A stretch of 64,000 bases of DNA from Chitinophagales bacterium (GTDB lineage: Bacteria > Bacteroidota > Bacteroidia > Chitinophagales > JADJOU01): contig JAURJQ010000002.1 of the NCBI GenBank assembly GCA_030832185.1, positions 1-64,000 on the forward strand. Direction: 5' to 3'. Position numbers and translations under genes: made by a program. Shown here piece by piece: positions 1 through 64,000 of the stretch (positions within the stretch are counted from its first letter, which is position 1; every line of letters starts with the position of its first letter). The notes under the pieces were generated by a model. That model was not told the DNA's origin. It saw only the letters and a program-made list of their open reading frames with translations, and searched no databases.

Positions 1-17
1 GTTGGGTGATTTTTTTT

Positions 18-56
18 GGGGGCGTAGCTTCCCGCATTGCGCGGGACTAGAGCACC
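18..56 (+). repeat. broken 5' piece of tRNA-Ala with an inserted hairpin
   Basis: Bases 18–29 equal the first 12 bases of the intact tRNA-Ala at 67, and 47–56 equal tRNA bases 86–95. Between them the seven D-loop bases of the tRNA are replaced by a 17-base stem-loop, TCCCGC-ATTGC-GCGGGA in outline (30–46). The piece cannot fold as a tRNA and has no anticodon arm. It ends ten bases before the intact gene. Confidence 0.75.
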
Positions 57-66
57 AAAAAACACT

Positions 67-140
67 GGGGGCGTAGCTCAGCTGGCTAGAGCACCTGCCT
101 TGCACGCAGGGGGTCATCGGTTCGACTCCGTTCGCCTCCA
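67..140 (+). tRNA. tRNA-Ala (anticodon TGC)
   Basis: A 74-base cloverleaf can be drawn. The acceptor stem is GGGGGCG (67–73) with CGCCTCC (133–139), with one G·U pair and discriminator A140. The D stem is GCTC/GAGC, and the anticodon stem CCTGC/GCAGG (94–98, 106–110) encloses the loop CTTGCAC, giving anticodon TGC at 101–103. The T loop is TTCGACT (121–127); its stem has one U·U mismatch. CCA is not encoded. A strong terminator follows directly. The gene reads GCA and GCG-type alanine codons. Confidence 0.95.
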
Positions 141-144
141 CATT

Positions 145-176
145 AAAAAGACTACTCCAACCGGGTAGTCTTTTTT
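145..176 (+). terminator. Rho-independent terminator of tRNA-Ala
   Basis: GACTACTC (150–157) pairs with GGGTAGTC (163–170) with one G·U pair, flanked by an A run and a T run that extend the stem. It is nearly identical to the copy at 272–304. Confidence 0.85.
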
Positions 177-186
177 CGTTTATATT

Positions 187-225
187 GGGGTCATCTGTTT
201 CCCGTGCGTACGGGATTCGCCTCCA
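187..225 (+). repeat. broken 3' piece of tRNA-Ala with an inserted hairpin
   Basis: GGGGTCATC (187–195) matches tRNA bases 110–118 and TTCGCCTCCA (216–225) matches tRNA bases 131–140. The T-arm bases between them (119–130 of the tRNA) are replaced by 20 bases containing the perfect stem-loop TCCCGT-GCGT-ACGGGA. Confidence 0.75.
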
Positions 226-229
226 CCCA

Positions 230-268
230 TTTGGTCATCTGTTTCCCATATGTGCGGGATTCCCTCCA
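230..268 (+). repeat. second, more decayed 3' piece of tRNA-Ala with an inserted hairpin
   Basis: The layout matches the preceding piece: GGTCATC, then TGTTTCCC, a different 7–8 base loop, GCGGGA, then TTCCCTCCA, an eroded form of the tRNA 3' end. It is followed at once by a second copy of the tRNA terminator. Confidence 0.7.
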
Positions 269-271
269 TAT

Positions 272-304
272 AAAAAGACTACTCCAACTGGGTAGTCTTT
301 TTTT
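272..304 (+). terminator. duplicated copy of the tRNA-Ala terminator
   Basis: The stem GACTACTC/GGGTAGTC with A and T flanks is the same as at 145–176 apart from one loop base. The tRNA 3' end and its terminator therefore appear to have been duplicated as a unit about 127 bases downstream. Confidence 0.8.
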
Positions 305-553
305 AGTTTTAAATGGGGCATATCGTTATCTTGAGCATTTTATTAGAAAAATTAGATATCTTATACTATTCATATGTTTAACATAGTTCATTTCGTTTAG
401 GTATAATGCCGTGATAATTTATGTTAAGTCCATTCTTTTTTAGACTGTTACATAAATTTATACGGTATAAGTTTAAATGAAATAGCTTTGCAATATATAA
501 ATAAGCTTACTGCGATTATTTTTTCGGCGGATAATAAAATGAATTTTTTTTGA
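305..553. other. intergenic, no gene recognised
   Basis: AT-rich spacer between the tRNA remnants and the mlaE-like gene. Short open frames here have no coding character. I see no clear TAnnTTTG promoter element in front of the first operon gene. Confidence 0.5.
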
Positions 554-1315
554 ATGATAGCATTGTTAGAAAGCTTTTTTATAGATATTGGCAGTTTTTC
601 CTTTTTCGCCCTTCGGTTTTTTAAGGAGATATTCAAACCTCCTTTTGAGTTTAAAGAGCTGCTAAAGCAGTGCTACAATATTGGCAATCGGTCTTTATTA
701 CTAGTTTCGCTTACTGGATTTATCATTGGATTAGTATTTACCTTGCAGTCTAGGCCTACCCTAATGGAATTTGGGGCAGTCTCCTGGCTGCCAGCTATGG
801 TCACCATCTCTATTGTTCGAGAAATTGGGCCTATCATTACTGCGTTGATTTGCGCTGGAAAAATTGGTTCGGGTATTGGCGCAGAGCTTGGTTCCATGCG
901 AGTGACGGAGCAAATAGATGCTATGGAAGTTTCGGGCACCAATCCATATAAATATCTTGTTGTGACGCGTATAATGGCTACAACGTTGATGCTTCCAATC
1001 TTGGTGATATATGGTGATGCTATCGCTATCTTTGGCTCTTATATGGTAGAATCAGTCAAAGGGGATGTATCCTTTCTTATGTATTTTAATTTGGCATTTA
1101 AAAAACTGTCTTTTACAGATATTTTGCCCGCAACGATTAAGAGTTTCTTTTTCGGGTTTGCGATAGCCCTAGTGGGTTGTTATCAGGGCTATAATTGTAA
1201 AAAAGGTACATCTGGTGTAGGTATGGCAGCCAATACGGCTGTGGTGCATGCTTCTATTCTGGTGTTTTTGATAGATTTCGTTGTGGTCCTGGTTACTAAT
1301 ATTTTTATTCATTAA
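554..1315 (+). CDS. mlaE: MlaE-type ABC transporter permease
   Basis: Inner-membrane permease of an MCE-type ABC system that moves phospholipid (or another lipid) between inner and outer membrane. The 253 residues have the family's four to five hydrophobic segments. The family signature is clear in the middle: REIGP at 89–93, then AGKIGSGIGAELGSM at 101–115 and EQIDAMEV at 119–126. Length is normal for the MlaE/YrbE family (about 240–260). The ATPase and MCE-domain genes follow directly, so this is the first gene of a three-gene operon. Periplasmic MlaC and outer-membrane MlaA homologues are not adjacent, which is usual in this phylum. The family is certain; the lipid and the direction of transport are inferred. 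Confidence 0.92.
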   Translation: MIALLESFFIDIGSFSFFALRFFKEIFKPPFEFKELLKQCYNIGNRSLLLVSLTGFIIGLVFTLQSRPTLMEFGAVSWLPAMVTISIVREIGPIITALICAGKIGSGIGAELGSMRVTEQIDAMEVSGTNPYKYLVVTRIMATTLMLPILVIYGDAIAIFGSYMVESVKGDVSFLMYFNLAFKKLSFTDILPATIKSFFFGFAIALVGCYQGYNCKKGTSGVGMAANTAVVHASILVFLIDFVVVLVTNIFIH

Positions 1316-1331
1316 TTTTATACATAATTCT

Positions 1332-2069
1332 GTGGATGAGAAACCAGTTTTAGAAATAAAAGATTTATACAAAAGCTACGGAAACAATCACGTATTGAAT
1401 GGATTTAATATGTCATTGTATGAGGGAGAGAATCTAGTCATAATGGGCAAGTCTGGGTGCGGTAAATCTGTGATGATTAAATGCCTTATTGGATTGGAAT
1501 CCGCAGATAGTGGTACGATAGAAATCATGGGAAATGATATTATGAAAATGGATCAAGAAGATCTGGATGAAATGAAAACGGAAATCGGGTTTCTCTTTCA
1601 GGGAAGTGCGCTCTATGATTCGATGTCTGTAAGAGAAAATTTAGAATTCCCGCTTCGAAGGCATACAAAAAAATTTGGACAAATTCAAGATACAACCCCA
1701 ATGGTCATGGAAGCTTTAGAGAGTGTAGGATTGGCAAGTGCTATTGACTTGATGCCAAATGAACTTTCGGGAGGAATGAAACGAAGAATTGCTTTAGCCA
1801 GAGCATTGATACTCAAGCCAAAAATAATATTTTACGATGAGCCTACTACGGGCTTGGACCCAATTACTTCAAAAGAAATTATATTATTGATGGGAGATGT
1901 ACAAAAAAAGTATAAGACCTCTTCGGTTATTATTACGCACGATGTAGACTGCGCCAGGGTAGTGTCGAATAGAATGCTCTTATTAATAGATGGCATAAAT
2001 TATGCAGAAGGTAAATTCGAAGAATTATCAAAATCAACTGATCCAAATGTTAAAGCATTTTTTAAATAA
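1332..2069 (+). CDS. mlaF: MlaF-type ABC transporter ATP-binding protein
   Basis: Energy-supplying ATPase partner of the MlaE permease. Numbered from the chosen start, the Walker A motif is GKSGCGKS at 39–46, the Q-loop is FQGS near 89–92, the ABC signature is LSGG at 145–148 and Walker B is IIFYDEP ending near 171, followed by GLDP. The open frame extends upstream to a TTG at 1281 inside the permease gene. I prefer the GTG at 1332, which begins MDEKPVLEIKDLYKSYG, the normal N-terminus of the family, and avoids a 35-base overlap. The stop is seven bases before the MCE gene. Function is secure; the start is less so. Confidence 0.9.
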   Translation: MDEKPVLEIKDLYKSYGNNHVLNGFNMSLYEGENLVIMGKSGCGKSVMIKCLIGLESADSGTIEIMGNDIMKMDQEDLDEMKTEIGFLFQGSALYDSMSVRENLEFPLRRHTKKFGQIQDTTPMVMEALESVGLASAIDLMPNELSGGMKRRIALARALILKPKIIFYDEPTTGLDPITSKEIILLMGDVQKKYKTSSVIITHDVDCARVVSNRMLLLIDGINYAEGKFEELSKSTDPNVKAFFK

Positions 2070-2076
2070 ATAAACC

Positions 2077-3039
2077 ATGGAAAAAACGAATTCTGAAAAA
2101 TTGAGATTAGGAATTTTTATGCTAGTAGGTTCCATCCTATTTATAGCTATAGTATACATAATTGGTAGCAAACAGCAGCTATTTGGAAATACGGAAAAGA
2201 TCCAAGCCGTATTTTATAATGCAAATGGACTACAGATAGGGAACAATGTGAGATATTCTGGTATTAATGTTGGTACCGTGAGGGAAATATCCATGCTCAA
2301 TGATACTGCTATATTAATAGAAATGGCAATTAATAGAAAGTCATTTCAATTTATAAAGAAAAATGCCAATATTAGCATTGGTACTGATGGCTTGGTAGGT
2401 AATATGGTAGTCAATATAGAGCCAAATAAAGGAGAATCTGAACCTATATTGCCTGGAGACGTGTTAATTGGGACAAAAAAAGTGCAAGCAGATGATATGA
2501 TTAATACCCTGAGCACAACCAACACCAATGCGGCACTACTAACCTCAGATCTATTAAAAATTACGAATGAAATCATGAATGGTCAAGGAACGATAGGTTT
2601 ACTTCTAAATGATAAGGAAGTAGCTTCAGATTTAAAAGAATCCATTCTCGAATTGAAGCTTACAAGTCAAGCTGCTCGAAAATCAATTCAAAGTCTAGAG
2701 TCGCTTATTCATTCTTTAGATAAAAAGGATAATGTAGTAGGATTGATGAAAGATACTGCTGTAGCTAGACATATTATCAATATTGTAGTTACCCTCGAAA
2801 AGTCAACTAAGAAAATGGATACAGTGGTGCAGAATTTAAATCTAGCTGTCTTAAATGCTAAAGATGGTAAGGGAGTCATTAATTATCTTTCGAATGACCC
2901 TAATCTGGTCAAAAAAATTGATACCACTATGAAGAATATCAATGAATCAAGCAAATTGTTAAATGAAAATTTAGAAGCACTTAAACATAATTTTCTTTTC
3001 AAAGCATATTTTAAAAAAAGAGGGAAACTGAAAGAATGA
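2077..3039 (+). CDS. mlaD: MCE-domain (MlaD family) membrane-anchored lipid-binding protein
   Basis: Substrate-binding partner of the MlaEF transporter. One membrane helix at about 11–29 anchors it to the inner membrane, and a single MCE/MlaD domain follows at about 40–118, including a YNANGLQIGNNVRYSGI stretch typical of MCE folds. The remaining ~200 residues form a long, helical, Ser/Asn/Lys-rich tail, probably coiled coil, as in other 300-residue Bacteroidota MCE proteins. It lies seven bases after mlaF and ends the operon. No lipobox is seen. Which lipid it binds is unknown. Confidence 0.9.
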   Translation: MEKTNSEKLRLGIFMLVGSILFIAIVYIIGSKQQLFGNTEKIQAVFYNANGLQIGNNVRYSGINVGTVREISMLNDTAILIEMAINRKSFQFIKKNANISIGTDGLVGNMVVNIEPNKGESEPILPGDVLIGTKKVQADDMINTLSTTNTNAALLTSDLLKITNEIMNGQGTIGLLLNDKEVASDLKESILELKLTSQAARKSIQSLESLIHSLDKKDNVVGLMKDTAVARHIINIVVTLEKSTKKMDTVVQNLNLAVLNAKDGKGVINYLSNDPNLVKKIDTTMKNINESSKLLNENLEALKHNFLFKAYFKKRGKLKE

Positions 3040-3114
3040 TTGTTTGATATTAACCCTATAATTTTAGGAGTCCTTTCTGGACTAGGTTGGAGAATTTTAG
3101 GATAAAATAGTTTT

Positions 3115-3279
3115 TTATTTACCTATCTTAATCTCCGGCAATTCTTTTTTCGACATTTCTTGGATAAACTCTGTCTTATAAATATTCAGATTTTTAATTA
3201 TATCTACTGTCTCTTCTTCATATGTGCGCCATGAACGCGTAAATATCAAAAAATAATTTTCATGTTTAGATACAACAAA
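3115..3279 (-). pseudogene. possible gene remnant downstream of the MFS gene
   Basis: A 54-codon open stretch on the minus strand reads like real protein: it includes the words KHENYFLIFTRSW and YKTEFIQEMSKKELP and ends in a TAA. It has no ATG start. It is bounded upstream by a TGA and lies in the same frame as the MFS gene, nine codons past that gene's stop. I do not recognise the family. It could be the surviving C-terminus of a deleted gene or a chance open frame. Confidence 0.3.
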
Positions 3280-3306
3280 TCAAAGATGACTTTGGAGAAA
3301 TAAGGT

Positions 3307-4578
3307 TTAATTCTCTAACGCCTTAATCGCTGAAGAATAGTGATAAATTATAATTCCGCAAATGAGAACAAAGAAGAATAAAATCCACATGATCCATACC
3401 ATGCCGAAATATCCAGTGAAGAAAGGAAGAGAGAAAATAAAGCCCCATATTGCGCGCATCAGATAAGAAGAAATATTTAAAACGGATGAAACTCTTCCCA
3501 TAAGGTGATTTGGCACTAATTTCCAGAAGTAGGAGACTCTATTATAGCGTATAGATGCATTGGAAAAACCAAAGAGAATGTTAGCTATATAGAATATAGA
3601 AAGCTGTCGATTAAATATAAAAATTCCGAATACCACAAGCGCTATACTGAAGAGTACTAAGATTCGTGTGACCTCATGCCTGCTGGCTAGAAAGTATCGT
3701 GCTAGAAAACCTGCCATCAATGCTCCAAGAGCGAAGTATAGTTCAGATGAAGCAAATACGTGGCTAGGTGCCATAAGCACATAAGACACATAGGATGGCA
3801 TCAAGAAAAAACTGATTAACAAGACACATACGAATACCGCTGGGCTCAGCCAACCCACAATCATTAAGGCAGGTTTATCTTTTAAAAAAGCCCAACCTAC
3901 TCTTAATCGTACCCAAGCCGATTCGGATTCGGCTTCTCGGATCTTAATCGGGGTAAATTGGATAGCTAGGAGGATAAAAATGGATAGAAGATATGTCACT
4001 GCATCTAGAGCATAAATTTCATAGAGAGTCCACGCTTCAAAAATCCATGGTGAAGCCAAGCTGAAGCCAAAGACATGAAGTTGACCATTTTGTATACCTT
4101 CCATGAGCAGTGCTGCAGCGGCACCGCCTATTATGGTGGTGGCCTGACCCTGCACCTCCAGGTAGGAGATGACTTTGTTGTGATATTGCGTTGGAGTTAT
4201 TTCTTGCGCTATACTGTATATGTTCATATAGTGAATATTATACAGCAATATAGTAAAACCAAAAGCTACGCCACTAACTACCCAGAGGGGAATGTCCGCA
4301 TTCAAGCCAGCGAGAGCAGCTAGACTCATTAGCACAAAACCAATTATGGAATAGCTTATTTGAATATGTTTTCTATTGTATTTATCTATCAGTGTACCTG
4401 CGTATATACTCCAAATAGTGGATAATACGGTCAATATACCATAGAATACGCCAAAGGAACTTTGCCAGCCCAGAGTGGCGGTAAAATACCATGGAATGGC
4501 TATCATACATATACCTTGTGAAATACCCGATATCGTATTGGCTAGAAACAGGAGTAAAATGGCATTACGATTATTCAT
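3307..4578 (-). CDS. MFS transporter (multidrug/macrolide efflux-like)
   Basis: Major facilitator superfamily permease of 423 residues with about twelve membrane segments. The N-terminal half carries the usual loop 2–3 motif in the form YAGTLIDKYNRKHI (about 59–72), a version of the MFS motif A GxLaDrxGRk. A second hydrophilic loop near the middle separates two six-helix halves. Overall it resembles the MFS_3/enterobactin-exporter and macrolide-efflux group. The gene stands alone, downstream of the terminator of the secG operon. No regulator is adjacent. The substrate cannot be read from the sequence. Confidence 0.8.
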   Translation of the reverse strand: MNNRNAILLLFLANTISGISQGICMIAIPWYFTATLGWQSSFGVFYGILTVLSTIWSIYAGTLIDKYNRKHIQISYSIIGFVLMSLAALAGLNADIPLWVVSGVAFGFTILLYNIHYMNIYSIAQEITPTQYHNKVISYLEVQGQATTIIGGAAAALLMEGIQNGQLHVFGFSLASPWIFEAWTLYEIYALDAVTYLLSIFILLAIQFTPIKIREAESESAWVRLRVGWAFLKDKPALMIVGWLSPAVFVCVLLISFFLMPSYVSYVLMAPSHVFASSELYFALGALMAGFLARYFLASRHEVTRILVLFSIALVVFGIFIFNRQLSIFYIANILFGFSNASIRYNRVSYFWKLVPNHLMGRVSSVLNISSYLMRAIWGFIFSLPFFTGYFGMVWIMWILFFFVLICGIIIYHYSSAIKALEN

Positions 4579-4584
4579 TAGACT

Positions 4585-4617
4585 AAAAAAAAAGTCCTAA
4601 GCATGGCCTAGGACTTT
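4585..4617 (-). terminator. Rho-independent terminator of the miaB–secG operon
   Basis: AAAGTCCTA (4591–4599) pairs perfectly with TAGGACTTT (4609–4617). On the minus strand the hairpin is followed by a run of T. It lies 26 bases past the secG stop and just before the MFS gene, so the MFS gene is probably transcribed separately. Confidence 0.9.
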
Positions 4618-4642
4618 CTATATTATACATGAGTTGTATGTA

Positions 4643-5026
4643 TTATTTGTTGGCTGGCGGTGTCTGTGCAGGTGCAGATTGCTGCTGTGGAGGAGCCATA
4701 GCAGGAGCTGTAGGAAATGCAGGAGATGTACTCTTATTCTTTTCGAGAACCTCTTTTATCTTAGAGCCCTCAGAGCTATTGATTTCAGATACTTCTTTAG
4801 GATCTGGAAGAAGAAAAATAGATGCTACACTCAATACCATGAGCCCTCCAGCTAGGTACCACGTAATTTTTTCGACAGCATCAGTGCTGCGGCTAGCACC
4901 TAATATTTGATTGCCTATACTGCCCATAGATGCATTCATTCCGCCCTTTGGATTTTGTATAATAACCACTAAAATTAAAAGTACTGCGATCAGTATAATG
5001 ACAATTCCTAATGCTAAATAAGCCAT
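4643..5026 (-). CDS. secG: preprotein translocase subunit SecG
   Basis: Small subunit of the SecYEG protein-conducting channel in the inner membrane. Two membrane helices, at about 3–23 and 54–72, enclose the conserved QNPKGG (24–29) and a Gly/Ser/Asn-rich loop (GSIGNQILGAS). The last ~50 residues are a hydrophilic, Pro/Gln/Ala-rich tail absent from E. coli SecG but common in Bacteroidota. It is the last gene of the operon that starts with miaB, 16 bases after the previous stop and directly before the terminator. In many relatives groES and groEL follow; here they do not. Confidence 0.93.
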   Translation of the reverse strand: MAYLALGIVIILIAVLLILVVIIQNPKGGMNASMGSIGNQILGASRSTDAVEKITWYLAGGLMVLSVASIFLLPDPKEVSEINSSEGSKIKEVLEKNKSTSPAFPTAPAMAPPQQQSAPAQTPPANK

Positions 5027-5042
5027 ATTTGTTTGATTTATA

Positions 5043-6419
5043 TTATTTTCTCAAATTCTGGATTTGGAGTGCAAAGAAACTACTTTTTTCGGGAAATAGT
5101 CGAATTAATTTCTGGTAAATCTCAATAGACTTGGAGGTATTCCCCTGCTGAGCATGCAGAATAGCCATAGTTTCTGATACTAAATTCAAGGGTTGGAGGC
5201 TGAGTTGTGCCTCATCTTGAATTCTCATTTCCGATGGGGTCTTCCTCTTCGCTTTTTTCAACTCCACCTGCGATTTGAAATAAGTATCCTTCAAAACTCC
5301 CTCTAACTCATCATCCCTGCTGATTTTAGAGATTTCGTTTTCCTCATCTTCATAGGAAGCCAACATCTGACTCTGCTGAGCACTATATTGTATATTTCTT
5401 TCCAATTCTATAGAATCTTCATCTGTGGGATCAATAGCTTCTATAGCTGACTTATTTTCTATTGAATCAGGTTGAGTGGAAAATACAGCTAGCCATGAGT
5501 TAAAGTCTTTAACATCTGCTTCAACCTTTTCATTATCTACTTGTGATAGCCTTACTTCGTCTAATTCATTCTCTGCCTCAGACTTTATAAACTCTTTTTG
5601 TTCAACTTGGTTTACAAGTTTTTCTCTTTCCAATAGCTCTATGCCGGCTGGTAGAATATTATTCTGTATAGGGGCTTCCGTCTCAAATAATATACTTTCA
5701 TCTGTATCAAATGTTTCGATACTCGCCTTTAAGACACCTAGCTCCAGAATATCTTCCACCTTAGAGATACTATTAGCTTCTTCAATAAATGAATCTTGTA
5801 TATCTAGATCATCGCTATCTTCATTTATCTCCTGAACTACTACTTTTCTAGTTAGCTTTTCAGCTAGTTCTTCATCTGATAGTATGAGTTCATTTTCAAA
5901 ATCTATCTCAATAGATTCAACTTGGAGGTGAATTGACTCCAGCTCTACACTTGTTAAATCAAAGTCAATGGCTTCTAGGTCAGATTTCATGAAAATTTCC
6001 TCTTTGATTGAATGTTCTTCAATAGATGAATCTTCATCTAATTCTATAGTTTGGTCATTTATAATTCGACTTTTCTCTTCTTTACTCAATTCTTCAAGTT
6101 CAGATACTATAATATCTGCATCGTTAAATGGTACTTCAGGTTCAGAAGAAATATCTATAGGTTGATCTATATCCTCTTCAGTTAGTATAGGCTCCATGGA
6201 GTGCTGCTGGAAAATATGAATATATTGATTTAATTTCTGTTTATTAAATCCAAAAAAATTGTGGTCCTGTCCATCGTTATCTAGATTCTGGCTATGGGTG
6301 AGGATGCACGCCACTCTTGGCAATTGGTAAAATGGATACTCTAGCAGTATAGCCTCCACCGATTCTGGCGGCAGCTCTAGATATTTTAAAATAGGTAAAG
6401 GAAGCGTCGTATTTACCAT
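5043..6419 (-). CDS. acidic conserved hypothetical protein with a C-terminal TPR-like helix pair
   Basis: A 458-residue soluble protein without signal peptide or membrane segment. The N-terminal ~75 residues look folded (LPPESVEAILLEYPFYQLPR). Residues ~80–400 are strongly acidic and Ser/Ile-rich, likely disordered or extended. The last ~50 residues form a TPR-like unit (ETMAILHAQQGNTSKSIEIY and on to RLFPEKSSFFA). It overlaps the lptE gene by seven bases and precedes secG. A protein of this kind is found between lptE and secG in many Bacteroidota, so a role coupled to envelope biogenesis is a fair guess from context only. I know of no experimental function. Confidence 0.75.
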   Translation of the reverse strand: MVNTTLPLPILKYLELPPESVEAILLEYPFYQLPRVACILTHSQNLDNDGQDHNFFGFNKQKLNQYIHIFQQHSMEPILTEEDIDQPIDISSEPEVPFNDADIIVSELEELSKEEKSRIINDQTIELDEDSSIEEHSIKEEIFMKSDLEAIDFDLTSVELESIHLQVESIEIDFENELILSDEELAEKLTRKVVVQEINEDSDDLDIQDSFIEEANSISKVEDILELGVLKASIETFDTDESILFETEAPIQNNILPAGIELLEREKLVNQVEQKEFIKSEAENELDEVRLSQVDNEKVEADVKDFNSWLAVFSTQPDSIENKSAIEAIDPTDEDSIELERNIQYSAQQSQMLASYEDEENEISKISRDDELEGVLKDTYFKSQVELKKAKRKTPSEMRIQDEAQLSLQPLNLVSETMAILHAQQGNTSKSIEIYQKLIRLFPEKSSFFALQIQNLRK

Positions 6420-6913
6420 GTGGAGAACATTTTATTAAAAACAGAATTGGCAAGATTCACGGAAATGCTTCTTATAAAGAGGTCTTCTTTTCCCGTAATA
6501 TCGTTGTCATAGACCTCAAAATTAGTAAATGACTGTGTCCATTGTACTTTCTTGTCGGATACCACATCTTGAAATTCTATTTGTACGGTGATATCTAATC
6601 TATATTTATTGGAGAACCCTCCAGTGGTAGGGACTTGGGGTGTGATGCGATAGTCTAAGATATATCCCTTGAGCTGATAATCACCTCCTCCATCGATTAC
6701 TTTGAGTCCTCCATCTCGGGTCATTTTATTTCTCAGTTCTTGATTGAAAATATTATCAATACTAGACCACGCATTAGGGGCCTTGTTTTGAATATATTCT
6801 ATTGAGATAGTCTTTACTTCTGCAGGCACACTAGCCCCCGAAAAGGAATATACTCCGCAGGAATTTAGCGCGGACAATAGAATGGGGAAGAAGAGGATGA
6901 ATATTTTTTTCAT
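6413..6913 (-). CDS. lptE: LptE-like LPS-assembly lipoprotein
   Basis: Outer-membrane lipoprotein expected to plug the LptD barrel that inserts lipopolysaccharide. The signal peptide ends in a lipobox-like LNSC, with Cys at residue 19. The rest of the 166 residues contains family features: GVYSFSG straight after the Cys, SIEYIQNKAP, a central YQLKGYILDYRITPQ and a final SVNLANSVFNKMFSTW. It starts within the stop of the upstream activator gene (4-base overlap) and overlaps the next gene by seven bases, so translation is probably coupled. lptD is not in this window. Confidence 0.85.
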   Translation of the reverse strand: MKKIFILFFPILLSALNSCGVYSFSGASVPAEVKTISIEYIQNKAPNAWSSIDNIFNQELRNKMTRDGGLKVIDGGGDYQLKGYILDYRITPQVPTTGGFSNKYRLDITVQIEFQDVVSDKKVQWTQSFTNFEVYDNDITGKEDLFIRSISVNLANSVFNKMFSTW

Positions 6914-8148
6914 TCTTCGATATCGTAATCAATAATTTTTCTGTATAAGGTTCTCTCGCTGATACCCAGTTCTTCAGCGGCATATTTGCGCTTGCCTTTG
7001 TGCTTTTTGAGTGCAGATATGATAAATCGTTTCTCCATATCAATTAGGTTTAAATTCTCAGGCACATAGTCTCCATTTATAGGTTTAGTCATGGAGCTAT
7101 TCCGCTCTGGCAGTTCTATGACATTAGGAGTATAGCTTCCGCCAGTTCTGACCTGCGGAAGATAGCGCTCTGTGCCTACAATGCGTGTATCTTGATCACC
7201 TGTAAATTCTTCAAAGTTTGTTGGGGTATTTTTCGTCAGTTCGAAAAACATCCGCTTCATCTCGTTGATGTCTTGTTTTATATCTACGAGCATTTTTAGG
7301 GTAATTTCATTGCCTATTTGGCCGAAATCATTGGTAGAATTGACTCCAATATTAAGTGAGGTATTATGATTAGGTATAAATCGAGCGATGTCTTCTGGAT
7401 ACAAAGTATCTGAATCTGTGAGAATACTTACTTGCTCCGCTACACTTTTTAGTTGTCTAATATTGCCCGGCCAGCGGTACTTGAGGATAAGATCTCTGGC
7501 TTCTTCCGTAAGATTTGGTGGTTGGATTTTATTTTTTTCACAGAAATCGACAGAAAATTTTCTAAATAGTAAGGCAATATCATGCCCTCGCTCTCTGAGC
7601 GGCGGCACAATGATTGGCACCGTATTGAGCCGATAGTATAGATCTTCTCTGAATTTGCCTCGCTGCACGGCATCTAATAAGTTTACATTAGTGGCGGCGA
7701 TCACTCTCACATCAGTTTTTAGCACCTGCGATGCACCTACTTTGATATACTCGCCATTTTGCAATAGCCTGAGAAGTCTAGACTGAGTGCCTAACGGCAT
7801 TTCTGCTATTTCATCTAAGAAAATCGTACCTCCATTGACCGTTTCGAAATATCCTTTCCTAGTATCTGTAGCACCTGTAAAGGATCCCTTTTCGTGTCCG
7901 AAAAGTTCTGAATCAATAGTTCCTTCTGGTATAGCACCGCAGTTTATGGCTATAAATGGACCATGTTTGCGTGGACTGAGTTGGTGAATAATTTTTGAAA
8001 AGACCTCTTTTCCTACACCACTTTCCCCTAAAATGAGCACAGTCAAATCAGTGGGAGCTACCTTCTCAGCGGTAGCCAATGCATAGTTTAGGACAGGGGA
8101 ATTGCCTATAATGTCAAATTTATTTTTTAGTGCTTGCAGTTCCAACAT
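6910..8148 (-). CDS. sigma-54-dependent transcriptional activator (AAA+ and Fis-type HTH, no receiver domain)
   Basis: Bacterial enhancer-binding protein that uses ATP to open RNA polymerase–sigma-54 promoters. Walker A is GESGVGKE (41–48), the sigma-54 contact loop is GSFTGA (88–93, usual form GAFTGA), Walker B is GGTIFLDE (106–113), and an arginine-finger region follows. A Fis-like helix-turn-helix ends the protein (RKYAAEELGISERTLYRKI). Only about 10 residues precede the AAA+ domain, so there is no receiver, GAF or PAS domain and activity must be set by level or partner. A linker of ~110 residues separates AAA+ and HTH. It starts one base after the miaB stop. Targets cannot be told from the sequence. 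Confidence 0.93.
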   Translation of the reverse strand: MLELQALKNKFDIIGNSPVLNYALATAEKVAPTDLTVLILGESGVGKEVFSKIIHQLSPRKHGPFIAINCGAIPEGTIDSELFGHEKGSFTGATDTRKGYFETVNGGTIFLDEIAEMPLGTQSRLLRLLQNGEYIKVGASQVLKTDVRVIAATNVNLLDAVQRGKFREDLYYRLNTVPIIVPPLRERGHDIALLFRKFSVDFCEKNKIQPPNLTEEARDLILKYRWPGNIRQLKSVAEQVSILTDSDTLYPEDIARFIPNHNTSLNIGVNSTNDFGQIGNEITLKMLVDIKQDINEMKRMFFELTKNTPTNFEEFTGDQDTRIVGTERYLPQVRTGGSYTPNVIELPERNSSMTKPINGDYVPENLNLIDMEKRFIISALKKHKGKRKYAAEELGISERTLYRKIIDYDIEE

Positions 8149-8149
8149 A

Positions 8150-9616
8150 TTACAAGTCGATTTTTCTAATTACATTGCCAAATAAAGTCACTTGAGTACA
8201 ATCCGCAATTTCTACCTCTACATAGTCTCCTATATTCCATCTATCTTTAGTGATGACTACTTTTTTGTTCCCATCCGTTCGGCCTACTAGCTGCTGATCT
8301 GAGCGTCGAGCCGTATATTCTAAAAGCACGATTTGTTTGGTGCCAATTTGCTCTTTATGGCGCTGCAGCGCATGCTGATTTTGTTTGGCTATAATTTCTT
8401 CTAGTCTTCTTTTTTTGACATCTTCTGGTATGTCATCTTTAAACTTCTTAGCTGCCAAGGTTCCAGGTCTTTCACTATAGAAAAACATATAATTGAGATC
8501 ATAGACTACCTCATCCATAAGGCTCAGCGTTTCTTGATGCTCGGCTTCCGTTTCTCCACAGAATCCTGCTATAATATCAGAGGAAATAGCACAATTGGGC
8601 ATATGTTTACGTATCGCCGCAATCCTATTTAAATACCATTCTCTACTATATGTCCTATTCATGCGGTCTAATACCGAACTGCTGCCACTCTGTACCGGTA
8701 GATGGATATAGTTGCAAATATTGGCGTATCGCCCCATAACCTCTAGCACATCATCACTCATATCTTTAGGATGAGAGGTAGAGAAGCGCACACGAAGGGA
8801 AGGGGATACCTTGGCTACCATTTCCAGTAGTTGTGAAAAATTAATGACACCTTCTTCATATTTAGCATCTACTAAATTTTTACCTTTTAGTTTTTCATTT
8901 TCTGTCCAGCGGTAGCTATCTACATTCTGTCCAAGAAGAGTCACTTCTTTATATCCTTGCGCAACCATTTCTTTGGCTTCATGCACTATCGTATCTGCAG
9001 GTCTGCTGCGTTCGCGCCCGCGCGTGAATGGCACTACACAGAAGGCACACATGTTATCACAGCCTCGCATAATGGAAATATAACCAGTCACTCCATTGGA
9101 GCTATAGCGCACTGGCGCTATATCGGCATAGGTTTCTTCTCGACTCAGTAGCACATTGACAGCTTTTTGTCCACCATCTACATCGCTTATCATTCTAGGT
9201 AAATCTCGGTAGGTATCTGGACCTGCCACCAGGTCTACTAGTTTTTCTTCATCTATTAGCTTTGATTTCAAACGCTCTGCCATGCAGCCGAGTACTCCTA
9301 CCACAAGACCTTTCTTAATCTTTTTCAAATGATTGAGCTGCGTCAATCTATTTCGGACGGTCTGCTCTGCTTTATCACGGATAGAACAGGTGTTGAGAAA
9401 TATTAAATCGGCTTCTTTTTCATTATCCGTTCCTTGAAATCCCGATTGATTGAGAACTGCGGCGACGATTTCACTATCACTCACATTCATCTGACAGCCG
9501 TAGCTCTCTATATAATATTTTTTTGTATTGGATGCAGGAATGTCAGTCTCTCTTCCTTTGGAAGAAATGATGACATCATTTTCTAATAAATCGCTGTGAT
9601 ATATCTGTTCGCTCAT
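8150..9616 (-). CDS. miaB: tRNA-2-methylthio-N6-dimethylallyladenosine synthase
   Basis: Radical-SAM enzyme that adds a methylthio group to i6A37 of tRNAs reading UNN codons. Three cysteines of the N-terminal UPF0004 domain are present (C41 in GCQMN, C77 in NTCSIR, C111 in GCMAER) and bind the auxiliary cluster. The radical-SAM motif CxxxCxxC is C186, C190, C193 in RGCDNMCAFC. A TRAM domain ends the protein (about 410–488). The length of 488 is slightly above average because of a 30-residue N-terminal extension usual in Bacteroidota. It is the first gene of the operon that ends with secG. Confidence 0.97.
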   Translation of the reverse strand: MSEQIYHSDLLENDVIISSKGRETDIPASNTKKYYIESYGCQMNVSDSEIVAAVLNQSGFQGTDNEKEADLIFLNTCSIRDKAEQTVRNRLTQLNHLKKIKKGLVVGVLGCMAERLKSKLIDEEKLVDLVAGPDTYRDLPRMISDVDGGQKAVNVLLSREETYADIAPVRYSSNGVTGYISIMRGCDNMCAFCVVPFTRGRERSRPADTIVHEAKEMVAQGYKEVTLLGQNVDSYRWTENEKLKGKNLVDAKYEEGVINFSQLLEMVAKVSPSLRVRFSTSHPKDMSDDVLEVMGRYANICNYIHLPVQSGSSSVLDRMNRTYSREWYLNRIAAIRKHMPNCAISSDIIAGFCGETEAEHQETLSLMDEVVYDLNYMFFYSERPGTLAAKKFKDDIPEDVKKRRLEEIIAKQNQHALQRHKEQIGTKQIVLLEYTARRSDQQLVGRTDGNKKVVITKDRWNIGDYVEVEIADCTQVTLFGNVIRKIDL

Positions 9617-9641
9617 GAATCTATCCCTAAATTTGGGACAA

Positions 9642-9649
9642 CAAAGATA
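9642..9649 (-). promoter_or_regulatory. -7 promoter element of miaB operon
   Basis: Minus-strand TATCTTTG, a perfect TAnnTTTG Bacteroidota -7 box, 26 bases before the miaB start. TTGACA lies about 22 bases further upstream. The inverted repeat TGACA-AAA-TGTCA (9661–9673) sits between the two elements and could be an operator. Confidence 0.6.
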
Positions 9650-9725
9650 GTAAAAAAATATGACAAAATGTCAAGAATTCAATAGTAAATATTCTGCAAA
9701 TACTAAACATTGCGTATTGAAGGCC

Positions 9726-10316
9726 CTAATCTTTTAATATTCCTTGGATAACCATTTGATTTAAAGAGTATTGAGCGTATTCCCAAAGTAATTTTGATCC
9801 TTTATCTATGACTTTATTTTTATCAAATACCTGCTTTCTTTTTACGCCATGTTCATTCCATGTTGTCCCTTGATTTAAACAATTCGAAAGCATTGGCTGC
9901 AAGCGATCTATACTTCCTGCAAATAAAGCTTCTGATGTTTTTTTCTCTTCAAATTCTAGCCAGAGTTCAAAAAATTCATTTTTTTGATCGTCCGGGAGCA
10001 ATCCAAAAATACGTTCGGCTGCTAGTTTCTCTTTTTCAAAAATGTCCTCTCTATGCTCAGCATAGAGAAAGGTATCTCCTGCATCGATTTCCACTATATC
10101 GTGAATAAGTAGCATTTTTATTACTTTGAATATATCAATCGGTTCATTGGCGTGTGGAGCCAATACCATAGCCATCATACATATATGCCACGAATGCTCC
10201 GCATCGTTTTCATATTTTTCTCCAGAATAGGTTTTTGATTTGCGATAAATAGATTTCACCTTATCTATTTCAATAAGGAAGTCCATTTGTTTTAACAAAT
10301 TCAAATCTGTTTTCAT
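9726..10316 (-). CDS. HD-domain nucleotidase/phosphohydrolase (YfbR/HDDC2-like)
   Basis: Metal-dependent hydrolase of 196 residues. The HD signature is intact: EHSWH at 40–44, HD at 72–73 and EIDAGD at 76–81, with a further Asp in SIDRLQPM, the pattern of 5'-deoxynucleotidase YfbR and its HDDC2 relatives. I start at the ATG at 10316 (MKTDLNLLKQMDF), which follows AGGGAA; the frame is open 39 bases further, into the end of dgkA. The family usually dephosphorylates deoxynucleoside monophosphates. That activity is inferred. Confidence 0.85.
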   Translation of the reverse strand: MKTDLNLLKQMDFLIEIDKVKSIYRKSKTYSGEKYENDAEHSWHICMMAMVLAPHANEPIDIFKVIKMLLIHDIVEIDAGDTFLYAEHREDIFEKEKLAAERIFGLLPDDQKNEFFELWLEFEEKKTSEALFAGSIDRLQPMLSNCLNQGTTWNEHGVKRKQVFDKNKVIDKGSKLLWEYAQYSLNQMVIQGILKD

Positions 10317-10335
10317 TTCCCTTAGTTTCTGATTT

Positions 10336-10677
10336 TTATATTTTACTCCATACAATTATACCCCACACAACCACAGCGAAAACAGCCAATACTATTACCG
10401 CTCCTGCGGCGCAGTCTTTTGCGACTTTGGCTAATTCGGATAATTCTGTGGTAGATAAATCGACGACTGATTCGATGGCGGTATTCACTAATTCAGCAAA
10501 AAATACTAAAGCGGAGAGAATAAGGCAAATCATCCATTCCATTTTTTCAAATCGGAAGTAGAAGGCAGACATGAGCATAAAAATAAATCCGAGGAGATGG
10601 ATTCTGAAATTAGCTTGTGTTCTAAAACAATAAGAAATCCCATTCCAAGCGTATTGAAAAGATTTAAGAAGTCGCAT
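10336..10677 (-). CDS. dgkA: diacylglycerol/undecaprenol kinase (DgkA family)
   Basis: Small integral membrane kinase. Three hydrophobic segments at about 27–43, 47–66 and 90–110 are typical. The active-site signature is visible as AELVNTAIESVVD at 61–73 and KDCAAGAV at 87–94, with ANFRIH near 22–27. At 113 residues the length is normal. It may recycle diacylglycerol or, as in Gram-positive relatives, phosphorylate undecaprenol; the sequence does not decide. It lies six bases after the dtd stop in a run of minus-strand housekeeping genes. Confidence 0.93.
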   Translation of the reverse strand: MRLLKSFQYAWNGISYCFRTQANFRIHLLGFIFMLMSAFYFRFEKMEWMICLILSALVFFAELVNTAIESVVDLSTTELSELAKVAKDCAAGAVIVLAVFAVVVWGIIVWSKI

Positions 10678-10683
10678 ATCGCA

Positions 10684-11133
10684 TCATTTTTTTTTACTGT
10701 CCAATACTATAGTTACAGGGCCCTCATTGACCAAACTCACTTTCATATCCGCACCGAAAATTCCTTTCTCTACTTCTTTACCTGTTTCTGTCGAAAGTCT
10801 AGAACAAAATTCTTCATACATTTTCTTCGCTATATCGGGCGCTGCTGCTTCCAAATAGGAAGGGCGGTTTCCTTTTTTTGTATTGGCATAGAGTGTAAAT
10901 TGACTTATGACCAAACAATTACCATCAATTGATTTTAGATCTAAATTCATTTTTCCTTCTGGGTCAGAAAAGACTCTGAGCTGAGAAATTTTCCCTACGA
11001 GATAGTCCATATCTTCTTTGGTATCCTCCTGACCTATACCAAGTAGAATAAGAAATCCCAGGCCTATTTCGCCTTCAATTTTTCCATCCACGGCCACTGC
11101 AGCATGGCCTACTCTTTGAACTACAGCGCGCAT
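10684..11133 (-). CDS. dtd: D-aminoacyl-tRNA deacylase
   Basis: Removes D-amino acids (and glycine from tRNA-Ala) wrongly attached to tRNA. Numbering from the ATG at 11133, the two family motifs are SQFTL at 77–81 and the Gly-cisPro motif NEGPVT at 136–141; NRPSYLEAA at 89–97 is also conserved. At 149 residues the length is exact for bacterial DTD. The frame is open 96 bases upstream into rsgA, but MRAVVQRV is the invariant start of the family. Only two bases separate it from the rsgA stop. Confidence 0.96.
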   Translation of the reverse strand: MRAVVQRVGHAAVAVDGKIEGEIGLGFLILLGIGQEDTKEDMDYLVGKISQLRVFSDPEGKMNLDLKSIDGNCLVISQFTLYANTKKGNRPSYLEAAAPDIAKKMYEEFCSRLSTETGKEVEKGIFGADMKVSLVNEGPVTIVLDSKKK

Positions 11134-11135
11134 AT

Positions 11136-12113
11136 CTATCGTTTGATCCAGTCCCGTTTTTTCAATTCCCAACTCTTCGCTTGCTCTCGAATATCCTCTA
11201 TGATACCTAGATAATTTCCATACCGCCATGGACTGATATGGCCAGATCTAATGGCCTCTATGACTTTACAATCAGGTTCATTTAGATGTAGACAATTATG
11301 AAATTTGCATTGGTTGAGATAAGGGGTAAATTCTCTGAAAAAATCTTTCAACTCATATTCTTCGGTATGCAATATGCCGAACTCTTTGATGCCCGGGGTA
11401 TCTATAATTTCCGCATGATATGCTTTCAATCGAAACATTTCAGAAAACGTAGTCGTATGCATTCCCTTTTCATGTACCTTAGATATATCACCTATCTTGA
11501 GATTGAGTGAGGGGTCTAGTTCATTTAGAAGGCTAGATTTGCCCACTCCAGAATGCCCAGAAAATAAAATACGTTTATTCGCGATTATTTGTTTCAACTC
11601 TTCTATACCTTCACCGGTGATGGTCGAGGTACATAATACGGTATATCCAATTTTACTATAGGTATTGATCCAGTCATTGAGAATGGTGCGATCCTTTTCT
11701 CTGAGGTCATCTACTTTGTTGATCAGGATCATAGTAGGTATACGATAGGCCTCCGTAGATACTAAAAACCGATCTATAAATCCAGTGGATGTCCTTGGTT
11801 TTTTGATAGCTCCTACGACTACCGCTAGGTCAATATTAGCCGCAATGATATGCCGCATGGCTTTTCTCTTCGGGCTCTGGCGAATCACATAGTTTTTTCG
11901 TGGTTCTATCTCGCTGATGACATAGTCTCCGAGCTCAGTCTCTATCGACACGATATCACCCACGGCTATAGGATTGGTATCTCGGCTACCTTCCGCTCTG
12001 AATATACCTTTCAGGCGAGCCTCAAGTTCTAGATTTTTTTCATAGATATAGACCTGATACCAGATTCCAGTAAATTTGACGACGACTCCTTTCAATGCGG
12101 GGGATTTTTTCAA
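11136..12113 (-). CDS. rsgA: ribosome small-subunit-dependent GTPase A
   Basis: Circularly permuted GTPase that acts late in 30S subunit maturation. An OB fold (about 1–70) is followed by the permuted G motifs: G4 NKVD at 132–135, G1 GHSGVGKSS at 186–194 and G3 DTPG at 238–241. A zinc finger near the C-terminus has Cys269, Cys274, His276 and Cys282. The length of 325 is normal. It begins four bases after the lipase-like gene ends and runs directly into dtd, so the run from the hydrolase gene to the HD gene is probably one transcript. Confidence 0.97.
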   Translation of the reverse strand: MKKSPALKGVVVKFTGIWYQVYIYEKNLELEARLKGIFRAEGSRDTNPIAVGDIVSIETELGDYVISEIEPRKNYVIRQSPKRKAMRHIIAANIDLAVVVGAIKKPRTSTGFIDRFLVSTEAYRIPTMILINKVDDLREKDRTILNDWINTYSKIGYTVLCTSTITGEGIEELKQIIANKRILFSGHSGVGKSSLLNELDPSLNLKIGDISKVHEKGMHTTTFSEMFRLKAYHAEIIDTPGIKEFGILHTEEYELKDFFREFTPYLNQCKFHNCLHLNEPDCKVIEAIRSGHISPWRYGNYLGIIEDIREQAKSWELKKRDWIKR

Positions 12114-12117
12114 TATA

Positions 12118-12942
12118 TTATCGCATAACTACATGAATGGACAACCAGTCTAGAATATTTTCGAATAATTCTTCTCGACACAGGTCATGATGCAGCTCGT
12201 GGTAGCCATTCTCATAGGATATGAAATCTATTTTCGCATTCCCCTGAGAAAATTTTTGTGAAGCTTCATGGCTCGTCAGCATATCTCCACTCCCATGAAA
12301 GACTAAGGTAGGTATATAGAATTCCTTTGCCTTCTCTACCATCTTCATTCCCTTTAGATAGAGTGGAAAAAACAAGGCGGGTGTGATTCTGCCATGTACT
12401 AGTTTATCTGATTTATAGTTCTCTACCTCTTCAGGTATGCGACTGATATAGGCGGGATTTAGATTGGTCGTATCATGAAATGGAGGATAAATTTTATACA
12501 TAAGCTTGCCTAGAAAGTATTTAAATACATTCGGCTTGATCGCTAATTTCAACCATGGAGAGGATAGTATCAGTGACTTCACCAGGGGCTTGCGCTTGAG
12601 CACATAATTGGTCAAAATATTTCCGCCCATACTATGGCCATAAAGGATAATGGGCTTTTCAGGAAAATCCTGTTTGACCTTTTCTAAGAATAAATCTAGT
12701 ACGTTATAAAAATCTGAAAATTTATGAATATGCCCGCGCTTGCCATAGCTCAATCCATGACCTGGCAGATCCAGCGCACAGACAGCATAGTTATATCTAT
12801 TAAACTGGCGCGCCCATGACTCATATCTACCTGAATGCTCTCCTAATCCATGAATAAGAACGATATTGGCATTGCTCGTCTCTCCCGAAAAATACTGATA
12901 ATGGATTGGTTGATCATTATAAAAAAGAAAATTTTTTGTCAT
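12118..12942 (-). CDS. alpha/beta hydrolase, monoacylglycerol lipase/lysophospholipase-like
   Basis: Serine hydrolase of the Hydrolase_4/PldB type, 274 residues, no signal peptide. The oxyanion motif HGLGEHSGRY is at 31–40, the nucleophile elbow GHSMGG puts Ser at 104, the acid is probably the Asp in GSGDMLT near 220, and the His is in GYHELHHD near 246. This arrangement is that of monoacylglycerol lipases and lysophospholipase L2. Substrate is inferred only. A TAnnTTTG box lies 19 bases before the start. Confidence 0.85.
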   Translation of the reverse strand: MTKNFLFYNDQPIHYQYFSGETSNANIVLIHGLGEHSGRYESWARQFNRYNYAVCALDLPGHGLSYGKRGHIHKFSDFYNVLDLFLEKVKQDFPEKPIILYGHSMGGNILTNYVLKRKPLVKSLILSSPWLKLAIKPNVFKYFLGKLMYKIYPPFHDTTNLNPAYISRIPEEVENYKSDKLVHGRITPALFFPLYLKGMKMVEKAKEFYIPTLVFHGSGDMLTSHEASQKFSQGNAKIDFISYENGYHELHHDLCREELFENILDWLSIHVVMR

Positions 12943-12960
12943 TTTGTATAGCTAATGAAA

Positions 12961-12968
12961 CAAATGTA
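12961..12968 (-). promoter_or_regulatory. -7 promoter element of the hydrolase–rsgA–dtd group
   Basis: Minus-strand TACATTTG matches TAnnTTTG perfectly and lies 19 bases before the start of the hydrolase gene. Confidence 0.55.
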
Positions 12969-13011
12969 AGAGAATTCATGTTATTCCCGATGTAAAAATA
13001 CAACAGAAAAT

Positions 13012-13398
13012 TTGGATTTAGAGTTTCTTTCGAGTCGATATTCCCTCTATCATTTAGAACACTTTTTTTGCTACCTGATGGAGGATGTCAATGTGTCTCC
13101 AGACTTGAGGCATAAGGTGAGACTCTGTTTCCAGGAGGCGGTCACTAATGCCGTGGTACATGGAAACCAGTATGACGAAAAAAAATACGTACATATTTCC
13201 CTCATTCAAGATACAGATAAACTCATTCTGAAAATAAAAGATGAAGGCCAAGGCTTCGATTTAGACCAAACCCACAATCCATTGGAAAAAACTAATTTAA
13301 ACTTACCCGGAGGCAGAGGTATTTTCCTTATCAAAGAGTATGCAAATTTCTTGGATTATACAGAGGAAAATACGCTCGTTATCGAGTTTGGGCTATAA
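13012..13398 (+). CDS. RsbW-like ATP-binding anti-sigma/histidine-kinase-fold protein
   Basis: A 128-residue stand-alone GHKL ATPase domain of the HATPase_c_2/RsbW type. The N box reads QEAVTNAVVHGN (about 40–51), the G1 box DEGQGFD (about 77–83) and the G2 box GGRGIFLIK (about 99–107). Such proteins act as anti-sigma factor serine kinases. No anti-anti-sigma (STAS) or sigma gene is next to it. The only reasonable start is a TTG at 13012, since the frame holds no ATG before it. Partner and role are open. Confidence 0.82.
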   Translation: MDLEFLSSRYSLYHLEHFFCYLMEDVNVSPDLRHKVRLCFQEAVTNAVVHGNQYDEKKYVHISLIQDTDKLILKIKDEGQGFDLDQTHNPLEKTNLNLPGGRGIFLIKEYANFLDYTEENTLVIEFGL

Positions 13399-13413
13399 AG
13401 AGAAATTATATCC

Positions 13414-13444
13414 TATTCGATGCAGTCAAAGACTGCATTGAATA
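13414..13444. terminator. long hairpin between convergent genes
   Basis: TATTCGATGCAGTC (13414–13427) pairs with GACTGCATTGAATA (13431–13444) over 14 base pairs with one G·U pair and a loop of AAA. It lies between two converging genes. No T run follows on either strand, so it may be a weak bidirectional terminator or an RNA-stabilising structure. Confidence 0.5.
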
Positions 13445-13456
13445 TGGATACTTTAA

Positions 13457-13777
13457 TTACTTCTTTCTATTTCCAACTAAATTTTCCACCTTTTCTATTT
13501 CGATATAGGCTTTTAAGTCTGAAACATATTTTTCGAATGCCTTAATTCCAATTTTTGTTACGGAGCAAATAGTGACCGGATAATTATTTTTAAAGCCCTT
13601 TGTTACTTTAATATACTTAGCTTCTTTTAGTTTATCCAATTGCAAACTGAGGTTGCCAGCACTGGCATTGGTTTGTTCTTTTAGATACACAAATTCGGCA
13701 CTTTCTAGGCCCATTAAAATGCTAATAATGGCCAAACGCAGCTGAGAGTGTAAAATGGGATCTAACGTATTAAACAA
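13457..13777 (-). CDS. winged-helix transcriptional regulator (MarR/ArsR-like)
   Basis: A 106-residue DNA-binding protein. It begins with helices resembling FNTLDPILHSQLRLAIISIL, then a winged helix with recognition-helix sequence TNASAGNLSLQLDKLKEAKY and a wing VTKGFKNNYPVTICSVTKIG. This is the one-domain regulator class commonly paired with a membrane protein in Bacteroidota. It overlaps the membrane-protein gene by eight bases and is translated after it. The likely target is its own operon; no operator was identified. Confidence 0.85.
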   Translation of the reverse strand: MFNTLDPILHSQLRLAIISILMGLESAEFVYLKEQTNASAGNLSLQLDKLKEAKYIKVTKGFKNNYPVTICSVTKIGIKAFEKYVSDLKAYIEIEKVENLVGNRKK

Positions 13778-14357
13778 TGGCTTTGGTATTTTTCATTAAT
13801 AAGCCAGGGATAAGGCAAATAGATAATACGCCGATAGCCGTGATGAGGAATTTATAATCCATCGTTACATTGGGTATAAATACCGCCAATAGCATAGACA
13901 AGGCTCCACCTATGATTAAAGGCTTAAACTTTGTCATGCCACCAATGATAAAATTGACTACGCCAAACATTAATAATATCCCCAAACAAAACCCATCCAT
14001 GATATGGCCAGGATTGCCAATAAAAATCGCACCTAGGCCTATGCTAGCGCCTACCCATGCATACATGTATAGTTTTTCGTTTATAGGCACTACGGTTTCA
14101 TTTTTATCATCTTTTCGCGATTGAAGAAATGAAAGAATACCACCTACTGCAAACAAGATAGGCAAGGCATTTGCTATACTGGCTGTTGTTTCATTCGGAA
14201 AACGAAAAACGATAAAATTAGCTATTAAAACAATTAAGAGCACTGTACCCCATATGATGTAATAGTTTGAGGCGCCTGTTTTTTGATTAGCTGCCTGCTT
14301 CAATGACTGTTCTATGATATATATACTATCTTCTGTTGTTAACTTTTCTTGATTCAT
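13770..14357 (-). CDS. polytopic membrane protein paired with winged-helix regulator
   Basis: A 195-residue inner-membrane protein. After a hydrophilic N-terminus of about 28 residues come roughly six hydrophobic segments (around 30–50, 58–76, 92–112, 117–135, 143–160, 165–185). I do not recognise a named family. The eight-base overlap with the regulator gene indicates a two-gene unit. Function unknown. Confidence 0.7.
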   Translation of the reverse strand: MNQEKLTTEDSIYIIEQSLKQAANQKTGASNYYIIWGTVLLIVLIANFIVFRFPNETTASIANALPILFAVGGILSFLQSRKDDKNETVVPINEKLYMYAWVGASIGLGAIFIGNPGHIMDGFCLGILLMFGVVNFIIGGMTKFKPLIIGGALSMLLAVFIPNVTMDYKFLITAIGVLSICLIPGLLMKNTKAIV

Positions 14358-14664
14358 GATGAGTAATATTTAATTTAGTTACAAATGTAATATAGTTAAT
14401 TTTATTAACTATAATTATTTTATAAAAAACTAAATTTAAGCCGTCTTATTCATTCGTTTTTTTAAATCAAAGATTTAATTCTACTCTGACGCATTCAGAG
14501 ACTTCTCCGAATTGGGGATTTTGCAAATTCCTTCAACCGCACTCATGAGAAATCGACAATTCTATGGAATATCAGCGGGCTCTATATTTTTGAGAATATC
14601 CTCGTTTAGTATATTTAAATTGGCTATTAATAATTATCTATATCATTTTGTTGCTAAAATTTGT
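14358..14664. other. intergenic, nothing recognised
   Basis: About 300 bases between the membrane-protein gene and the orphan lipoprotein gene. It contains one small perfect hairpin, CTCTGA-CGCAT-TCAGAG (14484–14500), without a T run. An open frame at 14512–14787 on the plus strand overlaps the lipoprotein gene antiparallel and looks spurious. Confidence 0.4.
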
Positions 14665-15408
14665 TTAGTTCAATGCAATACCCACGACAAATCCTATCCA
14701 AGGTTTATTATTGTATATCCATATCTTTCGGTCGGGATTCAGAAGATAATCGTAACCTATAGCCAATCCAAAACTAGCTATGTTTGATTCAATAAAACCA
14801 GCAATTCCTGTCTGAATTATCATTCCACTGTATTCATCGGTCTTCTTATTCTGGGTGGTAAAGGGACTGATTAGTGTAGTACCTGGACCTGCAAAAAACC
14901 CAAAGTCGTAGCCACGGTTACTAATTTTATGATAACTCCTGCCCAACGGATCTCTTTTGCTCGTTATATGGTAGTAGTCATACCTCCAGCCAACATATAA
15001 AGCCATGTTTAAGTCTGTTGTCAACTGCGCAGGTAACCCATAAACAGATGGGCGGTATTTTAAAATAATTGAAGTGATATCAATATCAAGACCTTGCTTC
15101 TTAAAAACCATCGGATTCAATATAAGACTGTCAGATATTGTATTTAATGGGATAGTCAAAAATTGTTTTTTATCCGTTTGACGTTTTATGTGATGATATA
15201 TATCTATCTTTTCATCTGTAACATCTAAATAAACACCTTGGGCTTTTATAGTATCAGATTTCAATTTGTAATATCCACTGTTTAAACCATGAAGTGAAGC
15301 TTTTTCCAATGTATTGCAAGAAGAGAAAACTCCAATAACCCAAATTGCAATAACAATGTATTTACAACTTCTATTAATAAATAAACCGAATAATTTAAAG
15401 TGTTTCAT
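14665..15408 (-). CDS. predicted lipoprotein, possibly barrel-like, function unknown
   Basis: A 247-residue exported protein. A long N-terminal hydrophobic stretch ends in GVFSSC, a Bacteroidota-style lipobox with Cys near residue 31. The rest has alternating aromatic/polar segments (ALYVGWRYDYYHI, YDFGFFAGPGTTLISPF, GLAIGYDYLLNPD, KPWIGFVVGIALN) like outer-membrane barrel strands, and the last residues fit a terminal beta strand. I recognise no family. It stands alone between two gene-free gaps of about 300 bases and its third-position AT content is high. Confidence 0.6.
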   Translation of the reverse strand: MKHFKLFGLFINRSCKYIVIAIWVIGVFSSCNTLEKASLHGLNSGYYKLKSDTIKAQGVYLDVTDEKIDIYHHIKRQTDKKQFLTIPLNTISDSLILNPMVFKKQGLDIDITSIILKYRPSVYGLPAQLTTDLNMALYVGWRYDYYHITSKRDPLGRSYHKISNRGYDFGFFAGPGTTLISPFTTQNKKTDEYSGMIIQTGIAGFIESNIASFGLAIGYDYLLNPDRKIWIYNNKPWIGFVVGIALN

Positions 15409-15649
15409 TTGATCAAATTCTCTATAAATAATTCATTTGTTTAAAAATAAAGTTGGAGTTTATAATTGGCTATAACTCTATAGTATACGAAATTAATCGA
15501 ACTATAATTAAAATTGTATAATTTTTACTTTTGATTATTTATATCTATTAAAATCAGTGGTATACACAAATATATTAGTTGCGTATTCTATACTAGTTAG
15601 AATCAGTTATGGTTGTGCATATTTACTAGGTAAAGTTTCGTAATATCAT
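15409..15649. other. intergenic, nothing recognised
   Basis: AT-rich spacer upstream of the orphan lipoprotein gene and downstream of pnp. It carries the pnp terminator at its right end. No coding signal or clear promoter box was found. Confidence 0.4.
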
Positions 15650-15680
15650 AAAAAAAGCCTCCAGGATTATGAAGGCTTTT
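15650..15680 (-). terminator. Rho-independent terminator of pnp
   Basis: AAAAGCCT (15653–15660) pairs with AGGCTTTT (15673–15680). On the minus strand the stem is followed by T residues. It lies 26 bases past the pnp stop. Confidence 0.85.
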
Positions 15681-15705
15681 GTATTAGTTAAAATAAACTT
15701 ATTGA

Positions 15706-17829
15706 CTAGTTATCTTGAGGTTTATTATCTGGTCTAGGAAGTAAGACTTTACGACTCAGCTTGTACTTGCCTGTTTTCTTATCGATATCGATCAGTTTTA
15801 CCTGAATAGGATCTCCTATTTTGAGCACGCCATCCATGGTGTCTAATCGTCTCCACTCTATCTCAGATATGTGAAGAAGACCTTCTTTGCCAGGTAGTAT
15901 TTCTACAAAAGCACCGAAGTCTACTATGTTTTTCACCACGGCATCATATATTTCACCAACCTCTGGTCTAGTAGTGATTCCTTTGATTTTCTTGGTAGCA
16001 GCGGCTATATCATCGGCGTTATTCGCAAATATCTGCACATAGCCTTTATCTTCTCTCTCCTCGATCGTGATGGTCGTATTGGTTTCTGCCTGCAGACCTT
16101 GAATGATTTTACCGCCTGGGCCTATAATAGCGCCTATGAATTCCTTATCTACTACTATCTCTACTAGTCTAGGAGTATGCGGTTTCAATTCAGGATTGGA
16201 AACGGCAATCGTTTTATTCATTTCATTGAGTATATGGGTGCGGCCCTCTTTCGCCTGATTCAAAGCCTCCATTAATAACTCTGCGGATAAGCCATCAATT
16301 TTGATATCCATTTGACAAGCAGTAATCCCTTTATTAGTACCTGCTACTTTGAAATCCATATCACCGATATGATCTTCATCTCCTAGTATATCTGATAATA
16401 TAGCGTAGTTTCCTTTGTCATCTGTGATAAGGCCCATAGCTATACCAGACACACCACTCGTAAGCGGTACACCGGCATCCATCATCGCTAGACTACCTGC
16501 ACAAACCGAAGCCATAGATGAGCTGCCATTAGATTCTAGTATATCCGATACGATACGTATAGTATATGGGAAATTGGGATCAAGGGCTTTTTCCAAGGCT
16601 CTTTGAGCAAGGTTTCCATGGCCTACTTCTCTTCTACCTACACCTCTGTATGCATGTGCTTCGCCTGTAGAGAAGGAAGGGAAGGTGTAATGTAGTATGA
16701 ATTTCTTGCTGTCTTGGAATATAGCACCATCTATGCTCTGCTCGTCCATTTTAGTACCCAAAGTTACTGTGGTCAGTGATTGTGTCTCACCTCTAGTGAA
16801 TACTGCCGATCCATGTGGGGATGGGAGATAGTTGATTTCTGACCAGATAGATCGCACATCCTTCATACCTCTGCCATCTAGTCTCGTTTTATCATCTAGT
16901 ATGACTCTTCTTATCGCTTCTTTCTTTGTTTTGCCATAATAGAATTTAATTAAAAATTCGTTCGCTAGTTCTTCTTCTGTCAATGTAGCCTTACATTCTG
17001 TCAATATAGCATCAAATGCGGCGCTGCGCACATCTTTGCCACTTGCAGATTTCGCTACTTCTTGGATTTTAGCATACGAAAAGTCTTTGATTTTTTTGTA
17101 TAAATCTAAATCACTTTTTTCATGTGAATATTCTCTCTTCTGCGTCTTTCCTGCAGCGGCTTCTAGTTCTTTCTGTACTCGGCAGTGAACTTTAATCGTC
17201 TCATGGGCGAATAAAATAGCATCGGCCATTTCTTTTTCAGAGATTTCTTTCATTTCACCTTCTACCATCATAATATCCTTCTCGGTAGCGGCTATGATCA
17301 TATCGATGTCGCTATTGGCTAGATCTTTTTGGTCAGGATTAATGACATATTCGCCGTTGATTCTACCTACTCTTACTTCACTCACTGGACCATTGAATGG
17401 GATATCTGAAACCATGATAGCGCAGCTAGACGCTAGACAGGCTAGTGTATCTGGCATTACTTGATCATCTCCGCTGATTAAAGTTACCATGAGCATGGTA
17501 TTCGCATGATAGTCATCTGGGAATAGTGGACGACAGGCTCTGTCTATCAATCGTGATATGAGTATTTCATAATCACTCGGTCTCATTTCTCTTTTTAGAA
17601 AGCCACCTGGGAATCTTCCTGTACTGGCGAATCGTTCTCTATAATCTACTGTCAAGGGAAGAAAATCTACATTCTCTCCAGCTTTATAATCTGACACTAC
17701 AGTAGCCATAATCATGGTGTTTCCTTGTCTTACGACGACAGAGCCATGTGCTTGCTTGGCTAATTTACCTGTTTCTATGGTGATCTCTTGTCCATTTGCA
17801 TGAACTATTTTCTTATTAACTATATTCAT
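15706..17829 (-). CDS. pnp: polyribonucleotide nucleotidyltransferase (PNPase)
   Basis: Phosphorolytic 3'–5' exoribonuclease, core of the RNA degradation machinery. The 707 residues contain two RNase PH domains (the second includes RLDGRGMKDVRSIWSEI and the catalytic-region words GDEDHIGDMDFKVAG), a KH domain with IIGPGGKIIQGLQ near 585, and a C-terminal S1 domain (VGEIYDAVVKNIVDFGAFVE). Length matches the family. It lies downstream of rpsO on the same strand as in most bacteria, separated by a terminator. Confidence 0.98.
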   Translation of the reverse strand: MNIVNKKIVHANGQEITIETGKLAKQAHGSVVVRQGNTMIMATVVSDYKAGENVDFLPLTVDYRERFASTGRFPGGFLKREMRPSDYEILISRLIDRACRPLFPDDYHANTMLMVTLISGDDQVMPDTLACLASSCAIMVSDIPFNGPVSEVRVGRINGEYVINPDQKDLANSDIDMIIAATEKDIMMVEGEMKEISEKEMADAILFAHETIKVHCRVQKELEAAAGKTQKREYSHEKSDLDLYKKIKDFSYAKIQEVAKSASGKDVRSAAFDAILTECKATLTEEELANEFLIKFYYGKTKKEAIRRVILDDKTRLDGRGMKDVRSIWSEINYLPSPHGSAVFTRGETQSLTTVTLGTKMDEQSIDGAIFQDSKKFILHYTFPSFSTGEAHAYRGVGRREVGHGNLAQRALEKALDPNFPYTIRIVSDILESNGSSSMASVCAGSLAMMDAGVPLTSGVSGIAMGLITDDKGNYAILSDILGDEDHIGDMDFKVAGTNKGITACQMDIKIDGLSAELLMEALNQAKEGRTHILNEMNKTIAVSNPELKPHTPRLVEIVVDKEFIGAIIGPGGKIIQGLQAETNTTITIEEREDKGYVQIFANNADDIAAATKKIKGITTRPEVGEIYDAVVKNIVDFGAFVEILPGKEGLLHISEIEWRRLDTMDGVLKIGDPIQVKLIDIDKKTGKYKLSRKVLLPRPDNKPQDN

Positions 17830-17851
17830 CTTTTATTTCTTTATTATTTAC

Positions 17852-17884
17852 AAAAAAAGCCGACAAATGTTAACTTATCGGCTT
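17852..17884 (-). terminator. Rho-independent terminator between rpsO and pnp
   Basis: AAGCCGA (17857–17863) pairs with TCGGCTT (17878–17884). Read on the minus strand it is followed by a run of T and ends just upstream of pnp. Any readthrough would give the rpsO–pnp transcript. Confidence 0.8.
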
Positions 17885-17915
17885 ATAAATCAATTCAACA
17901 CCTGAATAGCTTGAA

Positions 17916-18185
17916 TTATCTTCTTAATTTCAATTTAGCTATAATCTCTCTGTATCTATTGATATCAGATTTAGCTATATAGTTGAGTAATTTCTTTCTT
18001 TGTCCTACCAGCTTCACGAGTGAAAGCATTGTGTTTTTGTCATTTTTCTGACCTCTAAGGTGCTCAGTCATACTAGATATACGCTCGGTAAGCATTGCTA
18101 CCTGTACTTCTGATTTTCCTGTGTTAGTTTCTGCACCACCATGCTCTAGTGCTAATTCTTTTATTCTTTCTGATGTTAAAGCCAT
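17916..18185 (-). CDS. rpsO: 30S ribosomal protein S15
   Basis: Primary 16S rRNA-binding protein of the small-subunit platform. The 89 residues include the conserved GKSEVQVAMLTERISSMTEH and the C-terminal GQRKKLLNYIAKSDINRY. Length and sequence are standard. It has its own promoter with both -33 and -7 elements and its own terminator. Confidence 0.98.
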   Translation of the reverse strand: MALTSERIKELALEHGGAETNTGKSEVQVAMLTERISSMTEHLRGQKNDKNTMLSLVKLVGQRKKLLNYIAKSDINRYREIIAKLKLRR

Positions 18186-18221
18186 ATTACTTTAAATTTT
18201 ACTTTTTCTTTTATGAGGGTG

Positions 18222-18251
18222 CAAATATAGTACTTATTTTTTGAATTTCAA
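18222..18251 (-). promoter_or_regulatory. rpsO promoter (-33 TTG, -7 TATATTTG)
   Basis: On the minus strand TTG (18249–18251) and TATATTTG (18222–18229) are separated by 19 bases, which fits the Bacteroidota promoter consensus TTG-N19-21-TAnnTTTG. The -7 box is 37 bases before the rpsO start. Confidence 0.75.
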
Positions 18252-18259
18252 TGAGTTTT

Positions 18260-19321
18260 TTAGTCCAATGCTATTTTTTGAGAATATATTGTATGGTTTA
18301 TCTTTATTTTAACTATATAAATCCCTTTTGATAGCGATGATAAATCAATGATTTCATTTGGAAAATGCCTCGTGTTTATTAGCCTAGTACCCTCTAGACT
18401 GTATATTTCAATATTGGCTATATCATAGGTATTCAATAGTTTAAATAATTTATTCTGAACGGAAGTTAATTGAGGAAGATTTTTGTTCATTTGTGATATA
18501 CTTCCTGTTGTGGGAGAATTACGAACATCTCGAATAATTTTATTTGAACTGGCAGGATTAGGCAAAGCCCCAAACTGATTGGAATACATCCAACAGGTGA
18601 CCGTGTCGCTATTTTTTAAGGTAGAAGTAATATAGGTATCTTCAAAGCCTTTAGGGCCTATATTTTTACTATTGACCTTCCATTGATATTCTGGTGTGGA
18701 GCCACCATTAGTAGGAAATGCTTTAAAGGTAAGTACCTCATTGGGATTTTTATCGTCTAAGACAGAAGGACTTATAATCCTAATCTCCACTTGAGCTAGA
18801 TCAGAAGTAGTCAATTCATCAAAGCTGTAGGTAAATTTACTGCTAGGTTTGTCGCCAGAGGTTCCATTGTCATTATTCACGGCATTGAGGTAGGCCTCTA
18901 GTGTTACGGTTCCGCTACCTTTAGCAGGAGCATTCCAGCGCGCTGAAACTTGAAATTTACCTGAAGTGCCTGATATTTTCTGCTTGTGCTCCCATATATT
19001 TCCAGATAATTGGCAATCTGCCGAAGGATTTGAAAAACTGCCCTTTCCTCCATGGCTCATCTGAAATCCAAATCGATTCAATGTGCCAGAATTGGAGCCA
19101 TAAATGGTAATAATATAAGGGGTGGCAGGAGAATATTTAACCATTTTATCTAGATTGGCCACATCTCTCAGTATGACGCTATCTATGGTAGTAGAGTTGC
19201 TAGAGCCGCTATGACAATTGTTGCAATTAAAATTGGAGCTTCCGGCTCCAGAAGAATTACTGCTATACAGTGTCCACAATAAAATAGTGGCAGCTAAGAC
19301 ATATAGGTGCTTTAGTTTCAT
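18260..19321 (-). CDS. T9SS cargo protein with CxxCH motif and reelin-like (choice-of-anchor V) domain
   Basis: Secreted protein of 353 residues. A signal peptide is followed by NCNNCHSG, a CxxCH c-heme-type motif near 33–37, then a domain of about 130 residues with FGFQMSHGGKG and a SARWNAPAKGSGTVTLEAYL stretch, the pattern of the Bacteroidota choice-of-anchor V domain. A beta-sandwich region follows, and the end is a type A T9SS sorting domain (ANIEIYSLEGTRLINTRHF, then LSSLSKGIYIVKI). Whether heme is really bound is unknown. The N-terminal domain is shared with the giant protein at 58232. It is expected at the cell surface. Confidence 0.82.
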   Translation of the reverse strand: MKLKHLYVLAATILLWTLYSSNSSGAGSSNFNCNNCHSGSSNSTTIDSVILRDVANLDKMVKYSPATPYIITIYGSNSGTLNRFGFQMSHGGKGSFSNPSADCQLSGNIWEHKQKISGTSGKFQVSARWNAPAKGSGTVTLEAYLNAVNNDNGTSGDKPSSKFTYSFDELTTSDLAQVEIRIISPSVLDDKNPNEVLTFKAFPTNGGSTPEYQWKVNSKNIGPKGFEDTYITSTLKNSDTVTCWMYSNQFGALPNPASSNKIIRDVRNSPTTGSISQMNKNLPQLTSVQNKLFKLLNTYDIANIEIYSLEGTRLINTRHFPNEIIDLSSLSKGIYIVKIKINHTIYSQKIALD

Positions 19322-19334
19322 CTTGTGATATATT

Positions 19335-19697
19335 TTAGTCTTTATCTTTCAAGAAATAGTCGATAATAGAACTGGTTAATGCAAAAATAATGCTGAATGC
19401 AAATGTGTATTTCCAATTGGTGAATTCAAATGAATCGACTAATTCATCTGCAAAATAAACAATAATGAAATTAACGACAAAAGAGAATAGGCCGAATGTC
19501 AAACAGTTTAAAGGAAAAGTAAATAATTTTAAAATAGGTTTAACGAAAGTATTCAAAATGACAAGGGCTGCGAGAAAAACGACTATAGACTTAAAATCAT
19601 TAGGATTAGTGACACTTATATATTGTCCATTATTATAAAAGACCACAAAAAGGCTCAGAACAGCTGTTAGTATTAGAAATTTAATAATAAAATTCAT
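19335..19697 (-). CDS. phage holin family 4 (YvlD-like) membrane protein
   Basis: A 120-residue protein with four hydrophobic helices (about 4–22, 32–52, 58–80 and 94–115) and the signature words LVILNTFVKPILKLFTFPLN and LTFGLFSFVVNF. This is the PF04020 family, which despite its name is mostly chromosomal and of unknown function. A divergent promoter box lies 21 bases upstream. Confidence 0.85.
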   Translation of the reverse strand: MNFIIKFLILTAVLSLFVVFYNNGQYISVTNPNDFKSIVVFLAALVILNTFVKPILKLFTFPLNCLTFGLFSFVVNFIIVYFADELVDSFEFTNWKYTFAFSIIFALTSSIIDYFLKDKD

Positions 19698-19717
19698 ATA
19701 TGGACGATTTACCAGAA

Positions 19718-19725
19718 CAAATATA
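19718..19725 (-). promoter_or_regulatory. -7 element of the holin-family gene
   Basis: Minus-strand TATATTTG, perfect TAnnTTTG, 21 bases before the start. It is arranged back to back with the plus-strand box at 19736. Confidence 0.55.
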
Positions 19726-19735
19726 GCTTTTATTT

Positions 19736-19743
19736 TATTTTTG
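19736..19743 (+). promoter_or_regulatory. -7 element of the PLP-enzyme gene
   Basis: TATTTTTG matches TAnnTTTG and lies 22 bases before the start at 19766. It probably drives the plus-strand run up to 24712. Confidence 0.55.
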
Positions 19744-19765
19744 CTTCATCATATAAAATAATGTA

Positions 19766-21010
19766 ATGATCGAAAAAAATGTGCACCCAGAGAGTTTAAT
19801 GATGACGCTGGGTTATAACCCGGAGTGGTCAGAAGGTAGTGTCAAAACACCTATTTTTCAGACTAGTACCTTTGTATTCAAATCTGCCGAGGAGGGTAAG
19901 CGGTTTTTTGAAGTCATTACTGGCAAGAAGGCCTTGGAGCCGGGTACGACTAACGGATTAGTTTACAGTCGATTTAATAATCCAAATTTAGAGATAGTAG
20001 AAGGCCGATTGGCCGTATATGAAAAAGGTGCCGAAGATGCCTGCGTATTTGAAAGTGGTATGGCGGCTATCTCCACGGTGATGTTAGAGTTTATGCGTCC
20101 GGGTGAAGTGGTTTTACATTCTAATCCACTCTATGGTGGCACAGATACTTTTTTCAAAGCTATTTTATCTCGCTATCATATCGGCTCGCATGGTTTTATG
20201 CCAGGAGATAAAGAAGCGGATATATTGAGTGCCATAGAGGCGGCAGGGATTAAAGATAAAATTTCGGTCATATTCGTAGAGACCCCGGCTAACCCAAATA
20301 ATGTGCTAATTGATATAGCCATGTGTGTATCTATAGCTAAAAAGCTATCTACACAAGATAAAAAGATTCTGGTAGTAGCTGACAATACTTATATGGGCCC
20401 AATTTGGCAGCATCCTATACCTATGGGTGCAGATATATGTGTTTACAGTGCTACCAAATACTTAGGGGGTCATAGTGATATAGTAGCAGGTGCATGCATG
20501 GGAAGTAAGGAGCATATAGCCCGTATCAAAAAAATGAGAAATAATCTGGGTGGAATGAGCGGTCCTCATACAGCTTGGTTATTGACTAGAAGTTTGGAAA
20601 CTTTGAAACTAAGAATGGACAAGCAATGTGAAAATGCGAAAGTGTTGGCTAAGTATTTGCGAAGTCATCCTAAGGTCGAAAGAGTTTATTATTTCGATCA
20701 GTTTGAAGATGTAGAGCAGGAGAGATTATATAAGGCACAGTGTTCTGAACCAGGCGCTATGATATCTTTTGATGTCAAAGGTGGTGAAGCAGAGTGCTTT
20801 AAATTCTTGAATAAACTGAAATTGATCAAGCTAGCAGTGAGCCTAGGAAGTACAGAGAGTTTGATTCAGCATCCTTATTCCATGACGCATGCAGGTGTTC
20901 CAGAGGATATTAAAGCAAAAATTAATGTCACGGATAAACTAATTCGATTTTCCGTAGGAGTAGAAAATCCGCAAGATTTGATATCAGATATACAACAAGC
21001 TTTTAACTAA
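19766..21010 (+). CDS. Cys/Met-metabolism PLP-dependent enzyme (cystathionine gamma-synthase / methionine gamma-lyase family)
   Basis: Fold-type I PLP enzyme of 414 residues. The cofactor lysine is Lys231 in SATKYLGGHSD. YSRFNNPN (68–75) gives the tyrosine and arginine that bind the cofactor phosphate from the partner subunit, ETPANP (172–177) and the pyridine-ring Asp206 (VVADNTY) are present, and SLGSTESLIQHPYSMTHAG is the substrate-side loop. It belongs with the MetB/MetC/MegL family; the exact reaction cannot be set from sequence alone. Eight bases separate it from a glycosyltransferase gene, so it is probably cotranscribed with genes of unrelated function. Confidence 0.9.
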   Translation: MIEKNVHPESLMMTLGYNPEWSEGSVKTPIFQTSTFVFKSAEEGKRFFEVITGKKALEPGTTNGLVYSRFNNPNLEIVEGRLAVYEKGAEDACVFESGMAAISTVMLEFMRPGEVVLHSNPLYGGTDTFFKAILSRYHIGSHGFMPGDKEADILSAIEAAGIKDKISVIFVETPANPNNVLIDIAMCVSIAKKLSTQDKKILVVADNTYMGPIWQHPIPMGADICVYSATKYLGGHSDIVAGACMGSKEHIARIKKMRNNLGGMSGPHTAWLLTRSLETLKLRMDKQCENAKVLAKYLRSHPKVERVYYFDQFEDVEQERLYKAQCSEPGAMISFDVKGGEAECFKFLNKLKLIKLAVSLGSTESLIQHPYSMTHAGVPEDIKAKINVTDKLIRFSVGVENPQDLISDIQQAFN

Positions 21011-21018
21011 ACAATTTA

Positions 21019-21945
21019 ATGGTGAAAATTAGTGTTGTCGTTCCTTGCTATAATGAAGAATCAGTTATTGTAGAAACGAACAGTCAGCTCAATGCAGTTT
21101 TATCTACCCATTTCCAAGAATATGAAATCCTTTATGTAAATGATGGGAGTAAAGATAAAACCAAGGAATTGCTCATTTCCTTTAAAGGCAGTTTTCCAAA
21201 TATAAAGTCCATACATTTCTCTAGAAATTTTGGTCATCAGCCGGCAGTTTCTGCAGGAATTAAGTATGCTACAGGAGACTACATTATTATCATAGATGCC
21301 GATCTTCAAGATCCTCCTGCCTTAATTCCCGACATGGTGAAGAAGGCAGAAGAAGAAAATGCGAATGTAGTATATGCTGTGCGTAAGTCCAGAATGGGAG
21401 AATCTTGGTTTAAGAAAATGACAGCCAAGTACTATTATCGATTGATTAACTCTATGTCTGAAACCCAATTGCCTCTTGATACGGGGGACTTCAGGCTTAT
21501 TGACAGAAAGGTGGCCGACGCATTTAATAATATAGAAGAGAAACAGAAGTATATTCGGGGAATTATTACTTGGATTGGTTTCAAACAAGTGCCCATAGAA
21601 TATGATAGAGAAGAGCGATTCGCAGGGGAAACGCATTATCCACTTACAAAAATGATTCAGTTTGCGATGCGCGGCCTGTTGTATTTCTCCAAAAAACCAC
21701 TAACCTTAGCTACAAATCTTGGTTTAACATTGGTCGCATTGAGTGTTTTATTTTTTATTGCTCAGTTTATAAAGTGGATATTTTATCCTGATACATTTGA
21801 AATTGGTTGGATGTCAATTTTTGGGTCAATTATTTTCTTCGGAGGCATTCAAATGCTTTCAATGGGGGTATTGGGAGCCTATATTGGCAATATCTTTGAT
21901 GAGATAAAGAATAGACCGGAATATATAATTGATGAGATAAATTAA
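21019..21945 (+). CDS. family 2 glycosyltransferase, polyprenyl-phosphate-sugar synthase-like (DPM1/GtrB)
   Basis: A 308-residue GT-A enzyme with a membrane-anchored C-terminus. The N-terminal half shows VVPCYNEE (7–14), the nucleotide-binding VNDGSKDKT, SRNFGHQ and the DXD-type IIDADLQDPP (about 91–100); the later TGDFRLIDR is typical of GtrB/DPM-like enzymes. Two membrane helices at about 235–255 and 270–292 close the protein. The family transfers a sugar from UDP- or GDP-sugar to a polyprenyl phosphate. The two next genes encode GT-C enzymes that would use such a donor. Confidence 0.92.
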   Translation: MVKISVVVPCYNEESVIVETNSQLNAVLSTHFQEYEILYVNDGSKDKTKELLISFKGSFPNIKSIHFSRNFGHQPAVSAGIKYATGDYIIIIDADLQDPPALIPDMVKKAEEENANVVYAVRKSRMGESWFKKMTAKYYYRLINSMSETQLPLDTGDFRLIDRKVADAFNNIEEKQKYIRGIITWIGFKQVPIEYDREERFAGETHYPLTKMIQFAMRGLLYFSKKPLTLATNLGLTLVALSVLFFIAQFIKWIFYPDTFEIGWMSIFGSIIFFGGIQMLSMGVLGAYIGNIFDEIKNRPEYIIDEIN

Positions 21946-21951
21946 ATCATT

Positions 21952-23361
21952 ATGAAAAGGATTTTGAGCTGGTTTGAAGAAAAGTCATTACTCCCCTGGC
22001 TCATTTTTCCATTAGTTGTCTGCCTTGTTTCTTGGATTCACTTTTATCTCACTGGCAGTTTATTGGCAGATGATAGTCCGGTTAATCCTATTTCGCTTCG
22101 GTTAGTATTGTTAACGATTATTTGCGGATCATTTTTATACTATTATATTCGATTATATTATATTTTCAATTCATCTGATAGGATAAAATTGAATTTTAAT
22201 ATTCGCAAATTAAGTTATTTCCTTTTACTCATTAGCGTTTTCACTCTACCAATATTTAGTAATGATTTTTTTTCATTGTTAGGTTATGCGGATGCATTTG
22301 TAAATGGACACAATATCTATACCAATTTTAATGCCAACAGTCAAACAGAATATGCTGCCCTTATTAATCCAATGTATCAAAAATTAAATTGTAAATATGG
22401 TCCAATAAATATGTTAGTCATGCTACCATCGGTGATATGGAATCAGCACTCTGTCATGACTAGTATATTTTTAAGCAAGGGTGTTTTGTTCCTCTTCGGG
22501 ATTTTTTATATAGAGTTTTCTTTGAAACTTTCTAATCTTATATCAGATAAGTTTAAGTTTATTCTATTGTTATCTCCTGTTTGGTTTATTCAGGGTGTAG
22601 GACAATTTCACCTGGATATTATTGGCGTTTGTTTTGTCCTTATCGGTTATTATTATTGTTATAAAAATAAGAATTGGATTGGCATTTTTTTTCTAGTACT
22701 AGCTGTATTGAGTAAAATTACTTACCTAATCTTCCTGTGTATTCCTTTTTTATTGCTACTAGAAAGGGAGAAAAAAATAAACATTCCTGTTTGGTTGCAT
22801 TATGGTTTTATTAATTTAATTTATTTGTCTCTAATTGGTTATTTGGTTTACGCCCCTTTTATAGATAAGTGGGACGATGTGCTAGCACCTATAAGGGCTA
22901 TGAATACAGAAAGACCATCTAGTACCATGGCAGATATTGGGGCTTATATGCTACTTCTTTGGAATAATGACTTTAAAGTGAATTATACTATTACGATGAC
23001 AGTGTTTAAATATTTAGGTCTACTAATTATGCTCGGCATTTCAGTGATTTATTTTAAAAATTACCCAAAGAAGTATAGTCATAGAATACTCCTCTTATCT
23101 ATTTTTATCACGTTGATTCTAGTATATTCTCACAGATTTCTACCCTGGTATTTAATGGTAGTGCCATTATTTTTATATTTAGGTGATAGAAATGATTGGT
23201 TAAAATGGTTTTTACTAATATCTTTTGTTTCTATGTATCAGGACTTCGCGATTTTCATGCAGACAGACTGGTTAGGAGGCGAGATAATGATGGTCATGGC
23301 TACTATCATTACTGTAGGGTTGTATTTTTATAATTTTACTTCGCGGATTAAATATGAATAA
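21952..23361 (+). CDS. polytopic GT-C glycosyltransferase (MptA/MptB- or GT87-like)
   Basis: Integral membrane protein of 469 residues with about twelve helices. Motifs match polyprenyl-phosphate-mannose-dependent mannosyltransferases: FSNDFFSLLGYADAF (about 100–114) puts the expected acidic residue in the first outer loop, KYGPINML follows near 148, and QFHLDIIGVCFVLIGYYY near 220 resembles the family's HND motif helix. It starts six bases after the GT2 gene and overlaps its paralogue by eight bases. Sugar and acceptor are unknown. Confidence 0.75.
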   Translation: MKRILSWFEEKSLLPWLIFPLVVCLVSWIHFYLTGSLLADDSPVNPISLRLVLLTIICGSFLYYYIRLYYIFNSSDRIKLNFNIRKLSYFLLLISVFTLPIFSNDFFSLLGYADAFVNGHNIYTNFNANSQTEYAALINPMYQKLNCKYGPINMLVMLPSVIWNQHSVMTSIFLSKGVLFLFGIFYIEFSLKLSNLISDKFKFILLLSPVWFIQGVGQFHLDIIGVCFVLIGYYYCYKNKNWIGIFFLVLAVLSKITYLIFLCIPFLLLLEREKKINIPVWLHYGFINLIYLSLIGYLVYAPFIDKWDDVLAPIRAMNTERPSSTMADIGAYMLLLWNNDFKVNYTITMTVFKYLGLLIMLGISVIYFKNYPKKYSHRILLLSIFITLILVYSHRFLPWYLMVVPLFLYLGDRNDWLKWFLLISFVSMYQDFAIFMQTDWLGGEIMMVMATIITVGLYFYNFTSRIKYE

Positions 23362-24712
23362 GGAATATAAATTTCTAATAGCGCCTATCATCTTTCTAAT
23401 TCTTTCTTGGTTAAAGTACTTGGATACATTTACTATTCAAGTAGATGACAATTTTTTTAGCAGTGCACCTAAAATAATAGGCAACTATGTTTTAAGTTTC
23501 GGAGCCTTGGTTTATAGTTTTTATTTATTTGGCAAGCACTATTTAGCCAATGATACATTTTTAAGTTTTTATAAATTAAATATTTTTTTAGCTATTATCT
23601 GTTTTTTCACTCTACCGATGTATAGCAGTGACATTTTTTCAATATTAAGTTTTGGCACTGATGATAACTTTAATTCACTGATATATTCTGCATATAAACT
23701 AGACCCAACAAATATTTATTACGAATATGTTTATAAGCTATATAGAATGGTTCCATGCGTATACGGACCATTAAATATTTGGCTTTCAAAATTATGCCAG
23801 ATTAGCACTCATTCTCCTCTTATCAATTTGTTTAGCATCAAATTTGTTTTTTTCATCTTCCACCTTGGATTCATATACATTTATAATTTTATTTCTATAC
23901 ATTTTGATTCCAAAGTTTTTGAACTGAATTCTATTCGTTGGGTACTTTTGTTTCCTCTTGTTTGGTTTCAAGGATTTATGCAGTTGCACAATGATATCTT
24001 AGCGCTTTTTTTCGCATTAGCAGGTACCCTCTTACTTTTCAAGCATAATAGATTGGTTTTGTCATTTCTATTCTTTACTCTGGCATTTAGCATTAAGTTT
24101 AACTTCATTATAATATTTGGAATTTATCTTGTCTATTGGTTTGATCAGGGACATAAAATAAAGATTGCAAATTTGCTTCTAGGTATTCTATTGAGTAGTC
24201 TCTTTTTGATTTTAATTTATATGCCATTTATTAAAGATTATAATGATGTTTTGGAACCAGTTGCCGTAATCTCAAAAATGGGAACACATGGATCTATTAA
24301 AGACATTCTAAAGCTTCTAGAATCCTCACTCAGTTTAAATTGGATAATAAAGTTTTATGATATTATTTTAGTGATTTTCATTTTCGGACTCTTCTATTTT
24401 CGATATAGAATGAAAGTTAAAACTAGTTGGCTACAAATTGTTTTAACTCTATCAGTCATTGTGATTAGCCTATATGCTCATCGATTCTTTCCTTGGTATC
24501 TGTTATTAATTATCTTCTTTTTACACTTTAAGTTTCCTCAGAGTCTGGATTGGTGGAAGTGGTTGATTTTTATTTCTGCCGCTTATTGTCTGCAGGACCT
24601 GAGTGTACAAATACCTCACAAGGATGTTTTGTTTCATTTGAATGTCGCTATAAGTACATTTCTTGGAATGATTGGTATATTTCTATTTTTTCGCCGTCGA
24701 TTTATCAGGTAG
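23354..24712 (+). CDS. polytopic GT-C glycosyltransferase, tandem paralogue of the preceding gene
   Basis: A 452-residue membrane protein with the same architecture as its upstream neighbour. MYSSDIFSILSFGTDD (about 91–106), VYGPLNIW and QLHNDILALFFALAGTLLL (about 213–231) line up with the same three motifs. Its start overlaps the upstream stop by eight bases and its 3' end overlaps the end of the convergent gene by 30 bases. Probably it adds a second sugar or acts on a related substrate. Confidence 0.72.
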   Translation: MNKEYKFLIAPIIFLILSWLKYLDTFTIQVDDNFFSSAPKIIGNYVLSFGALVYSFYLFGKHYLANDTFLSFYKLNIFLAIICFFTLPMYSSDIFSILSFGTDDNFNSLIYSAYKLDPTNIYYEYVYKLYRMVPCVYGPLNIWLSKLCQISTHSPLINLFSIKFVFFIFHLGFIYIYNFISIHFDSKVFELNSIRWVLLFPLVWFQGFMQLHNDILALFFALAGTLLLFKHNRLVLSFLFFTLAFSIKFNFIIIFGIYLVYWFDQGHKIKIANLLLGILLSSLFLILIYMPFIKDYNDVLEPVAVISKMGTHGSIKDILKLLESSLSLNWIIKFYDIILVIFIFGLFYFRYRMKVKTSWLQIVLTLSVIVISLYAHRFFPWYLLLIIFFLHFKFPQSLDWWKWLIFISAAYCLQDLSVQIPHKDVLFHLNVAISTFLGMIGIFLFFRRRFIR

Positions 24713-26131
24713 ATTCTGCGCATACAAGTATATCTGATCTATCGTCAATAAAATTGAATGGGGTATTTTTTTCTTGATATGCAGTGGTATAGTTTCGAAA
24801 ACTTTTTCATAGTTTCTATGATTGATTCGAAAACTTTTTCCATAGTCATCAATAGATATGACATAGTTAAAACTACTATCTATATTCGATATATCATTTA
24901 ATACAACTATTTCACATTTCGGATGCTTCCAAAAGTTAGTTTTTACTTTATCAAATCGTCCGCCAGGATCGAGAGAGTATAGATTATGTTTCAGAGATGC
25001 TATTTTTTTCTCTTTCGCAGTATAAGGGTAGAGTCTTAAAAAATTGTATGGCTTAAAAGAATGTATTAGGAAACATGAAGGCAGTAGAAAAAGATTGAAA
25101 CATAATATAGCTACAAATAAATTATTCTTTAGTTTAGCACTTATATCTATTTTATGATAGCCTATATAACTTATAGGAGCTAACAGGATAAATATTGGAA
25201 ATAAAAATCTATATTCTTTATGACTTACTATACTATGAACTGCGATAAAAATCCATACGAACCATGAAAAGATTGATTTTTTGTAAGAAAAACTAAAAAC
25301 TACTAATCCTGTTATTACAAAAAATCCAATCGGGTAAATCAAATTTTTAATTAGCTCAGAAAAATAAAAATACACCGGTTGAATTCCGAAGCTATTAGCT
25401 GCACCGTCAATGACGTTACTATAAAAATATCCATATGGACTCCAAATCAAATCGCCATACAACCAATAATTGGAAGTAATTTCTATACAAGTAGATATTA
25501 GAAAGCCAATGCCAAATGGAAAATAGTAACTAAGTTTCTGTTTTTTAATGATTAGATCCCAAAGAATAAATATACCTATAAGAATAGCGATGTGTATTCT
25601 AATGTAGAATGCTAAACCCCACATTATACCTACAATTAAGTATCTCTTCCAATATCTATTTTTTGTTATAGGATATAAATAGATGAATCCCAGCCAGTAT
25701 AGAGAAGAGCTAATCGATTCGGAGCTAAAACGAACCATAACGATAGGTAGAATCCAGAATAGCATTACCCATTTATCATAATTAGTATCTTCTATTTGAA
25801 ATTCATGTTTTATAATTTTTGAAAGTTTAAGAAGTATGAATACAAATAATAAGGCTCCTAAAACTCGACAAATGGATTCTACCAAAAATGGATTAAAAAA
25901 AGGTGTAATTAAAAGTGACTTACTTACTATAAAAGCAACGAGAGGTAGAATAGCAGAGCGGATTCTACTATGAAATTCCCAGGCTAATTCACTAGATACT
26001 GTATATCCAAGTTTATAGGAAGCATATTCAAAAATTTGATAATGCTCATCTACATGCCAATACCAAAAGGCAATAAAGGCTGCCAAGGAATAAAACAAGT
26101 AAAGCCAAAAATTCGAACTATTTGATTTCAT
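24683..26131 (-). CDS. GT22-like (ALG9/PIG-B type) membrane mannosyltransferase
   Basis: Polytopic protein of 482 residues. An N-terminal loop FWYWHVDEHYQIFEYA (about 21–36) carries the catalytic-type acidic pair, and SHKEYRFLFP (about 301–310) matches the HKExRF signature of the GT22 family of dolichyl-phosphate-mannose-dependent transferases. The C-terminal ~120 residues are a soluble domain. Its end overlaps the convergent paralogue gene by 30 bases. It is one base from the next minus-strand gene. Confidence 0.75.
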   Translation of the reverse strand: MKSNSSNFWLYLFYSLAAFIAFWYWHVDEHYQIFEYASYKLGYTVSSELAWEFHSRIRSAILPLVAFIVSKSLLITPFFNPFLVESICRVLGALLFVFILLKLSKIIKHEFQIEDTNYDKWVMLFWILPIVMVRFSSESISSSLYWLGFIYLYPITKNRYWKRYLIVGIMWGLAFYIRIHIAILIGIFILWDLIIKKQKLSYYFPFGIGFLISTCIEITSNYWLYGDLIWSPYGYFYSNVIDGAANSFGIQPVYFYFSELIKNLIYPIGFFVITGLVVFSFSYKKSIFSWFVWIFIAVHSIVSHKEYRFLFPIFILLAPISYIGYHKIDISAKLKNNLFVAILCFNLFLLPSCFLIHSFKPYNFLRLYPYTAKEKKIASLKHNLYSLDPGGRFDKVKTNFWKHPKCEIVVLNDISNIDSSFNYVISIDDYGKSFRINHRNYEKVFETIPLHIKKKIPHSILLTIDQIYLYAQNLPDKSTAKK

Positions 26132-26132
26132 A

Positions 26133-27368
26133 CTATTTTATTTGTTCTCGGATCATTCTCTGATAGGTCTTTCCATAAAAGGAATTATCAGTACCACCAG
26201 TATTATGGATAAAAAACATAAACTGAACTGAAAGAAAAAGATTGACAAGAATCAATCCATAGATTAGTGCTTTTTTTCTTTGGAGAAGATAGACCGCTAA
26301 TAACTGAATAAATGGATAGGTAATTATTAAGTAATGGGAATATATTCTAACTCTTAAGAAATATAAAAGTGCATACAATAGAAACGATATAAAAATAAAC
26401 TGAAATGTTTTATTTGTGTGTAGTCTAGAGAACAATTCAGTCATTTTATTCTGCATAGTATATCGAACTGTATAAAAGATTCCCAGAATAGAAATAACTA
26501 TAATTGTTGTATATAATATTCCATTCACATAAGTGAAGCAAGAATTAATAATTGGATATTTAAAAAATAAAAATGTATCTGCTTCTAAAGTGTAGAATAT
26601 GTCTAAGCCCAATCCATCAAAAATATGAAACCAGAGAAAACGGACATCCTTCATATTATTGAAATTGGAGGCTGGTGACGTGCTTTCCGAATTGATTAAA
26701 TGTAAAATCAATGGAATCATAGGTAATGCTCCCATTGCCCCCCCTAAAACATATGCCTTTAAATTGAGATTTATTGATTTTTTCAGGTGTAGCCAAAATA
26801 AAAAAAGCGAAAAAATGAAACATAAAAATATTCCTGATAAGTGAATTTGCCCTATCAAAACCAAAAGAAACGCAAGTAGAAATGCAGTTATAAATTTTGA
26901 CAGATTCGACCAATATAAATACCAAATCATAAAGCTAAAAGGAGGCAGTATGGATTGAATCCAAATATTTCTTGATAAGATTATAGGTAAAATGGAAACA
27001 GATAAGAGACTAAGCGCCCAGTACCAAATGTCCTTTTCATCCCAACCAATTTTTCGATTGATAAAATGAAAAAGAAATACTAGGGACAGTATATTAATGG
27101 TAGATACTAACATTGTTAAACCTACAGGAGTCTGATTGAACCATCCTATGAGATAGAACAGCCATACTCCAAGCCCAAAGTTAGGTACATTCCCGCCGCT
27201 TAACATACCAATAGGTCTAAAATGTCCTTGATTCCAAAACTCAATTATCCAATCAAGCATAAGCTTTTGATCATATTTAAACTCTATATCATAGGGAAAA
27301 GCTAGTCTAAGGAAGCTTCCGATAGTGATACAAAATAATGCTATGTTTTTTGGATTTATCTGGATCAT
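26133..27368 (-). CDS. polytopic membrane protein, probable GT-C glycosyltransferase
   Basis: A 411-residue inner-membrane protein with ten or more hydrophobic segments. The first outer loop has DIEFKYDQKLMLDWI (about 26–40), where PMT/ArnT-type enzymes carry their catalytic acid, and SRNIWIQSILPPF further on resembles the second loop of such proteins. Similarity to a specific family is weak. It is transcribed with the GT22-like gene, whose start codon follows its stop after one base. Confidence 0.6.
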   Translation of the reverse strand: MIQINPKNIALFCITIGSFLRLAFPYDIEFKYDQKLMLDWIIEFWNQGHFRPIGMLSGGNVPNFGLGVWLFYLIGWFNQTPVGLTMLVSTINILSLVFLFHFINRKIGWDEKDIWYWALSLLSVSILPIILSRNIWIQSILPPFSFMIWYLYWSNLSKFITAFLLAFLLVLIGQIHLSGIFLCFIFSLFLFWLHLKKSINLNLKAYVLGGAMGALPMIPLILHLINSESTSPASNFNNMKDVRFLWFHIFDGLGLDIFYTLEADTFLFFKYPIINSCFTYVNGILYTTIIVISILGIFYTVRYTMQNKMTELFSRLHTNKTFQFIFISFLLYALLYFLRVRIYSHYLIITYPFIQLLAVYLLQRKKALIYGLILVNLFLSVQFMFFIHNTGGTDNSFYGKTYQRMIREQIK

Positions 27369-27419
27369 TGAGTTTACAAAAAATCGTCAACTTTTACTTA
27401 AATATGGTACTTTTAACAT

Positions 27420-28136
27420 ATGAAAAAATTATCTATTATCATCCCAGCTTATAATGAAGGTAAAACCATACATTTGATTTTGGACAAAATTATACAAACC
27501 AATCTCATTGATATTGAAAAAGAAATCATTATTGTCAATGATTGCAGTCGCGATGACACAGAAGAAAGTATAAATAGATATATAAATGCCAATCAAGACT
27601 TGAATATTCAATATTTCAAACATGAAATCAATCAAGGAAAAGGTGCAGCTATCAATACCGGAATTCACAAGGCTACGGGTGATTTTGTTATCATCCAAGA
27701 TGCAGATTTGGAGTATGACCCAAATGAATATTCCATTTTGCTTAAACCAATTTTAGATGGATTTGCAGATGTAGTGTATGGAAGCAGATTTATAGGAGGA
27801 AATCCGCATCGTATACTATTTTTCTGGCATTCGATTGGGAATCAATTTCTAACATTTATTTCCAATATGTTTACGAATCTCAACCTTACGGATATGGAAA
27901 CTTGTTATAAATTGTTTAGACGAGAAATCATTCAATCTATTCAAATAAAAGAAAAGCGTTTTGGATTAGAACCTGAAATCACCGCTAAAATTTCTAAGAT
28001 ACCAAAAATCAGAATTTATGAAGTAGGGATTTCATACTATGGCAGAACATATGAGGAAGGCAAAAAAATAGGTTGGAGAGACGGGTTCGAAGCGATTTGG
28101 TGTATATTGAAGTACAATTATTTTCGTAAAATATAA
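27420..28136 (+). CDS. family 2 glycosyltransferase (DPM1-like, soluble)
   Basis: A 238-residue GT-A enzyme without membrane helices. The motifs are IIPAYNEGKTI (7–17), VNDCSRDDTE, NQGKGAAINTG and IIQDADLEYDPNEY (about 90–103), close to dolichol/polyprenol phosphate mannosyl- or glucosyltransferases. A YRFGLEPEIT-type segment (KRFGLEPEITAKI) is also typical. It is a lone plus-strand gene among minus-strand membrane transferases, and its last 19 bases overlap the end of the convergent gene. Confidence 0.9.
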   Translation: MKKLSIIIPAYNEGKTIHLILDKIIQTNLIDIEKEIIIVNDCSRDDTEESINRYINANQDLNIQYFKHEINQGKGAAINTGIHKATGDFVIIQDADLEYDPNEYSILLKPILDGFADVVYGSRFIGGNPHRILFFWHSIGNQFLTFISNMFTNLNLTDMETCYKLFRREIIQSIQIKEKRFGLEPEITAKISKIPKIRIYEVGISYYGRTYEEGKKIGWRDGFEAIWCILKYNYFRKI

Positions 28137-29752
28137 ATAGCTTCTTTATTGATATTATATGAGTGATTAGATTGGAAAGAGTGCCATGCGACCTCTGGTC
28201 TAGAGAAATCCATTCCGCCATTTGCAAAAGTTCTAATAGTGTCTATTTTCGAATAATTTTTAAGGCTTATATTGTAAATTTTTTCAGCCTTTTCATTTCT
28301 ACCGTAGAGAATCACGAGATCAGGAATGTTACTTACATAGCTATTTTCTAGATTATAATGGCGTATGATTGCATCGGATACATTGATATTACTAATTATT
28401 GAATTACTTATTTTAAAACGCTGCGAAAAATATGATAAAAGTAAAGTGTTATTGAATTCAGGAATACTAGCAATAGTTTTTATTTTAGTATCAGAAATAG
28501 TATCTAAATACTCTCTGACCGGTGTAAATGGAGTTCTGTAATTGGTATTTTTTTCATAGATTAATCCTATTGTAGTCCACCGTATTGGACTTTCTAAAGG
28601 TATATAGTAAAGCAGATTTGAAGTTGTCAAGACTATAACCAAACTAATTATTTGCCACTTTTTTAACCATTTAATTTGAAGTAATGTATCTAAAATACTA
28701 GCGTTAAGTATAGCAAATAGGAACAAACTAGATTGGACGTAACGAACATCAAACATTGAGCTGCGAGAAGTATCTTGCGGAGAAGTAAGAATGATTGCAA
28801 TACTAAATAAAAGAATTTGCTGAATGAGAAATTTATTTTTTTTAGTTCTAAAAAATTGATTTCGGAATTTATAAAAAAAGAATGGTAAAAGCCCAAGTAA
28901 ACTAAGTATACAAAAGCGATGCAAATCAGTAATATACCAATAAGCTAGTTTAGCATATTTAAGAAAAAAATTATCGAGATTATCAAGATCAGCACGTTGT
29001 AAAATATTAATAGATATACCGTGCCAGATGCATAGGATAACTATGAATAGAATAGCTGAAAACAAAACCTTAAATTTTAACCAATGTGCCTTCTCAAATT
29101 TTGAGAAAATAAAGTGCAATGTTAATAATAGCCATACTAAAGCCTGCGTATAATGTGCCAGGTAAAAAAGAAGCAGAGTTAAAGCAATAGTAATCTGAAC
29201 AAAAATTTGATTCTTGCTGGCTTTTAATTCTAAATTTAAAAGCAAAAAATACAACAATATAGCGAAGAAATAACTAAATGGATAATATCTGCATTCATTG
29301 CCAAAAAGTAAAAAATTTATATTTAGTGCAAAGAATATAAATGCAATTTTTTTCCAAAAATCATTCTCATTGGTTTTTTCTATTATTAAAAAAAACAATG
29401 CCAAGCTTCCTACCGAAAATAGTGCAAACATGCTACGTTCCATAAGTTCTCCCGACCCAAATAATTTTTGGATAAATGCTGAATAAAGAATATCTAAAGG
29501 GGGATTTTTATAATTGAAAAGAGCCCCATTCCTATACATAAATCCATTATATCCATCATAGCCTATAAAGCGTTGTTGATCCGAGAATATCCTCCCGAAC
29601 CATGAAACCATTGCCTCATCATCCCAAAATGGGGTTTGACCAATGTTATAATAGAGCAAATAAATTGCAAATGCTGCAATTAATCCATAAAAAAAGTAAT
29701 GTCGGTTTAAAATTGTCTTCAATTCAAAAATGAACTTCGGATTATCCCCCAT
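28118..29752 (-). CDS. PMT/ArnT-like (GT39-type) membrane glycosyltransferase
   Basis: Integral membrane protein of 544 residues with about eleven helices and a C-terminal soluble region. The first outer loop reads TPFWDDEAMVSWFGRIF (about 35–51) with the catalytic-type DDEA, followed by NYKNPPLDILYSAF and ECRYYPFSYFFAI, matching PMT_2/ArnT proteins that use a polyprenyl-phosphate sugar. It overlaps the GT2 gene upstream by 34 bases and the convergent GT2 gene downstream by 19 bases. The acceptor may be a protein or lipid. Confidence 0.78.
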   Translation of the reverse strand: MGDNPKFIFELKTILNRHYFFYGLIAAFAIYLLYYNIGQTPFWDDEAMVSWFGRIFSDQQRFIGYDGYNGFMYRNGALFNYKNPPLDILYSAFIQKLFGSGELMERSMFALFSVGSLALFFLIIEKTNENDFWKKIAFIFFALNINFLLFGNECRYYPFSYFFAILLYFLLLNLELKASKNQIFVQITIALTLLLFYLAHYTQALVWLLLTLHFIFSKFEKAHWLKFKVLFSAILFIVILCIWHGISINILQRADLDNLDNFFLKYAKLAYWYITDLHRFCILSLLGLLPFFFYKFRNQFFRTKKNKFLIQQILLFSIAIILTSPQDTSRSSMFDVRYVQSSLFLFAILNASILDTLLQIKWLKKWQIISLVIVLTTSNLLYYIPLESPIRWTTIGLIYEKNTNYRTPFTPVREYLDTISDTKIKTIASIPEFNNTLLLSYFSQRFKISNSIISNINVSDAIIRHYNLENSYVSNIPDLVILYGRNEKAEKIYNISLKNYSKIDTIRTFANGGMDFSRPEVAWHSFQSNHSYNINKEAIYILRK

Positions 29753-30459
29753 TTATTTAATCTATATTGAAAAGCTGTCCATAGACAACCTAGACCATAA
29801 ATTGAACTCCTTGTAAAATTTATAGAAGAAGCTTCTTCGAAATATTTAGTAGGGCAAGTCACCTCTCCGCACTCAAATCCTTTGTAAAAAAGCTGGGCAA
29901 GCATTTGATTGTCGAATACAAAATCATCGGAATTTAAATTGTAACTTATGCTTCCTAACGACTTCTTTGAGAATGCTCTGTATCCAGTGTGATATTCAGA
30001 GAGTTTCTGGTTCATGACAATATTTTGAATCAAAGTCAATATTCTATTAGCTATATATTTATATATTGGCATTCCACCTTTTAAAGCACCTTTCCCTAAA
30101 ATTCTAGAGGCCAACACAACATCATATAATTCATTTCCAATAATAGACACCATCGCTTCTACTAATTTAGGAGTATATTGATAATCAGGGTGAACCATGA
30201 CCACAATGTCAGCACCTATTTCCAAAGCTTTATTATAACAGGTTTTTTGATTGCCACCATAGCCTTTGTTTTGTTCATGCTTTATCACATGGTGAATGCC
30301 TAAGTTTCTTGCTACCTCACTTGTATCATCTTTACTAGCATCATCTACTAAAATTACTTCATCTACGATATGCATTGGCACTTCGTTTAATGTCATTTCT
30401 ATAGTCTTTGATGCATTATACGCAGGCATTACTACGACTACTTTTTTATTATTATACAT
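29719..30459 (-). CDS. family 2 glycosyltransferase
   Basis: A 246-residue soluble GT-A protein: VVMPAYNASKTIEMTL (9–24), VDDASKDDT, NKGYGGNQKTCY and the DXD-like MVHPDYQYTP (about 92–101). The last is a His-Pro-Asp variant found in one Bacteroidota/Archaea subgroup of DPM1-like enzymes. It is coupled by a 34-base overlap to the membrane transferase at 28118 and follows rpe by 24 bases. It probably charges a polyprenyl phosphate for its neighbour. Confidence 0.88.
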   Translation of the reverse strand: MYNNKKVVVVMPAYNASKTIEMTLNEVPMHIVDEVILVDDASKDDTSEVARNLGIHHVIKHEQNKGYGGNQKTCYNKALEIGADIVVMVHPDYQYTPKLVEAMVSIIGNELYDVVLASRILGKGALKGGMPIYKYIANRILTLIQNIVMNQKLSEYHTGYRAFSKKSLGSISYNLNSDDFVFDNQMLAQLFYKGFECGEVTCPTKYFEEASSINFTRSSIYGLGCLWTAFQYRLNKWGIIRSSFLN

Positions 30460-30483
30460 ACCAGAGAATTATAAAATTTATTA

Positions 30484-31140
30484 TTAAATATTGTCTTGTA
30501 ATTTTAATACATACCCTTCAAAATTATCTGCTTTAAATAAAGCACTTCCACAAACCAATGCATCTGCGCCCGCGCAGATGAGTGCATGACTGTTATTTAA
30601 TGAAACTCCTCCATCTACTTGTAAAATAATGCATCTTCTAGAATCTTCAATAAGCTTCCTCGCTTGTTTAACTCTATCATAAGTGGCATCAATAAATTTT
30701 TGGCCACCAAATCCTGGAAAGACAGACATTATCAAAATTAAATCTAATTCAGATAGGTAAGGTTCTAAAACCGCCACGTCCGTATCTGGGTTTATAACCA
30801 ATCCTGCCTTCATACCTAAAGATTTTATCGTTTGTAATTGCTCTTTAATATTAGGTTGGTTTTCAAAATGAATCGTTAGTCCATCCGCTCCATATTTTTT
30901 AAATTCTTCAAAATACTTCGATGGATTTTCTATCATGAGATGTACATCAATATACTTATTCGTTAGTTTTCGGGTAGCATCCAATAGCGGAAATCCGAAT
31001 GAAATATTGGGTACATTCAGTCCATCCATGACATCAAAGTGTATCCATTCTGCCCCACTAGAATTTATTTTTTCAAATTCACGTTCCAGATTTCTAAAAT
31101 CGGCAGCTAATAATGAAGGGGCGATAATGACTTTATTCAT
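30484..31140 (-). CDS. rpe: ribulose-phosphate 3-epimerase
   Basis: TIM-barrel enzyme of the pentose phosphate pathway interconverting ribulose 5-phosphate and xylulose 5-phosphate. The 218 residues show IAPSLLAADF (5–14), HFDVMDG (34–40), VDVHLMI-type YIDVHLMIENP, VFPGFGGQ (about 140–147) and QVDGGVSLNN (about 175–184), with the two metal Asp and two His in place. It overlaps kdsB by eight bases. Together with kdsB and the transketolase-like gene at 37080 it points to pentose and arabinose-phosphate supply for LPS. Confidence 0.97.
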   Translation of the reverse strand: MNKVIIAPSLLAADFRNLEREFEKINSSGAEWIHFDVMDGLNVPNISFGFPLLDATRKLTNKYIDVHLMIENPSKYFEEFKKYGADGLTIHFENQPNIKEQLQTIKSLGMKAGLVINPDTDVAVLEPYLSELDLILIMSVFPGFGGQKFIDATYDRVKQARKLIEDSRRCIILQVDGGVSLNNSHALICAGADALVCGSALFKADNFEGYVLKLQDNI

Positions 31141-31894
31141 GAATAAATTTTGAGATATTAGATAGTATGTATTGATAATCTTCTATAGTGTCTATAGATT
31201 TAGATTCGTGCTTAGTTTCTGCCACATATATACTATAGCCGTGCTCTAGCCATCTCAGCTGCTCTAATTTTTCGGCCTCTTCAAGAGGGGAAGGAGTGCA
31301 CTGAGTTAGTGCGGGTAATATACTGGATTTATATGCATACATGCCTATGTGTTTATAGTATTTGTGCATCGTTAACCAGCCTTGTATATTTGGTTCATCC
31401 CGTAAATAGGGAATAGCAGTTCTCGAAAAATAAAGAGCTTTATCCCCAATACTTTTTGTCACTTTTATTATGCTAGGATTGGAGAGATAATCCATATTCT
31501 CTATTTCTTTAATCAGGGTGCCAATTTCCGCTAACGGATAGGTATGGAAAATTTGAACTATTTCTGAGATACTCTCTGGTTGAATAAAAGGCTCGTCACC
31601 TTGAATATTGACTATGAGGTCATAGTTATCAGCTATTTGAGTCAGCACTTCTCCACAGCGCTCTGTGCCATTGAGGTGTTGTGAAGAGGTCATGATATAA
31701 GGAATCTTGTGCAATTCGCATTCTGTCGCTATTTTAGTATGATCCGTAGCGACTATGCAGTAGTGAAGGGCGCTAGATTGTAGGGCTCTTTCGTATACCC
31801 TTCTTATCATGGACTGGTTATTTATTTCTAGCAGAGGTTTGCCTTCTAATCTAGAAGAACCATAACGCGCAGGTATAATGCCCAGTACTTTCAA
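31133..31894 (-). CDS. kdsB: 3-deoxy-manno-octulosonate cytidylyltransferase
   Basis: Activates Kdo with CTP for the LPS inner core. The 253 residues start with the nucleotide-binding IIPARYGSSRLEGKPL (6–21), then GTERCGEV, VNIQGDEPFI (about 94–103), and a C-terminal TPSPLEEAEKLEQLRWLEHG, all diagnostic of KdsB. It is the first gene of the operon kdsB–rpe–GT2–GT39, preceded by a TAnnTTTG box 18 bases upstream. Confidence 0.97.
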   Translation of the reverse strand: MKVLGIIPARYGSSRLEGKPLLEINNQSMIRRVYERALQSSALHYCIVATDHTKIATECELHKIPYIMTSSQHLNGTERCGEVLTQIADNYDLIVNIQGDEPFIQPESISEIVQIFHTYPLAEIGTLIKEIENMDYLSNPSIIKVTKSIGDKALYFSRTAIPYLRDEPNIQGWLTMHKYYKHIGMYAYKSSILPALTQCTPSPLEEAEKLEQLRWLEHGYSIYVAETKHESKSIDTIEDYQYILSNISKFIHE

Positions 31895-31911
31895 TATAAT
31901 CTGTTTATGGA

Positions 31912-31919
31912 CAAATGTA
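31912..31919 (-). promoter_or_regulatory. -7 promoter element of the kdsB operon
   Basis: Minus-strand TACATTTG, a perfect TAnnTTTG match, 18 bases before the kdsB start. No -33 TTG is evident. Confidence 0.5.
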
Positions 31920-32145
31920 CATTAATTTTTTTATTTTATAGTTTTCCTAACTTATTCCTGCATACTTCATCTGTTCGCAAGAAAGGCTCTTCATACATTA
32001 TGCCAATAGATTTAAATATTGAAAATCAAAATAAAGAGTATTTTTTCTGGAAACTTTGCTTGGGCTATTTTGGTTTCACTTCTGAATTAAACGGAGTCAC
32101 TTAATTTTAGTCTTAAAATAGCAAAGAAAACCATAGTTTTACACC

Positions 32146-32841
32146 ATGTATTTAATTCCATTCACTAGAATAACGAGTTTAAAACTCTTCGTGCTGCTAA
32201 TTGTCAGCATCTGCTTCACACAAGTGATTCAATCTCAGCCTAGATCAGGACAGCCTAGTGCGAATAATGACCCCGAGGCTGAAAAATATTTAAAGCTGGT
32301 CAACACCAAACTCCAAACTTTGAAAGGCTATAAACTCAATTTTACTACAGAAATTATAGATGCAGATCAGAAAAAGCAAACTTATCAAGGGAGCTACGCT
32401 GGCAGTGGAGATCGATTTATTCTAGATTTACCAGATACGAAGACTATAAATGATGGAAAGACACAATGGACTATCAATAAGGGGGAAAAGGAGATCAATA
32501 TAAGTAAGTATTCTAAGCCAAAACAATCTAAGGCAGAGATCCCTATCGATATAATAAAGAATTACTCTCGTCTATTTAAATATAGGGTGAAAGAACCTCT
32601 GCACAGTCAACAAATCATTTTGGAACTGATCCCTTTAAATAAAAATTCCAATTTTTTCAAGGTAGATCTGACACTTGATGTTAAGAAACATCATATATTA
32701 GGAGCTAAACTCTATGATAAAGGAGGGCATAGGATAAGTTTTAAATTTGCGGATATGCATGAACTCAAAACTATAGCAGCGGATGCATTTATTCTGTTGG
32801 AAAAAGACTATCCTGGCTATGAAATCTTGGATACTAGATAA
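32146..32841 (+). CDS. lolA: LolA-like outer-membrane lipoprotein carrier protein
   Basis: Periplasmic chaperone that would ferry lipoproteins from the LolCDE exporter to the outer membrane. A signal peptide (about 1–36, ending near IQSQ) is followed by a LolA-like unclosed barrel: a TLKGYKLNFTTEI strand, YQGSYAGSGDRFILDLP, NDGKTQWTINKGEKEI. The 231-residue length and the DGKTQW element fit Bacteroidota LolA-family proteins. lolD lies elsewhere in this window at 50241. It stands as a single gene. Confidence 0.82.
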   Translation: MYLIPFTRITSLKLFVLLIVSICFTQVIQSQPRSGQPSANNDPEAEKYLKLVNTKLQTLKGYKLNFTTEIIDADQKKQTYQGSYAGSGDRFILDLPDTKTINDGKTQWTINKGEKEINISKYSKPKQSKAEIPIDIIKNYSRLFKYRVKEPLHSQQIILELIPLNKNSNFFKVDLTLDVKKHHILGAKLYDKGGHRISFKFADMHELKTIAADAFILLEKDYPGYEILDTR

Positions 32842-32869
32842 AAAAAATGCTAACCCGAAGGTTAGCATT
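32841..32869 (-). terminator. Rho-independent terminator of the small Cys/Lys-rich gene
   Basis: AATGCTAACC (32846–32855), loop CGAA and GGTTAGCATT (32860–32869) form a perfect 10-base-pair stem. Read on the minus strand it is followed by a run of T. It lies between two converging genes. Confidence 0.9.
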
Positions 32870-32890
32870 GAACTTAAACTAAAAAATTTA

Positions 32891-33112
32891 TTATTTAGCT
32901 GGAGTTTCCTGAACTGGAACTGCAACTGCAGCCTCAGAAGAACCTTTTTTCTTGCAACAAGCTTTAGCTTTTGAGCAAGACTTCTCATCTTTAGAAGCAG
33001 CACAAGCTTTTTTCTCACCTTTTTTGCAACAAGATTTTTTCTCTTCACCACGAGCTAGGGAAATAGAAGCAGCTGTAAATAATACTGCTATTGTTAAAAG
33101 TACTTTTTTCAT
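32891..33112 (-). CDS. small secreted Cys/Lys-rich protein, function unknown
   Basis: A 73-residue exported peptide. The signal peptide MKKVLLTIAVLFTAASISLA is followed by a mature part of about 53 residues with CCKK twice, several further Cys (eight in all) and many Lys and Glu, ending in an Ala/Val/Pro tail. The frame is open 45 bases further upstream, but the signal peptide fixes the start at 33112. Paired CC-KK motifs suggest metal binding or disulfide cross-linking; this is inference. The gene has its own promoter box and terminator. Confidence 0.75.
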   Translation of the reverse strand: MKKVLLTIAVLFTAASISLARGEEKKSCCKKGEKKACAASKDEKSCSKAKACCKKKGSSEAAVAVPVQETPAK

Positions 33113-33154
33113 TTTTATTATATTTAATTGTTTAGAGATATATTTATATAGACG

Positions 33155-33162
33155 CAAATTTA
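33155..33162 (-). promoter_or_regulatory. -7 promoter element of the small Cys/Lys-rich gene
   Basis: Minus-strand TAAATTTG matches TAnnTTTG, 43 bases before the start at 33112. Confidence 0.5.
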
Positions 33163-33197
33163 ACTAAATAAGTTTAAATGTCGACATTTAAATAAAC

Positions 33198-33854
33198 TTA
33201 AACGGGGATAACACCAATTATGGTTTCTCCGCCTCGTACCTTTTGATTCAATTCTACATTTATCTGAGTATTCAACGGAAGAAAAAGGTCTATTCTTGAA
33301 CCAAATTTGATAAATCCAAATTCCTCACCTCGCTCTATTTCGTCCCCTTCTTCTACATAATAAACGATGCGCCTCGCTAATTTTCCTGCTATCTGTCTAA
33401 CGAGAACTGAAAAGGACTCATTTTCTATTACCATACTTGTGCGCTCATTATCTGTACTAGATTTTGGATGCCAGGCTACTAGGTATTTACCAGGGTGGTA
33501 TTTGAAATATTTGACTTCGCCGTCTATAGGACTCCTATTGACGTGCACATTAGCAGGAGACATGAAGACAGAAACTTGTTTTCGCATTTCATTGAAATAC
33601 TCTGTTTCCATGACATCTTCTATGACCACCACTTTCCCATCGGCCGGGCAGATAATACTGTCGTCCCCTATCGGAATATAACGCTTAGGATTTCTGAAAA
33701 ATGAAATAATAAAAAGACAAATGATTATAGATAATATGCTGACTGTCAAAGCCCATTTGTCCTTAGGGTAGTACAAATACCATAAGGTGGTCATAGCCAA
33801 AGCAAAAAAGAAAACTATAAAAATAAGTCCGTATCCTTCTTTATGGATCTTCAC
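33198..33854 (-). CDS. psd: phosphatidylserine decarboxylase family protein
   Basis: Pyruvoyl enzyme that makes phosphatidylethanolamine. The 218 residues contain two N-terminal membrane helices (about 9–25, 32–50), NVHVNRSPIDGEV (about 98–110), YHPGKYLVAWHPKSS, and the self-cleavage region KFGSRIDLFLP near 178–188, where the Ser of FGS becomes the pyruvoyl group. This is the short archaeal/Bacteroidota type of the family. A TAnnTTTG box lies 20 bases upstream. pssA is not adjacent. Confidence 0.92.
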   Translation of the reverse strand: MKIHKEGYGLIFIVFFFALAMTTLWYLYYPKDKWALTVSILSIIICLFIISFFRNPKRYIPIGDDSIICPADGKVVVIEDVMETEYFNEMRKQVSVFMSPANVHVNRSPIDGEVKYFKYHPGKYLVAWHPKSSTDNERTSMVIENESFSVLVRQIAGKLARRIVYYVEEGDEIERGEEFGFIKFGSRIDLFLPLNTQINVELNQKVRGGETIIGVIPV

Positions 33855-33873
33855 ACTTTTATTTTTTGGTGGG

Positions 33874-33881
33874 CAAATTTA
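33874..33881 (-). promoter_or_regulatory. -7 promoter element of the psd-like gene
   Basis: Minus-strand TAAATTTG, perfect TAnnTTTG, 20 bases before the start. Confidence 0.5.
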
Positions 33882-34051
33882 ATGCAAACAAGTTTAAATA
33901 GGCTATAAAATTATCATTATGAACAGAAATTCAAATGATTAGTTCTTTATTTATCCGTGCCTTAGATGAATATTAGCATTTTTAAACAAGAACTTACACC
34001 ATCAATTAAAGTAAGATAACAGCTCGTTAATTTTGGTATAATACCCTGCTA

Positions 34052-34092
34052 GAATTGGTATTGGTAATTTTTTTTGACCAATTTACCAATTC
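34052..34092. repeat. long imperfect inverted repeat upstream of the M16 peptidase gene
   Basis: GAATTGGTA (34052–34060) and TTGGT (34061–34065) pair with ACCAA (34077–34081) and TACCAATTC (34084–34092), leaving a two-base bulge and an 11-base AT-rich loop. It sits in the 330-base gap between two divergent genes (33855–34184), so it is not a terminator for either. Nothing else was recognised in the gap. Confidence 0.6.
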
Positions 34093-34184
34093 TTATACGT
34101 TACAATTTGGATTTTAATTCTATTTTTGCTTGTTAGACATATTTGTAAAACAAAATTTGCTCATATTAACTAAAACTACATAGA

Positions 34185-37070
34185 ATGAAATACATTTTTT
34201 TATCACTTATGATTATCACTACAAGCATGAATGCTCAGTTTACAGAAGTTCCCAATGACATGTTAAATGCTAAAATACATACTCTTAAGAATGGACTGAA
34301 GATTTATATGACTGTAAATAAGACAGAGCCTAAAATCCAAACATATATAGCTGTCAAAGCGGGGTCTAAATTTGATCCAAGTGACAATACCGGTCTAGCT
34401 CATTATCTTGAGCACCTAATGTTTAAAGGTACTCCGAACCTAGGCACCACCGATTGGGAAAGAGAAAAAGGTCTCCTAAGTCAAATCTCTGATTTATATG
34501 AAAAACACAAGGCAGAAAAAAATCCTGAAGTCAAAAAAGCTATATATAAGCAGATTGATAGTATGAGCTACGAAGCTTCTAAACTAGCTGTGCCAAACGA
34601 ATATGACAAGATTGTAACTTCTTTAGGAGCTCAGAACACCAATGCTTATACTAGTACTGATCAGACTGTCTACCAGAATATCATACCTAGCAACGAATTA
34701 GAAAAGTGGCTCAAGCTAGAGAGTGAGAGATTTAACCACCTTGTAATGCGTCTATTTCATACAGAATTAGAAGCGGTATATGAAGAGTTCAATATTAGTC
34801 AAGATAATGACGGAAGATGGGCTTATGCTAATCTATTGAAAGCTTTATTGCCCAATCATCCTTACGGCACACAAACTACCATAGGGGAGGGAGAACACTT
34901 GAAAAATCCTTCCATGATTAATATCAGAAAGTATTTTGAGAAATATTATGTGCCGAATAATGTCGCTATTTGTTTGTCGGGTGATTTGGATCCAGAAAAA
35001 ACGGTGGCCCTCATCGATAAATATTTCGGTGGATGGCAACCAAAGGATATCGAACCTTTCAAAATGGTGGAGCTACCTGCAATCACTAAACCTCTAACGA
35101 TTGAAAATTTTGGACCGCAAGAAGAATTTCTATACATAGGATATAGGATACCACCGCCGAGTGATAAGGAACAATTGAAAGCTTCGGTAATTGATATGAT
35201 CATGGCTAATGGTGTAGCTGGAATTATAGACTTGAATGTAGTACAAAAACAGAGAACATTATCGGCTAGTTCTTTTGTAAGCACTATGCACGATATCAGC
35301 GTCTATATGCTCAATGGCAAACCAAAGGAAGGTCAGACTTTAGAAGAAGTAAGAGATATACTTCTAGAGCAAGTGGAGAAGTTTAAAAAGGGAGAATTTG
35401 ACGAATGGTTAATTCAGGCCTCTATCAATGATTTAGAGCTTAAAACCATAAAAGGATACGAGAGTAATGCAGCCAGAGCCAATGCTTTTGTTAGTTCATT
35501 TACGGAAAATATTCCTTGGGAAAATTTTGTTTCGCAGATCAGCGATATGCGAAAATTTACTAAGAAGGATCTAATGGATTTCGCAAATAAATATTATAGA
35601 ACAGATAATTATGCAGTATCCTACAAGCGCAAAGGCGAATCAACTAATCCAAAGGTGGATAAGCCTCAGATAACACCAGTAGTAATGAATAGAGATAATA
35701 GCTCTAACTTTTATAAAGATATAACGAGTGCCAAAAGTCCAAATATAGAACCACTTTTTGTAGATTACAAAACAGCTATTAAAACCCAAAAGCTAAAAGG
35801 AGATATAGAATTCAGTTTTGTGAAAAATGACGAGAATAATTTTGCAAAATATTGTATTGTTTTGCCTTTTGGTAAAGACCATTCCAAATTGCTAGGATTA
35901 GCGACTTCATATTTAAATTTCTTAGGCACCAACACCTTGTCTAACGAGCAATTGAAAAAAGAACTTTATAAAAACGGATTAGAAATATCATCTAGTGTAC
36001 AGAGAGACAAAACCATTATCACTTTGGCAGGACTAGAGCAGAATATGAAAGCTGGCATCGCCCTTCTTTATGATAATCTTTCTACTACCAAAGTGGATGA
36101 AGTTGCATGGAAGAGCTTGATAGAAAATAATCTCAAAGAAAGAGGCAATGCAAAAATTAATAAAGGTGCTTGTTTTCAGGCTTTAGTTAATTATTCTAAA
36201 TATGGCCCTCAGAATCCTTTTAATACAGTCCTAACTAATGAGGAATTGAATGCTTTATTGCCTTCTCAGGCAGTCAATTACTTAAATAATCTAGTAAAAT
36301 TTCAGCATAACATATTTTATTATGGCAAGGATGAAAAGAATGCCTTAATGAATTTACCTCGTTCTTATAGTATGATGGATGCTAAGTATATAGCGCCACC
36401 TGCGAAGCTAGCCAGTTTTGAAATACTAGCAAATGACTATGACAAAGTTTTCCTTTACAACTATGCTAACATGGTACAAGCTCAAATAATGTTCTTACAT
36501 AAGTCTGAAGTATTTACTAAAGCTAATTTGCCTTTTTCTAATTTATATAATGATTTCTTCGGAAGTGGCTTGTCCTCCATCGTCTTTCAGGAGTTAAGAG
36601 AGCAGAAGGCATTAGCATACTCTGCATATTCATTTTACGCGCCTCCAAGTGTCAAAGGAGAGACCTTTTTCTTACAGTCTTTTATCGGTACTCAAGCAGA
36701 TAAAATGGCTACAGCTGCTAATGAGTTTAAAAAATTAAAAAGTAAAGCTCCAAATGTGGAAATTCAATTTAACAATGCGCGAGAAAGTGTTATTAAGCAA
36801 ATATCATCAGATAGAATTGTAAGAGACAATATATACTGGTCATTCTTGAATATGAAAAGATTGAATCTAGACTATGATTACAGAAAAGAAGTTCTAGAGT
36901 CCATAAAGAATGCTTCATTAGCAAATTTCTCAAAGGAGTTTGAATTGAAAATAGCCAATAAAGTATATACCACTGCAATTATGGGAGATAAATCAAAATT
37001 AAAGTTTGAAGACATAAAAAGTTTCGGACATATAGAGGAGATAGATGGTAAAGTATTATTTGGATTTTAA
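34185..37070 (+). CDS. M16 family metallopeptidase (pitrilysin/insulinase type)
   Basis: Exported two-half zinc peptidase of 961 residues. A signal peptide (about 1–17) precedes the inverted zinc motif HYLEH at 73–77; a third ligand Glu follows in ELEAVYEEFN about 120 residues later. The C-terminal half repeats the fold without the metal motif, as in single-chain M16 enzymes (FFGSGLSSIVFQELREQKAL). It is probably periplasmic and degrades peptides. The transketolase-like gene follows after nine bases. Confidence 0.92.
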   Translation: MKYIFLSLMIITTSMNAQFTEVPNDMLNAKIHTLKNGLKIYMTVNKTEPKIQTYIAVKAGSKFDPSDNTGLAHYLEHLMFKGTPNLGTTDWEREKGLLSQISDLYEKHKAEKNPEVKKAIYKQIDSMSYEASKLAVPNEYDKIVTSLGAQNTNAYTSTDQTVYQNIIPSNELEKWLKLESERFNHLVMRLFHTELEAVYEEFNISQDNDGRWAYANLLKALLPNHPYGTQTTIGEGEHLKNPSMINIRKYFEKYYVPNNVAICLSGDLDPEKTVALIDKYFGGWQPKDIEPFKMVELPAITKPLTIENFGPQEEFLYIGYRIPPPSDKEQLKASVIDMIMANGVAGIIDLNVVQKQRTLSASSFVSTMHDISVYMLNGKPKEGQTLEEVRDILLEQVEKFKKGEFDEWLIQASINDLELKTIKGYESNAARANAFVSSFTENIPWENFVSQISDMRKFTKKDLMDFANKYYRTDNYAVSYKRKGESTNPKVDKPQITPVVMNRDNSSNFYKDITSAKSPNIEPLFVDYKTAIKTQKLKGDIEFSFVKNDENNFAKYCIVLPFGKDHSKLLGLATSYLNFLGTNTLSNEQLKKELYKNGLEISSSVQRDKTIITLAGLEQNMKAGIALLYDNLSTTKVDEVAWKSLIENNLKERGNAKINKGACFQALVNYSKYGPQNPFNTVLTNEELNALLPSQAVNYLNNLVKFQHNIFYYGKDEKNALMNLPRSYSMMDAKYIAPPAKLASFEILANDYDKVFLYNYANMVQAQIMFLHKSEVFTKANLPFSNLYNDFFGSGLSSIVFQELREQKALAYSAYSFYAPPSVKGETFFLQSFIGTQADKMATAANEFKKLKSKAPNVEIQFNNARESVIKQISSDRIVRDNIYWSFLNMKRLNLDYDYRKEVLESIKNASLANFSKEFELKIANKVYTTAIMGDKSKLKFEDIKSFGHIEEIDGKVLFGF

Positions 37071-37079
37071 ACTGAACGT

Positions 37080-37943
37080 ATGCTAGGTGCAGATAAGAAA
37101 AATGAATTAGAGAAGATAGCTCTTAATGTAAGAGAGCACATTGTCAATATGAGTACACATGGAGGCTGCTTCACTGGAGCGTCCTTATCTTGTGCGGATA
37201 TTCTCGTATATTTATATCATGATTATCTCAATATCGGACCTCATAATTTTAAAGATCCAAATAGAGATTATCTTTTTTTATCCAAAGGTCATGATGTGCC
37301 AGCACTCTATGGTATGTTTGCAGAAAAAGGCTGGATGACAAGAGATCGACTAATTAATAATCACTTAAAATCTAATGATGACATCTACTGGCACCCAAAT
37401 AGGAATATAGATGGTATAGAATTCCATTCAGGTTCACTCGGTCATCTTCCATCTGTAGCTTTAGGTGTAGCCTATGATTGTAAAATGAAAAAGCAATCGA
37501 ATAAAATCATCTGTATAGTGGGAGATGGGGAATGCGATGAGGGCTCTGTATGGGAAGCCATGCTTGTAGCTAGTGCTAAAAAGATCAATAATTTGACTAT
37601 CGTAGTAGATAGAAATCACTTTCAGGCTAATTTGGCTACAGAAGATTTGATTCCATTGGAGCCTTTTGTCGATAAATTTATTGCATTTGGTGCTGAAGTG
37701 AGACGCATAGACGGTCATGATTTTGATGCACTCCATGATACTTTTTCAGCCTTGCCTTTTCATAGTGAGAAGCCAAGCGTCATTATCTGCGATACCATTC
37801 GAGGTAAGGGTCTTCCGTCTATAGAAGCTCGCGCGGACAGATGGTTCTGTAATTTTAATGACGATGAAATCGCTTCTTTATTAAAAGAATTACATGGAGA
37901 GGCTACGACAGAATTAGTCTCAGAGACATTAATCGTGCGATAG
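37080..37943 (+). CDS. transketolase, N-terminal (TPP-binding) subunit
   Basis: The 287 residues cover only the thiamine-diphosphate-binding half of transketolase. GDGECDEGSVWEAMLVASAKK holds the TPP/Mg motif GDG...N in its first residues, ending with INNLTIVVDRNHFQ; SKGHDVPALYGMFAEKG and GSLGHLPSVALGVAYD are also typical. The C-terminal subunit gene usually lies next to it in split systems; here tgt follows instead, so its partner must be elsewhere. The pair may act in pentose phosphate metabolism or in another ketol transfer. Confidence 0.88.
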   Translation: MLGADKKNELEKIALNVREHIVNMSTHGGCFTGASLSCADILVYLYHDYLNIGPHNFKDPNRDYLFLSKGHDVPALYGMFAEKGWMTRDRLINNHLKSNDDIYWHPNRNIDGIEFHSGSLGHLPSVALGVAYDCKMKKQSNKIICIVGDGECDEGSVWEAMLVASAKKINNLTIVVDRNHFQANLATEDLIPLEPFVDKFIAFGAEVRRIDGHDFDALHDTFSALPFHSEKPSVIICDTIRGKGLPSIEARADRWFCNFNDDEIASLLKELHGEATTELVSETLIVR

Positions 37944-37954
37944 TCTCGACGCCT

Positions 37955-39088
37955 ATGTCATTCTTTAAATTAGAAGGTTATACTATAGGTTCAAATGCTC
38001 GAGCAGGGCTTATTCAAACAGCTCATGGGGATATTCAGACGCCCATTTTTATGCCTGTTGGTACACAAGCAACTGTCAAGGCAGTGCATTTCTCAGAATT
38101 GAAGGAAGATATTCAAGCAGATATCATCCTAGGAAATACCTACCATCTTTATCTGAGACCTGGAATAGAGGTATTAAAAAATGCGGGTGGATTACAAAAA
38201 TTTACTGGATGGAATAAACCTATGCTAACGGATAGTGGAGGGTTTCAGGTATATTCTTTAGCGCATCGTCGTAAAATAACTGAAGAAGGAGTAAAGTTCG
38301 CATCTCATATTGATGGAAGCTACCATCTGTTCACTCCCGAAGGTGTTATAGACATTCAGCGTGCCATTGGGGCTGATATTATCATGGCTTTCGATGAATG
38401 CACTCCTTATCCATGTGACTATACTTATGCCAAAAATTCTCTTGGATTGACGCATAGGTGGCTAGATAGGTGCTTAGCTCATATGAAGAAGGGAGTAGGA
38501 AATTACGGATATGCTCAACATTTATTCCCAATAGTGCAGGGGAGTGTATATAAAGATCTCCGAGTAGAGTCTGCGAAATATATTACAGATAAGGGCGCCA
38601 CAGGTAATGCAATAGGTGGATTAGCAGTAGGCGAACCTGCTGAAGAAATGTATGCCATGATAGAGATTGTCAATGACATACTACCAGTTTCTGCACCACG
38701 TTATTTGATGGGTGTAGGTACTCCAGAGAATATCTTAGAGGCTATCGATAGAGGGATCGATATGTTCGACTGTGTGATGCCTACCCGAAATGCAAGACAT
38801 GGTTATTTATTTACTCATCAAGGCATTTTACATGCTAAGAGCAGGAAATGGGAATTCGATTTATCTGCTGTAGATAGTTTGTCATCGAACCCACTGATTC
38901 AATCTACATCGAAATCCTACCTAAGGCATTTATTCAAATGCGAAGAGCTTCTCGCTATGCAAATAGCGTCGATCAATAATTTGAGTTTTTATCTAGACCT
39001 CGTGCGCGAAGCTAGAGCACATATTCTAGCAGGTGATTATAAAATCTGGAAGGAGGAGAAGATAAGAGCAGTTATGTGTAAATTGTAA
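37955..39088 (+). CDS. tgt: tRNA-guanine transglycosylase with degenerate zinc site
   Basis: Exchanges guanine-34 for preQ1 in tRNAs with GUN anticodons. The 377-residue TIM barrel keeps the substrate and catalytic elements: LTDSGGFQVYSL with Asp93 as general base, GNAIGGLAVGE (218–227) and MFDCVMPTRNARHG with Asp272 as nucleophile. The C-terminal zinc site, CxCxxC plus His in bacterial Tgt, is absent. The four aligned positions are Ser310, Asn312, Ile315 and Asn341 (in ASINNLSFY). The surrounding fold (SYLRHLF, NNLSFYLDLV) is kept, so this is substitution, not deletion. Activity is likely but unproven. A queD gene lies 3 kb away. Confidence 0.9.
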   Translation: MSFFKLEGYTIGSNARAGLIQTAHGDIQTPIFMPVGTQATVKAVHFSELKEDIQADIILGNTYHLYLRPGIEVLKNAGGLQKFTGWNKPMLTDSGGFQVYSLAHRRKITEEGVKFASHIDGSYHLFTPEGVIDIQRAIGADIIMAFDECTPYPCDYTYAKNSLGLTHRWLDRCLAHMKKGVGNYGYAQHLFPIVQGSVYKDLRVESAKYITDKGATGNAIGGLAVGEPAEEMYAMIEIVNDILPVSAPRYLMGVGTPENILEAIDRGIDMFDCVMPTRNARHGYLFTHQGILHAKSRKWEFDLSAVDSLSSNPLIQSTSKSYLRHLFKCEELLAMQIASINNLSFYLDLVREARAHILAGDYKIWKEEKIRAVMCKL

Positions 39089-39229
39089 ATAGTAAAAAAA
39101 TATTAGAATTTATTTTTTCTATTCCTCTTTAATAATGGTCTCTTATTCTATTGAACCTTAGATATTATAGTAATTGTCAAATCATTTTTTGTCATTAAAT
39201 CAAAATCAGAGAATATGATTTTATTCCAC

Positions 39230-39237
39230 TAACTTTG
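39230..39237 (+). promoter_or_regulatory. -7 promoter element of the GH92 gene
   Basis: TAACTTTG matches TAnnTTTG, 35 bases before the start at 39273. The upstream ~140 bases are otherwise featureless. Confidence 0.5.
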
Positions 39238-39272
39238 ATTTTAGGTTTCAGTCGATATTTATTTTAACAATA

Positions 39273-42017
39273 ATGAAGCAAATTTTTTATCTAGTTATTT
39301 TATCTTTCAGTTCATTATATGGACAGAATCTTACGCAATATATCAATCCTTTTATAGGCACAGGTGGCCATGGACATACATTTCCGGGAGTCACATTGCC
39401 ATTTGCTATGGTGCAGCTTAGCCCAGACACACGCATAGATGGTAGCTGGGATGGGTGCAGTGGCTATCATTATTCAGATAATACTATTTATGGATTTAGT
39501 CATACGCATCTGAGTGGAACAGGTTGCAGTGATTATGGAGATATAGCTTTTATGCCCTATTTCGGTAAAGATGTTGACGATAATCTGCCTGTGGATAGCC
39601 TAATAGCAAGAGGAGTTAAGTTTTCTCATAAAAATGAGCAAGCTAAGGCGGGTTATTATTCTGTTCTATTGAATAATGGAGTTAAGGTAGAATTGACATC
39701 TACCCTTAGGGCTGGCATCCAAAAATATACATTTCCGCGCAAAGGTAAGGCGAAAGTCATTTTCAATTTGAAACATCGTGATGAACTGCTGCAAGGAAGC
39801 ATTCAAGAGCTAGATGTTATCACTTATAAAGGCATGCGAATAAGCAAAGCATGGGCGGAGAGACAAAAACTATACTATTTCTTTCATTTAGATAAATTGC
39901 CTACTTCTAATCAGGTGATGAAAGGTTTGAGAGGTGATGAGTATCTTATTCTGGAATTCGACGTGGAGAAGAATCAAGAATTACATATCAAAACTGCCAT
40001 ATCTGGTGTAGACGAGGAGGGTGCTCGACTCAATCTAGATAAGGAAATGCCTGATTTTGATTTTGAAAGATTTAAAATCAATGCAAATGCGATTTGGAAT
40101 AAAAAAATGAGTTTATTAAATGTATTCGGTGGCACCTCGACTGAGCGAACTAATTTTTATACAGCCTTGTATCATTGCATGATTCACCCTAGTATTTTTA
40201 ATGATGTGGACGGACGATATCGCGGTAGAGATGATGAAGTATATGATACTGAAAATGAGTTTGAGTACTACACCGTTTTCTCGCTATGGGATACCTATAG
40301 AGCCCTTCACCCTTTGCTTTCTTTTCTAGAAAGAAAAAAGACCAATGACTTTGTCGTTTCATTTATGAAGCAGTATGAGCAGGTGAAGAAACTCCCTGTA
40401 TGGGAATTATGGGGTAATGAGACCAATTGTATGATTGGCTATCATGCTGTCAGTGTGATGTGGGATACTTATAATAAAGGCATTGTATCGTTTCACGCAG
40501 GCGATGCGTTTAAAATGATGCTAGCCACAGGACGAGATACCACTAGTCCATCCATGAAATCCTATATTAAACATGGATATGTTAGAGCAGACGATGATGC
40601 GGAGAGTGTGAGTAAAACCTTAGAATATGCATATAATGATTGGTGTATAGCACAGATGGCTAAAAAACTCAATGCAGAGAACGCCATGGATGAATTCTCA
40701 AGGCGCTCTCGAAATTGGATTAACGTATTCGATCCTACCACCGGGTTTATGCGGCCTCGTCTGAACGGAACACTGTTGACTCCCTTTTCTCCCTATATGG
40801 TGGATAATCATTTTACAGAGGCAAATAGTTATCAATATAGTTTTTATGTGCCGCATGATTTAAATCATTTTAAGTCTGTATTGGGTGGAGAAGATGCTCT
40901 GGATAAAAAATTAGATCAATTATTTGCAGCTAAGTCGAAGACCGAAGGGAGGGAGCAAGCAGATATCACGGGTCTAATTGGTCAATATGCGCATGGAAAT
41001 GAACCAAGCCATCACATAGCATTCCTCTATAAAAATAAAACGAAACGAAACAGAATAGTCAAATTCATACGGGATAGTTTCTATAAAAATACACCAGATG
41101 GTCTCATAGGAAATGAAGATTGCGGCCAAATGAGTGCATGGTATGTATTAGCTAGTTTAGGCATGTATCCTGTCTGCCCGGGAGATAAGCGAATGGTATC
41201 GGTAGATGGCTTATTCGATAGCGTAAAGATCAAAGCGGATATTTGGACGATTACCCGGAAAAAACAGGACTCATTTGAATTTTATAATCTAAAAGGACAA
41301 GAGTTGGTGCTGCCAGAATATGAAATGGAATTACAGCGCCTACCATTTATATATCCATGTTCCAAGATTTTTAAAACTAAGCAATGGATAAAATTCGGAG
41401 GAGGAGATTCGATCGTATATCATTTAAACGGAGGAATAGCCAAAGGTTTCAAAGACTCTATTCTTATAGATACCAATGTACATATTGAGTTTTATGGTGT
41501 ATACAATGGTAAGAAAACGAAATCGGAATATGCTAGTTTTTACCGACTACCGAGTGACAGAACTATACAGATAAAGTCAAAGTATAAGGCGGAATACCAT
41601 GCAGGTGGAGATATGGCACTCATAGACGGTATACGTGGCACGGAAGTATGGAGAAAGGGCGATTGGCATGGATATCAGGGACAGGATTTTGAAGCGGTCA
41701 TCACGCTCAATGAAGAAAAAGAGATTAAGAAAGTGGTGACATCCTTTCTTCAAGATCAGAAACCTTGGATTTTCTTTCCTACGGATTATGTAATATCTAT
41801 TTCTAGTGATGGAAAGAATTTCACTGAGGTGGTGAAAGAAAAAATGAGTGTAGGAAAAGATGATGAGAAAGCGAGTACTAAATTATGGTCGCACCTCATA
41901 GGAAAACGTGCTAAGTATATTAAAGTTTGGGCAAAAAACTTTGGAAAGATTCCTGAATGGCATCCAGGTAAAGGGGGGGATGCCTATATTTTTATAGATG
42001 AGATAGAGGTGCAATAA
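39273..42017 (+). CDS. GH92 family glycosidase (alpha-mannosidase-like) with C-terminal discoidin-like domain
   Basis: Exported 914-residue enzyme with a signal peptide of about 18 residues. The GH92 N-terminal signature YINPFIGTGGHGHTFPG (23–39) with SGYHYSDNTIYGFSHTHLSG is clear. The catalytic-domain words WELWGNETNCMIG and GNEDCGQMSAWYVLASLG follow in order. The last ~150 residues (GGDMALIDGIRGTEVW and on) form an F5/8-type carbohydrate-binding domain. The family hydrolyses alpha-mannosides in a Ca-dependent way. There is no SusCD pair nearby, so it is not part of a recognisable utilisation locus. Confidence 0.93.
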   Translation: MKQIFYLVILSFSSLYGQNLTQYINPFIGTGGHGHTFPGVTLPFAMVQLSPDTRIDGSWDGCSGYHYSDNTIYGFSHTHLSGTGCSDYGDIAFMPYFGKDVDDNLPVDSLIARGVKFSHKNEQAKAGYYSVLLNNGVKVELTSTLRAGIQKYTFPRKGKAKVIFNLKHRDELLQGSIQELDVITYKGMRISKAWAERQKLYYFFHLDKLPTSNQVMKGLRGDEYLILEFDVEKNQELHIKTAISGVDEEGARLNLDKEMPDFDFERFKINANAIWNKKMSLLNVFGGTSTERTNFYTALYHCMIHPSIFNDVDGRYRGRDDEVYDTENEFEYYTVFSLWDTYRALHPLLSFLERKKTNDFVVSFMKQYEQVKKLPVWELWGNETNCMIGYHAVSVMWDTYNKGIVSFHAGDAFKMMLATGRDTTSPSMKSYIKHGYVRADDDAESVSKTLEYAYNDWCIAQMAKKLNAENAMDEFSRRSRNWINVFDPTTGFMRPRLNGTLLTPFSPYMVDNHFTEANSYQYSFYVPHDLNHFKSVLGGEDALDKKLDQLFAAKSKTEGREQADITGLIGQYAHGNEPSHHIAFLYKNKTKRNRIVKFIRDSFYKNTPDGLIGNEDCGQMSAWYVLASLGMYPVCPGDKRMVSVDGLFDSVKIKADIWTITRKKQDSFEFYNLKGQELVLPEYEMELQRLPFIYPCSKIFKTKQWIKFGGGDSIVYHLNGGIAKGFKDSILIDTNVHIEFYGVYNGKKTKSEYASFYRLPSDRTIQIKSKYKAEYHAGGDMALIDGIRGTEVWRKGDWHGYQGQDFEAVITLNEEKEIKKVVTSFLQDQKPWIFFPTDYVISISSDGKNFTEVVKEKMSVGKDDEKASTKLWSHLIGKRAKYIKVWAKNFGKIPEWHPGKGGDAYIFIDEIEVQ

Positions 42018-42119
42018 TATGTATTTCTTTTACGGTAGAGTATTCTAAAAAGAATCTAGATTACAGGCTTGTCGTTTGAGGTATCTAAAATGGCTGTGAT
42101 CTTAAAGGACTTTTTAATT

Positions 42120-42521
42120 TTAACCGAAATACTCCACGTATATATTTTCAGTTTCCTGTAACTTAATGCTATGTAATTCTCCTACAGGAATATGGGGCCT
42201 CAAAGTATTCCATATCCAGATAGCTAGATTTTCCGAGGAGGGTTGTAATCCGCCTAAATCTATATCGAGATTTAAATTTCTATGATCTAGCTTTTCGGTT
42301 ATGACTCCTTTGACTATTTTACTCAATAGTTGTGTGTTAATGATAAACCCAGTATTAGGATCTGGCTCACCTTTTACTGTTACCCATAGATCATAGTTGT
42401 GTCCATGCCAGTTTGCATTGGCACATTTGCCAAATTCTTTCTCATTTTGAGCATCAGACCATTGAAGGCAATTTAACTTATGGGCAGCATTAAAATGTTC
42501 TTTTCGCGTGATATAAACCAT
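42120..42521 (-). CDS. queD: 6-carboxytetrahydropterin synthase / 6-pyruvoyl-tetrahydropterin synthase
   Basis: Zinc enzyme of queuosine (preQ0) or pterin synthesis. The three zinc His are His14 (NAAHKLN), His39 and His41 (NWHGHNY); the catalytic Cys is Cys33 in GKCAN, and EKLDHRNLN supplies the Asp/His pair. At 133 residues the length is typical. It is a single gene. Its -7 box lies only five bases before the start codon, suggesting a leaderless or nearly leaderless message. Confidence 0.92.
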   Translation of the reverse strand: MVYITRKEHFNAAHKLNCLQWSDAQNEKEFGKCANANWHGHNYDLWVTVKGEPDPNTGFIINTQLLSKIVKGVITEKLDHRNLNLDIDLGGLQPSSENLAIWIWNTLRPHIPVGELHSIKLQETENIYVEYFG

Positions 42522-42525
42522 AGTG

Positions 42526-42533
42526 CAAAGATA
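42526..42533 (-). promoter_or_regulatory. -7 promoter element of queD
   Basis: Minus-strand TATCTTTG, a perfect TAnnTTTG box that ends five bases before the queD start codon. The 22-base palindrome at 42541–42562 lies in its -33/-7 spacer region. Confidence 0.6.
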
Positions 42534-42540
42534 AATGGAA

Positions 42541-42562
42541 AATTCAATTCGAGAATTGAATT
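42541..42562. promoter_or_regulatory. 22-base perfect palindrome, candidate operator
   Basis: AATTCAATTC-GA-GAATTGAATT is a perfect inverted repeat. It lies between divergent -7 boxes of queD (42526–42533) and of the rhomboid gene (42586–42593), a position suited to a repressor acting on both. Confidence 0.55.
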
Positions 42563-42585
42563 CGTAACACTCTAAAACAATTCGT

Positions 42586-42593
42586 TATTTTTG
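42586..42593 (+). promoter_or_regulatory. -7 promoter element of the rhomboid gene
   Basis: TATTTTTG matches TAnnTTTG, 22 bases before the ATG at 42616. Confidence 0.5.
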
Positions 42594-42615
42594 TCATATA
42601 TTCTTAATAATTTCT

Positions 42616-43227
42616 ATGGTTTTCCTTATTATTATTGTCACCTGTGTGCTTTCTTTTACTGGGTTTTCTGATAGCTCTTTTTTTGAAAAGTATCAGTTTA
42701 ATCCATATAAGATATCAAGGAATAATTAGTATATACGCTGGATAAGCGGAGGGTTTTTGCATGCTGATCAAATGCACTTATTTTTCAATATGCTAACTTT
42801 GTATTTTACAGCCGATTTTTTAGAGACAATGTTTAAGCCATGGGAAATCATAGTCTTCTATGTGTCGGCGATTGCGGTAGCTAGTATTCCTGATTTTATT
42901 AAGAATAAGAATAACCCATATTATGCAGCTATAGGAGCCAGTGGGGCCGTATCCGCAGCTTTATTTTCTTTATTATTATTCAATCCGTGGGGCATAGTCT
43001 ATGTATTCATGATTATTCCTCTGCCTTTTATTTTATTTTCTATTCTTTACCTATATTACTCGTATTATATGTCCAAGAAAAACTATGACAATATTGGTCA
43101 TTTAGCGCACCTTACAGGGGCTATTTTTGGCATAGTAGTAGTAGCAATTAAATTTCCAGGCAGTATCCCTAATTTTTTCGGATCGCTATTAAATCCGCCA
43201 TTATTGTCGCAGATGTTTGGATATTAA
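42616..43227 (+). pseudogene. rhomboid intramembrane serine protease interrupted by an in-frame TAG
   Basis: Read from the ATG at 42616, the frame encodes the normal rhomboid N-terminus (MVFLIIIVTCVLSFTGFSD, first helix) up to codon 37, meets TAG at 42727–42729, and continues in the same frame as YIRWISGGFLHADQMHLFFN. The rest is intact: GASGAVSAALFS has the catalytic Ser in a GxSG motif and NIGHLAHLTGAIFG has the catalytic His. One base change would restore about 203 codons. A shorter product could start at TTG 42757 but would lack helix 1. It is a recent pseudogene, a readthrough gene or a sequence error. Confidence 0.85.
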
Positions 43228-43242
43228 AAATTACTTGGTACT

Positions 43243-44046
43243 TCAAGCACCTAATTTAGGAAATACTATTCCCGATACTTGCCAGCCTCCTTTTCGTCTG
43301 CGTAATTCTATTTTAACCTCTCCCTGATAAAGATGAGATCTAAGACTATTTTCTATAAAAGCCTCAAATTCCAAGTAAGCAGTAATAGTTCCTTTGATTT
43401 TTTTAATATCCGTTGTTTGGATTTGATAGTCTTTTAGATCAAAGCGGGCGTATAAATTTTTAAAATCTTTTAAATATGGACGCGCTTCTTCTCTGCATAA
43501 TACGTCAATAGGCATAGGATCCAACTCGTTCATAAAAGCTTGAATAAAAAATTCGGCCGTCTTCTCTGCATTGAGCTTTTCATTAGGGTGAAATTCCTCA
43601 TAGATATAGTGTCTAATAAAACCTTTAATCGGCACATCCAACATTTTTTTATAGAAAAATTCTTCTGTAATAAACTTATACATGACACCATCGTCTATAT
43701 CCTCCATGGAGGCTAGCAAGACTCCTTTTTTTGACATCAGTTTCAAAAGACGTGCATTTTCAAGTATGATCTCTTCAGAGCTTAAGGTATCTATTGGTTT
43801 AAATTTAGGCCTACCTAGATATTGATAGATTTCTACTTCTTTAGCCTCATTTTTTATTTTTTCAAAGGCTAAAATCTGATCTAACATCTGCGCTTCTACC
43901 TCAGGAGGTAGGGTGATGCCATCTGGATTGTGCTCAATAAATTTGGCACCCTTCATCTCCAGCTCTAGACGCTTGATTTTATTGTCCATCTTGAGATCTT
44001 CTTCAGGGTCTATCTCTTGTGGATCGTCAAAATCTTCATTTCTCAT
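43243..44046 (-). CDS. conserved hypothetical protein
   Basis: A 267-residue soluble, acidic protein with no signal peptide and no membrane segment. The N-terminal ~30 residues are Asp/Glu-rich (DFDDPQEIDPEEDLKMD); the rest looks alpha/beta with words such as HNPDGITLPPEVEAQM, YQYLGRPKF and KGFIRHYIYEEFHPNE. I do not recognise a domain. A perfect -7 box ends five bases before the start codon. Confidence 0.7.
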   Translation of the reverse strand: MRNEDFDDPQEIDPEEDLKMDNKIKRLELEMKGAKFIEHNPDGITLPPEVEAQMLDQILAFEKIKNEAKEVEIYQYLGRPKFKPIDTLSSEEIILENARLLKLMSKKGVLLASMEDIDDGVMYKFITEEFFYKKMLDVPIKGFIRHYIYEEFHPNEKLNAEKTAEFFIQAFMNELDPMPIDVLCREEARPYLKDFKNLYARFDLKDYQIQTTDIKKIKGTITAYLEFEAFIENSLRSHLYQGEVKIELRRRKGGWQVSGIVFPKLGA

Positions 44047-44050
44047 ATAG

Positions 44051-44058
44051 CAAAAGTA
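44051..44058 (-). promoter_or_regulatory. -7 promoter element directly at the start of the gene ending at 43243
   Basis: Minus-strand TACTTTTG (TAnnTTTG) ends four bases before the ATG at 44046, so transcription would begin at or next to the start codon (leaderless). Confidence 0.55.
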
Positions 44059-44080
44059 AATTAGATTTTTTCATTTTGAA

Positions 44081-45391
44081 TTAAATTTCTTTAATCGTTT
44101 CTTTAAATTCAATACCAATGCCTTCTAGTTTTTTCAATAAGGGCAGATATATCTCACTAGAACGCGGCATGAATACCCCTCTTTGCTTTATTTGATTAGC
44201 TAGTATCATTTCAACTGCATATGCTATAGGCATGCCCACCGTTTTTGACATAGCAGTATAGGTACTACTTTCTCCTTCGAGGGAGAAGAAACTCTCTAGT
44301 TTATAGCGCTTACCTTCTTTTAGATATTCAAAGAAATGAACCATTACTACCCAATCCGTATCTTCTGGATTGAGCTTCCATTTTGGGACTAAAATAGATT
44401 GTAAAATCTCTGCGGCAGAGCCATCTCTTTCTATGAGAGATTCGTGATCTTCAAATCCTATAAAGATCAATTTCTCCCGGATAGTTTTCTCATAGCTTTC
44501 TAGATATTTATGGATTGAGACTTCTAGGAAAGAAGCATAAAATTCTGTGTAGGTCTTGCCTTTAAATTTTCTATCTTTTATGGTATCGTCTGTGAGTCCC
44601 AGTTTAACTAGAATAGCCCATGCTTCGCAGAATCCATTAATTCGAAGTGTGCCGCGCAGTATTGTTTCTATTCCCTTCCAGCCATAAAGAGCTTCATATT
44701 TTAGACTATCTCTATTGGCATAGGCGTCGAAAATTTGTCCATTGCTGATTTGAAGCGTTTCGCTCTGGGAAAATAAACTTTGGTAATCAAGCGTATGAAT
44801 TTCTCCGTTTTCTTTATATTTAATTTCCCCGCCTTGACCTGCTAGTATTACATTGCGTGGATTCCAGCTAAATTTATAATGCCAGGGGTTGTCATCATTC
44901 CTAGGAGCTACTAGTCCACCAGCATAGGATTTATAGGCTAACAATTGGCCGCCCTCTTCTACTAATTCGTCATAGATTTTCATAGTAGTCAAATGGTCTA
45001 TTCCCGGGTCAAAGCCTAATTCATTGAGAAATATAAGATTTTTAGATTGGACCTGCTTATTCAGAGCCAACATTTCTGGCGATATGTAGGATGGTGTAAT
45101 AAGATGCGAGCTATGCTTCAGACACAAATCCGCTACCTGAATATGCATAGATGCCGGGAGCATAGATATAGTCAAGTAACTCTGCGCTATATAAAGCTCA
45201 TAATCTTCTACTTTTCCTGATTTCAGTTCTATAAGACTGACGGACTCTATGGCACCATAGCTAGCGAGAAGGTGAGTAATATCAATATCTACAATAACGA
45301 GATTTAAATTTAAATTCAGTCTCTCGGCCACTAAATGCCTAATAAGGTGCGAACTACTTTTGCCTGCACCAAGTATTGCTATTTGCCTCAT
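44081..45391 (-). CDS. saccharopine dehydrogenase family reductase
   Basis: A 436-residue NAD(P)-dependent oxidoreductase. The Rossmann motif ILGAGKSSSHLIRHL is at 6–20, the catalytic-domain region includes LNELGFDPGIDHLTTMKIYD (about 132–151) and SYAGGLVAPRNDDNPWHYKFSWNP, both typical of the C-terminal domain of the bifunctional saccharopine enzymes. It may act in lysine metabolism, but family members also work on carboxyspermidine. It overlaps the next upstream gene by four bases, so it is translated with the AtpZ-side genes although their functions seem unrelated. Confidence 0.88.
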   Translation of the reverse strand: MRQIAILGAGKSSSHLIRHLVAERLNLNLNLVIVDIDITHLLASYGAIESVSLIELKSGKVEDYELYIAQSYLTISMLPASMHIQVADLCLKHSSHLITPSYISPEMLALNKQVQSKNLIFLNELGFDPGIDHLTTMKIYDELVEEGGQLLAYKSYAGGLVAPRNDDNPWHYKFSWNPRNVILAGQGGEIKYKENGEIHTLDYQSLFSQSETLQISNGQIFDAYANRDSLKYEALYGWKGIETILRGTLRINGFCEAWAILVKLGLTDDTIKDRKFKGKTYTEFYASFLEVSIHKYLESYEKTIREKLIFIGFEDHESLIERDGSAAEILQSILVPKWKLNPEDTDWVVMVHFFEYLKEGKRYKLESFFSLEGESSTYTAMSKTVGMPIAYAVEMILANQIKQRGVFMPRSSEIYLPLLKKLEGIGIEFKETIKEI

Positions 45392-45759
45392 TTTTTAGCT
45401 ATTTGGTTTAAATACTGATAGTGAAAGCTAATGAAAAATATAAGAAAAAAAATGAGAATACCAATAAGGGCATAATGATAGAATGCAGGAGTCTTCTGAA
45501 TGGTATACTCAGCTAGACTAACTCCAATGACTCCGGCTATCCATATAGTGCAAAAGGCAAAGCCAAGCATGAATTTTTTGTGTCCTTTAATAGTAAGTAT
45601 GTACTTCGCTATGAAAAATGTGAGAGAAAGCCCTAAAATAGTAAATAAGAGACTGTAGAAAAATTTAATTTCTCTACTTACCTCCAATATATGAAACAGA
45701 AATGCTGTTATAGTGGAAAGAAAAATAAAAAAAACCAGATTATTTCTCACGCATGACAT
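45388..45759 (-). CDS. hypothetical four-helix membrane protein (ATP-synthase-locus type)
   Basis: A 123-residue protein with four hydrophobic segments (about 7–25, 33–52, 63–82 and 92–113) and a basic end. A protein of this size and topology usually lies between atpZ and atpB in Bacteroidota, where it may be the AtpI-like partner. Here it overlaps the AtpZ gene by 20 bases but no F0F1 genes follow. The start is uncertain because of the overlap. Confidence 0.65.
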   Translation of the reverse strand: MSCVRNNLVFFIFLSTITAFLFHILEVSREIKFFYSLLFTILGLSLTFFIAKYILTIKGHKKFMLGFAFCTIWIAGVIGVSLAEYTIQKTPAFYHYALIGILIFFLIFFISFHYQYLNQIAKK

Positions 45760-45952
45760 CTCTCAATACATATATAAGTCCTATAATAAGGAAAGCAGTA
45801 GCTCCTAGCGCAGTACCATAAGGGATTTTAGCTTTCCATGTTTCGTCTATCCATGAGCCGATAAAATAACCTACTCCGATAAAAGCTAGAAGCTGAAATG
45901 CTAATCCGCTATATTTTGCTAGCCTTTGAGTAGCTTTTTTTTTATCTTCCAT
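45740..45952 (-). CDS. atpZ: AtpZ/AtpI family protein
   Basis: A 70-residue protein with two membrane helices (about 15–33 and 46–66), carrying LAFQLLAFIGVGYFIGSWID, the hallmark of the PF09527 AtpZ/AtpI family. In many bacteria it precedes the ATP-synthase operon and affects rotor-ring assembly or Mg/Ca transport. Here the synthase genes are not downstream; a saccharopine-dehydrogenase-like gene is. It starts 14 bases after the bactofilin stop. Confidence 0.85.
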   Translation of the reverse strand: MEDKKKATQRLAKYSGLAFQLLAFIGVGYFIGSWIDETWKAKIPYGTALGATAFLIIGLIYVLRDVMREK

Positions 45953-45966
45953 GAAGAATGCAGTCT

Positions 45967-46371
45967 TTAGGATTGATGATTGGATAATGGCTTATTGACC
46001 GTTAAATTCTGTTGGCTCGACATGGTGATTTTAGCTTGGATCACAGCACCTTCGTCTACAATTAGTTTTTTACTAGTAATATTCCCATCTATATGCGCGG
46101 TCTTGGTCACTTTGAGAGTTTCAGAAACCTGTATGTTTCCTTTGACTTGACCGTCTATATTGCCATTTGTGCAGACTATATCTCCTGCAATAGAGCTACC
46201 AGGACCACTGACTAGACGGCCTTTGGAAAATATATTTCCAATGATTTTCCCATCTATTCTTATGTCGCCCTCAGTCTTTATATTTCCTTCTATAGTAGTT
46301 CCAGAGCCTATATTATTTATGACCTGCATAGAGAATGATTGCGGGGCTTCTTCTTTTTTATTATTAAACAT
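45967..46371 (-). CDS. bactofilin (polymer-forming cytoskeletal protein)
   Basis: A 134-residue protein built around a right-handed beta helix of short turns (GTTIEGNIKTEGDIRIDGKI, then GSSIAGDIVCTNGNIDGQVKG and on), ending in a disordered Asn/Ser/Gln tail. Bactofilins form filaments without nucleotides and often recruit M23 peptidases to shape the cell wall. Its M23-type neighbour upstream has lost the peptidase domain. Promoter elements are seen at 46404–46435. Confidence 0.92.
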   Translation of the reverse strand: MFNNKKEEAPQSFSMQVINNIGSGTTIEGNIKTEGDIRIDGKIIGNIFSKGRLVSGPGSSIAGDIVCTNGNIDGQVKGNIQVSETLKVTKTAHIDGNITSKKLIVDEGAVIQAKITMSSQQNLTVNKPLSNHQS

Positions 46372-46403
46372 ATTTTGTGTATTTATATAGGAAGGTTGTT
46401 TGA

Positions 46404-46435
46404 CAAATTTAAATATTTTTTTTGTATTCTTGCAA
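46404..46435 (-). promoter_or_regulatory. bactofilin promoter (-33 TTG, -7 TAAATTTG)
   Basis: On the minus strand TTG (46433–46435) and TAAATTTG (46404–46411) are 21 bases apart, fitting the Bacteroidota consensus. The -7 box lies 33 bases before the bactofilin start. Confidence 0.65.
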
Positions 46436-46455
46436 TTAGTGGCAGTTCTATACTA

Positions 46456-46845
46456 CTATTTCGAAGTAACTACCTTGATGGTATCTTTTACTTGAATTTT
46501 ATTGGCAGAGATTTCTCCTTTTAGTACTTGTTTTATATTCTCTACCCATAGCTCATTTTCCTTGGTCTGTCTTCGCAAATCGTCCGTTTCTTGCATCAAA
46601 TCTCGCATTTGTTTTCGCAAAGCATCCTCGCCCATGCCAGGCATATAATATTTGAGTGAAGTAAATAAAAGGAGGGAAATGGAAATTAGCATCCCTATGA
46701 CTAAAACCGTTGATGCTAAAAGTAATACATTAAGTTTGGATAAATATAAGCTATACTCTGTTTCGAATGTAGATTCATTATATATAACTAATCTATACTT
46801 ATACTTCAGATTCTTATAAATTTTTTTTAATCGCGACGAGGACAT
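46456..46845 (-). CDS. peptidase-less N-terminal part of an M23-type cell-wall peptidase
   Basis: A 129-residue protein that matches the start of the M23 peptidase usually found beside bactofilin in this phylum. It has KYKYRLVIYNESTFETEYSL (13–32), one membrane helix at about 38–61, then a coiled coil (DALRKQMRDLMQETDDLRRQ) and the ENIKQVLKGEI segment. It then stops, where normal proteins continue for about 150 residues into the LytM domain with HxxxD and HxH zinc motifs. Only 84 bases lie between this stop and bactofilin, so the peptidase domain is deleted. It may be a stable membrane scaffold or a pseudogene. Confidence 0.75.
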   Translation of the reverse strand: MSSSRLKKIYKNLKYKYRLVIYNESTFETEYSLYLSKLNVLLLASTVLVIGMLISISLLLFTSLKYYMPGMGEDALRKQMRDLMQETDDLRRQTKENELWVENIKQVLKGEISANKIQVKDTIKVVTSK

Positions 46846-46850
46846 TTACA

Positions 46851-46858
46851 TACTTTTG
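46851..46858 (+). promoter_or_regulatory. -7 promoter element of the SprE-like gene
   Basis: TACTTTTG matches TAnnTTTG and lies 86 bases before the start at 46944. Confidence 0.4.
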
Positions 46859-46943
46859 CAATAACGAAATTACCTATTTTAGGCTATCTTTACAATAAAA
46901 ATAGCATAATTAGGTTAATAGTGAGCACGAAATTACAAAAAAA

Positions 46944-49805
46944 TTGAGAAACAAGAATTTTATCTGCGGGCTGATTGGTCTGACCCTGATTCTGGCATCG
47001 TGCTCCAAGACAAAATTTAGTGGATTTAGACAATATACGACCAATTTTGTCTCCTACTATAACACTTATTTCAATATTAAGCAACTATATAAGGTCGGCT
47101 ATCGAGAATCAGTCAATGATAAGCAAGAAAACACTACAGAGATTATTTCACTCTTTCTGTATGAGAATGATCCTCAATTTTTCGAATCCACCGCGCAGTT
47201 TAAAGGTACTACTATTAAGGTCAATAAGCTTCTGAATCGACGCCCTTATAATAAGTGGATGGATGATGCAGTCCTTATCGAAGGTAAAATAAGATATTTA
47301 AAAGGAGATTTAGATTCTGCTATCCAACTTCTGTCTTATTTGGTCGATTATTACCCAAAGGGATATATAGCAGGGCATTTACCTGGTGGAAAGTTAAAGG
47401 GATTTGATGATATGGTGCGTCAGGCTGTGAGAAAAAAGGAGCCAATCCATCAGCCTAAGTTTAAATACAAATTTGCACGAAATGAAGGTATCATTTGGTT
47501 GGCTAAAGCCTTCATAAAAAAAGGGTCATATGATAGAGCGTTAAATCTGATCTATATGGCTGAGGCTGACATGGGTTTTCCTCTAGAGTATAGAAAAGAC
47601 TTACTCATGGTAAAGACTATGCTCAGTATTGATAAAAAAGAATACAGCAAGGCGAATGAATACCTAAATTTACTGCTAGATGAGCATAAATTGTCAAAGA
47701 AAGAAATGGGGAGAGTTTATTTCATTTTAGGTCAGATTAATGAGAAAGAAAAAAAGTATAGCCAAGCGCGAAATTTCTTCGAAAAGGCTTTGGGTACTAA
47801 ACTAAAAAATGATCTTGAATTCGAAGCTAAATTGCGCATGCTCACATACAGTGCGGATGGAGAAGGGGGCACCTTAGCTGAGCTAAGAAAAATGCTCAAT
47901 AAAGGAAAGTATGCACATAGTATTGATAAGATTTATTTCGCTATAGGTAATGTATTGATAGAAAAAAATAAAATAGATGCAGCACTAGAAAATTACCAAA
48001 AATCAATAGCTACTGCCAAGAATTCCAATCAAAAGTTTGTGGTATACGAGCGCGTAGGGTCTCTATTTTATGAAAAAACAAATTATGTCATTTCTGCTCA
48101 ATATTATGATAGTGCCCAGCGTGTATTGCCCCAGAATTATCCAAGTAAAAAGGATTTTCTAAAAAAAGTAGAAGCCCTTAATCGGCTGTTGGTGCAATAT
48201 AATATCTATAAATCCAAAGATTCTATTCTAGAATTAGCTGCTTTAGGACCAGAAAAAGCCAAAGATAAAATCGAAAAGGAAATAAAAAAAGCCTATCAAA
48301 AAGAAAAGGCCAACGAGTTATTTCTCGAATCACAGACACTCAATAAACAAACGGTAGCTTCGACCCAAATCGGCGCTGGTACTTCTCGACAGTGGTATTT
48401 CTCTAGTAAAGAAAATGTAGATAAAGGTAAAATACAATTTCAGAAAAAATGGGGAAAATTAGTCCTCAAAGATAACTGGCATCGCTCTACAGGAGGAGAT
48501 AACACGAATAGTTTAGCAGGAGGAGCTGCCATAGATAGCAAGACAGGTTCGAATATGAATGATGAAACATCTACGGATTTAGTAGCAGAAGTAGAGGCGA
48601 GCAAACTGCCATTTACTGCTGAAGCTAAGGCTCCTGTAATCAAAGAAGTTCAGACAGCCTTAGTCAATATGGCGCGGATTTATCATTATGAAATCAAAGA
48701 TATTAAAATGGCAATAGAGACTTATGAGCAGCTCTTTAAAAGATATGGAATGATTATTGCGAATGAAGATGAGCAGCTCTACGCACTTTATAGATTGTAT
48801 CTAGAAAATGATGATGCTATCGCTGCTGAAGTTGTTAAGTCAAACCTCATTTCCAAGTATCCTGAGTCAAAATATAGTCTCTATGCTCTCAATCCTAATG
48901 CCAAGACGCAAGATGAAAAATCTGATCTAGCAGTAGCCAAATTATATAAGGAAGCCTATACAAAGTATCAGAAAACCTTTTATACGGAAGCTATGGATAT
49001 GTGCAATAGCATGATAGAGCAATATTCTAACCACAAACTCATTCCTAAGGTAAAATTGTTGAGAGCATTTATTTTCTCATATTCCTATAATTCTTCTAAA
49101 TACGTCTTGGCCCTGGAAGATATTATATCCAATCATAAGGATGCAGATGAGACCAAGTATGCTAAAGCGTATTTGGATCTGCACCTAAAGCTTAAGGCCA
49201 ATGTTATAGAATCTACAACTACTGAGACTGTAAATGTAGTACCAGGTGAAAGTGCAATTATATCGCCTCCTAAATCGAGCACTACTCCTGTGGAACAGAA
49301 AACTGTCCCAAGTGTTAACGAGGTAAATATAGAATCTAAGCGCGAAGAGCCATCACCTCCGCTGGCCAAGGAAGATGTCAAGCCACGAACGTTAGGTGCA
49401 ACTATAGAATCTGAAAATAAAAAGAAAACAGAGGATGGCCTCCAAATAGTTAACTACCTCTATAAGCCAGCTACTAAGCATACTATACTCTTAAAAATGG
49501 CTGCGGACCTCAAGGAAACTGTCGCGAAAAATATGGCCGACGTCTATCTCAGAACTAACTTCAAATTTGGCGGATACAAGGCGGAAACATTGGAAATCGG
49601 CCCACAGCGATATCTCATCATCAGTGGATTTAAAAATCTTCAATCAGCTATAGATTTTTATCCTAATATGCAGACAGATGTGCTATTGCAGAAGCTCATT
49701 TACAGTTCAGAAAAGTATTATATCTCTTCTGAAAATTTGGATATTCTCTATATTTCGTCGGGCTGGGAGCAGTATCTATCCTTTTATGAAAAAAATTATA
49801 AGTAA
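46944..49805 (+). CDS. SprE/PorW-like TPR lipoprotein of type IX secretion
   Basis: A 953-residue outer-membrane or periplasmic lipoprotein. The lipobox LASC gives Cys near 20, and SKTKFSGFRQYTTNFVSYYN follows directly, close to the start of SprE/PorW proteins needed for T9SS and gliding. TPR-like helices fill about 90–420 and 580–740 (LGQINEKEKKYSQARNFFEK; LVNMARIYHYEIKDIKMAIE). A Pro/Ser/Thr-rich linker (about 755–830) leads to a C-terminal SPOR-like or unknown domain. The start is a TTG; no ATG is available before the lipobox. Two T9SS cargo proteins in the same window support the role. Confidence 0.82.
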   Translation: MRNKNFICGLIGLTLILASCSKTKFSGFRQYTTNFVSYYNTYFNIKQLYKVGYRESVNDKQENTTEIISLFLYENDPQFFESTAQFKGTTIKVNKLLNRRPYNKWMDDAVLIEGKIRYLKGDLDSAIQLLSYLVDYYPKGYIAGHLPGGKLKGFDDMVRQAVRKKEPIHQPKFKYKFARNEGIIWLAKAFIKKGSYDRALNLIYMAEADMGFPLEYRKDLLMVKTMLSIDKKEYSKANEYLNLLLDEHKLSKKEMGRVYFILGQINEKEKKYSQARNFFEKALGTKLKNDLEFEAKLRMLTYSADGEGGTLAELRKMLNKGKYAHSIDKIYFAIGNVLIEKNKIDAALENYQKSIATAKNSNQKFVVYERVGSLFYEKTNYVISAQYYDSAQRVLPQNYPSKKDFLKKVEALNRLLVQYNIYKSKDSILELAALGPEKAKDKIEKEIKKAYQKEKANELFLESQTLNKQTVASTQIGAGTSRQWYFSSKENVDKGKIQFQKKWGKLVLKDNWHRSTGGDNTNSLAGGAAIDSKTGSNMNDETSTDLVAEVEASKLPFTAEAKAPVIKEVQTALVNMARIYHYEIKDIKMAIETYEQLFKRYGMIIANEDEQLYALYRLYLENDDAIAAEVVKSNLISKYPESKYSLYALNPNAKTQDEKSDLAVAKLYKEAYTKYQKTFYTEAMDMCNSMIEQYSNHKLIPKVKLLRAFIFSYSYNSSKYVLALEDIISNHKDADETKYAKAYLDLHLKLKANVIESTTTETVNVVPGESAIISPPKSSTTPVEQKTVPSVNEVNIESKREEPSPPLAKEDVKPRTLGATIESENKKKTEDGLQIVNYLYKPATKHTILLKMAADLKETVAKNMADVYLRTNFKFGGYKAETLEIGPQRYLIISGFKNLQSAIDFYPNMQTDVLLQKLIYSSEKYYISSENLDILYISSGWEQYLSFYEKNYK

Positions 49806-49822
49806 GGAAATTCAGAATTGCA

Positions 49823-49830
49823 TATATTTG
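49823..49830 (+). promoter_or_regulatory. -7 promoter element of tRNA-Arg
   Basis: TATATTTG matches TAnnTTTG and lies 16 bases before the first base of the tRNA. Confidence 0.55.
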
Positions 49831-49845
49831 CACCTCCAAAAAACC

Positions 49846-49919
49846 GACTTGGTAGCTCAGCTGGATAGAGCAACTGCCTTCTAAGCAGTAGGTCACAGGT
49901 TCGAATCCTGTCCAGGTCA
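49846..49919 (+). tRNA. tRNA-Arg (anticodon TCT)
   Basis: The acceptor stem is GACTTGG (49846–49852) with CCAGGTC (49912–49918) and discriminator A49919. The anticodon stem ACTGC/GCAGT encloses CTTCTAA, giving anticodon TCT. The T loop is TTCGAAT. CCA is not encoded. The tRNA reads AGA codons, which are frequent in this AT-rich genome. Confidence 0.96.
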
Positions 49920-49930
49920 CTCTCAAAACC

Positions 49931-49960
49931 AAGTCTTTACAATTTCGTAGAGACTTTTTT
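49931..49960 (+). terminator. Rho-independent terminator of tRNA-Arg
   Basis: AAGTCTTTAC (49931–49940) pairs with GTAGAGACTT (49947–49956) with one G·U pair, followed by TTTT. The ~280 bases after it, up to 50240, hold nothing I can recognise. Confidence 0.85.
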
Positions 49961-50240
49961 ATATCTACTTTTTCTATTATTTTATTTAGGAAGTTGTTGG
50001 ATCACCATTTTATTTAAAGGTATGAATTAGCCATATACGGTGCTATAGTAGTTTAATTTCTATTAATCGGAAGGCTCAGAAATTGTTTCAGGTGTAGAAT
50101 AATATTTTTCTCCTTGATGTATTATTATATTGAAGAGAAGTAGTGAATTAAGTTGCTATGAAAAAAATGATTAATTAAGTTTAAAAAGGAAAAGACTTTA
50201 AGGTAGCAAATAATTTAATATTCTATTTTAAGTCAATGTA

Positions 50241-50906
50241 TTACACCAATTTCCCATCCTTCATTTCGATAATTCGATCGCTCATCTTTGCTAACTCCGG
50301 ATTATGCGTGACGATGAGGAAGGAATAGCCAAATTCGTTTTTTAGGCGAAAGAATAATTCATGAATATCCAGGGCATTTTTAGTGTCTAGATTACCAGTG
50401 GGCTCATCTGCAAATATCATCTTAGGATGATTAATAAGCGCCCGGGCTATAGATACGCGCTGTTGCTCTCCACCGCTGAGCTCAGAGGGTTTGTGGTGTA
50501 TTCTATCTTTTAGCCCTATGAATTCTAACAACTCCTTGGCTCGGGGTATGTACTCGTTTGATTTTTTCTGACCTATCATAGCAGGCAGACTTACATTCTC
50601 AATAGCTGTAAACTCAGGCAATAAATGGTGGGTCTGGAAGACGAAACCTAGAAACTGATTTCTCAAATCAGCCAGTTGGTCGTCATCCATCTTAGTTATA
50701 GGTTTGTTTTCTATCCATATCTCCCCTTCACTAGGCTTGAGCAGCGTACCTAGTATATGCAGTAAGGTACTCTTACCAGCTCCTGATGGTCCTACGATAG
50801 TCGTCACTTGATTAGAAGCTATTTCTATAGCGGCTAAATCGAGTACCGTTAGATCATGATAGCTCTTTTTTAGTCCTTTGGCACTAAGTATGGTAGGATG
50901 GGTCAA
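50241..50906 (-). CDS. lolD: LolD-type lipoprotein-releasing ABC ATPase
   Basis: ATPase of the LolCDE complex that extracts outer-membrane lipoproteins from the inner membrane. Walker A is GPSGAGKST at about 39–47, the signature is LSGGEQQR and Walker B MIFADEPTGNLD, a sequence typical of the LolD/MacB group. I start at a TTG at 50906 (MTHPTILSAKGLKKSYH) giving 221 residues; the frame is open 72 bases further but that extension is Lys/Arg-rich, lies in the sucC promoter region, and is not family-like. The permease gene (lolCE) is not adjacent; a LolA-like gene is at 32146. Confidence 0.88.
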   Translation of the reverse strand: MTHPTILSAKGLKKSYHDLTVLDLAAIEIASNQVTTIVGPSGAGKSTLLHILGTLLKPSEGEIWIENKPITKMDDDQLADLRNQFLGFVFQTHHLLPEFTAIENVSLPAMIGQKKSNEYIPRAKELLEFIGLKDRIHHKPSELSGGEQQRVSIARALINHPKMIFADEPTGNLDTKNALDIHELFFRLKNEFGYSFLIVTHNPELAKMSDRIIEMKDGKLV

Positions 50907-50994
50907 GATTTTATATTTAAGTCTAATTGTTTTTTTATAACTTCGCAAAGTTTTTAAATTTATCCTAAAACAGAACAATTAAATTAAGAAATCA

Positions 50995-52185
50995 ATGAAT
51001 CTGCACGAACACCAAGCCAAGGAATTGCTAAAAAAATATGGAGCTAAGATACAAGAAGGTATAGCTGTGGAGACTGTGGATGATGCCATAAAAGCCGGAA
51101 AGACATTGACAGAGCAGACAGGCACACAGTGGTATGTAGTCAAGGCCCAGGTGCATGCTGGCGGCAGAGGTAAAGGTGGGGGGGTAAAACTGGCCAAGAA
51201 TGCTGATGAACTAAAACAGAAAGCTGCTGACATATTAGGTATGACTTTGGTGACTCCTCAAACAGGGCCGCAGGGAAAAATAGTCAATAGAATATTGATA
51301 GCACAAGATGTTTATTATGGAGACCAAGAGAAAATAAAAGAGTTTTATGTTTCCATTTTGTTAGATAGAACTACAAAGAAAAACGTAATTATCTATTCTA
51401 CAGAAGGTGGCATGGAGATAGAAGAAGTAGCTGAGACTCATCCAGAAAAGGTACACAAAGAATATGTAGATCCTTTGATAGGTATTCAAGGTTTTCAATG
51501 TCGCCGAATTGCGTTTAATCTTGGGTTAGAAGGTAATGCGTTCAAAGAAATGGTTAAGTTCGTTGAGAATATCTATAATGCTTATGTGGGTGGAGACGCT
51601 ACATTAGTAGAAATTAATCCCTGCCTGAAAACATCTGATGATAAAATTATAGCTGTAGATGGTAAAATATCGATAGATGATAATGCCCTTTATCGACAAG
51701 CTGACCTAGCCGCTATGGAAGATAAAAGAGAGCTAGATGCTACGGAGGTAGAAGCAGTAAGCTATGATCTCAATTATGTAAAGCTGGATGGCAATGTAGG
51801 ATGCATGGTCAATGGTGCAGGTCTAGCTATGGCCACTATGGACATCATTAAACTAAGTGGTGGCGAACCTGCGAATTTCTTAGATGTAGGAGGTACAGCA
51901 AATGCAGAGCGCGTAGAAAAAGCATTTAGAATTATACTCCAAGACAGCAATGTCAAGGCAATATTGATTAATATATTTGGTGGTATAGTCAGATGCGACA
52001 GAGTAGCGCAGGGGGTAGTAGATGCCTATAAGTCGATCGGTAATATTCCTGTACCCATCATTGTGCGTCTTCAAGGAACGAACGCCGAAGAAGGGAAACG
52101 ACTCATCGATGAAAGCGGCTTGAAAGTAAAGTCGGCTATATTGCTTCGTGAGGCAGCAGAGGCTGTGAAGGAGGTACTTAGCTAG
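50995..52185 (+). CDS. sucC: succinyl-CoA synthetase (ADP-forming) beta subunit
   Basis: TCA-cycle enzyme subunit making ATP (or GTP) from succinyl-CoA. The 396 residues begin MNLHEHQAKELLKKYG, carry an ATP-grasp fold with VKAQVHAGGRGKGGGVKLAK (about 42–61), VEINPCLKT and the C-terminal FGGIVRCDRVAQGVVDA ligase region. Length is standard. The alpha subunit gene sucD is often adjacent; here it is not, so the two are unlinked as in several other Bacteroidota. Confidence 0.97.
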   Translation: MNLHEHQAKELLKKYGAKIQEGIAVETVDDAIKAGKTLTEQTGTQWYVVKAQVHAGGRGKGGGVKLAKNADELKQKAADILGMTLVTPQTGPQGKIVNRILIAQDVYYGDQEKIKEFYVSILLDRTTKKNVIIYSTEGGMEIEEVAETHPEKVHKEYVDPLIGIQGFQCRRIAFNLGLEGNAFKEMVKFVENIYNAYVGGDATLVEINPCLKTSDDKIIAVDGKISIDDNALYRQADLAAMEDKRELDATEVEAVSYDLNYVKLDGNVGCMVNGAGLAMATMDIIKLSGGEPANFLDVGGTANAERVEKAFRIILQDSNVKAILINIFGGIVRCDRVAQGVVDAYKSIGNIPVPIIVRLQGTNAEEGKRLIDESGLKVKSAILLREAAEAVKEVLS

Positions 52186-52288
52186 CAGACTGCTCGTAGT
52201 TTTTTTATTTACATTTTATTTTTTTAACCCTGCTTAGGGCTAAACTTTTCTCAACTTTACACTTCTAAAGTCAATGGAAATTTGTAAT

Positions 52289-52681
52289 ATGAGAAAGATG
52301 TTAATTTGTGCGTTAGGACTTTCATGGGTCCAATGCCAATCTCAAAACGAAATTCTGGCAGGTACCATCCAGTTTAGTTCTAATGTTATAGATTATGGCA
52401 CTATTGAAAAAGATTCCGATCCATTTAGAGAAGTGACTATTACAAATACAGGCAATTATCCGCTTATAATTAATAGTTGCAGAGCCAGCTGTGGCTGCAC
52501 TGTTCCCAATTGTCCAGTAGAGGCTATACCTCCTAAAAAGAAATCGGTGATTAAGGTGCGCTATAATACCTCAAATATTGGATCTTTTAATAAAACGATT
52601 ACAGTTTATTCCAATGACCAAAATAATCCTGTGACACTTATCAGGATTCACGGCGAAGTCAAAGCATCTACCAATAAATAA
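52289..52681 (+). CDS. DUF1573 domain secreted protein
   Basis: A 130-residue exported protein. The signal peptide MRKMLICALGLSWVQCQS begins at the ATG at 52289; an ATG 15 bases upstream (52274) is in frame but would put acidic and Cys residues before it. The mature part has VIDYGTIEKDSDPFREVTIT, then TGNYPLIINSCRASCGCTVP and VRYNTSNIGSFNKTITVYSN, the immunoglobulin-like DUF1573 pattern with a conserved SCGC. Function is unknown. Many Bacteroidota have several of these. Confidence 0.88.
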   Translation: MRKMLICALGLSWVQCQSQNEILAGTIQFSSNVIDYGTIEKDSDPFREVTITNTGNYPLIINSCRASCGCTVPNCPVEAIPPKKKSVIKVRYNTSNIGSFNKTITVYSNDQNNPVTLIRIHGEVKASTNK

Positions 52682-52802
52682 TACCACCGCGATTTGGTCA
52701 TTGATTAATGCCTAGAGTGGTATGTAATGATATGATAGATTTTCAGACAGTTAAATTGGTCTGTTAAAGATATCCATTCGGTAAAATGAAATATTATCAG
52801 CG

Positions 52803-54521
52803 CTAAAAATAATAGGCTTGTGCTTTTTGGTTATAGGTGGTAAATATGTTCTCTATTTCTCCATACACAAATTCTACAGTTGCTTTAAATCCTGATTCTT
52901 CAAATGGCGAACTAACTTTAGCGATAGGCAATAACTCAAGGAAGTTCTTACTACCACCTGCGCAGCAGAGTTCATAATAGTCTTTCCAAGCGTTTTCAAA
53001 GTTCCCATTCATTTTTTTATAGAATTGGAAAGCGCATAATTGAGCCAATGTATAGTCTATATAATAGAATGGAGAGAAGAATAGGTGACCTTGATTCTGC
53101 CATCTCCCCCCATTTTCTAAGAATGGCTCATTGTCATATTCTACCCAAGGCATATATTTCCCTTGGATTTCCAACCATATAGCTCTTCGTTCTTGTGGAG
53201 TTAAGTTAGGGTTTTCAAATACTCTGTATTGGAACTCATCTATACTCACACCATAAGGCAGAAATAAGAATGATTTCATCAAATGTCCTAATTTATATTT
53301 CTCAGTATCTTGCAAGAAAAATTTATCCACCCATTTCCAAGCAAAAAATTCCATACTCATAGAATGAATCTCCGCGGACTCGGAGGTAGGAAAATAATAT
53401 TCTCCAAGCTCGAAGTGCATCGAGCAATAACACTGAAATGCATGACCCGCTTCATGGGTAAGTACATCAACATCATGCGAGGTGCCATTGAAATTAGAGA
53501 ATATAAACGGTGATTTCACAGCATCTACATAGGTACAATATCCGCCCGGAGATTTATTCTCTCTATTGAGAAGATCAAGCATACCTTTTTCTTGCATCAT
53601 GTTAAAGAATTCGCCGGTTTCTTTGGACAATTCGTTATACATGACTTGGGCATCGGCTATCATTTGCTCTGGAGAAGTCTTAGGAGTTGGATTCCCATCT
53701 GGAAATAGCAATCCATCGTATTGATATGGCTTATCTATACCTAAGGTCTTCGCTATTTTTTTCTTTAACTCATGCGCGCGAGGTGTGACGTATTTTAACA
53801 CAAATTCTCGATATTCTTTGATTTCATCAGGCCCATAGCAGGTTCTCCCCATTCTATCATACCCTAGCTGAGTAAAAGTTGTATAGCCAAGTTTTGAACT
53901 GATTTCAGTTCTTACTTTGACCAATTCGTCATAGATTCTATCTATTTCTGGTTGATTCTTCAGCATTTCTCCATAATATGCTTTGGAGGCTCTTTTTCTA
54001 TAGTCTCTATCAGTATTTTCTAAAAGAGGAGCCATTCCACTTGTATTGTAGGTTTTGCCTTCAAATTCTATTTTAATCTGTGAAGTCAATTTCTGATACT
54101 CAGATACCAATACATTTTCTTTCTGTAAAAGGGGCATGACCTCTTCAGATATTGTTTTTCTAGCTAATTCTGCTAGGTCTAGAAATTGAGAACCAAACTC
54201 TGTACTCAACTGATTTTTATGCTCAGAATCTAAGATCATGTTAGTAAAATCAGTAGAAGATTTTTGAAATTGAGGCAATATTTCATCGAAGAAATTCTGC
54301 TCATCTTCATAGAATTTATCTGCCGTATTCTGACTGTAGCGAACACTTACTATCGTATAAGCGCCCATAAAGTCTTTAGATAGTTTATTGACAGCCAAAA
54401 ACTGTTTCTTAAATTCTTGGTAATCGCTTAGACCTTGCATAGATGCTAAGGCAGCTTTGACTGCAGCTTCAAATCCTACTATATCCGGTCGCGAGTATTT
54501 TACATCTTCTAATTTCATCAT
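52803..54521 (-). CDS. M3 family oligoendopeptidase (PepF-like)
   Basis: Cytoplasmic zinc oligopeptidase of 572 residues. The zinc motif is THEAGHAFQ with His356, Glu357 and His360; the third ligand is the Glu in TSESAEIHSMSMEF about 28 residues later. GTSHDVDVLTHEAGH and FFSPFYYIDYTLAQLCAF are standard for the M3B oligoendopeptidase F branch. The protein has no signal peptide. It probably completes peptide breakdown. It stands alone. Confidence 0.95.
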   Translation of the reverse strand: MMKLEDVKYSRPDIVGFEAAVKAALASMQGLSDYQEFKKQFLAVNKLSKDFMGAYTIVSVRYSQNTADKFYEDEQNFFDEILPQFQKSSTDFTNMILDSEHKNQLSTEFGSQFLDLAELARKTISEEVMPLLQKENVLVSEYQKLTSQIKIEFEGKTYNTSGMAPLLENTDRDYRKRASKAYYGEMLKNQPEIDRIYDELVKVRTEISSKLGYTTFTQLGYDRMGRTCYGPDEIKEYREFVLKYVTPRAHELKKKIAKTLGIDKPYQYDGLLFPDGNPTPKTSPEQMIADAQVMYNELSKETGEFFNMMQEKGMLDLLNRENKSPGGYCTYVDAVKSPFIFSNFNGTSHDVDVLTHEAGHAFQCYCSMHFELGEYYFPTSESAEIHSMSMEFFAWKWVDKFFLQDTEKYKLGHLMKSFLFLPYGVSIDEFQYRVFENPNLTPQERRAIWLEIQGKYMPWVEYDNEPFLENGGRWQNQGHLFFSPFYYIDYTLAQLCAFQFYKKMNGNFENAWKDYYELCCAGGSKNFLELLPIAKVSSPFEESGFKATVEFVYGEIENIFTTYNQKAQAYYF

Positions 54522-54574
54522 TAATAATTATTTAGTTAAATTTTTAATTCAGTTGTATTTTAATTTATTTATTA

Positions 54575-55918
54575 TTATTTCTTGGTTAAGTCATTATAAA
54601 AGACAAAAACCATTAAGGCCAATATTAAGTAGGTACCAATAGTCTGAAGAGTCTGTAAAACTTTTGGGTTGATAGGTTTTCGTATGATGGCTTCAATCGT
54701 AATAATCACTGCATGACCTCCATCTAAACCTGGTATAGGTAGTAAATTGGCGAATGCTAAGCCTACTGAAATCATAGCCGTAAACAGCCAAAATCTATAC
54801 CAATTCCATTCTACTCCAAATCCTTTTGCTATTGCTATCGGGCCTCCTACACTTTCTTTTGCATTAATTTCGCCCTTAAAAATTTTCACAACGTTCACTA
54901 TCTGTAATGTGAATAATTTAGCACATTCACTAGCCCCATATTTGAAACATTGAAACACTCCATATTCCTTCATCTTATAGGTATTCTCAGCTAGTTTAAA
55001 TCCAGGATTAAAACCAAGTTTACCCTTCTCACCTACGGTTGCTTTTAACGCTATCGTATCCTTGCCTCTCAGCACATCTATACCAATAACTTTATTTTTG
55101 TTTGAATCCAATATCTGACGCAAAAGGTCGAAGTGAGTTATATCTATCTCATTAGCGGATAAAATCATATCACTAACTTTAAGACCAGCATTGTCAGCAG
55201 CTGAACCTGATATTACATTGGAGACAGTTACTGTATGGTAAAAAGGATAGAATAAGTCCTTCTCAAATTTCTTGTAGAAATTAGATGGTATAGTGACTTT
55301 TGATCTAGTTTCAGAGCCATTGATTATTCTTGAAACCTCATACTCACCGCCGAATAATATACTTATAGGCACTAAATCATCAAACCGCTCAGGGATTTTA
55401 CCATTCACTTTTAATATGACGTCCCCATTCCTAAATCCCAGATTCTTGGCTGCATCACTGACTATGACACCACCTTTCTGTAATTGCTTTGCTGGCAAAT
55501 ATTCTTTATTGTAAATCTTTAAAAGAGCCCCAAAAATCATTACGGCGAAAATAAGATTGAATATGATTCCACCTAAGATAATGATCATTTTCTGCCAGCT
55601 TCGCTTACTTCTATACTCCCATGGCTGAGGCTCAGAAGGCAATGAATCCGCATCTTGAGTCTCATCTACCATACCTGATATAGATACATAGCCACCTAGA
55701 GGAAACCAACCGAAGCCATACTCTGTTTCTCCAATTTTCTTTTTCCACAAGGCGAAATTCAATACATGAGGCATAGGGAATAGAAAATCGAAAAAGAGAT
55801 AAAAACGCTCAACTCTAGTTTTAAAAAATTTAGCAGCCAAAAAATGTCCCAACTCGTGCACGAACACTAATATCGTCAATGACAATAAAAGCTGTGAGAC
55901 CATAATTAAAATATTCAT
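54575..55918 (-). CDS. rseP: RseP/site-2 protease
   Basis: Inner-membrane zinc protease that cleaves anti-sigma factors inside the membrane. HELGH at 21–25 provides two zinc His, and LDGGH at about 405–409 provides the metal Asp. A PDZ domain lies at about 215–290 (VSNVISGSAADNAGLKVSDM); a second, degenerate one precedes it. Four membrane helices fit the family. At 447 residues it is typical of Bacteroidota RseP. It is not next to dxr or bamA here. Confidence 0.96.
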   Translation of the reverse strand: MNILIMVSQLLLSLTILVFVHELGHFLAAKFFKTRVERFYLFFDFLFPMPHVLNFALWKKKIGETEYGFGWFPLGGYVSISGMVDETQDADSLPSEPQPWEYRSKRSWQKMIIILGGIIFNLIFAVMIFGALLKIYNKEYLPAKQLQKGGVIVSDAAKNLGFRNGDVILKVNGKIPERFDDLVPISILFGGEYEVSRIINGSETRSKVTIPSNFYKKFEKDLFYPFYHTVTVSNVISGSAADNAGLKVSDMILSANEIDITHFDLLRQILDSNKNKVIGIDVLRGKDTIALKATVGEKGKLGFNPGFKLAENTYKMKEYGVFQCFKYGASECAKLFTLQIVNVVKIFKGEINAKESVGGPIAIAKGFGVEWNWYRFWLFTAMISVGLAFANLLPIPGLDGGHAVIITIEAIIRKPINPKVLQTLQTIGTYLILALMVFVFYNDLTKK

Positions 55919-55988
55919 AAAAGTTTGTTCAGTGATTAATTTATTCAGTGATTGGTTTGTTCAGATTTAAATTACTGAAAAAACTAAG

Positions 55989-57974
<1,986 letters not shown>

Positions 57975-57977
57975 CTA

Positions 57978-57985
57978 CAAATATA
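57978..57985 (-). promoter_or_regulatory. -7 promoter element of gyrB
   Basis: Minus-strand TATATTTG, a perfect TAnnTTTG box 37 bases before the ATG at 57941. Confidence 0.55.
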
Positions 57986-58081
57986 GTCAAAGCCGCCTAA
58001 ATTTTTATTATAAAATACTATCTATTGCTTGGCATGTAAATTGGATGTAATTTGTTGAAAAACCTACATTAATGTGGAAAA

Positions 58082-58113
58082 ACTCGAAACTATCCTCAGT
58101 TACTCGAAACTGA
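58082..58113. promoter_or_regulatory. paired ACTCGAAACT boxes, candidate operator
   Basis: ACTCGAAACT occurs at 58082 and 58102, exactly 20 bases (about two DNA turns) apart. TCAGTT-N6-AACTGA, an inverted repeat, overlaps the second copy. The boxes lie between gyrB and the divergent T9SS repeat-protein gene. Confidence 0.4.
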
Positions 58114-58190
58114 TAGAATGCCAAAGTTTAAAAAGGTTCCTTTATTTTAGCATTAAAAGTCTGAATATTTTAGGAATAATTTTTTTCATG

Positions 58191-58198
58191 TATATTTG
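58191..58198 (+). promoter_or_regulatory. -7 promoter element of the giant repeat-protein gene
   Basis: TATATTTG, perfect TAnnTTTG, 33 bases before the start at 58232. Confidence 0.55.
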
Positions 58199-58231
58199 TC
58201 AATTAATTAAAATCGTTATAAACATAGATTT

Positions 58232-61200
58232 ATGAGAAAAAAGTTTACCTTTAGTTTATTAGTATCTATCGTAATTTTCTACACATTTATTAATAATTCA
58301 AATAACGTAGCAAGCCCTAAATCATGGAATAGCTGTGCCAATTCAGGTTGTCATACATCTTCTTCTGCTACTATCGTAGATTCCATTATTTTATTGCACC
58401 CGACTACTGGAGCAGTTATGACAGGATTTTACCCAGATTCTACTTATAAAATTAGAATGGTTGGATCTAACACAACTGGCACTGGAACCTACACGAATTT
58501 TGGATTTCAGTTAAGAGCAATTAACGCTTCGAGTGCTTTAGTAGGAGCCTTTCAGACACCATTTCCTACCAATACGGGTATTGTAACGGGTATTCAAATG
58601 CTTACCAATAGTGCACCAGTGGCACCTACAAGTGGTAAATATATCGTAGAAGCTAATTGGAAAGCACCAGCAGCAACTTCCACGATAACATTGCAGTCTG
58701 TGCTGAACGCTGTTAATACAAATTCAGCTTCCACAGGAGACCAATTTTCGAGTAATGTAAAATCGGAAACATACAATATCCTAGGTATAATTAGTACATT
58801 AGCTTGTTCGAATAGAATATTGATAGGCAATATCACCTCGGGCACGCCTGCTTCTGGTGTTTCATTTAAGGTTCCATACACTGGGGGTAATGGTGGAGCT
58901 CATTTTGGTCAGGTAGTAAATTCTACAGGAGTTACAGGGTTAACTGCCACCTTGGCTGCTGGCAATTTTATTTCTGGAAATGACTCATTAACATATACTG
59001 TTACTGGTACAGCTTCTGGAGCTGGCACAGCAAATTTTGCTCTAAATACTGGTTTGAGATCATGTTCAGTAAGTGTACCTGTGACTGCACCCGTTGGTGT
59101 CATAACTTCTTTAGACTGTGCAAATGGAAGAACAATCGGAACTCTCACTAACGGCGTAATTTCAAGTGGGGTATCAATTAAAGTTCCCTATACGGGTGGC
59201 AATGCTGGATCTCATTCGGGTCAAGTTGTAGCCTCTACAGGAATAACGGGACTTACTGCCAACTTATCCGCTGGAAGTTTTGTAAATGGAGCTGATAGTG
59301 TTACATACACCTTATCAGGAACTCCTGCAGGCATAGGTACGGCTAATTTTGCATTAAATATAGGAGGACGAAATTGTACATATGGAGTTACTGTAAGCGC
59401 CGTGCCCGGAACCATAACTGCTCTGAACTGTGCTAATGGAAGATTGTTAGCAACTTTCATGAATGGGACAGCTACTTTGGTTACGGATTCATTTAAGGTG
59501 CCATACACTGGAGGTAATGGAGGCTCACATGCTGGGCAGATTGTTAGTTCGACAGGTGTTACAGGTCTCACTGCTACATTGAATGCTGGTAGCTTCAAAA
59601 CAGGGAATGATACAGTAACATATTCTATATCTGGTACTCCAACTGGCACTGGAAATGCTACATTTGGACTCAATATTGGAGGTAGAAATTGTAACTTTAC
59701 AGCGAACGTTTTACCTCCAGTGGGAGTAGTCACTTCCCTAAATTGTGCAGGAGGAAGCGTGATAGGTACCTTATCTACTGGTGTATCTGCAAATAGTGTT
59801 TCTTTCACTATACCTTACACTGGTGGTAATGCAGGAACATATAATGCTGATACAATCAACTCTGCAACAGTGACAGGTTTAAAAGCTATTGTTCAGGCAG
59901 GTTTGTTTGCTAGCGGCGCAGGTTCGTTGACGTATATTGTAACTGGAACACCTTCCGCTGCAGGTTCTGCAGACTTTACTGTGAATAGAGGTGGTCAAAC
60001 ATGTGCTTTTTCACTCACGGTCAATGCTGGTTTAATCGGCGCTATAGATTGTAATGCTGGAACTACCTCAGGTTCAGCTATTGCAGGTGCTGCCGCTAGT
60101 GGAGTTTCATTTAGTGTGCCATACTCTGGTGGCAATGGCGGTGCGCATGGAGGTCAAACTATTAATTCTACCAATATTACAGGACTTACTGCTACATTAC
60201 CTGGTGGTAGTTTCGCCAATGGGGCAGGGAATGTGACGTTTAATATAGTAGGAACGCCAAGTGGATTAGGAAACGCAAATTTTGCAGTAAATATTGGGGG
60301 TAAAAACTGTAATTATTCCGTAAATGTTGGACCTGGTGCAATTGGAGCAATAAACTGCGGGTCAGGAACATCTATTGGTACACTTACTTCTACCAGCGCG
60401 GCTAGCGGGGTTACTTTCACTATACCATATACTGGGGGAAATGGAGGCACACACCCAGGTCAAATCATAAATTCTACAGGTGTATCTGGATTGATAGCTA
60501 CAGCGGCAACTGGAAATTTTGCTACAGGAAATGGTAACATAAGTTATGCAGTCACCGGAACTCCTTCCACTTTTGGCACAGCTGACTTTTTTGTCAATAT
60601 TGGGGGTAAATCATGTCTCTATTCTATTTCAGTGGCCCCTGCTGCAGGGGTCATATCGGCTCTTAATTGTCCTAATGGCACCACTACCGGACTATTAACT
60701 GCAACTATAGCTGCGAATGGAGTTTCATTTACTATACCTTATACTGGCGGAAATAATGGCTCTCATGCTGGACAGGTTATCACATCTACGGGGGCAGCGG
60801 GTCTTACTGCTACCCTAGCTTCTGGTTTATTCAATACTGGAAACGGAAATCTAACATATAATATAACAGGAACGCCAACTAGTTCTGGTCCAGCTAATTT
60901 TGCTCTCAATATTGGTGGAAGAAGTTGTTCCTATTCAATTTCTGTGCAACTGCAGCAAGGTTCTATATCCACTCTAGAATGTGGGAATATTATTACTAAA
61001 GGTACATTAAAAGGAAATGTATCTGCTAGTGGAGTGTCCTTTAAGGTTCCATATACAGGTGGTAATGGAGGTTTATATAGTCTTGTCTCCTCAACTTCTA
61101 CTGGTGTTACAGGTCTCACTGCTATTACTCCTGCAGACACATTTCAAGTAGGATCTGATTCTTTGACATTTAATGTGACCGGCACTCCTAATACAGGAGG

Positions 61201-62776
61201 TGTAGCTTCGTTTAATTTTACCATAGACGGGAAGAGTTGTATACATAATATTGCTGTAGAATTACCTAACGCAATACTATCAAGCATAGTTTGCGGATCT
61301 GGAGTCTCAACTGGTACTTTGGTTAGAACTCAAGCAGCTAGTGGAGTGACTTATTCCATACCATATACTGGCGGAAATAGAGGCCTATATGGAGCTCAAT
61401 TGATTAATTCAACTGGTGTGACAGGATTGACAGCAAGTCTGTTAGCTGACACTTTAAAAACAGGTAATGGAAATTTAAACTTTACAGTATCTGGAACACC
61501 GAATGCAGTTGGAAATGCAAGTTTTGCTATTTTAATAGGAGGTCAATCATGTACTTATTCTATCCCTGTGATTCAGCCTTTGGGGACTATTACTACTTTA
61601 GATTGTGATAGCATAAAATTAACCCAATCAGAAGAACTGATGGCTCAAATACCATTAGCAGGGGTTTCTATAAAGGTGCCTTACACGGGTGGCAACGGTG
61701 GTTCCTATACTCCGTTCAATATAGCTTCTACTGGTGTCACTGGACTTACAGCATCTGCTAATTCCGGCGTTTTAGCTAACGGGGCAGGTAGTATTATATT
61801 GTCCATAACAGGCACACCAGCTAGTGCGGGGAATGCTGAGTTTAATATAATTTTAGATGGAGAAACTTGTAGCTACATTATACCAGTGAAACCATTATTA
61901 GTAGGAACAATAAATTCAATAAGTTGTGCAGATGGTCGTACAACAGGATTTTTAATCCAAGGAGCAGTTAGTAATGGGACATCATTTACAGTCCCTTATG
62001 ATGGAGGAAATAGAGGTTATCATTTCGGTCAGACCGTCTCCTCTACAGGAGTATCAGGTCTTACTGCTAAATTAAATCAAGGTCAATTTGCTATTGGTTT
62101 TGGACAATTAGCTTATTCCATTACAGGTACTCCTTCTGCTGAAGGTACAGCATCATTTGCACTTAACATTGGAGGTAAAACATGTACCTATTCTATACCA
62201 GTTAGATCCTCTACTGGTCAGGTGTTGAATCTTAGTTGCGATAAAGGTCAGTTGAGTACATCTGTTTTAGTAGGCACTTTAAATCCTGGGGTTTTCTTTA
62301 CAGTTCCTTATCAAGGAGCTAATGGTGGTCCATTGACCGCTCAGGCTATAGCATCAACAGGAGTTACTGGTCTAACAGCTCAATCTGCTGCAGGTGTATT
62401 GAATTTTGGCGATGGTTTGCTAAAATATAATCTTAGCGGAACTACCACAATTAACGGTTGGGCAAATTTCGCTATACAAGTTGGTAACCAGCAGTGTATT
62501 TATTCAGTTCAGGTAACTCAAAATGGCTCTTCAATTCAGACAGCATCAGATATTCTAGAATTATATAAAGCAGGTTCTACCATTCATATCAATAATCTTA
62601 AAGAGAATGTCAATTATTCTATTTATGATATGACGGGAAAAGCGAAGATGGAAGGCCTAATGAAAAAGACAGAAAATACGATAGATTTAAAGTATACAGG
62701 ACTAGCTTCAGGCACTTACTTTATTCTTCTGCAAGGAGAAAAAACTTCTCAGAGTCTAAAATTCATTTTAGATTAG
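58232..62776 (+). CDS. giant T9SS-secreted repeat protein with reelin-like N-terminal domain
   Basis: A 1514-residue surface or secreted protein. A signal peptide (about 1–25) is followed by SCANSGCHTSS (CX4CH, 35–41), then a choice-of-anchor V/reelin-like domain to about 180 with TNFGFQLRAINAS and ANWKAPAATSTITLQSVLNA. Residues 186–1430 are twelve tandem ~104-residue beta-sandwich repeats. The C-terminal 80 residues are a T9SS type A sorting domain (LYKAGSTIHINNLKENVNYS; YDMTGKAKMEGL; LASGTYFILL). The N-domain is shared with the protein at 18260. Adhesion or matrix formation is a guess from the architecture. Confidence 0.88.
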   Translation: MRKKFTFSLLVSIVIFYTFINNSNNVASPKSWNSCANSGCHTSSSATIVDSIILLHPTTGAVMTGFYPDSTYKIRMVGSNTTGTGTYTNFGFQLRAINASSALVGAFQTPFPTNTGIVTGIQMLTNSAPVAPTSGKYIVEANWKAPAATSTITLQSVLNAVNTNSASTGDQFSSNVKSETYNILGIISTLACSNRILIGNITSGTPASGVSFKVPYTGGNGGAHFGQVVNSTGVTGLTATLAAGNFISGNDSLTYTVTGTASGAGTANFALNTGLRSCSVSVPVTAPVGVITSLDCANGRTIGTLTNGVISSGVSIKVPYTGGNAGSHSGQVVASTGITGLTANLSAGSFVNGADSVTYTLSGTPAGIGTANFALNIGGRNCTYGVTVSAVPGTITALNCANGRLLATFMNGTATLVTDSFKVPYTGGNGGSHAGQIVSSTGVTGLTATLNAGSFKTGNDTVTYSISGTPTGTGNATFGLNIGGRNCNFTANVLPPVGVVTSLNCAGGSVIGTLSTGVSANSVSFTIPYTGGNAGTYNADTINSATVTGLKAIVQAGLFASGAGSLTYIVTGTPSAAGSADFTVNRGGQTCAFSLTVNAGLIGAIDCNAGTTSGSAIAGAAASGVSFSVPYSGGNGGAHGGQTINSTNITGLTATLPGGSFANGAGNVTFNIVGTPSGLGNANFAVNIGGKNCNYSVNVGPGAIGAINCGSGTSIGTLTSTSAASGVTFTIPYTGGNGGTHPGQIINSTGVSGLIATAATGNFATGNGNISYAVTGTPSTFGTADFFVNIGGKSCLYSISVAPAAGVISALNCPNGTTTGLLTATIAANGVSFTIPYTGGNNGSHAGQVITSTGAAGLTATLASGLFNTGNGNLTYNITGTPTSSGPANFALNIGGRSCSYSISVQLQQGSISTLECGNIITKGTLKGNVSASGVSFKVPYTGGNGGLYSLVSSTSTGVTGLTAITPADTFQVGSDSLTFNVTGTPNTGGVASFNFTIDGKSCIHNIAVELPNAILSSIVCGSGVSTGTLVRTQAASGVTYSIPYTGGNRGLYGAQLINSTGVTGLTASLLADTLKTGNGNLNFTVSGTPNAVGNASFAILIGGQSCTYSIPVIQPLGTITTLDCDSIKLTQSEELMAQIPLAGVSIKVPYTGGNGGSYTPFNIASTGVTGLTASANSGVLANGAGSIILSITGTPASAGNAEFNIILDGETCSYIIPVKPLLVGTINSISCADGRTTGFLIQGAVSNGTSFTVPYDGGNRGYHFGQTVSSTGVSGLTAKLNQGQFAIGFGQLAYSITGTPSAEGTASFALNIGGKTCTYSIPVRSSTGQVLNLSCDKGQLSTSVLVGTLNPGVFFTVPYQGANGGPLTAQAIASTGVTGLTAQSAAGVLNFGDGLLKYNLSGTTTINGWANFAIQVGNQQCIYSVQVTQNGSSIQTASDILELYKAGSTIHINNLKENVNYSIYDMTGKAKMEGLMKKTENTIDLKYTGLASGTYFILLQGEKTSQSLKFILD
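58787..62524 (+). repeat. twelve tandem ~312-base coding repeats
   Basis: Each unit encodes about 104 residues. It opens with a hydrophobic strand ending in a Cys (for example TSLDC, SALNC, STLEC), then a GV-hydrophobic-VPYTGGNGG stretch, a STGVTGLTA core, a SGTPxxxG turn and closes with an FxxxIGGxxC strand. The two Cys per unit are kept in all twelve copies, although unit 10 has extra residues after the first Cys. Copies differ widely in sequence, so they are old duplications and not a recent expansion. Confidence 0.9.
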
Positions 62777-62800
62777 GAATATGGTAAATAATTGATTTTA

Positions 62801-62830
62801 AAATGCTCTGTTTAAACAGAGCATTTATTT
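62801..62830 (+). terminator. terminator of the giant repeat-protein gene
   Basis: AAATGCTCTGT (62801–62811) pairs perfectly with ACAGAGCATTT (62816–62826) around the loop TTAA, followed by an AT-rich, T-containing stretch. It lies 24 bases past the stop. The ~210 bases to the upp start hold only a promoter box. Confidence 0.85.
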
Positions 62831-63001
62831 TATATTCAATTATTTATTAGATACAACGAAATTCAATTTTAGGATTTTAAATGACCTATGCATCCTATTT
62901 AGGCCATTGCTGATCAGTGAAGTCTGGTGCTAATTTTTATATATAAACATGAGACATTAAATTAGAATTCTTAATTTTAAAGCGAAGCTGAAATTTAATT
63001 G

Positions 63002-63009
63002 TACTTTTG
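63002..63009 (+). promoter_or_regulatory. -7 promoter element of upp
   Basis: TACTTTTG, perfect TAnnTTTG, 33 bases before the upp start. Confidence 0.5.
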
Positions 63010-63042
63010 GAAGGATATTCGCGTTAAAAGACATTTCAAATT

Positions 63043-63693
63043 ATGATTTATAAATTAATAGAAACAAATTCCGTATTAACTATATTCCTCAATGAATTGA
63101 GAGATAAGGCCATTCAGAAGGATCGAATGCGGTTTCGTATAAATATCGAGCGAATAGCCGGCATCCTAGCTTATGAAGCTAGCAAGACTTTAATATTTGA
63201 AGACGATCAGATTCAGACTCCACTAGGCCAGAAAATGAGCCATGGCATTCAAGACCAAATAGTCATCGCTAGTGTCTTGCGCGCTGGCCTCCCAATGCAT
63301 TACGCTGTTCTAAATACATTTGACACTGCAGATAATTGTTTTGTGAGTGCTTATAGAAAGCATCATAAATCGGGCGAATTTGAGATAAGATTAGAATATA
63401 TTGCAAGTCCTTCTTTGGATGAAAAAACACTTATTTTATGTGACCCTATGATAGCTTCAGGTGCTAGTATTTTGGCTACTCTGGAGCAATTACAGCGCTA
63501 TGGCATTCCTAGGCGAATTTTGATTTTAGGAATCATTGGAAGTGCTCAGGGTGTAGAGACTGTTGCTAAAAAATTTCCCAACATTGATATTTTTATAGGA
63601 GATATAGACGATGAATTAACGGCTAAAAGTTATATAGTGCCGGGACTAGGAGATGCTGGTGATTTATGCTTTGGAGATAAAGTTGATTTATGA
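63043..63693 (+). CDS. upp: uracil phosphoribosyltransferase
   Basis: Salvages uracil to UMP with PRPP. The 216 residues contain the PRPP-binding LCDPMIASGASI (about 133–144), VIASVLRAGLPM and the uracil-binding end YIVPGLGDAGDLCFG. Length and order match Upp. Its stop codon overlaps the start of the next gene (ATGA), suggesting cotranscription with a TPR protein, which is unusual for upp. Confidence 0.96.
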   Translation: MIYKLIETNSVLTIFLNELRDKAIQKDRMRFRINIERIAGILAYEASKTLIFEDDQIQTPLGQKMSHGIQDQIVIASVLRAGLPMHYAVLNTFDTADNCFVSAYRKHHKSGEFEIRLEYIASPSLDEKTLILCDPMIASGASILATLEQLQRYGIPRRILILGIIGSAQGVETVAKKFPNIDIFIGDIDDELTAKSYIVPGLGDAGDLCFGDKVDL

Positions 63694-64000
63694 AATTAAA
63701 AATAAGCACTCTGTTTTTATTGTGTTTTACCATTATCTTAGGTCATGCACAAACAAGGCAAAATGAAATAGTTAATGAAGCTATAAGTTTATATGGTTTT
63801 GGAAGAATTGATGAAGCTTTTAAGGCCTTAGATGATTGTATAGCAAAGTATCCTAATTTTGACCAAGCACTCTATATAAAAGCTAATTGGTGTATCATTA
63901 GCAAGAAATACGGCGACGCGTTACCGCTTTTAGAAAAGCTTGAATCTATAAATCCTAAGTTTAACCCACAGCAAAAGAAACTCATTGCTGAATGTTATTT
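63690..64000 (+). CDS. exported TPR-repeat protein, partial (runs off the window)
   Basis: The ATG at 63690 overlaps the upp stop. The 103 visible residues start with a signal peptide (MKLKISTLFLLCFTIILGHA) and continue with TPR-like helices (NEAISLYGFGRIDEAFKALD, then AKYPNFDQALYIKANWC). The frame is open to the end of the window. In Bacteroidota such proteins are often much longer and carry an OmpA-like or other C-terminal domain, but this cannot be seen here. Confidence 0.8.
   Translation, partial: MKLKISTLFLLCFTIILGHAQTRQNEIVNEAISLYGFGRIDEAFKALDDCIAKYPNFDQALYIKANWCIISKKYGDALPLLEKLESINPKFNPQQKKLIAECY

Follow-up and report, generated by a model that had tools for sequence, protein, structure and literature searches.

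Phages and genomic islands are known to land at tRNA genes, and partial copies of a tRNA near the intact gene are typical of att sites. The type III toxin-antitoxin systems of the ToxIN kind have tandem RNA-coding repeats next to a nuclease gene, and the Ssn enzymes of Neisseria are site-specific single-strand GIY-YIG nucleases with NTS repeats. A report on the T-even phage T6 describes SegB, a GIY-YIG homing endonuclease found beside tRNA genes of many isotypes, whose cleavage peaks lie inside tRNA genes and which drives tandem amplification of the tRNA-bearing segment (PMC13096335). The same logic would account for tandem tRNA copies that bracket a GIY-YIG gene on a chromosome. Among short dispersed palindromes, the CGTC REPs have no known transposase and some REPs are inserted in other palindromes (PMC3733652). 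In the present study, we compared with these systems a tRNA-Ala locus at the start of a 64,000-nucleotide stretch of DNA, the window, whose position 1 is the first base of contig C28 of the source genome (G000).

The tRNA-Ala locus of the window

The intact tRNA-Ala(TGC) gene lies at 67..141 on the + strand (ARAGORN; Rfam RF00005, 63.9 bits). The original prediction placed one 5' piece and two 3' pieces of this gene around it, and all three are real when aligned to 67-141. The 5' piece, copy A (18..56, +), holds tRNA bases 1-12 and 20-29, both flanks matching the intact tRNA exactly, and has the hairpin TCCCGCATTGCGCGGGA (30..46, +) instead of the D loop. This hairpin is a 17-mer with a 6 bp stem which replaces tRNA bases 13-19, as judged by pattern, folding and alignment. 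The first 3' piece, copy B (187..227, +), was delimited by repeat analysis and alignment and holds bases 44-56 (with one mismatch) and 65-75; its T arm is partly replaced by the hairpin TCCCGTGCGTACGGGA (200..215, +), which on the same three grounds has a 6 bp stem and stands for bases 57-64. Copy C (230..268, +) is a direct repeat like B, 87% identical to it and more decayed, and folding of its decayed, imperfect hairpin TCCCATATGTGCGGGA (244..259, +) forms four outer pairs. Copy A ends at tRNA base 29, and B and C begin near base 44. The stems had been described as kept, which holds for A and B with their 6 bp but fails in C. The inserts measure 16-17 nt instead of the 17-20 bases proposed, and a hairpin does sit in an arm of each copy, although it replaces half of the arm and does not exchange the whole.

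The tRNA terminator is duplicated, as had been claimed. The first copy (144..176, +) is an intrinsic-terminator-like hairpin with a T run, built on the inverted repeat 145-155/165-175, and its direct repeat (271..303, +) runs on into the flank that adjoins the single terminator in the same-genus relative G002. By direct-repeat search, the duplication spans 144-194 and 271-321 with 82% identity. In G002, a single tRNA-Ala and a single terminator stand between the flanks of the locus, including the one upstream of copy A. In the window, these flanks abut the broken pieces, which enclose the intact tRNA. The two states therefore differ by a tandem duplication or by the insertion of a tRNA-bearing unit. 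The relative G003 has tRNA-Ala pieces on the 5' side only, one of them with a decayed D-arm hairpin.

In Rfam searches, the pseudo-tRNA copies matched the tRNA family and no other. Plastid-ycf2 matches on the opposite strand of real tRNAs scored under the gathering cut-off and were rejected. There is no GIY-YIG gene at the window locus, and its flanking genes are mlaE, an ABC ATPase, mlaD and an MFS gene. We also observed an imperfect inverted repeat at 406-468 of the window (19 bp, 25 nt loop); a similar palindrome is the outer one of a nested pair in G001 (L104, ~1393-1459), with the hairpin TCCCGCACTTGCGGGA at its apex. What looks by eye like the 3' end of a 16S rRNA directly precedes the tRNA-Ala locus in G003 and tRNA-Ile in contig C4 of the source genome. 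In the 64 kb of the window, an Rfam search found no rRNA, which suggests a split rRNA operon.

Hairpin-armed tRNA copies and small GIY-YIG genes

In the source genome, the pattern TCCCGN{3,8}CGGGA has 20 sites against 2 for the reversed-pattern control, and TCCCGN6CGGGA has 13 against 0. Eight of the 20 sites lie in partial tRNA copies, of Ala-TGC (2), Ala-GGC (on C6 and C27), Ile, Asn (2) and His; the other 12 lie outside. The threshold of the partial-copy search missed the pieces of the window and the Ile piece, which were read directly. The copies keep most of the tRNA or just half of it, the Ala-GGC copy on C6 being the first of two tandem units of ~148 nt, and a copy of tRNA-Val carries other hairpins. 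The original prediction would have been refuted if the hairpin had no further copy near any tRNA of the genome or its relatives. This is clearly not the case, as it is present at Ala-GGC, Ile, Asn and His in the source genome and, phylum-wide, at many isotypes.

A pattern of the tRNA D arm followed by the hairpin, searched over named genomes, matched at least 119 stretches. Among the matches listed there are 80 loci: four titled Chlorobiota, two in candidate-phylum (Patescibacteria) MAGs, one in an unnamed bacterium, and the rest in genomes which by their names we take to be Bacteroidota. Within the order of the source genome, the pattern occurs in 10 of 396 genomes. Viral contigs gave 0 matches, and viral spread was set aside on this ground. 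A looser pattern gave scattered matches in 54 of 99 relatives, mostly without palindromic cores, and is not used as an argument here. A literature search found no account of hairpin-armed tRNA copies in Bacteroidota.

Among the 112 units listed, the hairpin stands directly 3' of GGTTAGAG in 99, nearly all of them tRNA-Asn copies. Forty-nine of these 112 lie upstream of an intact tRNA-Asn, the nearest at 62-87 nt and the tandem units ~70-100 nt long, and 26 lie downstream of it, 16 of them at 298-345 nt with a GIY-YIG ORF between. For a further 34, the examined stretch shows no intact tRNA closer than 1500 nt, and 3 are near another tRNA. The largest array has 11 near-identical units (L189), placed before the tRNA and the GIY-YIG gene, and a tRNA-His array of six units in G003 repeats the same tRNA coordinates. 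The same architecture is found inside long contigs of other genomes, sometimes all in one contig. As a separate observation, in two contigs of Patescibacteria MAGs (L177, 1-900, and L213) a piece of tRNA-Val with a hairpin arm is followed by a GIY-YIG ORF and then by the intact tRNA-Val, and L177 has a second GIY-YIG ORF upstream of tRNA-Thr.

At the tRNA-Asn locus of the source genome, a GIY-YIG ORF (PF01541, E=6.7e-15) lies between the intact tRNA and a hairpin-armed 3' copy. NCBIfam names no family for its protein, which has a weak sequence match to the UPF0213 structures 1zg2 and 1ywl (E 4e-4 and 1.6e-3), both titled hypothetical. Small GIY-YIG ORFs also adjoin tRNA genes for Val, Met, Arg (three anticodons), Glu, Phe, Lys, Pro, Gly, Asp and Thr, and at several loci the far side of the ORF is occupied by an incomplete copy of that tRNA in which one arm holds a palindrome. 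The nearest such locus at a tRNA-Ala-TGC is in G005, where the GIY-YIG ORF is broken by stops and no hairpin-armed copy was seen in the stretch read.

In order to examine this link independently of the hairpin, the GIY-YIG domain of the source Asn locus was searched against 395 genomes of the phylum. It matched in 80 of them, and all 29 loci retrieved besides the source locus were read. A TCCCG-type hairpin lies within 450 nt in 25 of the 29, and an intact tRNA (Asn, Gly, Asp or Phe) likewise in 25 of the 29. The density of hairpins at these loci is 1.33 per kb inside the 450-nt spans and 0.02 per kb outside (52 hairpins versus 1, ~60-fold). Long GIY-YIG genes, used as a control, had neither a hairpin (0/10) nor a tRNA (0/10). 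When small GIY-YIG genes were taken as the best matches per relative, 6 of 20 had a hairpin and 6 of 20 a tRNA; the statistical link of hairpin, tRNA and enzyme gene is therefore strong in the lineage of the source Asn gene and looser elsewhere.

The GIY-YIG domains group by the isotype of the adjacent tRNA. On a tree of 54 tRNA-adjacent domains (80 columns, with many forks unresolved), the isotype label changes 13 times against a shuffled mean of 19.6, and 0 of 200 shuffles were as low. For tRNA-Asn there are 2 changes against 16.5 in shuffles, in rows which come mostly from the pattern search, so that their share is inflated and near relatives are favoured. In four genomes of the genus, the stretch from tRNA to hairpin is nearly unchanged while the GIY-YIG gene diverges. 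The GIY-YIG gene itself was also seen in tandem, with six copies of ~381 nt in G617 (L373), five of 315 nt in G682 (L383) and four of ~322 nt in G577 (G577:C1:2899226-2900419).

Position and form of the hairpins

The positions were taken from 206 hairpins with a flank matching a nearby tRNA, a pooled set made up mostly of pattern-selected Asn units. They lie in the D, anticodon and T arms only, with left junctions at bases 12-65 and right junctions at bases 16-64. None of the 206 lies in the 5' acceptor strand, the left edge at base 12 being partly set by the 12-base flank needed for a match. Where both flanks could be assigned (157 units), the loss amounts to 10 bases in 115 units, to 4-9 in 37 and to at least 12 in 5. 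The usual junctions are 25|36 (Asn, His), 36|47 (Asn), 51|60 (Asp), 56|62 (Phe), 55|64 (Ala) and 12|19-20 (Ala, Ile), and each of them means the loss of half an arm. Junctions of these kinds also occur, in the anticodon and T arms, among the 42 hairpins of the hairpin-blind subset.

The search pattern fixes the five outer pairs and leaves six inner bases informative. In the pooled set of 119 distinct hairpins, the innermost variable pair next to the fixed stem is complementary (AT, CG or TA) in 116, against a shuffled mean of 47.7 and maximum of 68. The next inner pair is complementary in 87 (shuffled mean 61.0, maximum 74), and the central two bases are free, with 42 complementary (31.6 and 49). 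In the hairpin-blind set, the covariation of the variable pair is not significant (AT 23 and CG 3 of 26; shuffled maximum 26) because AT prevails. In the array of 11 units (L189), all 11 have a perfect outer stem beside a decaying D stem, and neighbouring units that are otherwise nearly identical read CACGTG in one and TACGTA in the other, so that both ends have changed symmetrically. Such symmetry, as far as sequence comparison can tell, may come from selection on the single strand or from hairpin-templated mutation.

Explanations of the module

On balance, we favour the reading that the window is a GIY-less version of a recurrent tRNA-linked module of Bacteroidota, perhaps a decayed one and a relic. 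In the full module, a small GIY-YIG ORF (~80-130 aa) lies between a functional tRNA and a partial copy of that tRNA, often with further partial copies in tandem, and in the non-functional copies palindromic hairpins replace half of the D, anticodon or T arm. By analogy with phage SegB, the enzyme would cut tRNA genes, and repair between tRNA copies would give the tandem copies that bracket its gene. One tRNA copy would be kept functional because the cell needs it, and the spare copies would survive only with an arm swapped for a palindrome, which would disable them and alter the target. The hairpin may be the enzyme's own recognition structure, a resident palindrome recruited by the enzyme, or a mere mark of the spare copies. 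At the window locus, the enzyme gene, lost or never present, would have left copies A, B and C behind. Hairpin-armed copies also occur without a nearby GIY-YIG gene at a tRNA-Pro of G069, a tRNA-Ala of G007 and the six-unit His array of G003, so the enzyme may not be needed.

The likeness to SegB lies in a protein with a GIY-YIG catalytic domain that is linked to tRNA (25/29 versus 0/10 in the control) and in tandem tRNA arrays, where cutting and amplification by the enzyme are presumed by analogy. SegB differs in being phage-borne, whereas the present modules are chromosomal, and the accessible part of its description makes no mention of hairpin-armed copies (PMC13096335). Here, in addition, GIY-YIG proteins beside the same isotype tend to fall together, and the surplus tRNA copies carry disabling palindromes. 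A more specific proposal, which we put forward tentatively as rather less likely than not, is that the hairpin-armed copies are working parts of a mobile system of a new class, in which isotype-dedicated GIY-YIG nucleases home to one tRNA gene each; the hairpin would then serve as a single-strand recognition or self-immunity structure, the pseudo-tRNA arrays as immune or regulatory targets, and the dispersed palindromes would be traces of the same enzymes. The modules resemble the Ssn system in pairing a small putative GIY-YIG nuclease with a repeated sequence, and differ in that the repeats lie inside tRNA copies.

It is also possible, if rather doubtful, that autonomous mini palindromes, REP-like and with an unknown enzyme, land in hairpin-forming DNA including tRNA arms and survive in redundant copies only, the GIY-YIG genes just sharing the same address. 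TCCCGN6CGGGA is indeed dispersed in 14 of 14 genomes, with 2-35 sites per genome against 0-4 in controls. In G396, 20 of 26 sites lie outside the tRNA-Asn locus; all 20 were read, and one of them (L326) sits precisely in the middle of an outer stem of 15 perfect bp. In G001 (L104), one stands at the apex of a larger palindrome. REPs within palindromes have already been reported (PMC3733652). The suggestion of the original prediction that a mini palindromic element is at work holds some truth, since the hairpin belongs to palindromes which are dispersed in the genome, with 12 of 20 sites in the source genome, like most of those in G396, elsewhere than in tRNA copies. Outer stems of at least 6 pairs were found at 7 of 45 non-tRNA sites (null mean 2.0, maximum 5), a weak excess, and insertion at the centre of outer palindromes was rejected as a general rule. 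As for a mobilising enzyme, RAYT (Y1_Tnp, PF01797) had no match in G000 or G002, and the TCCCG hairpin was absent at 19 of the 21 RAYT loci examined, out of 30, in other genomes; RAYT was therefore rejected as the mobiliser in the source genome and is not supported in the others. The ~60-fold density near the small GIY-YIG genes of the hairpin-independent search also speaks against this reading.

The present palindromes share with REP/RAYT systems and the CGTC REPs that they are short and dispersed. They differ in their tags, GTAG lying within 8 nt of 6 of the 206 tRNA hairpins and CGTC at 0 of 206, and in an insertion with loss of ~10 target bases at fixed tRNA coordinates. A different palindrome, CCTGCC..GGCAGG, is found in the GIY-YIG/tRNA modules of G012 and is itself dispersed there (15 versus 0 in the control), so the type of hairpin is not tied to the enzyme family alone. 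Other repeats were noted in the source genome: a CGTC-tagged REP-like palindrome, CGTCATTCCCGCGAAGGCGGGAATC (L027 1501; G000:C27:25626), a longer repeat containing the hairpin and common to two sites (L013 and L044 near 1501; G000:C1:8409 and C31:20150), and a region in which several unlike palindromes, the TCCCG hairpin among them, follow one another directly (L014 ~1380-1560; G000:C2:87614).

A functional RNA is improbable. Under this reading, a GIY-YIG enzyme that cuts tRNA or other RNA would be co-expressed with the hairpin-armed copies, which would act as a tandem tRNA-like decoy or antitoxin, or they would serve to process the enzyme's message; the pair would work much as type III toxin-antitoxin systems do. 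The arrays, in which as many as 11 near-identical units precede the tRNA and the GIY-YIG gene, the outer stem kept perfect in L189 while the D stem decays, the pooled covariation of the innermost variable pair and the constancy of the tRNA-to-hairpin stretch beside a diverging GIY-YIG gene are all consistent with it, and two array units fold better than shuffles (z -3.4 and -3.9). However, for copies A, B and C of the window folding has no clear advantage over shuffles (z -1.3, -1.6 and 0.0), the retained tRNA half varies between copies, the 5' array is missing in some modules, and hairpin-templated mutation can also give covariation. The modules resemble type III systems in having tandem repeats and an adjacent putative nuclease gene, and differ in the tRNA gene in between and in the enzyme fold.

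It is very improbable that the copies are what remains of att sites after genomic islands of the integrase type had used the tRNA genes. Partial copies near an intact tRNA are typical of such sites, but no integrase gene stands next to the window copies, whose neighbours are those named above. Moreover, the copies are separated by mere tens of bases, some are 5' pieces or form tandem arrays, and their hairpins sit at fixed places. Least probable of all is chance or an assembly artefact, which the start of the window at base 1 of a contig might suggest and which as a general cause is refuted by the far lower reversed-pattern controls (20 versus 2; 13 versus 0) and by the same structures in many independent assemblies, some within a single contig. 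The occurrence of this architecture in the interior of long contigs of other genomes also makes an assembly artefact unlikely in general.

The earlier interpretation is thus partly supported. Its second alternative, leftovers of repeated integration or recombination at this tRNA, agrees in part with the pieces, which resemble products of repeated duplication at tRNAs. It did not include the link with small GIY-YIG genes, the constant places of insertion, the arrays in tandem or the spread through the phylum. The presence of hairpin-bearing tRNA copies at many tRNA genes of a large phylum, often beside a small GIY-YIG gene, points to an overlooked parasite-like element. It is seemingly a much smaller parasite than phages and islands, living on single tRNA genes across the phylum, with one functional copy kept and the rest disabled in a stereotyped way. 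If the favoured reading is right, the module would explain odd tRNA fragments next to tRNA genes. It would also give an experimental handle on how GIY-YIG enzymes choose a tRNA isotype, and another on the origin of short dispersed palindromes without a known mobilising enzyme.
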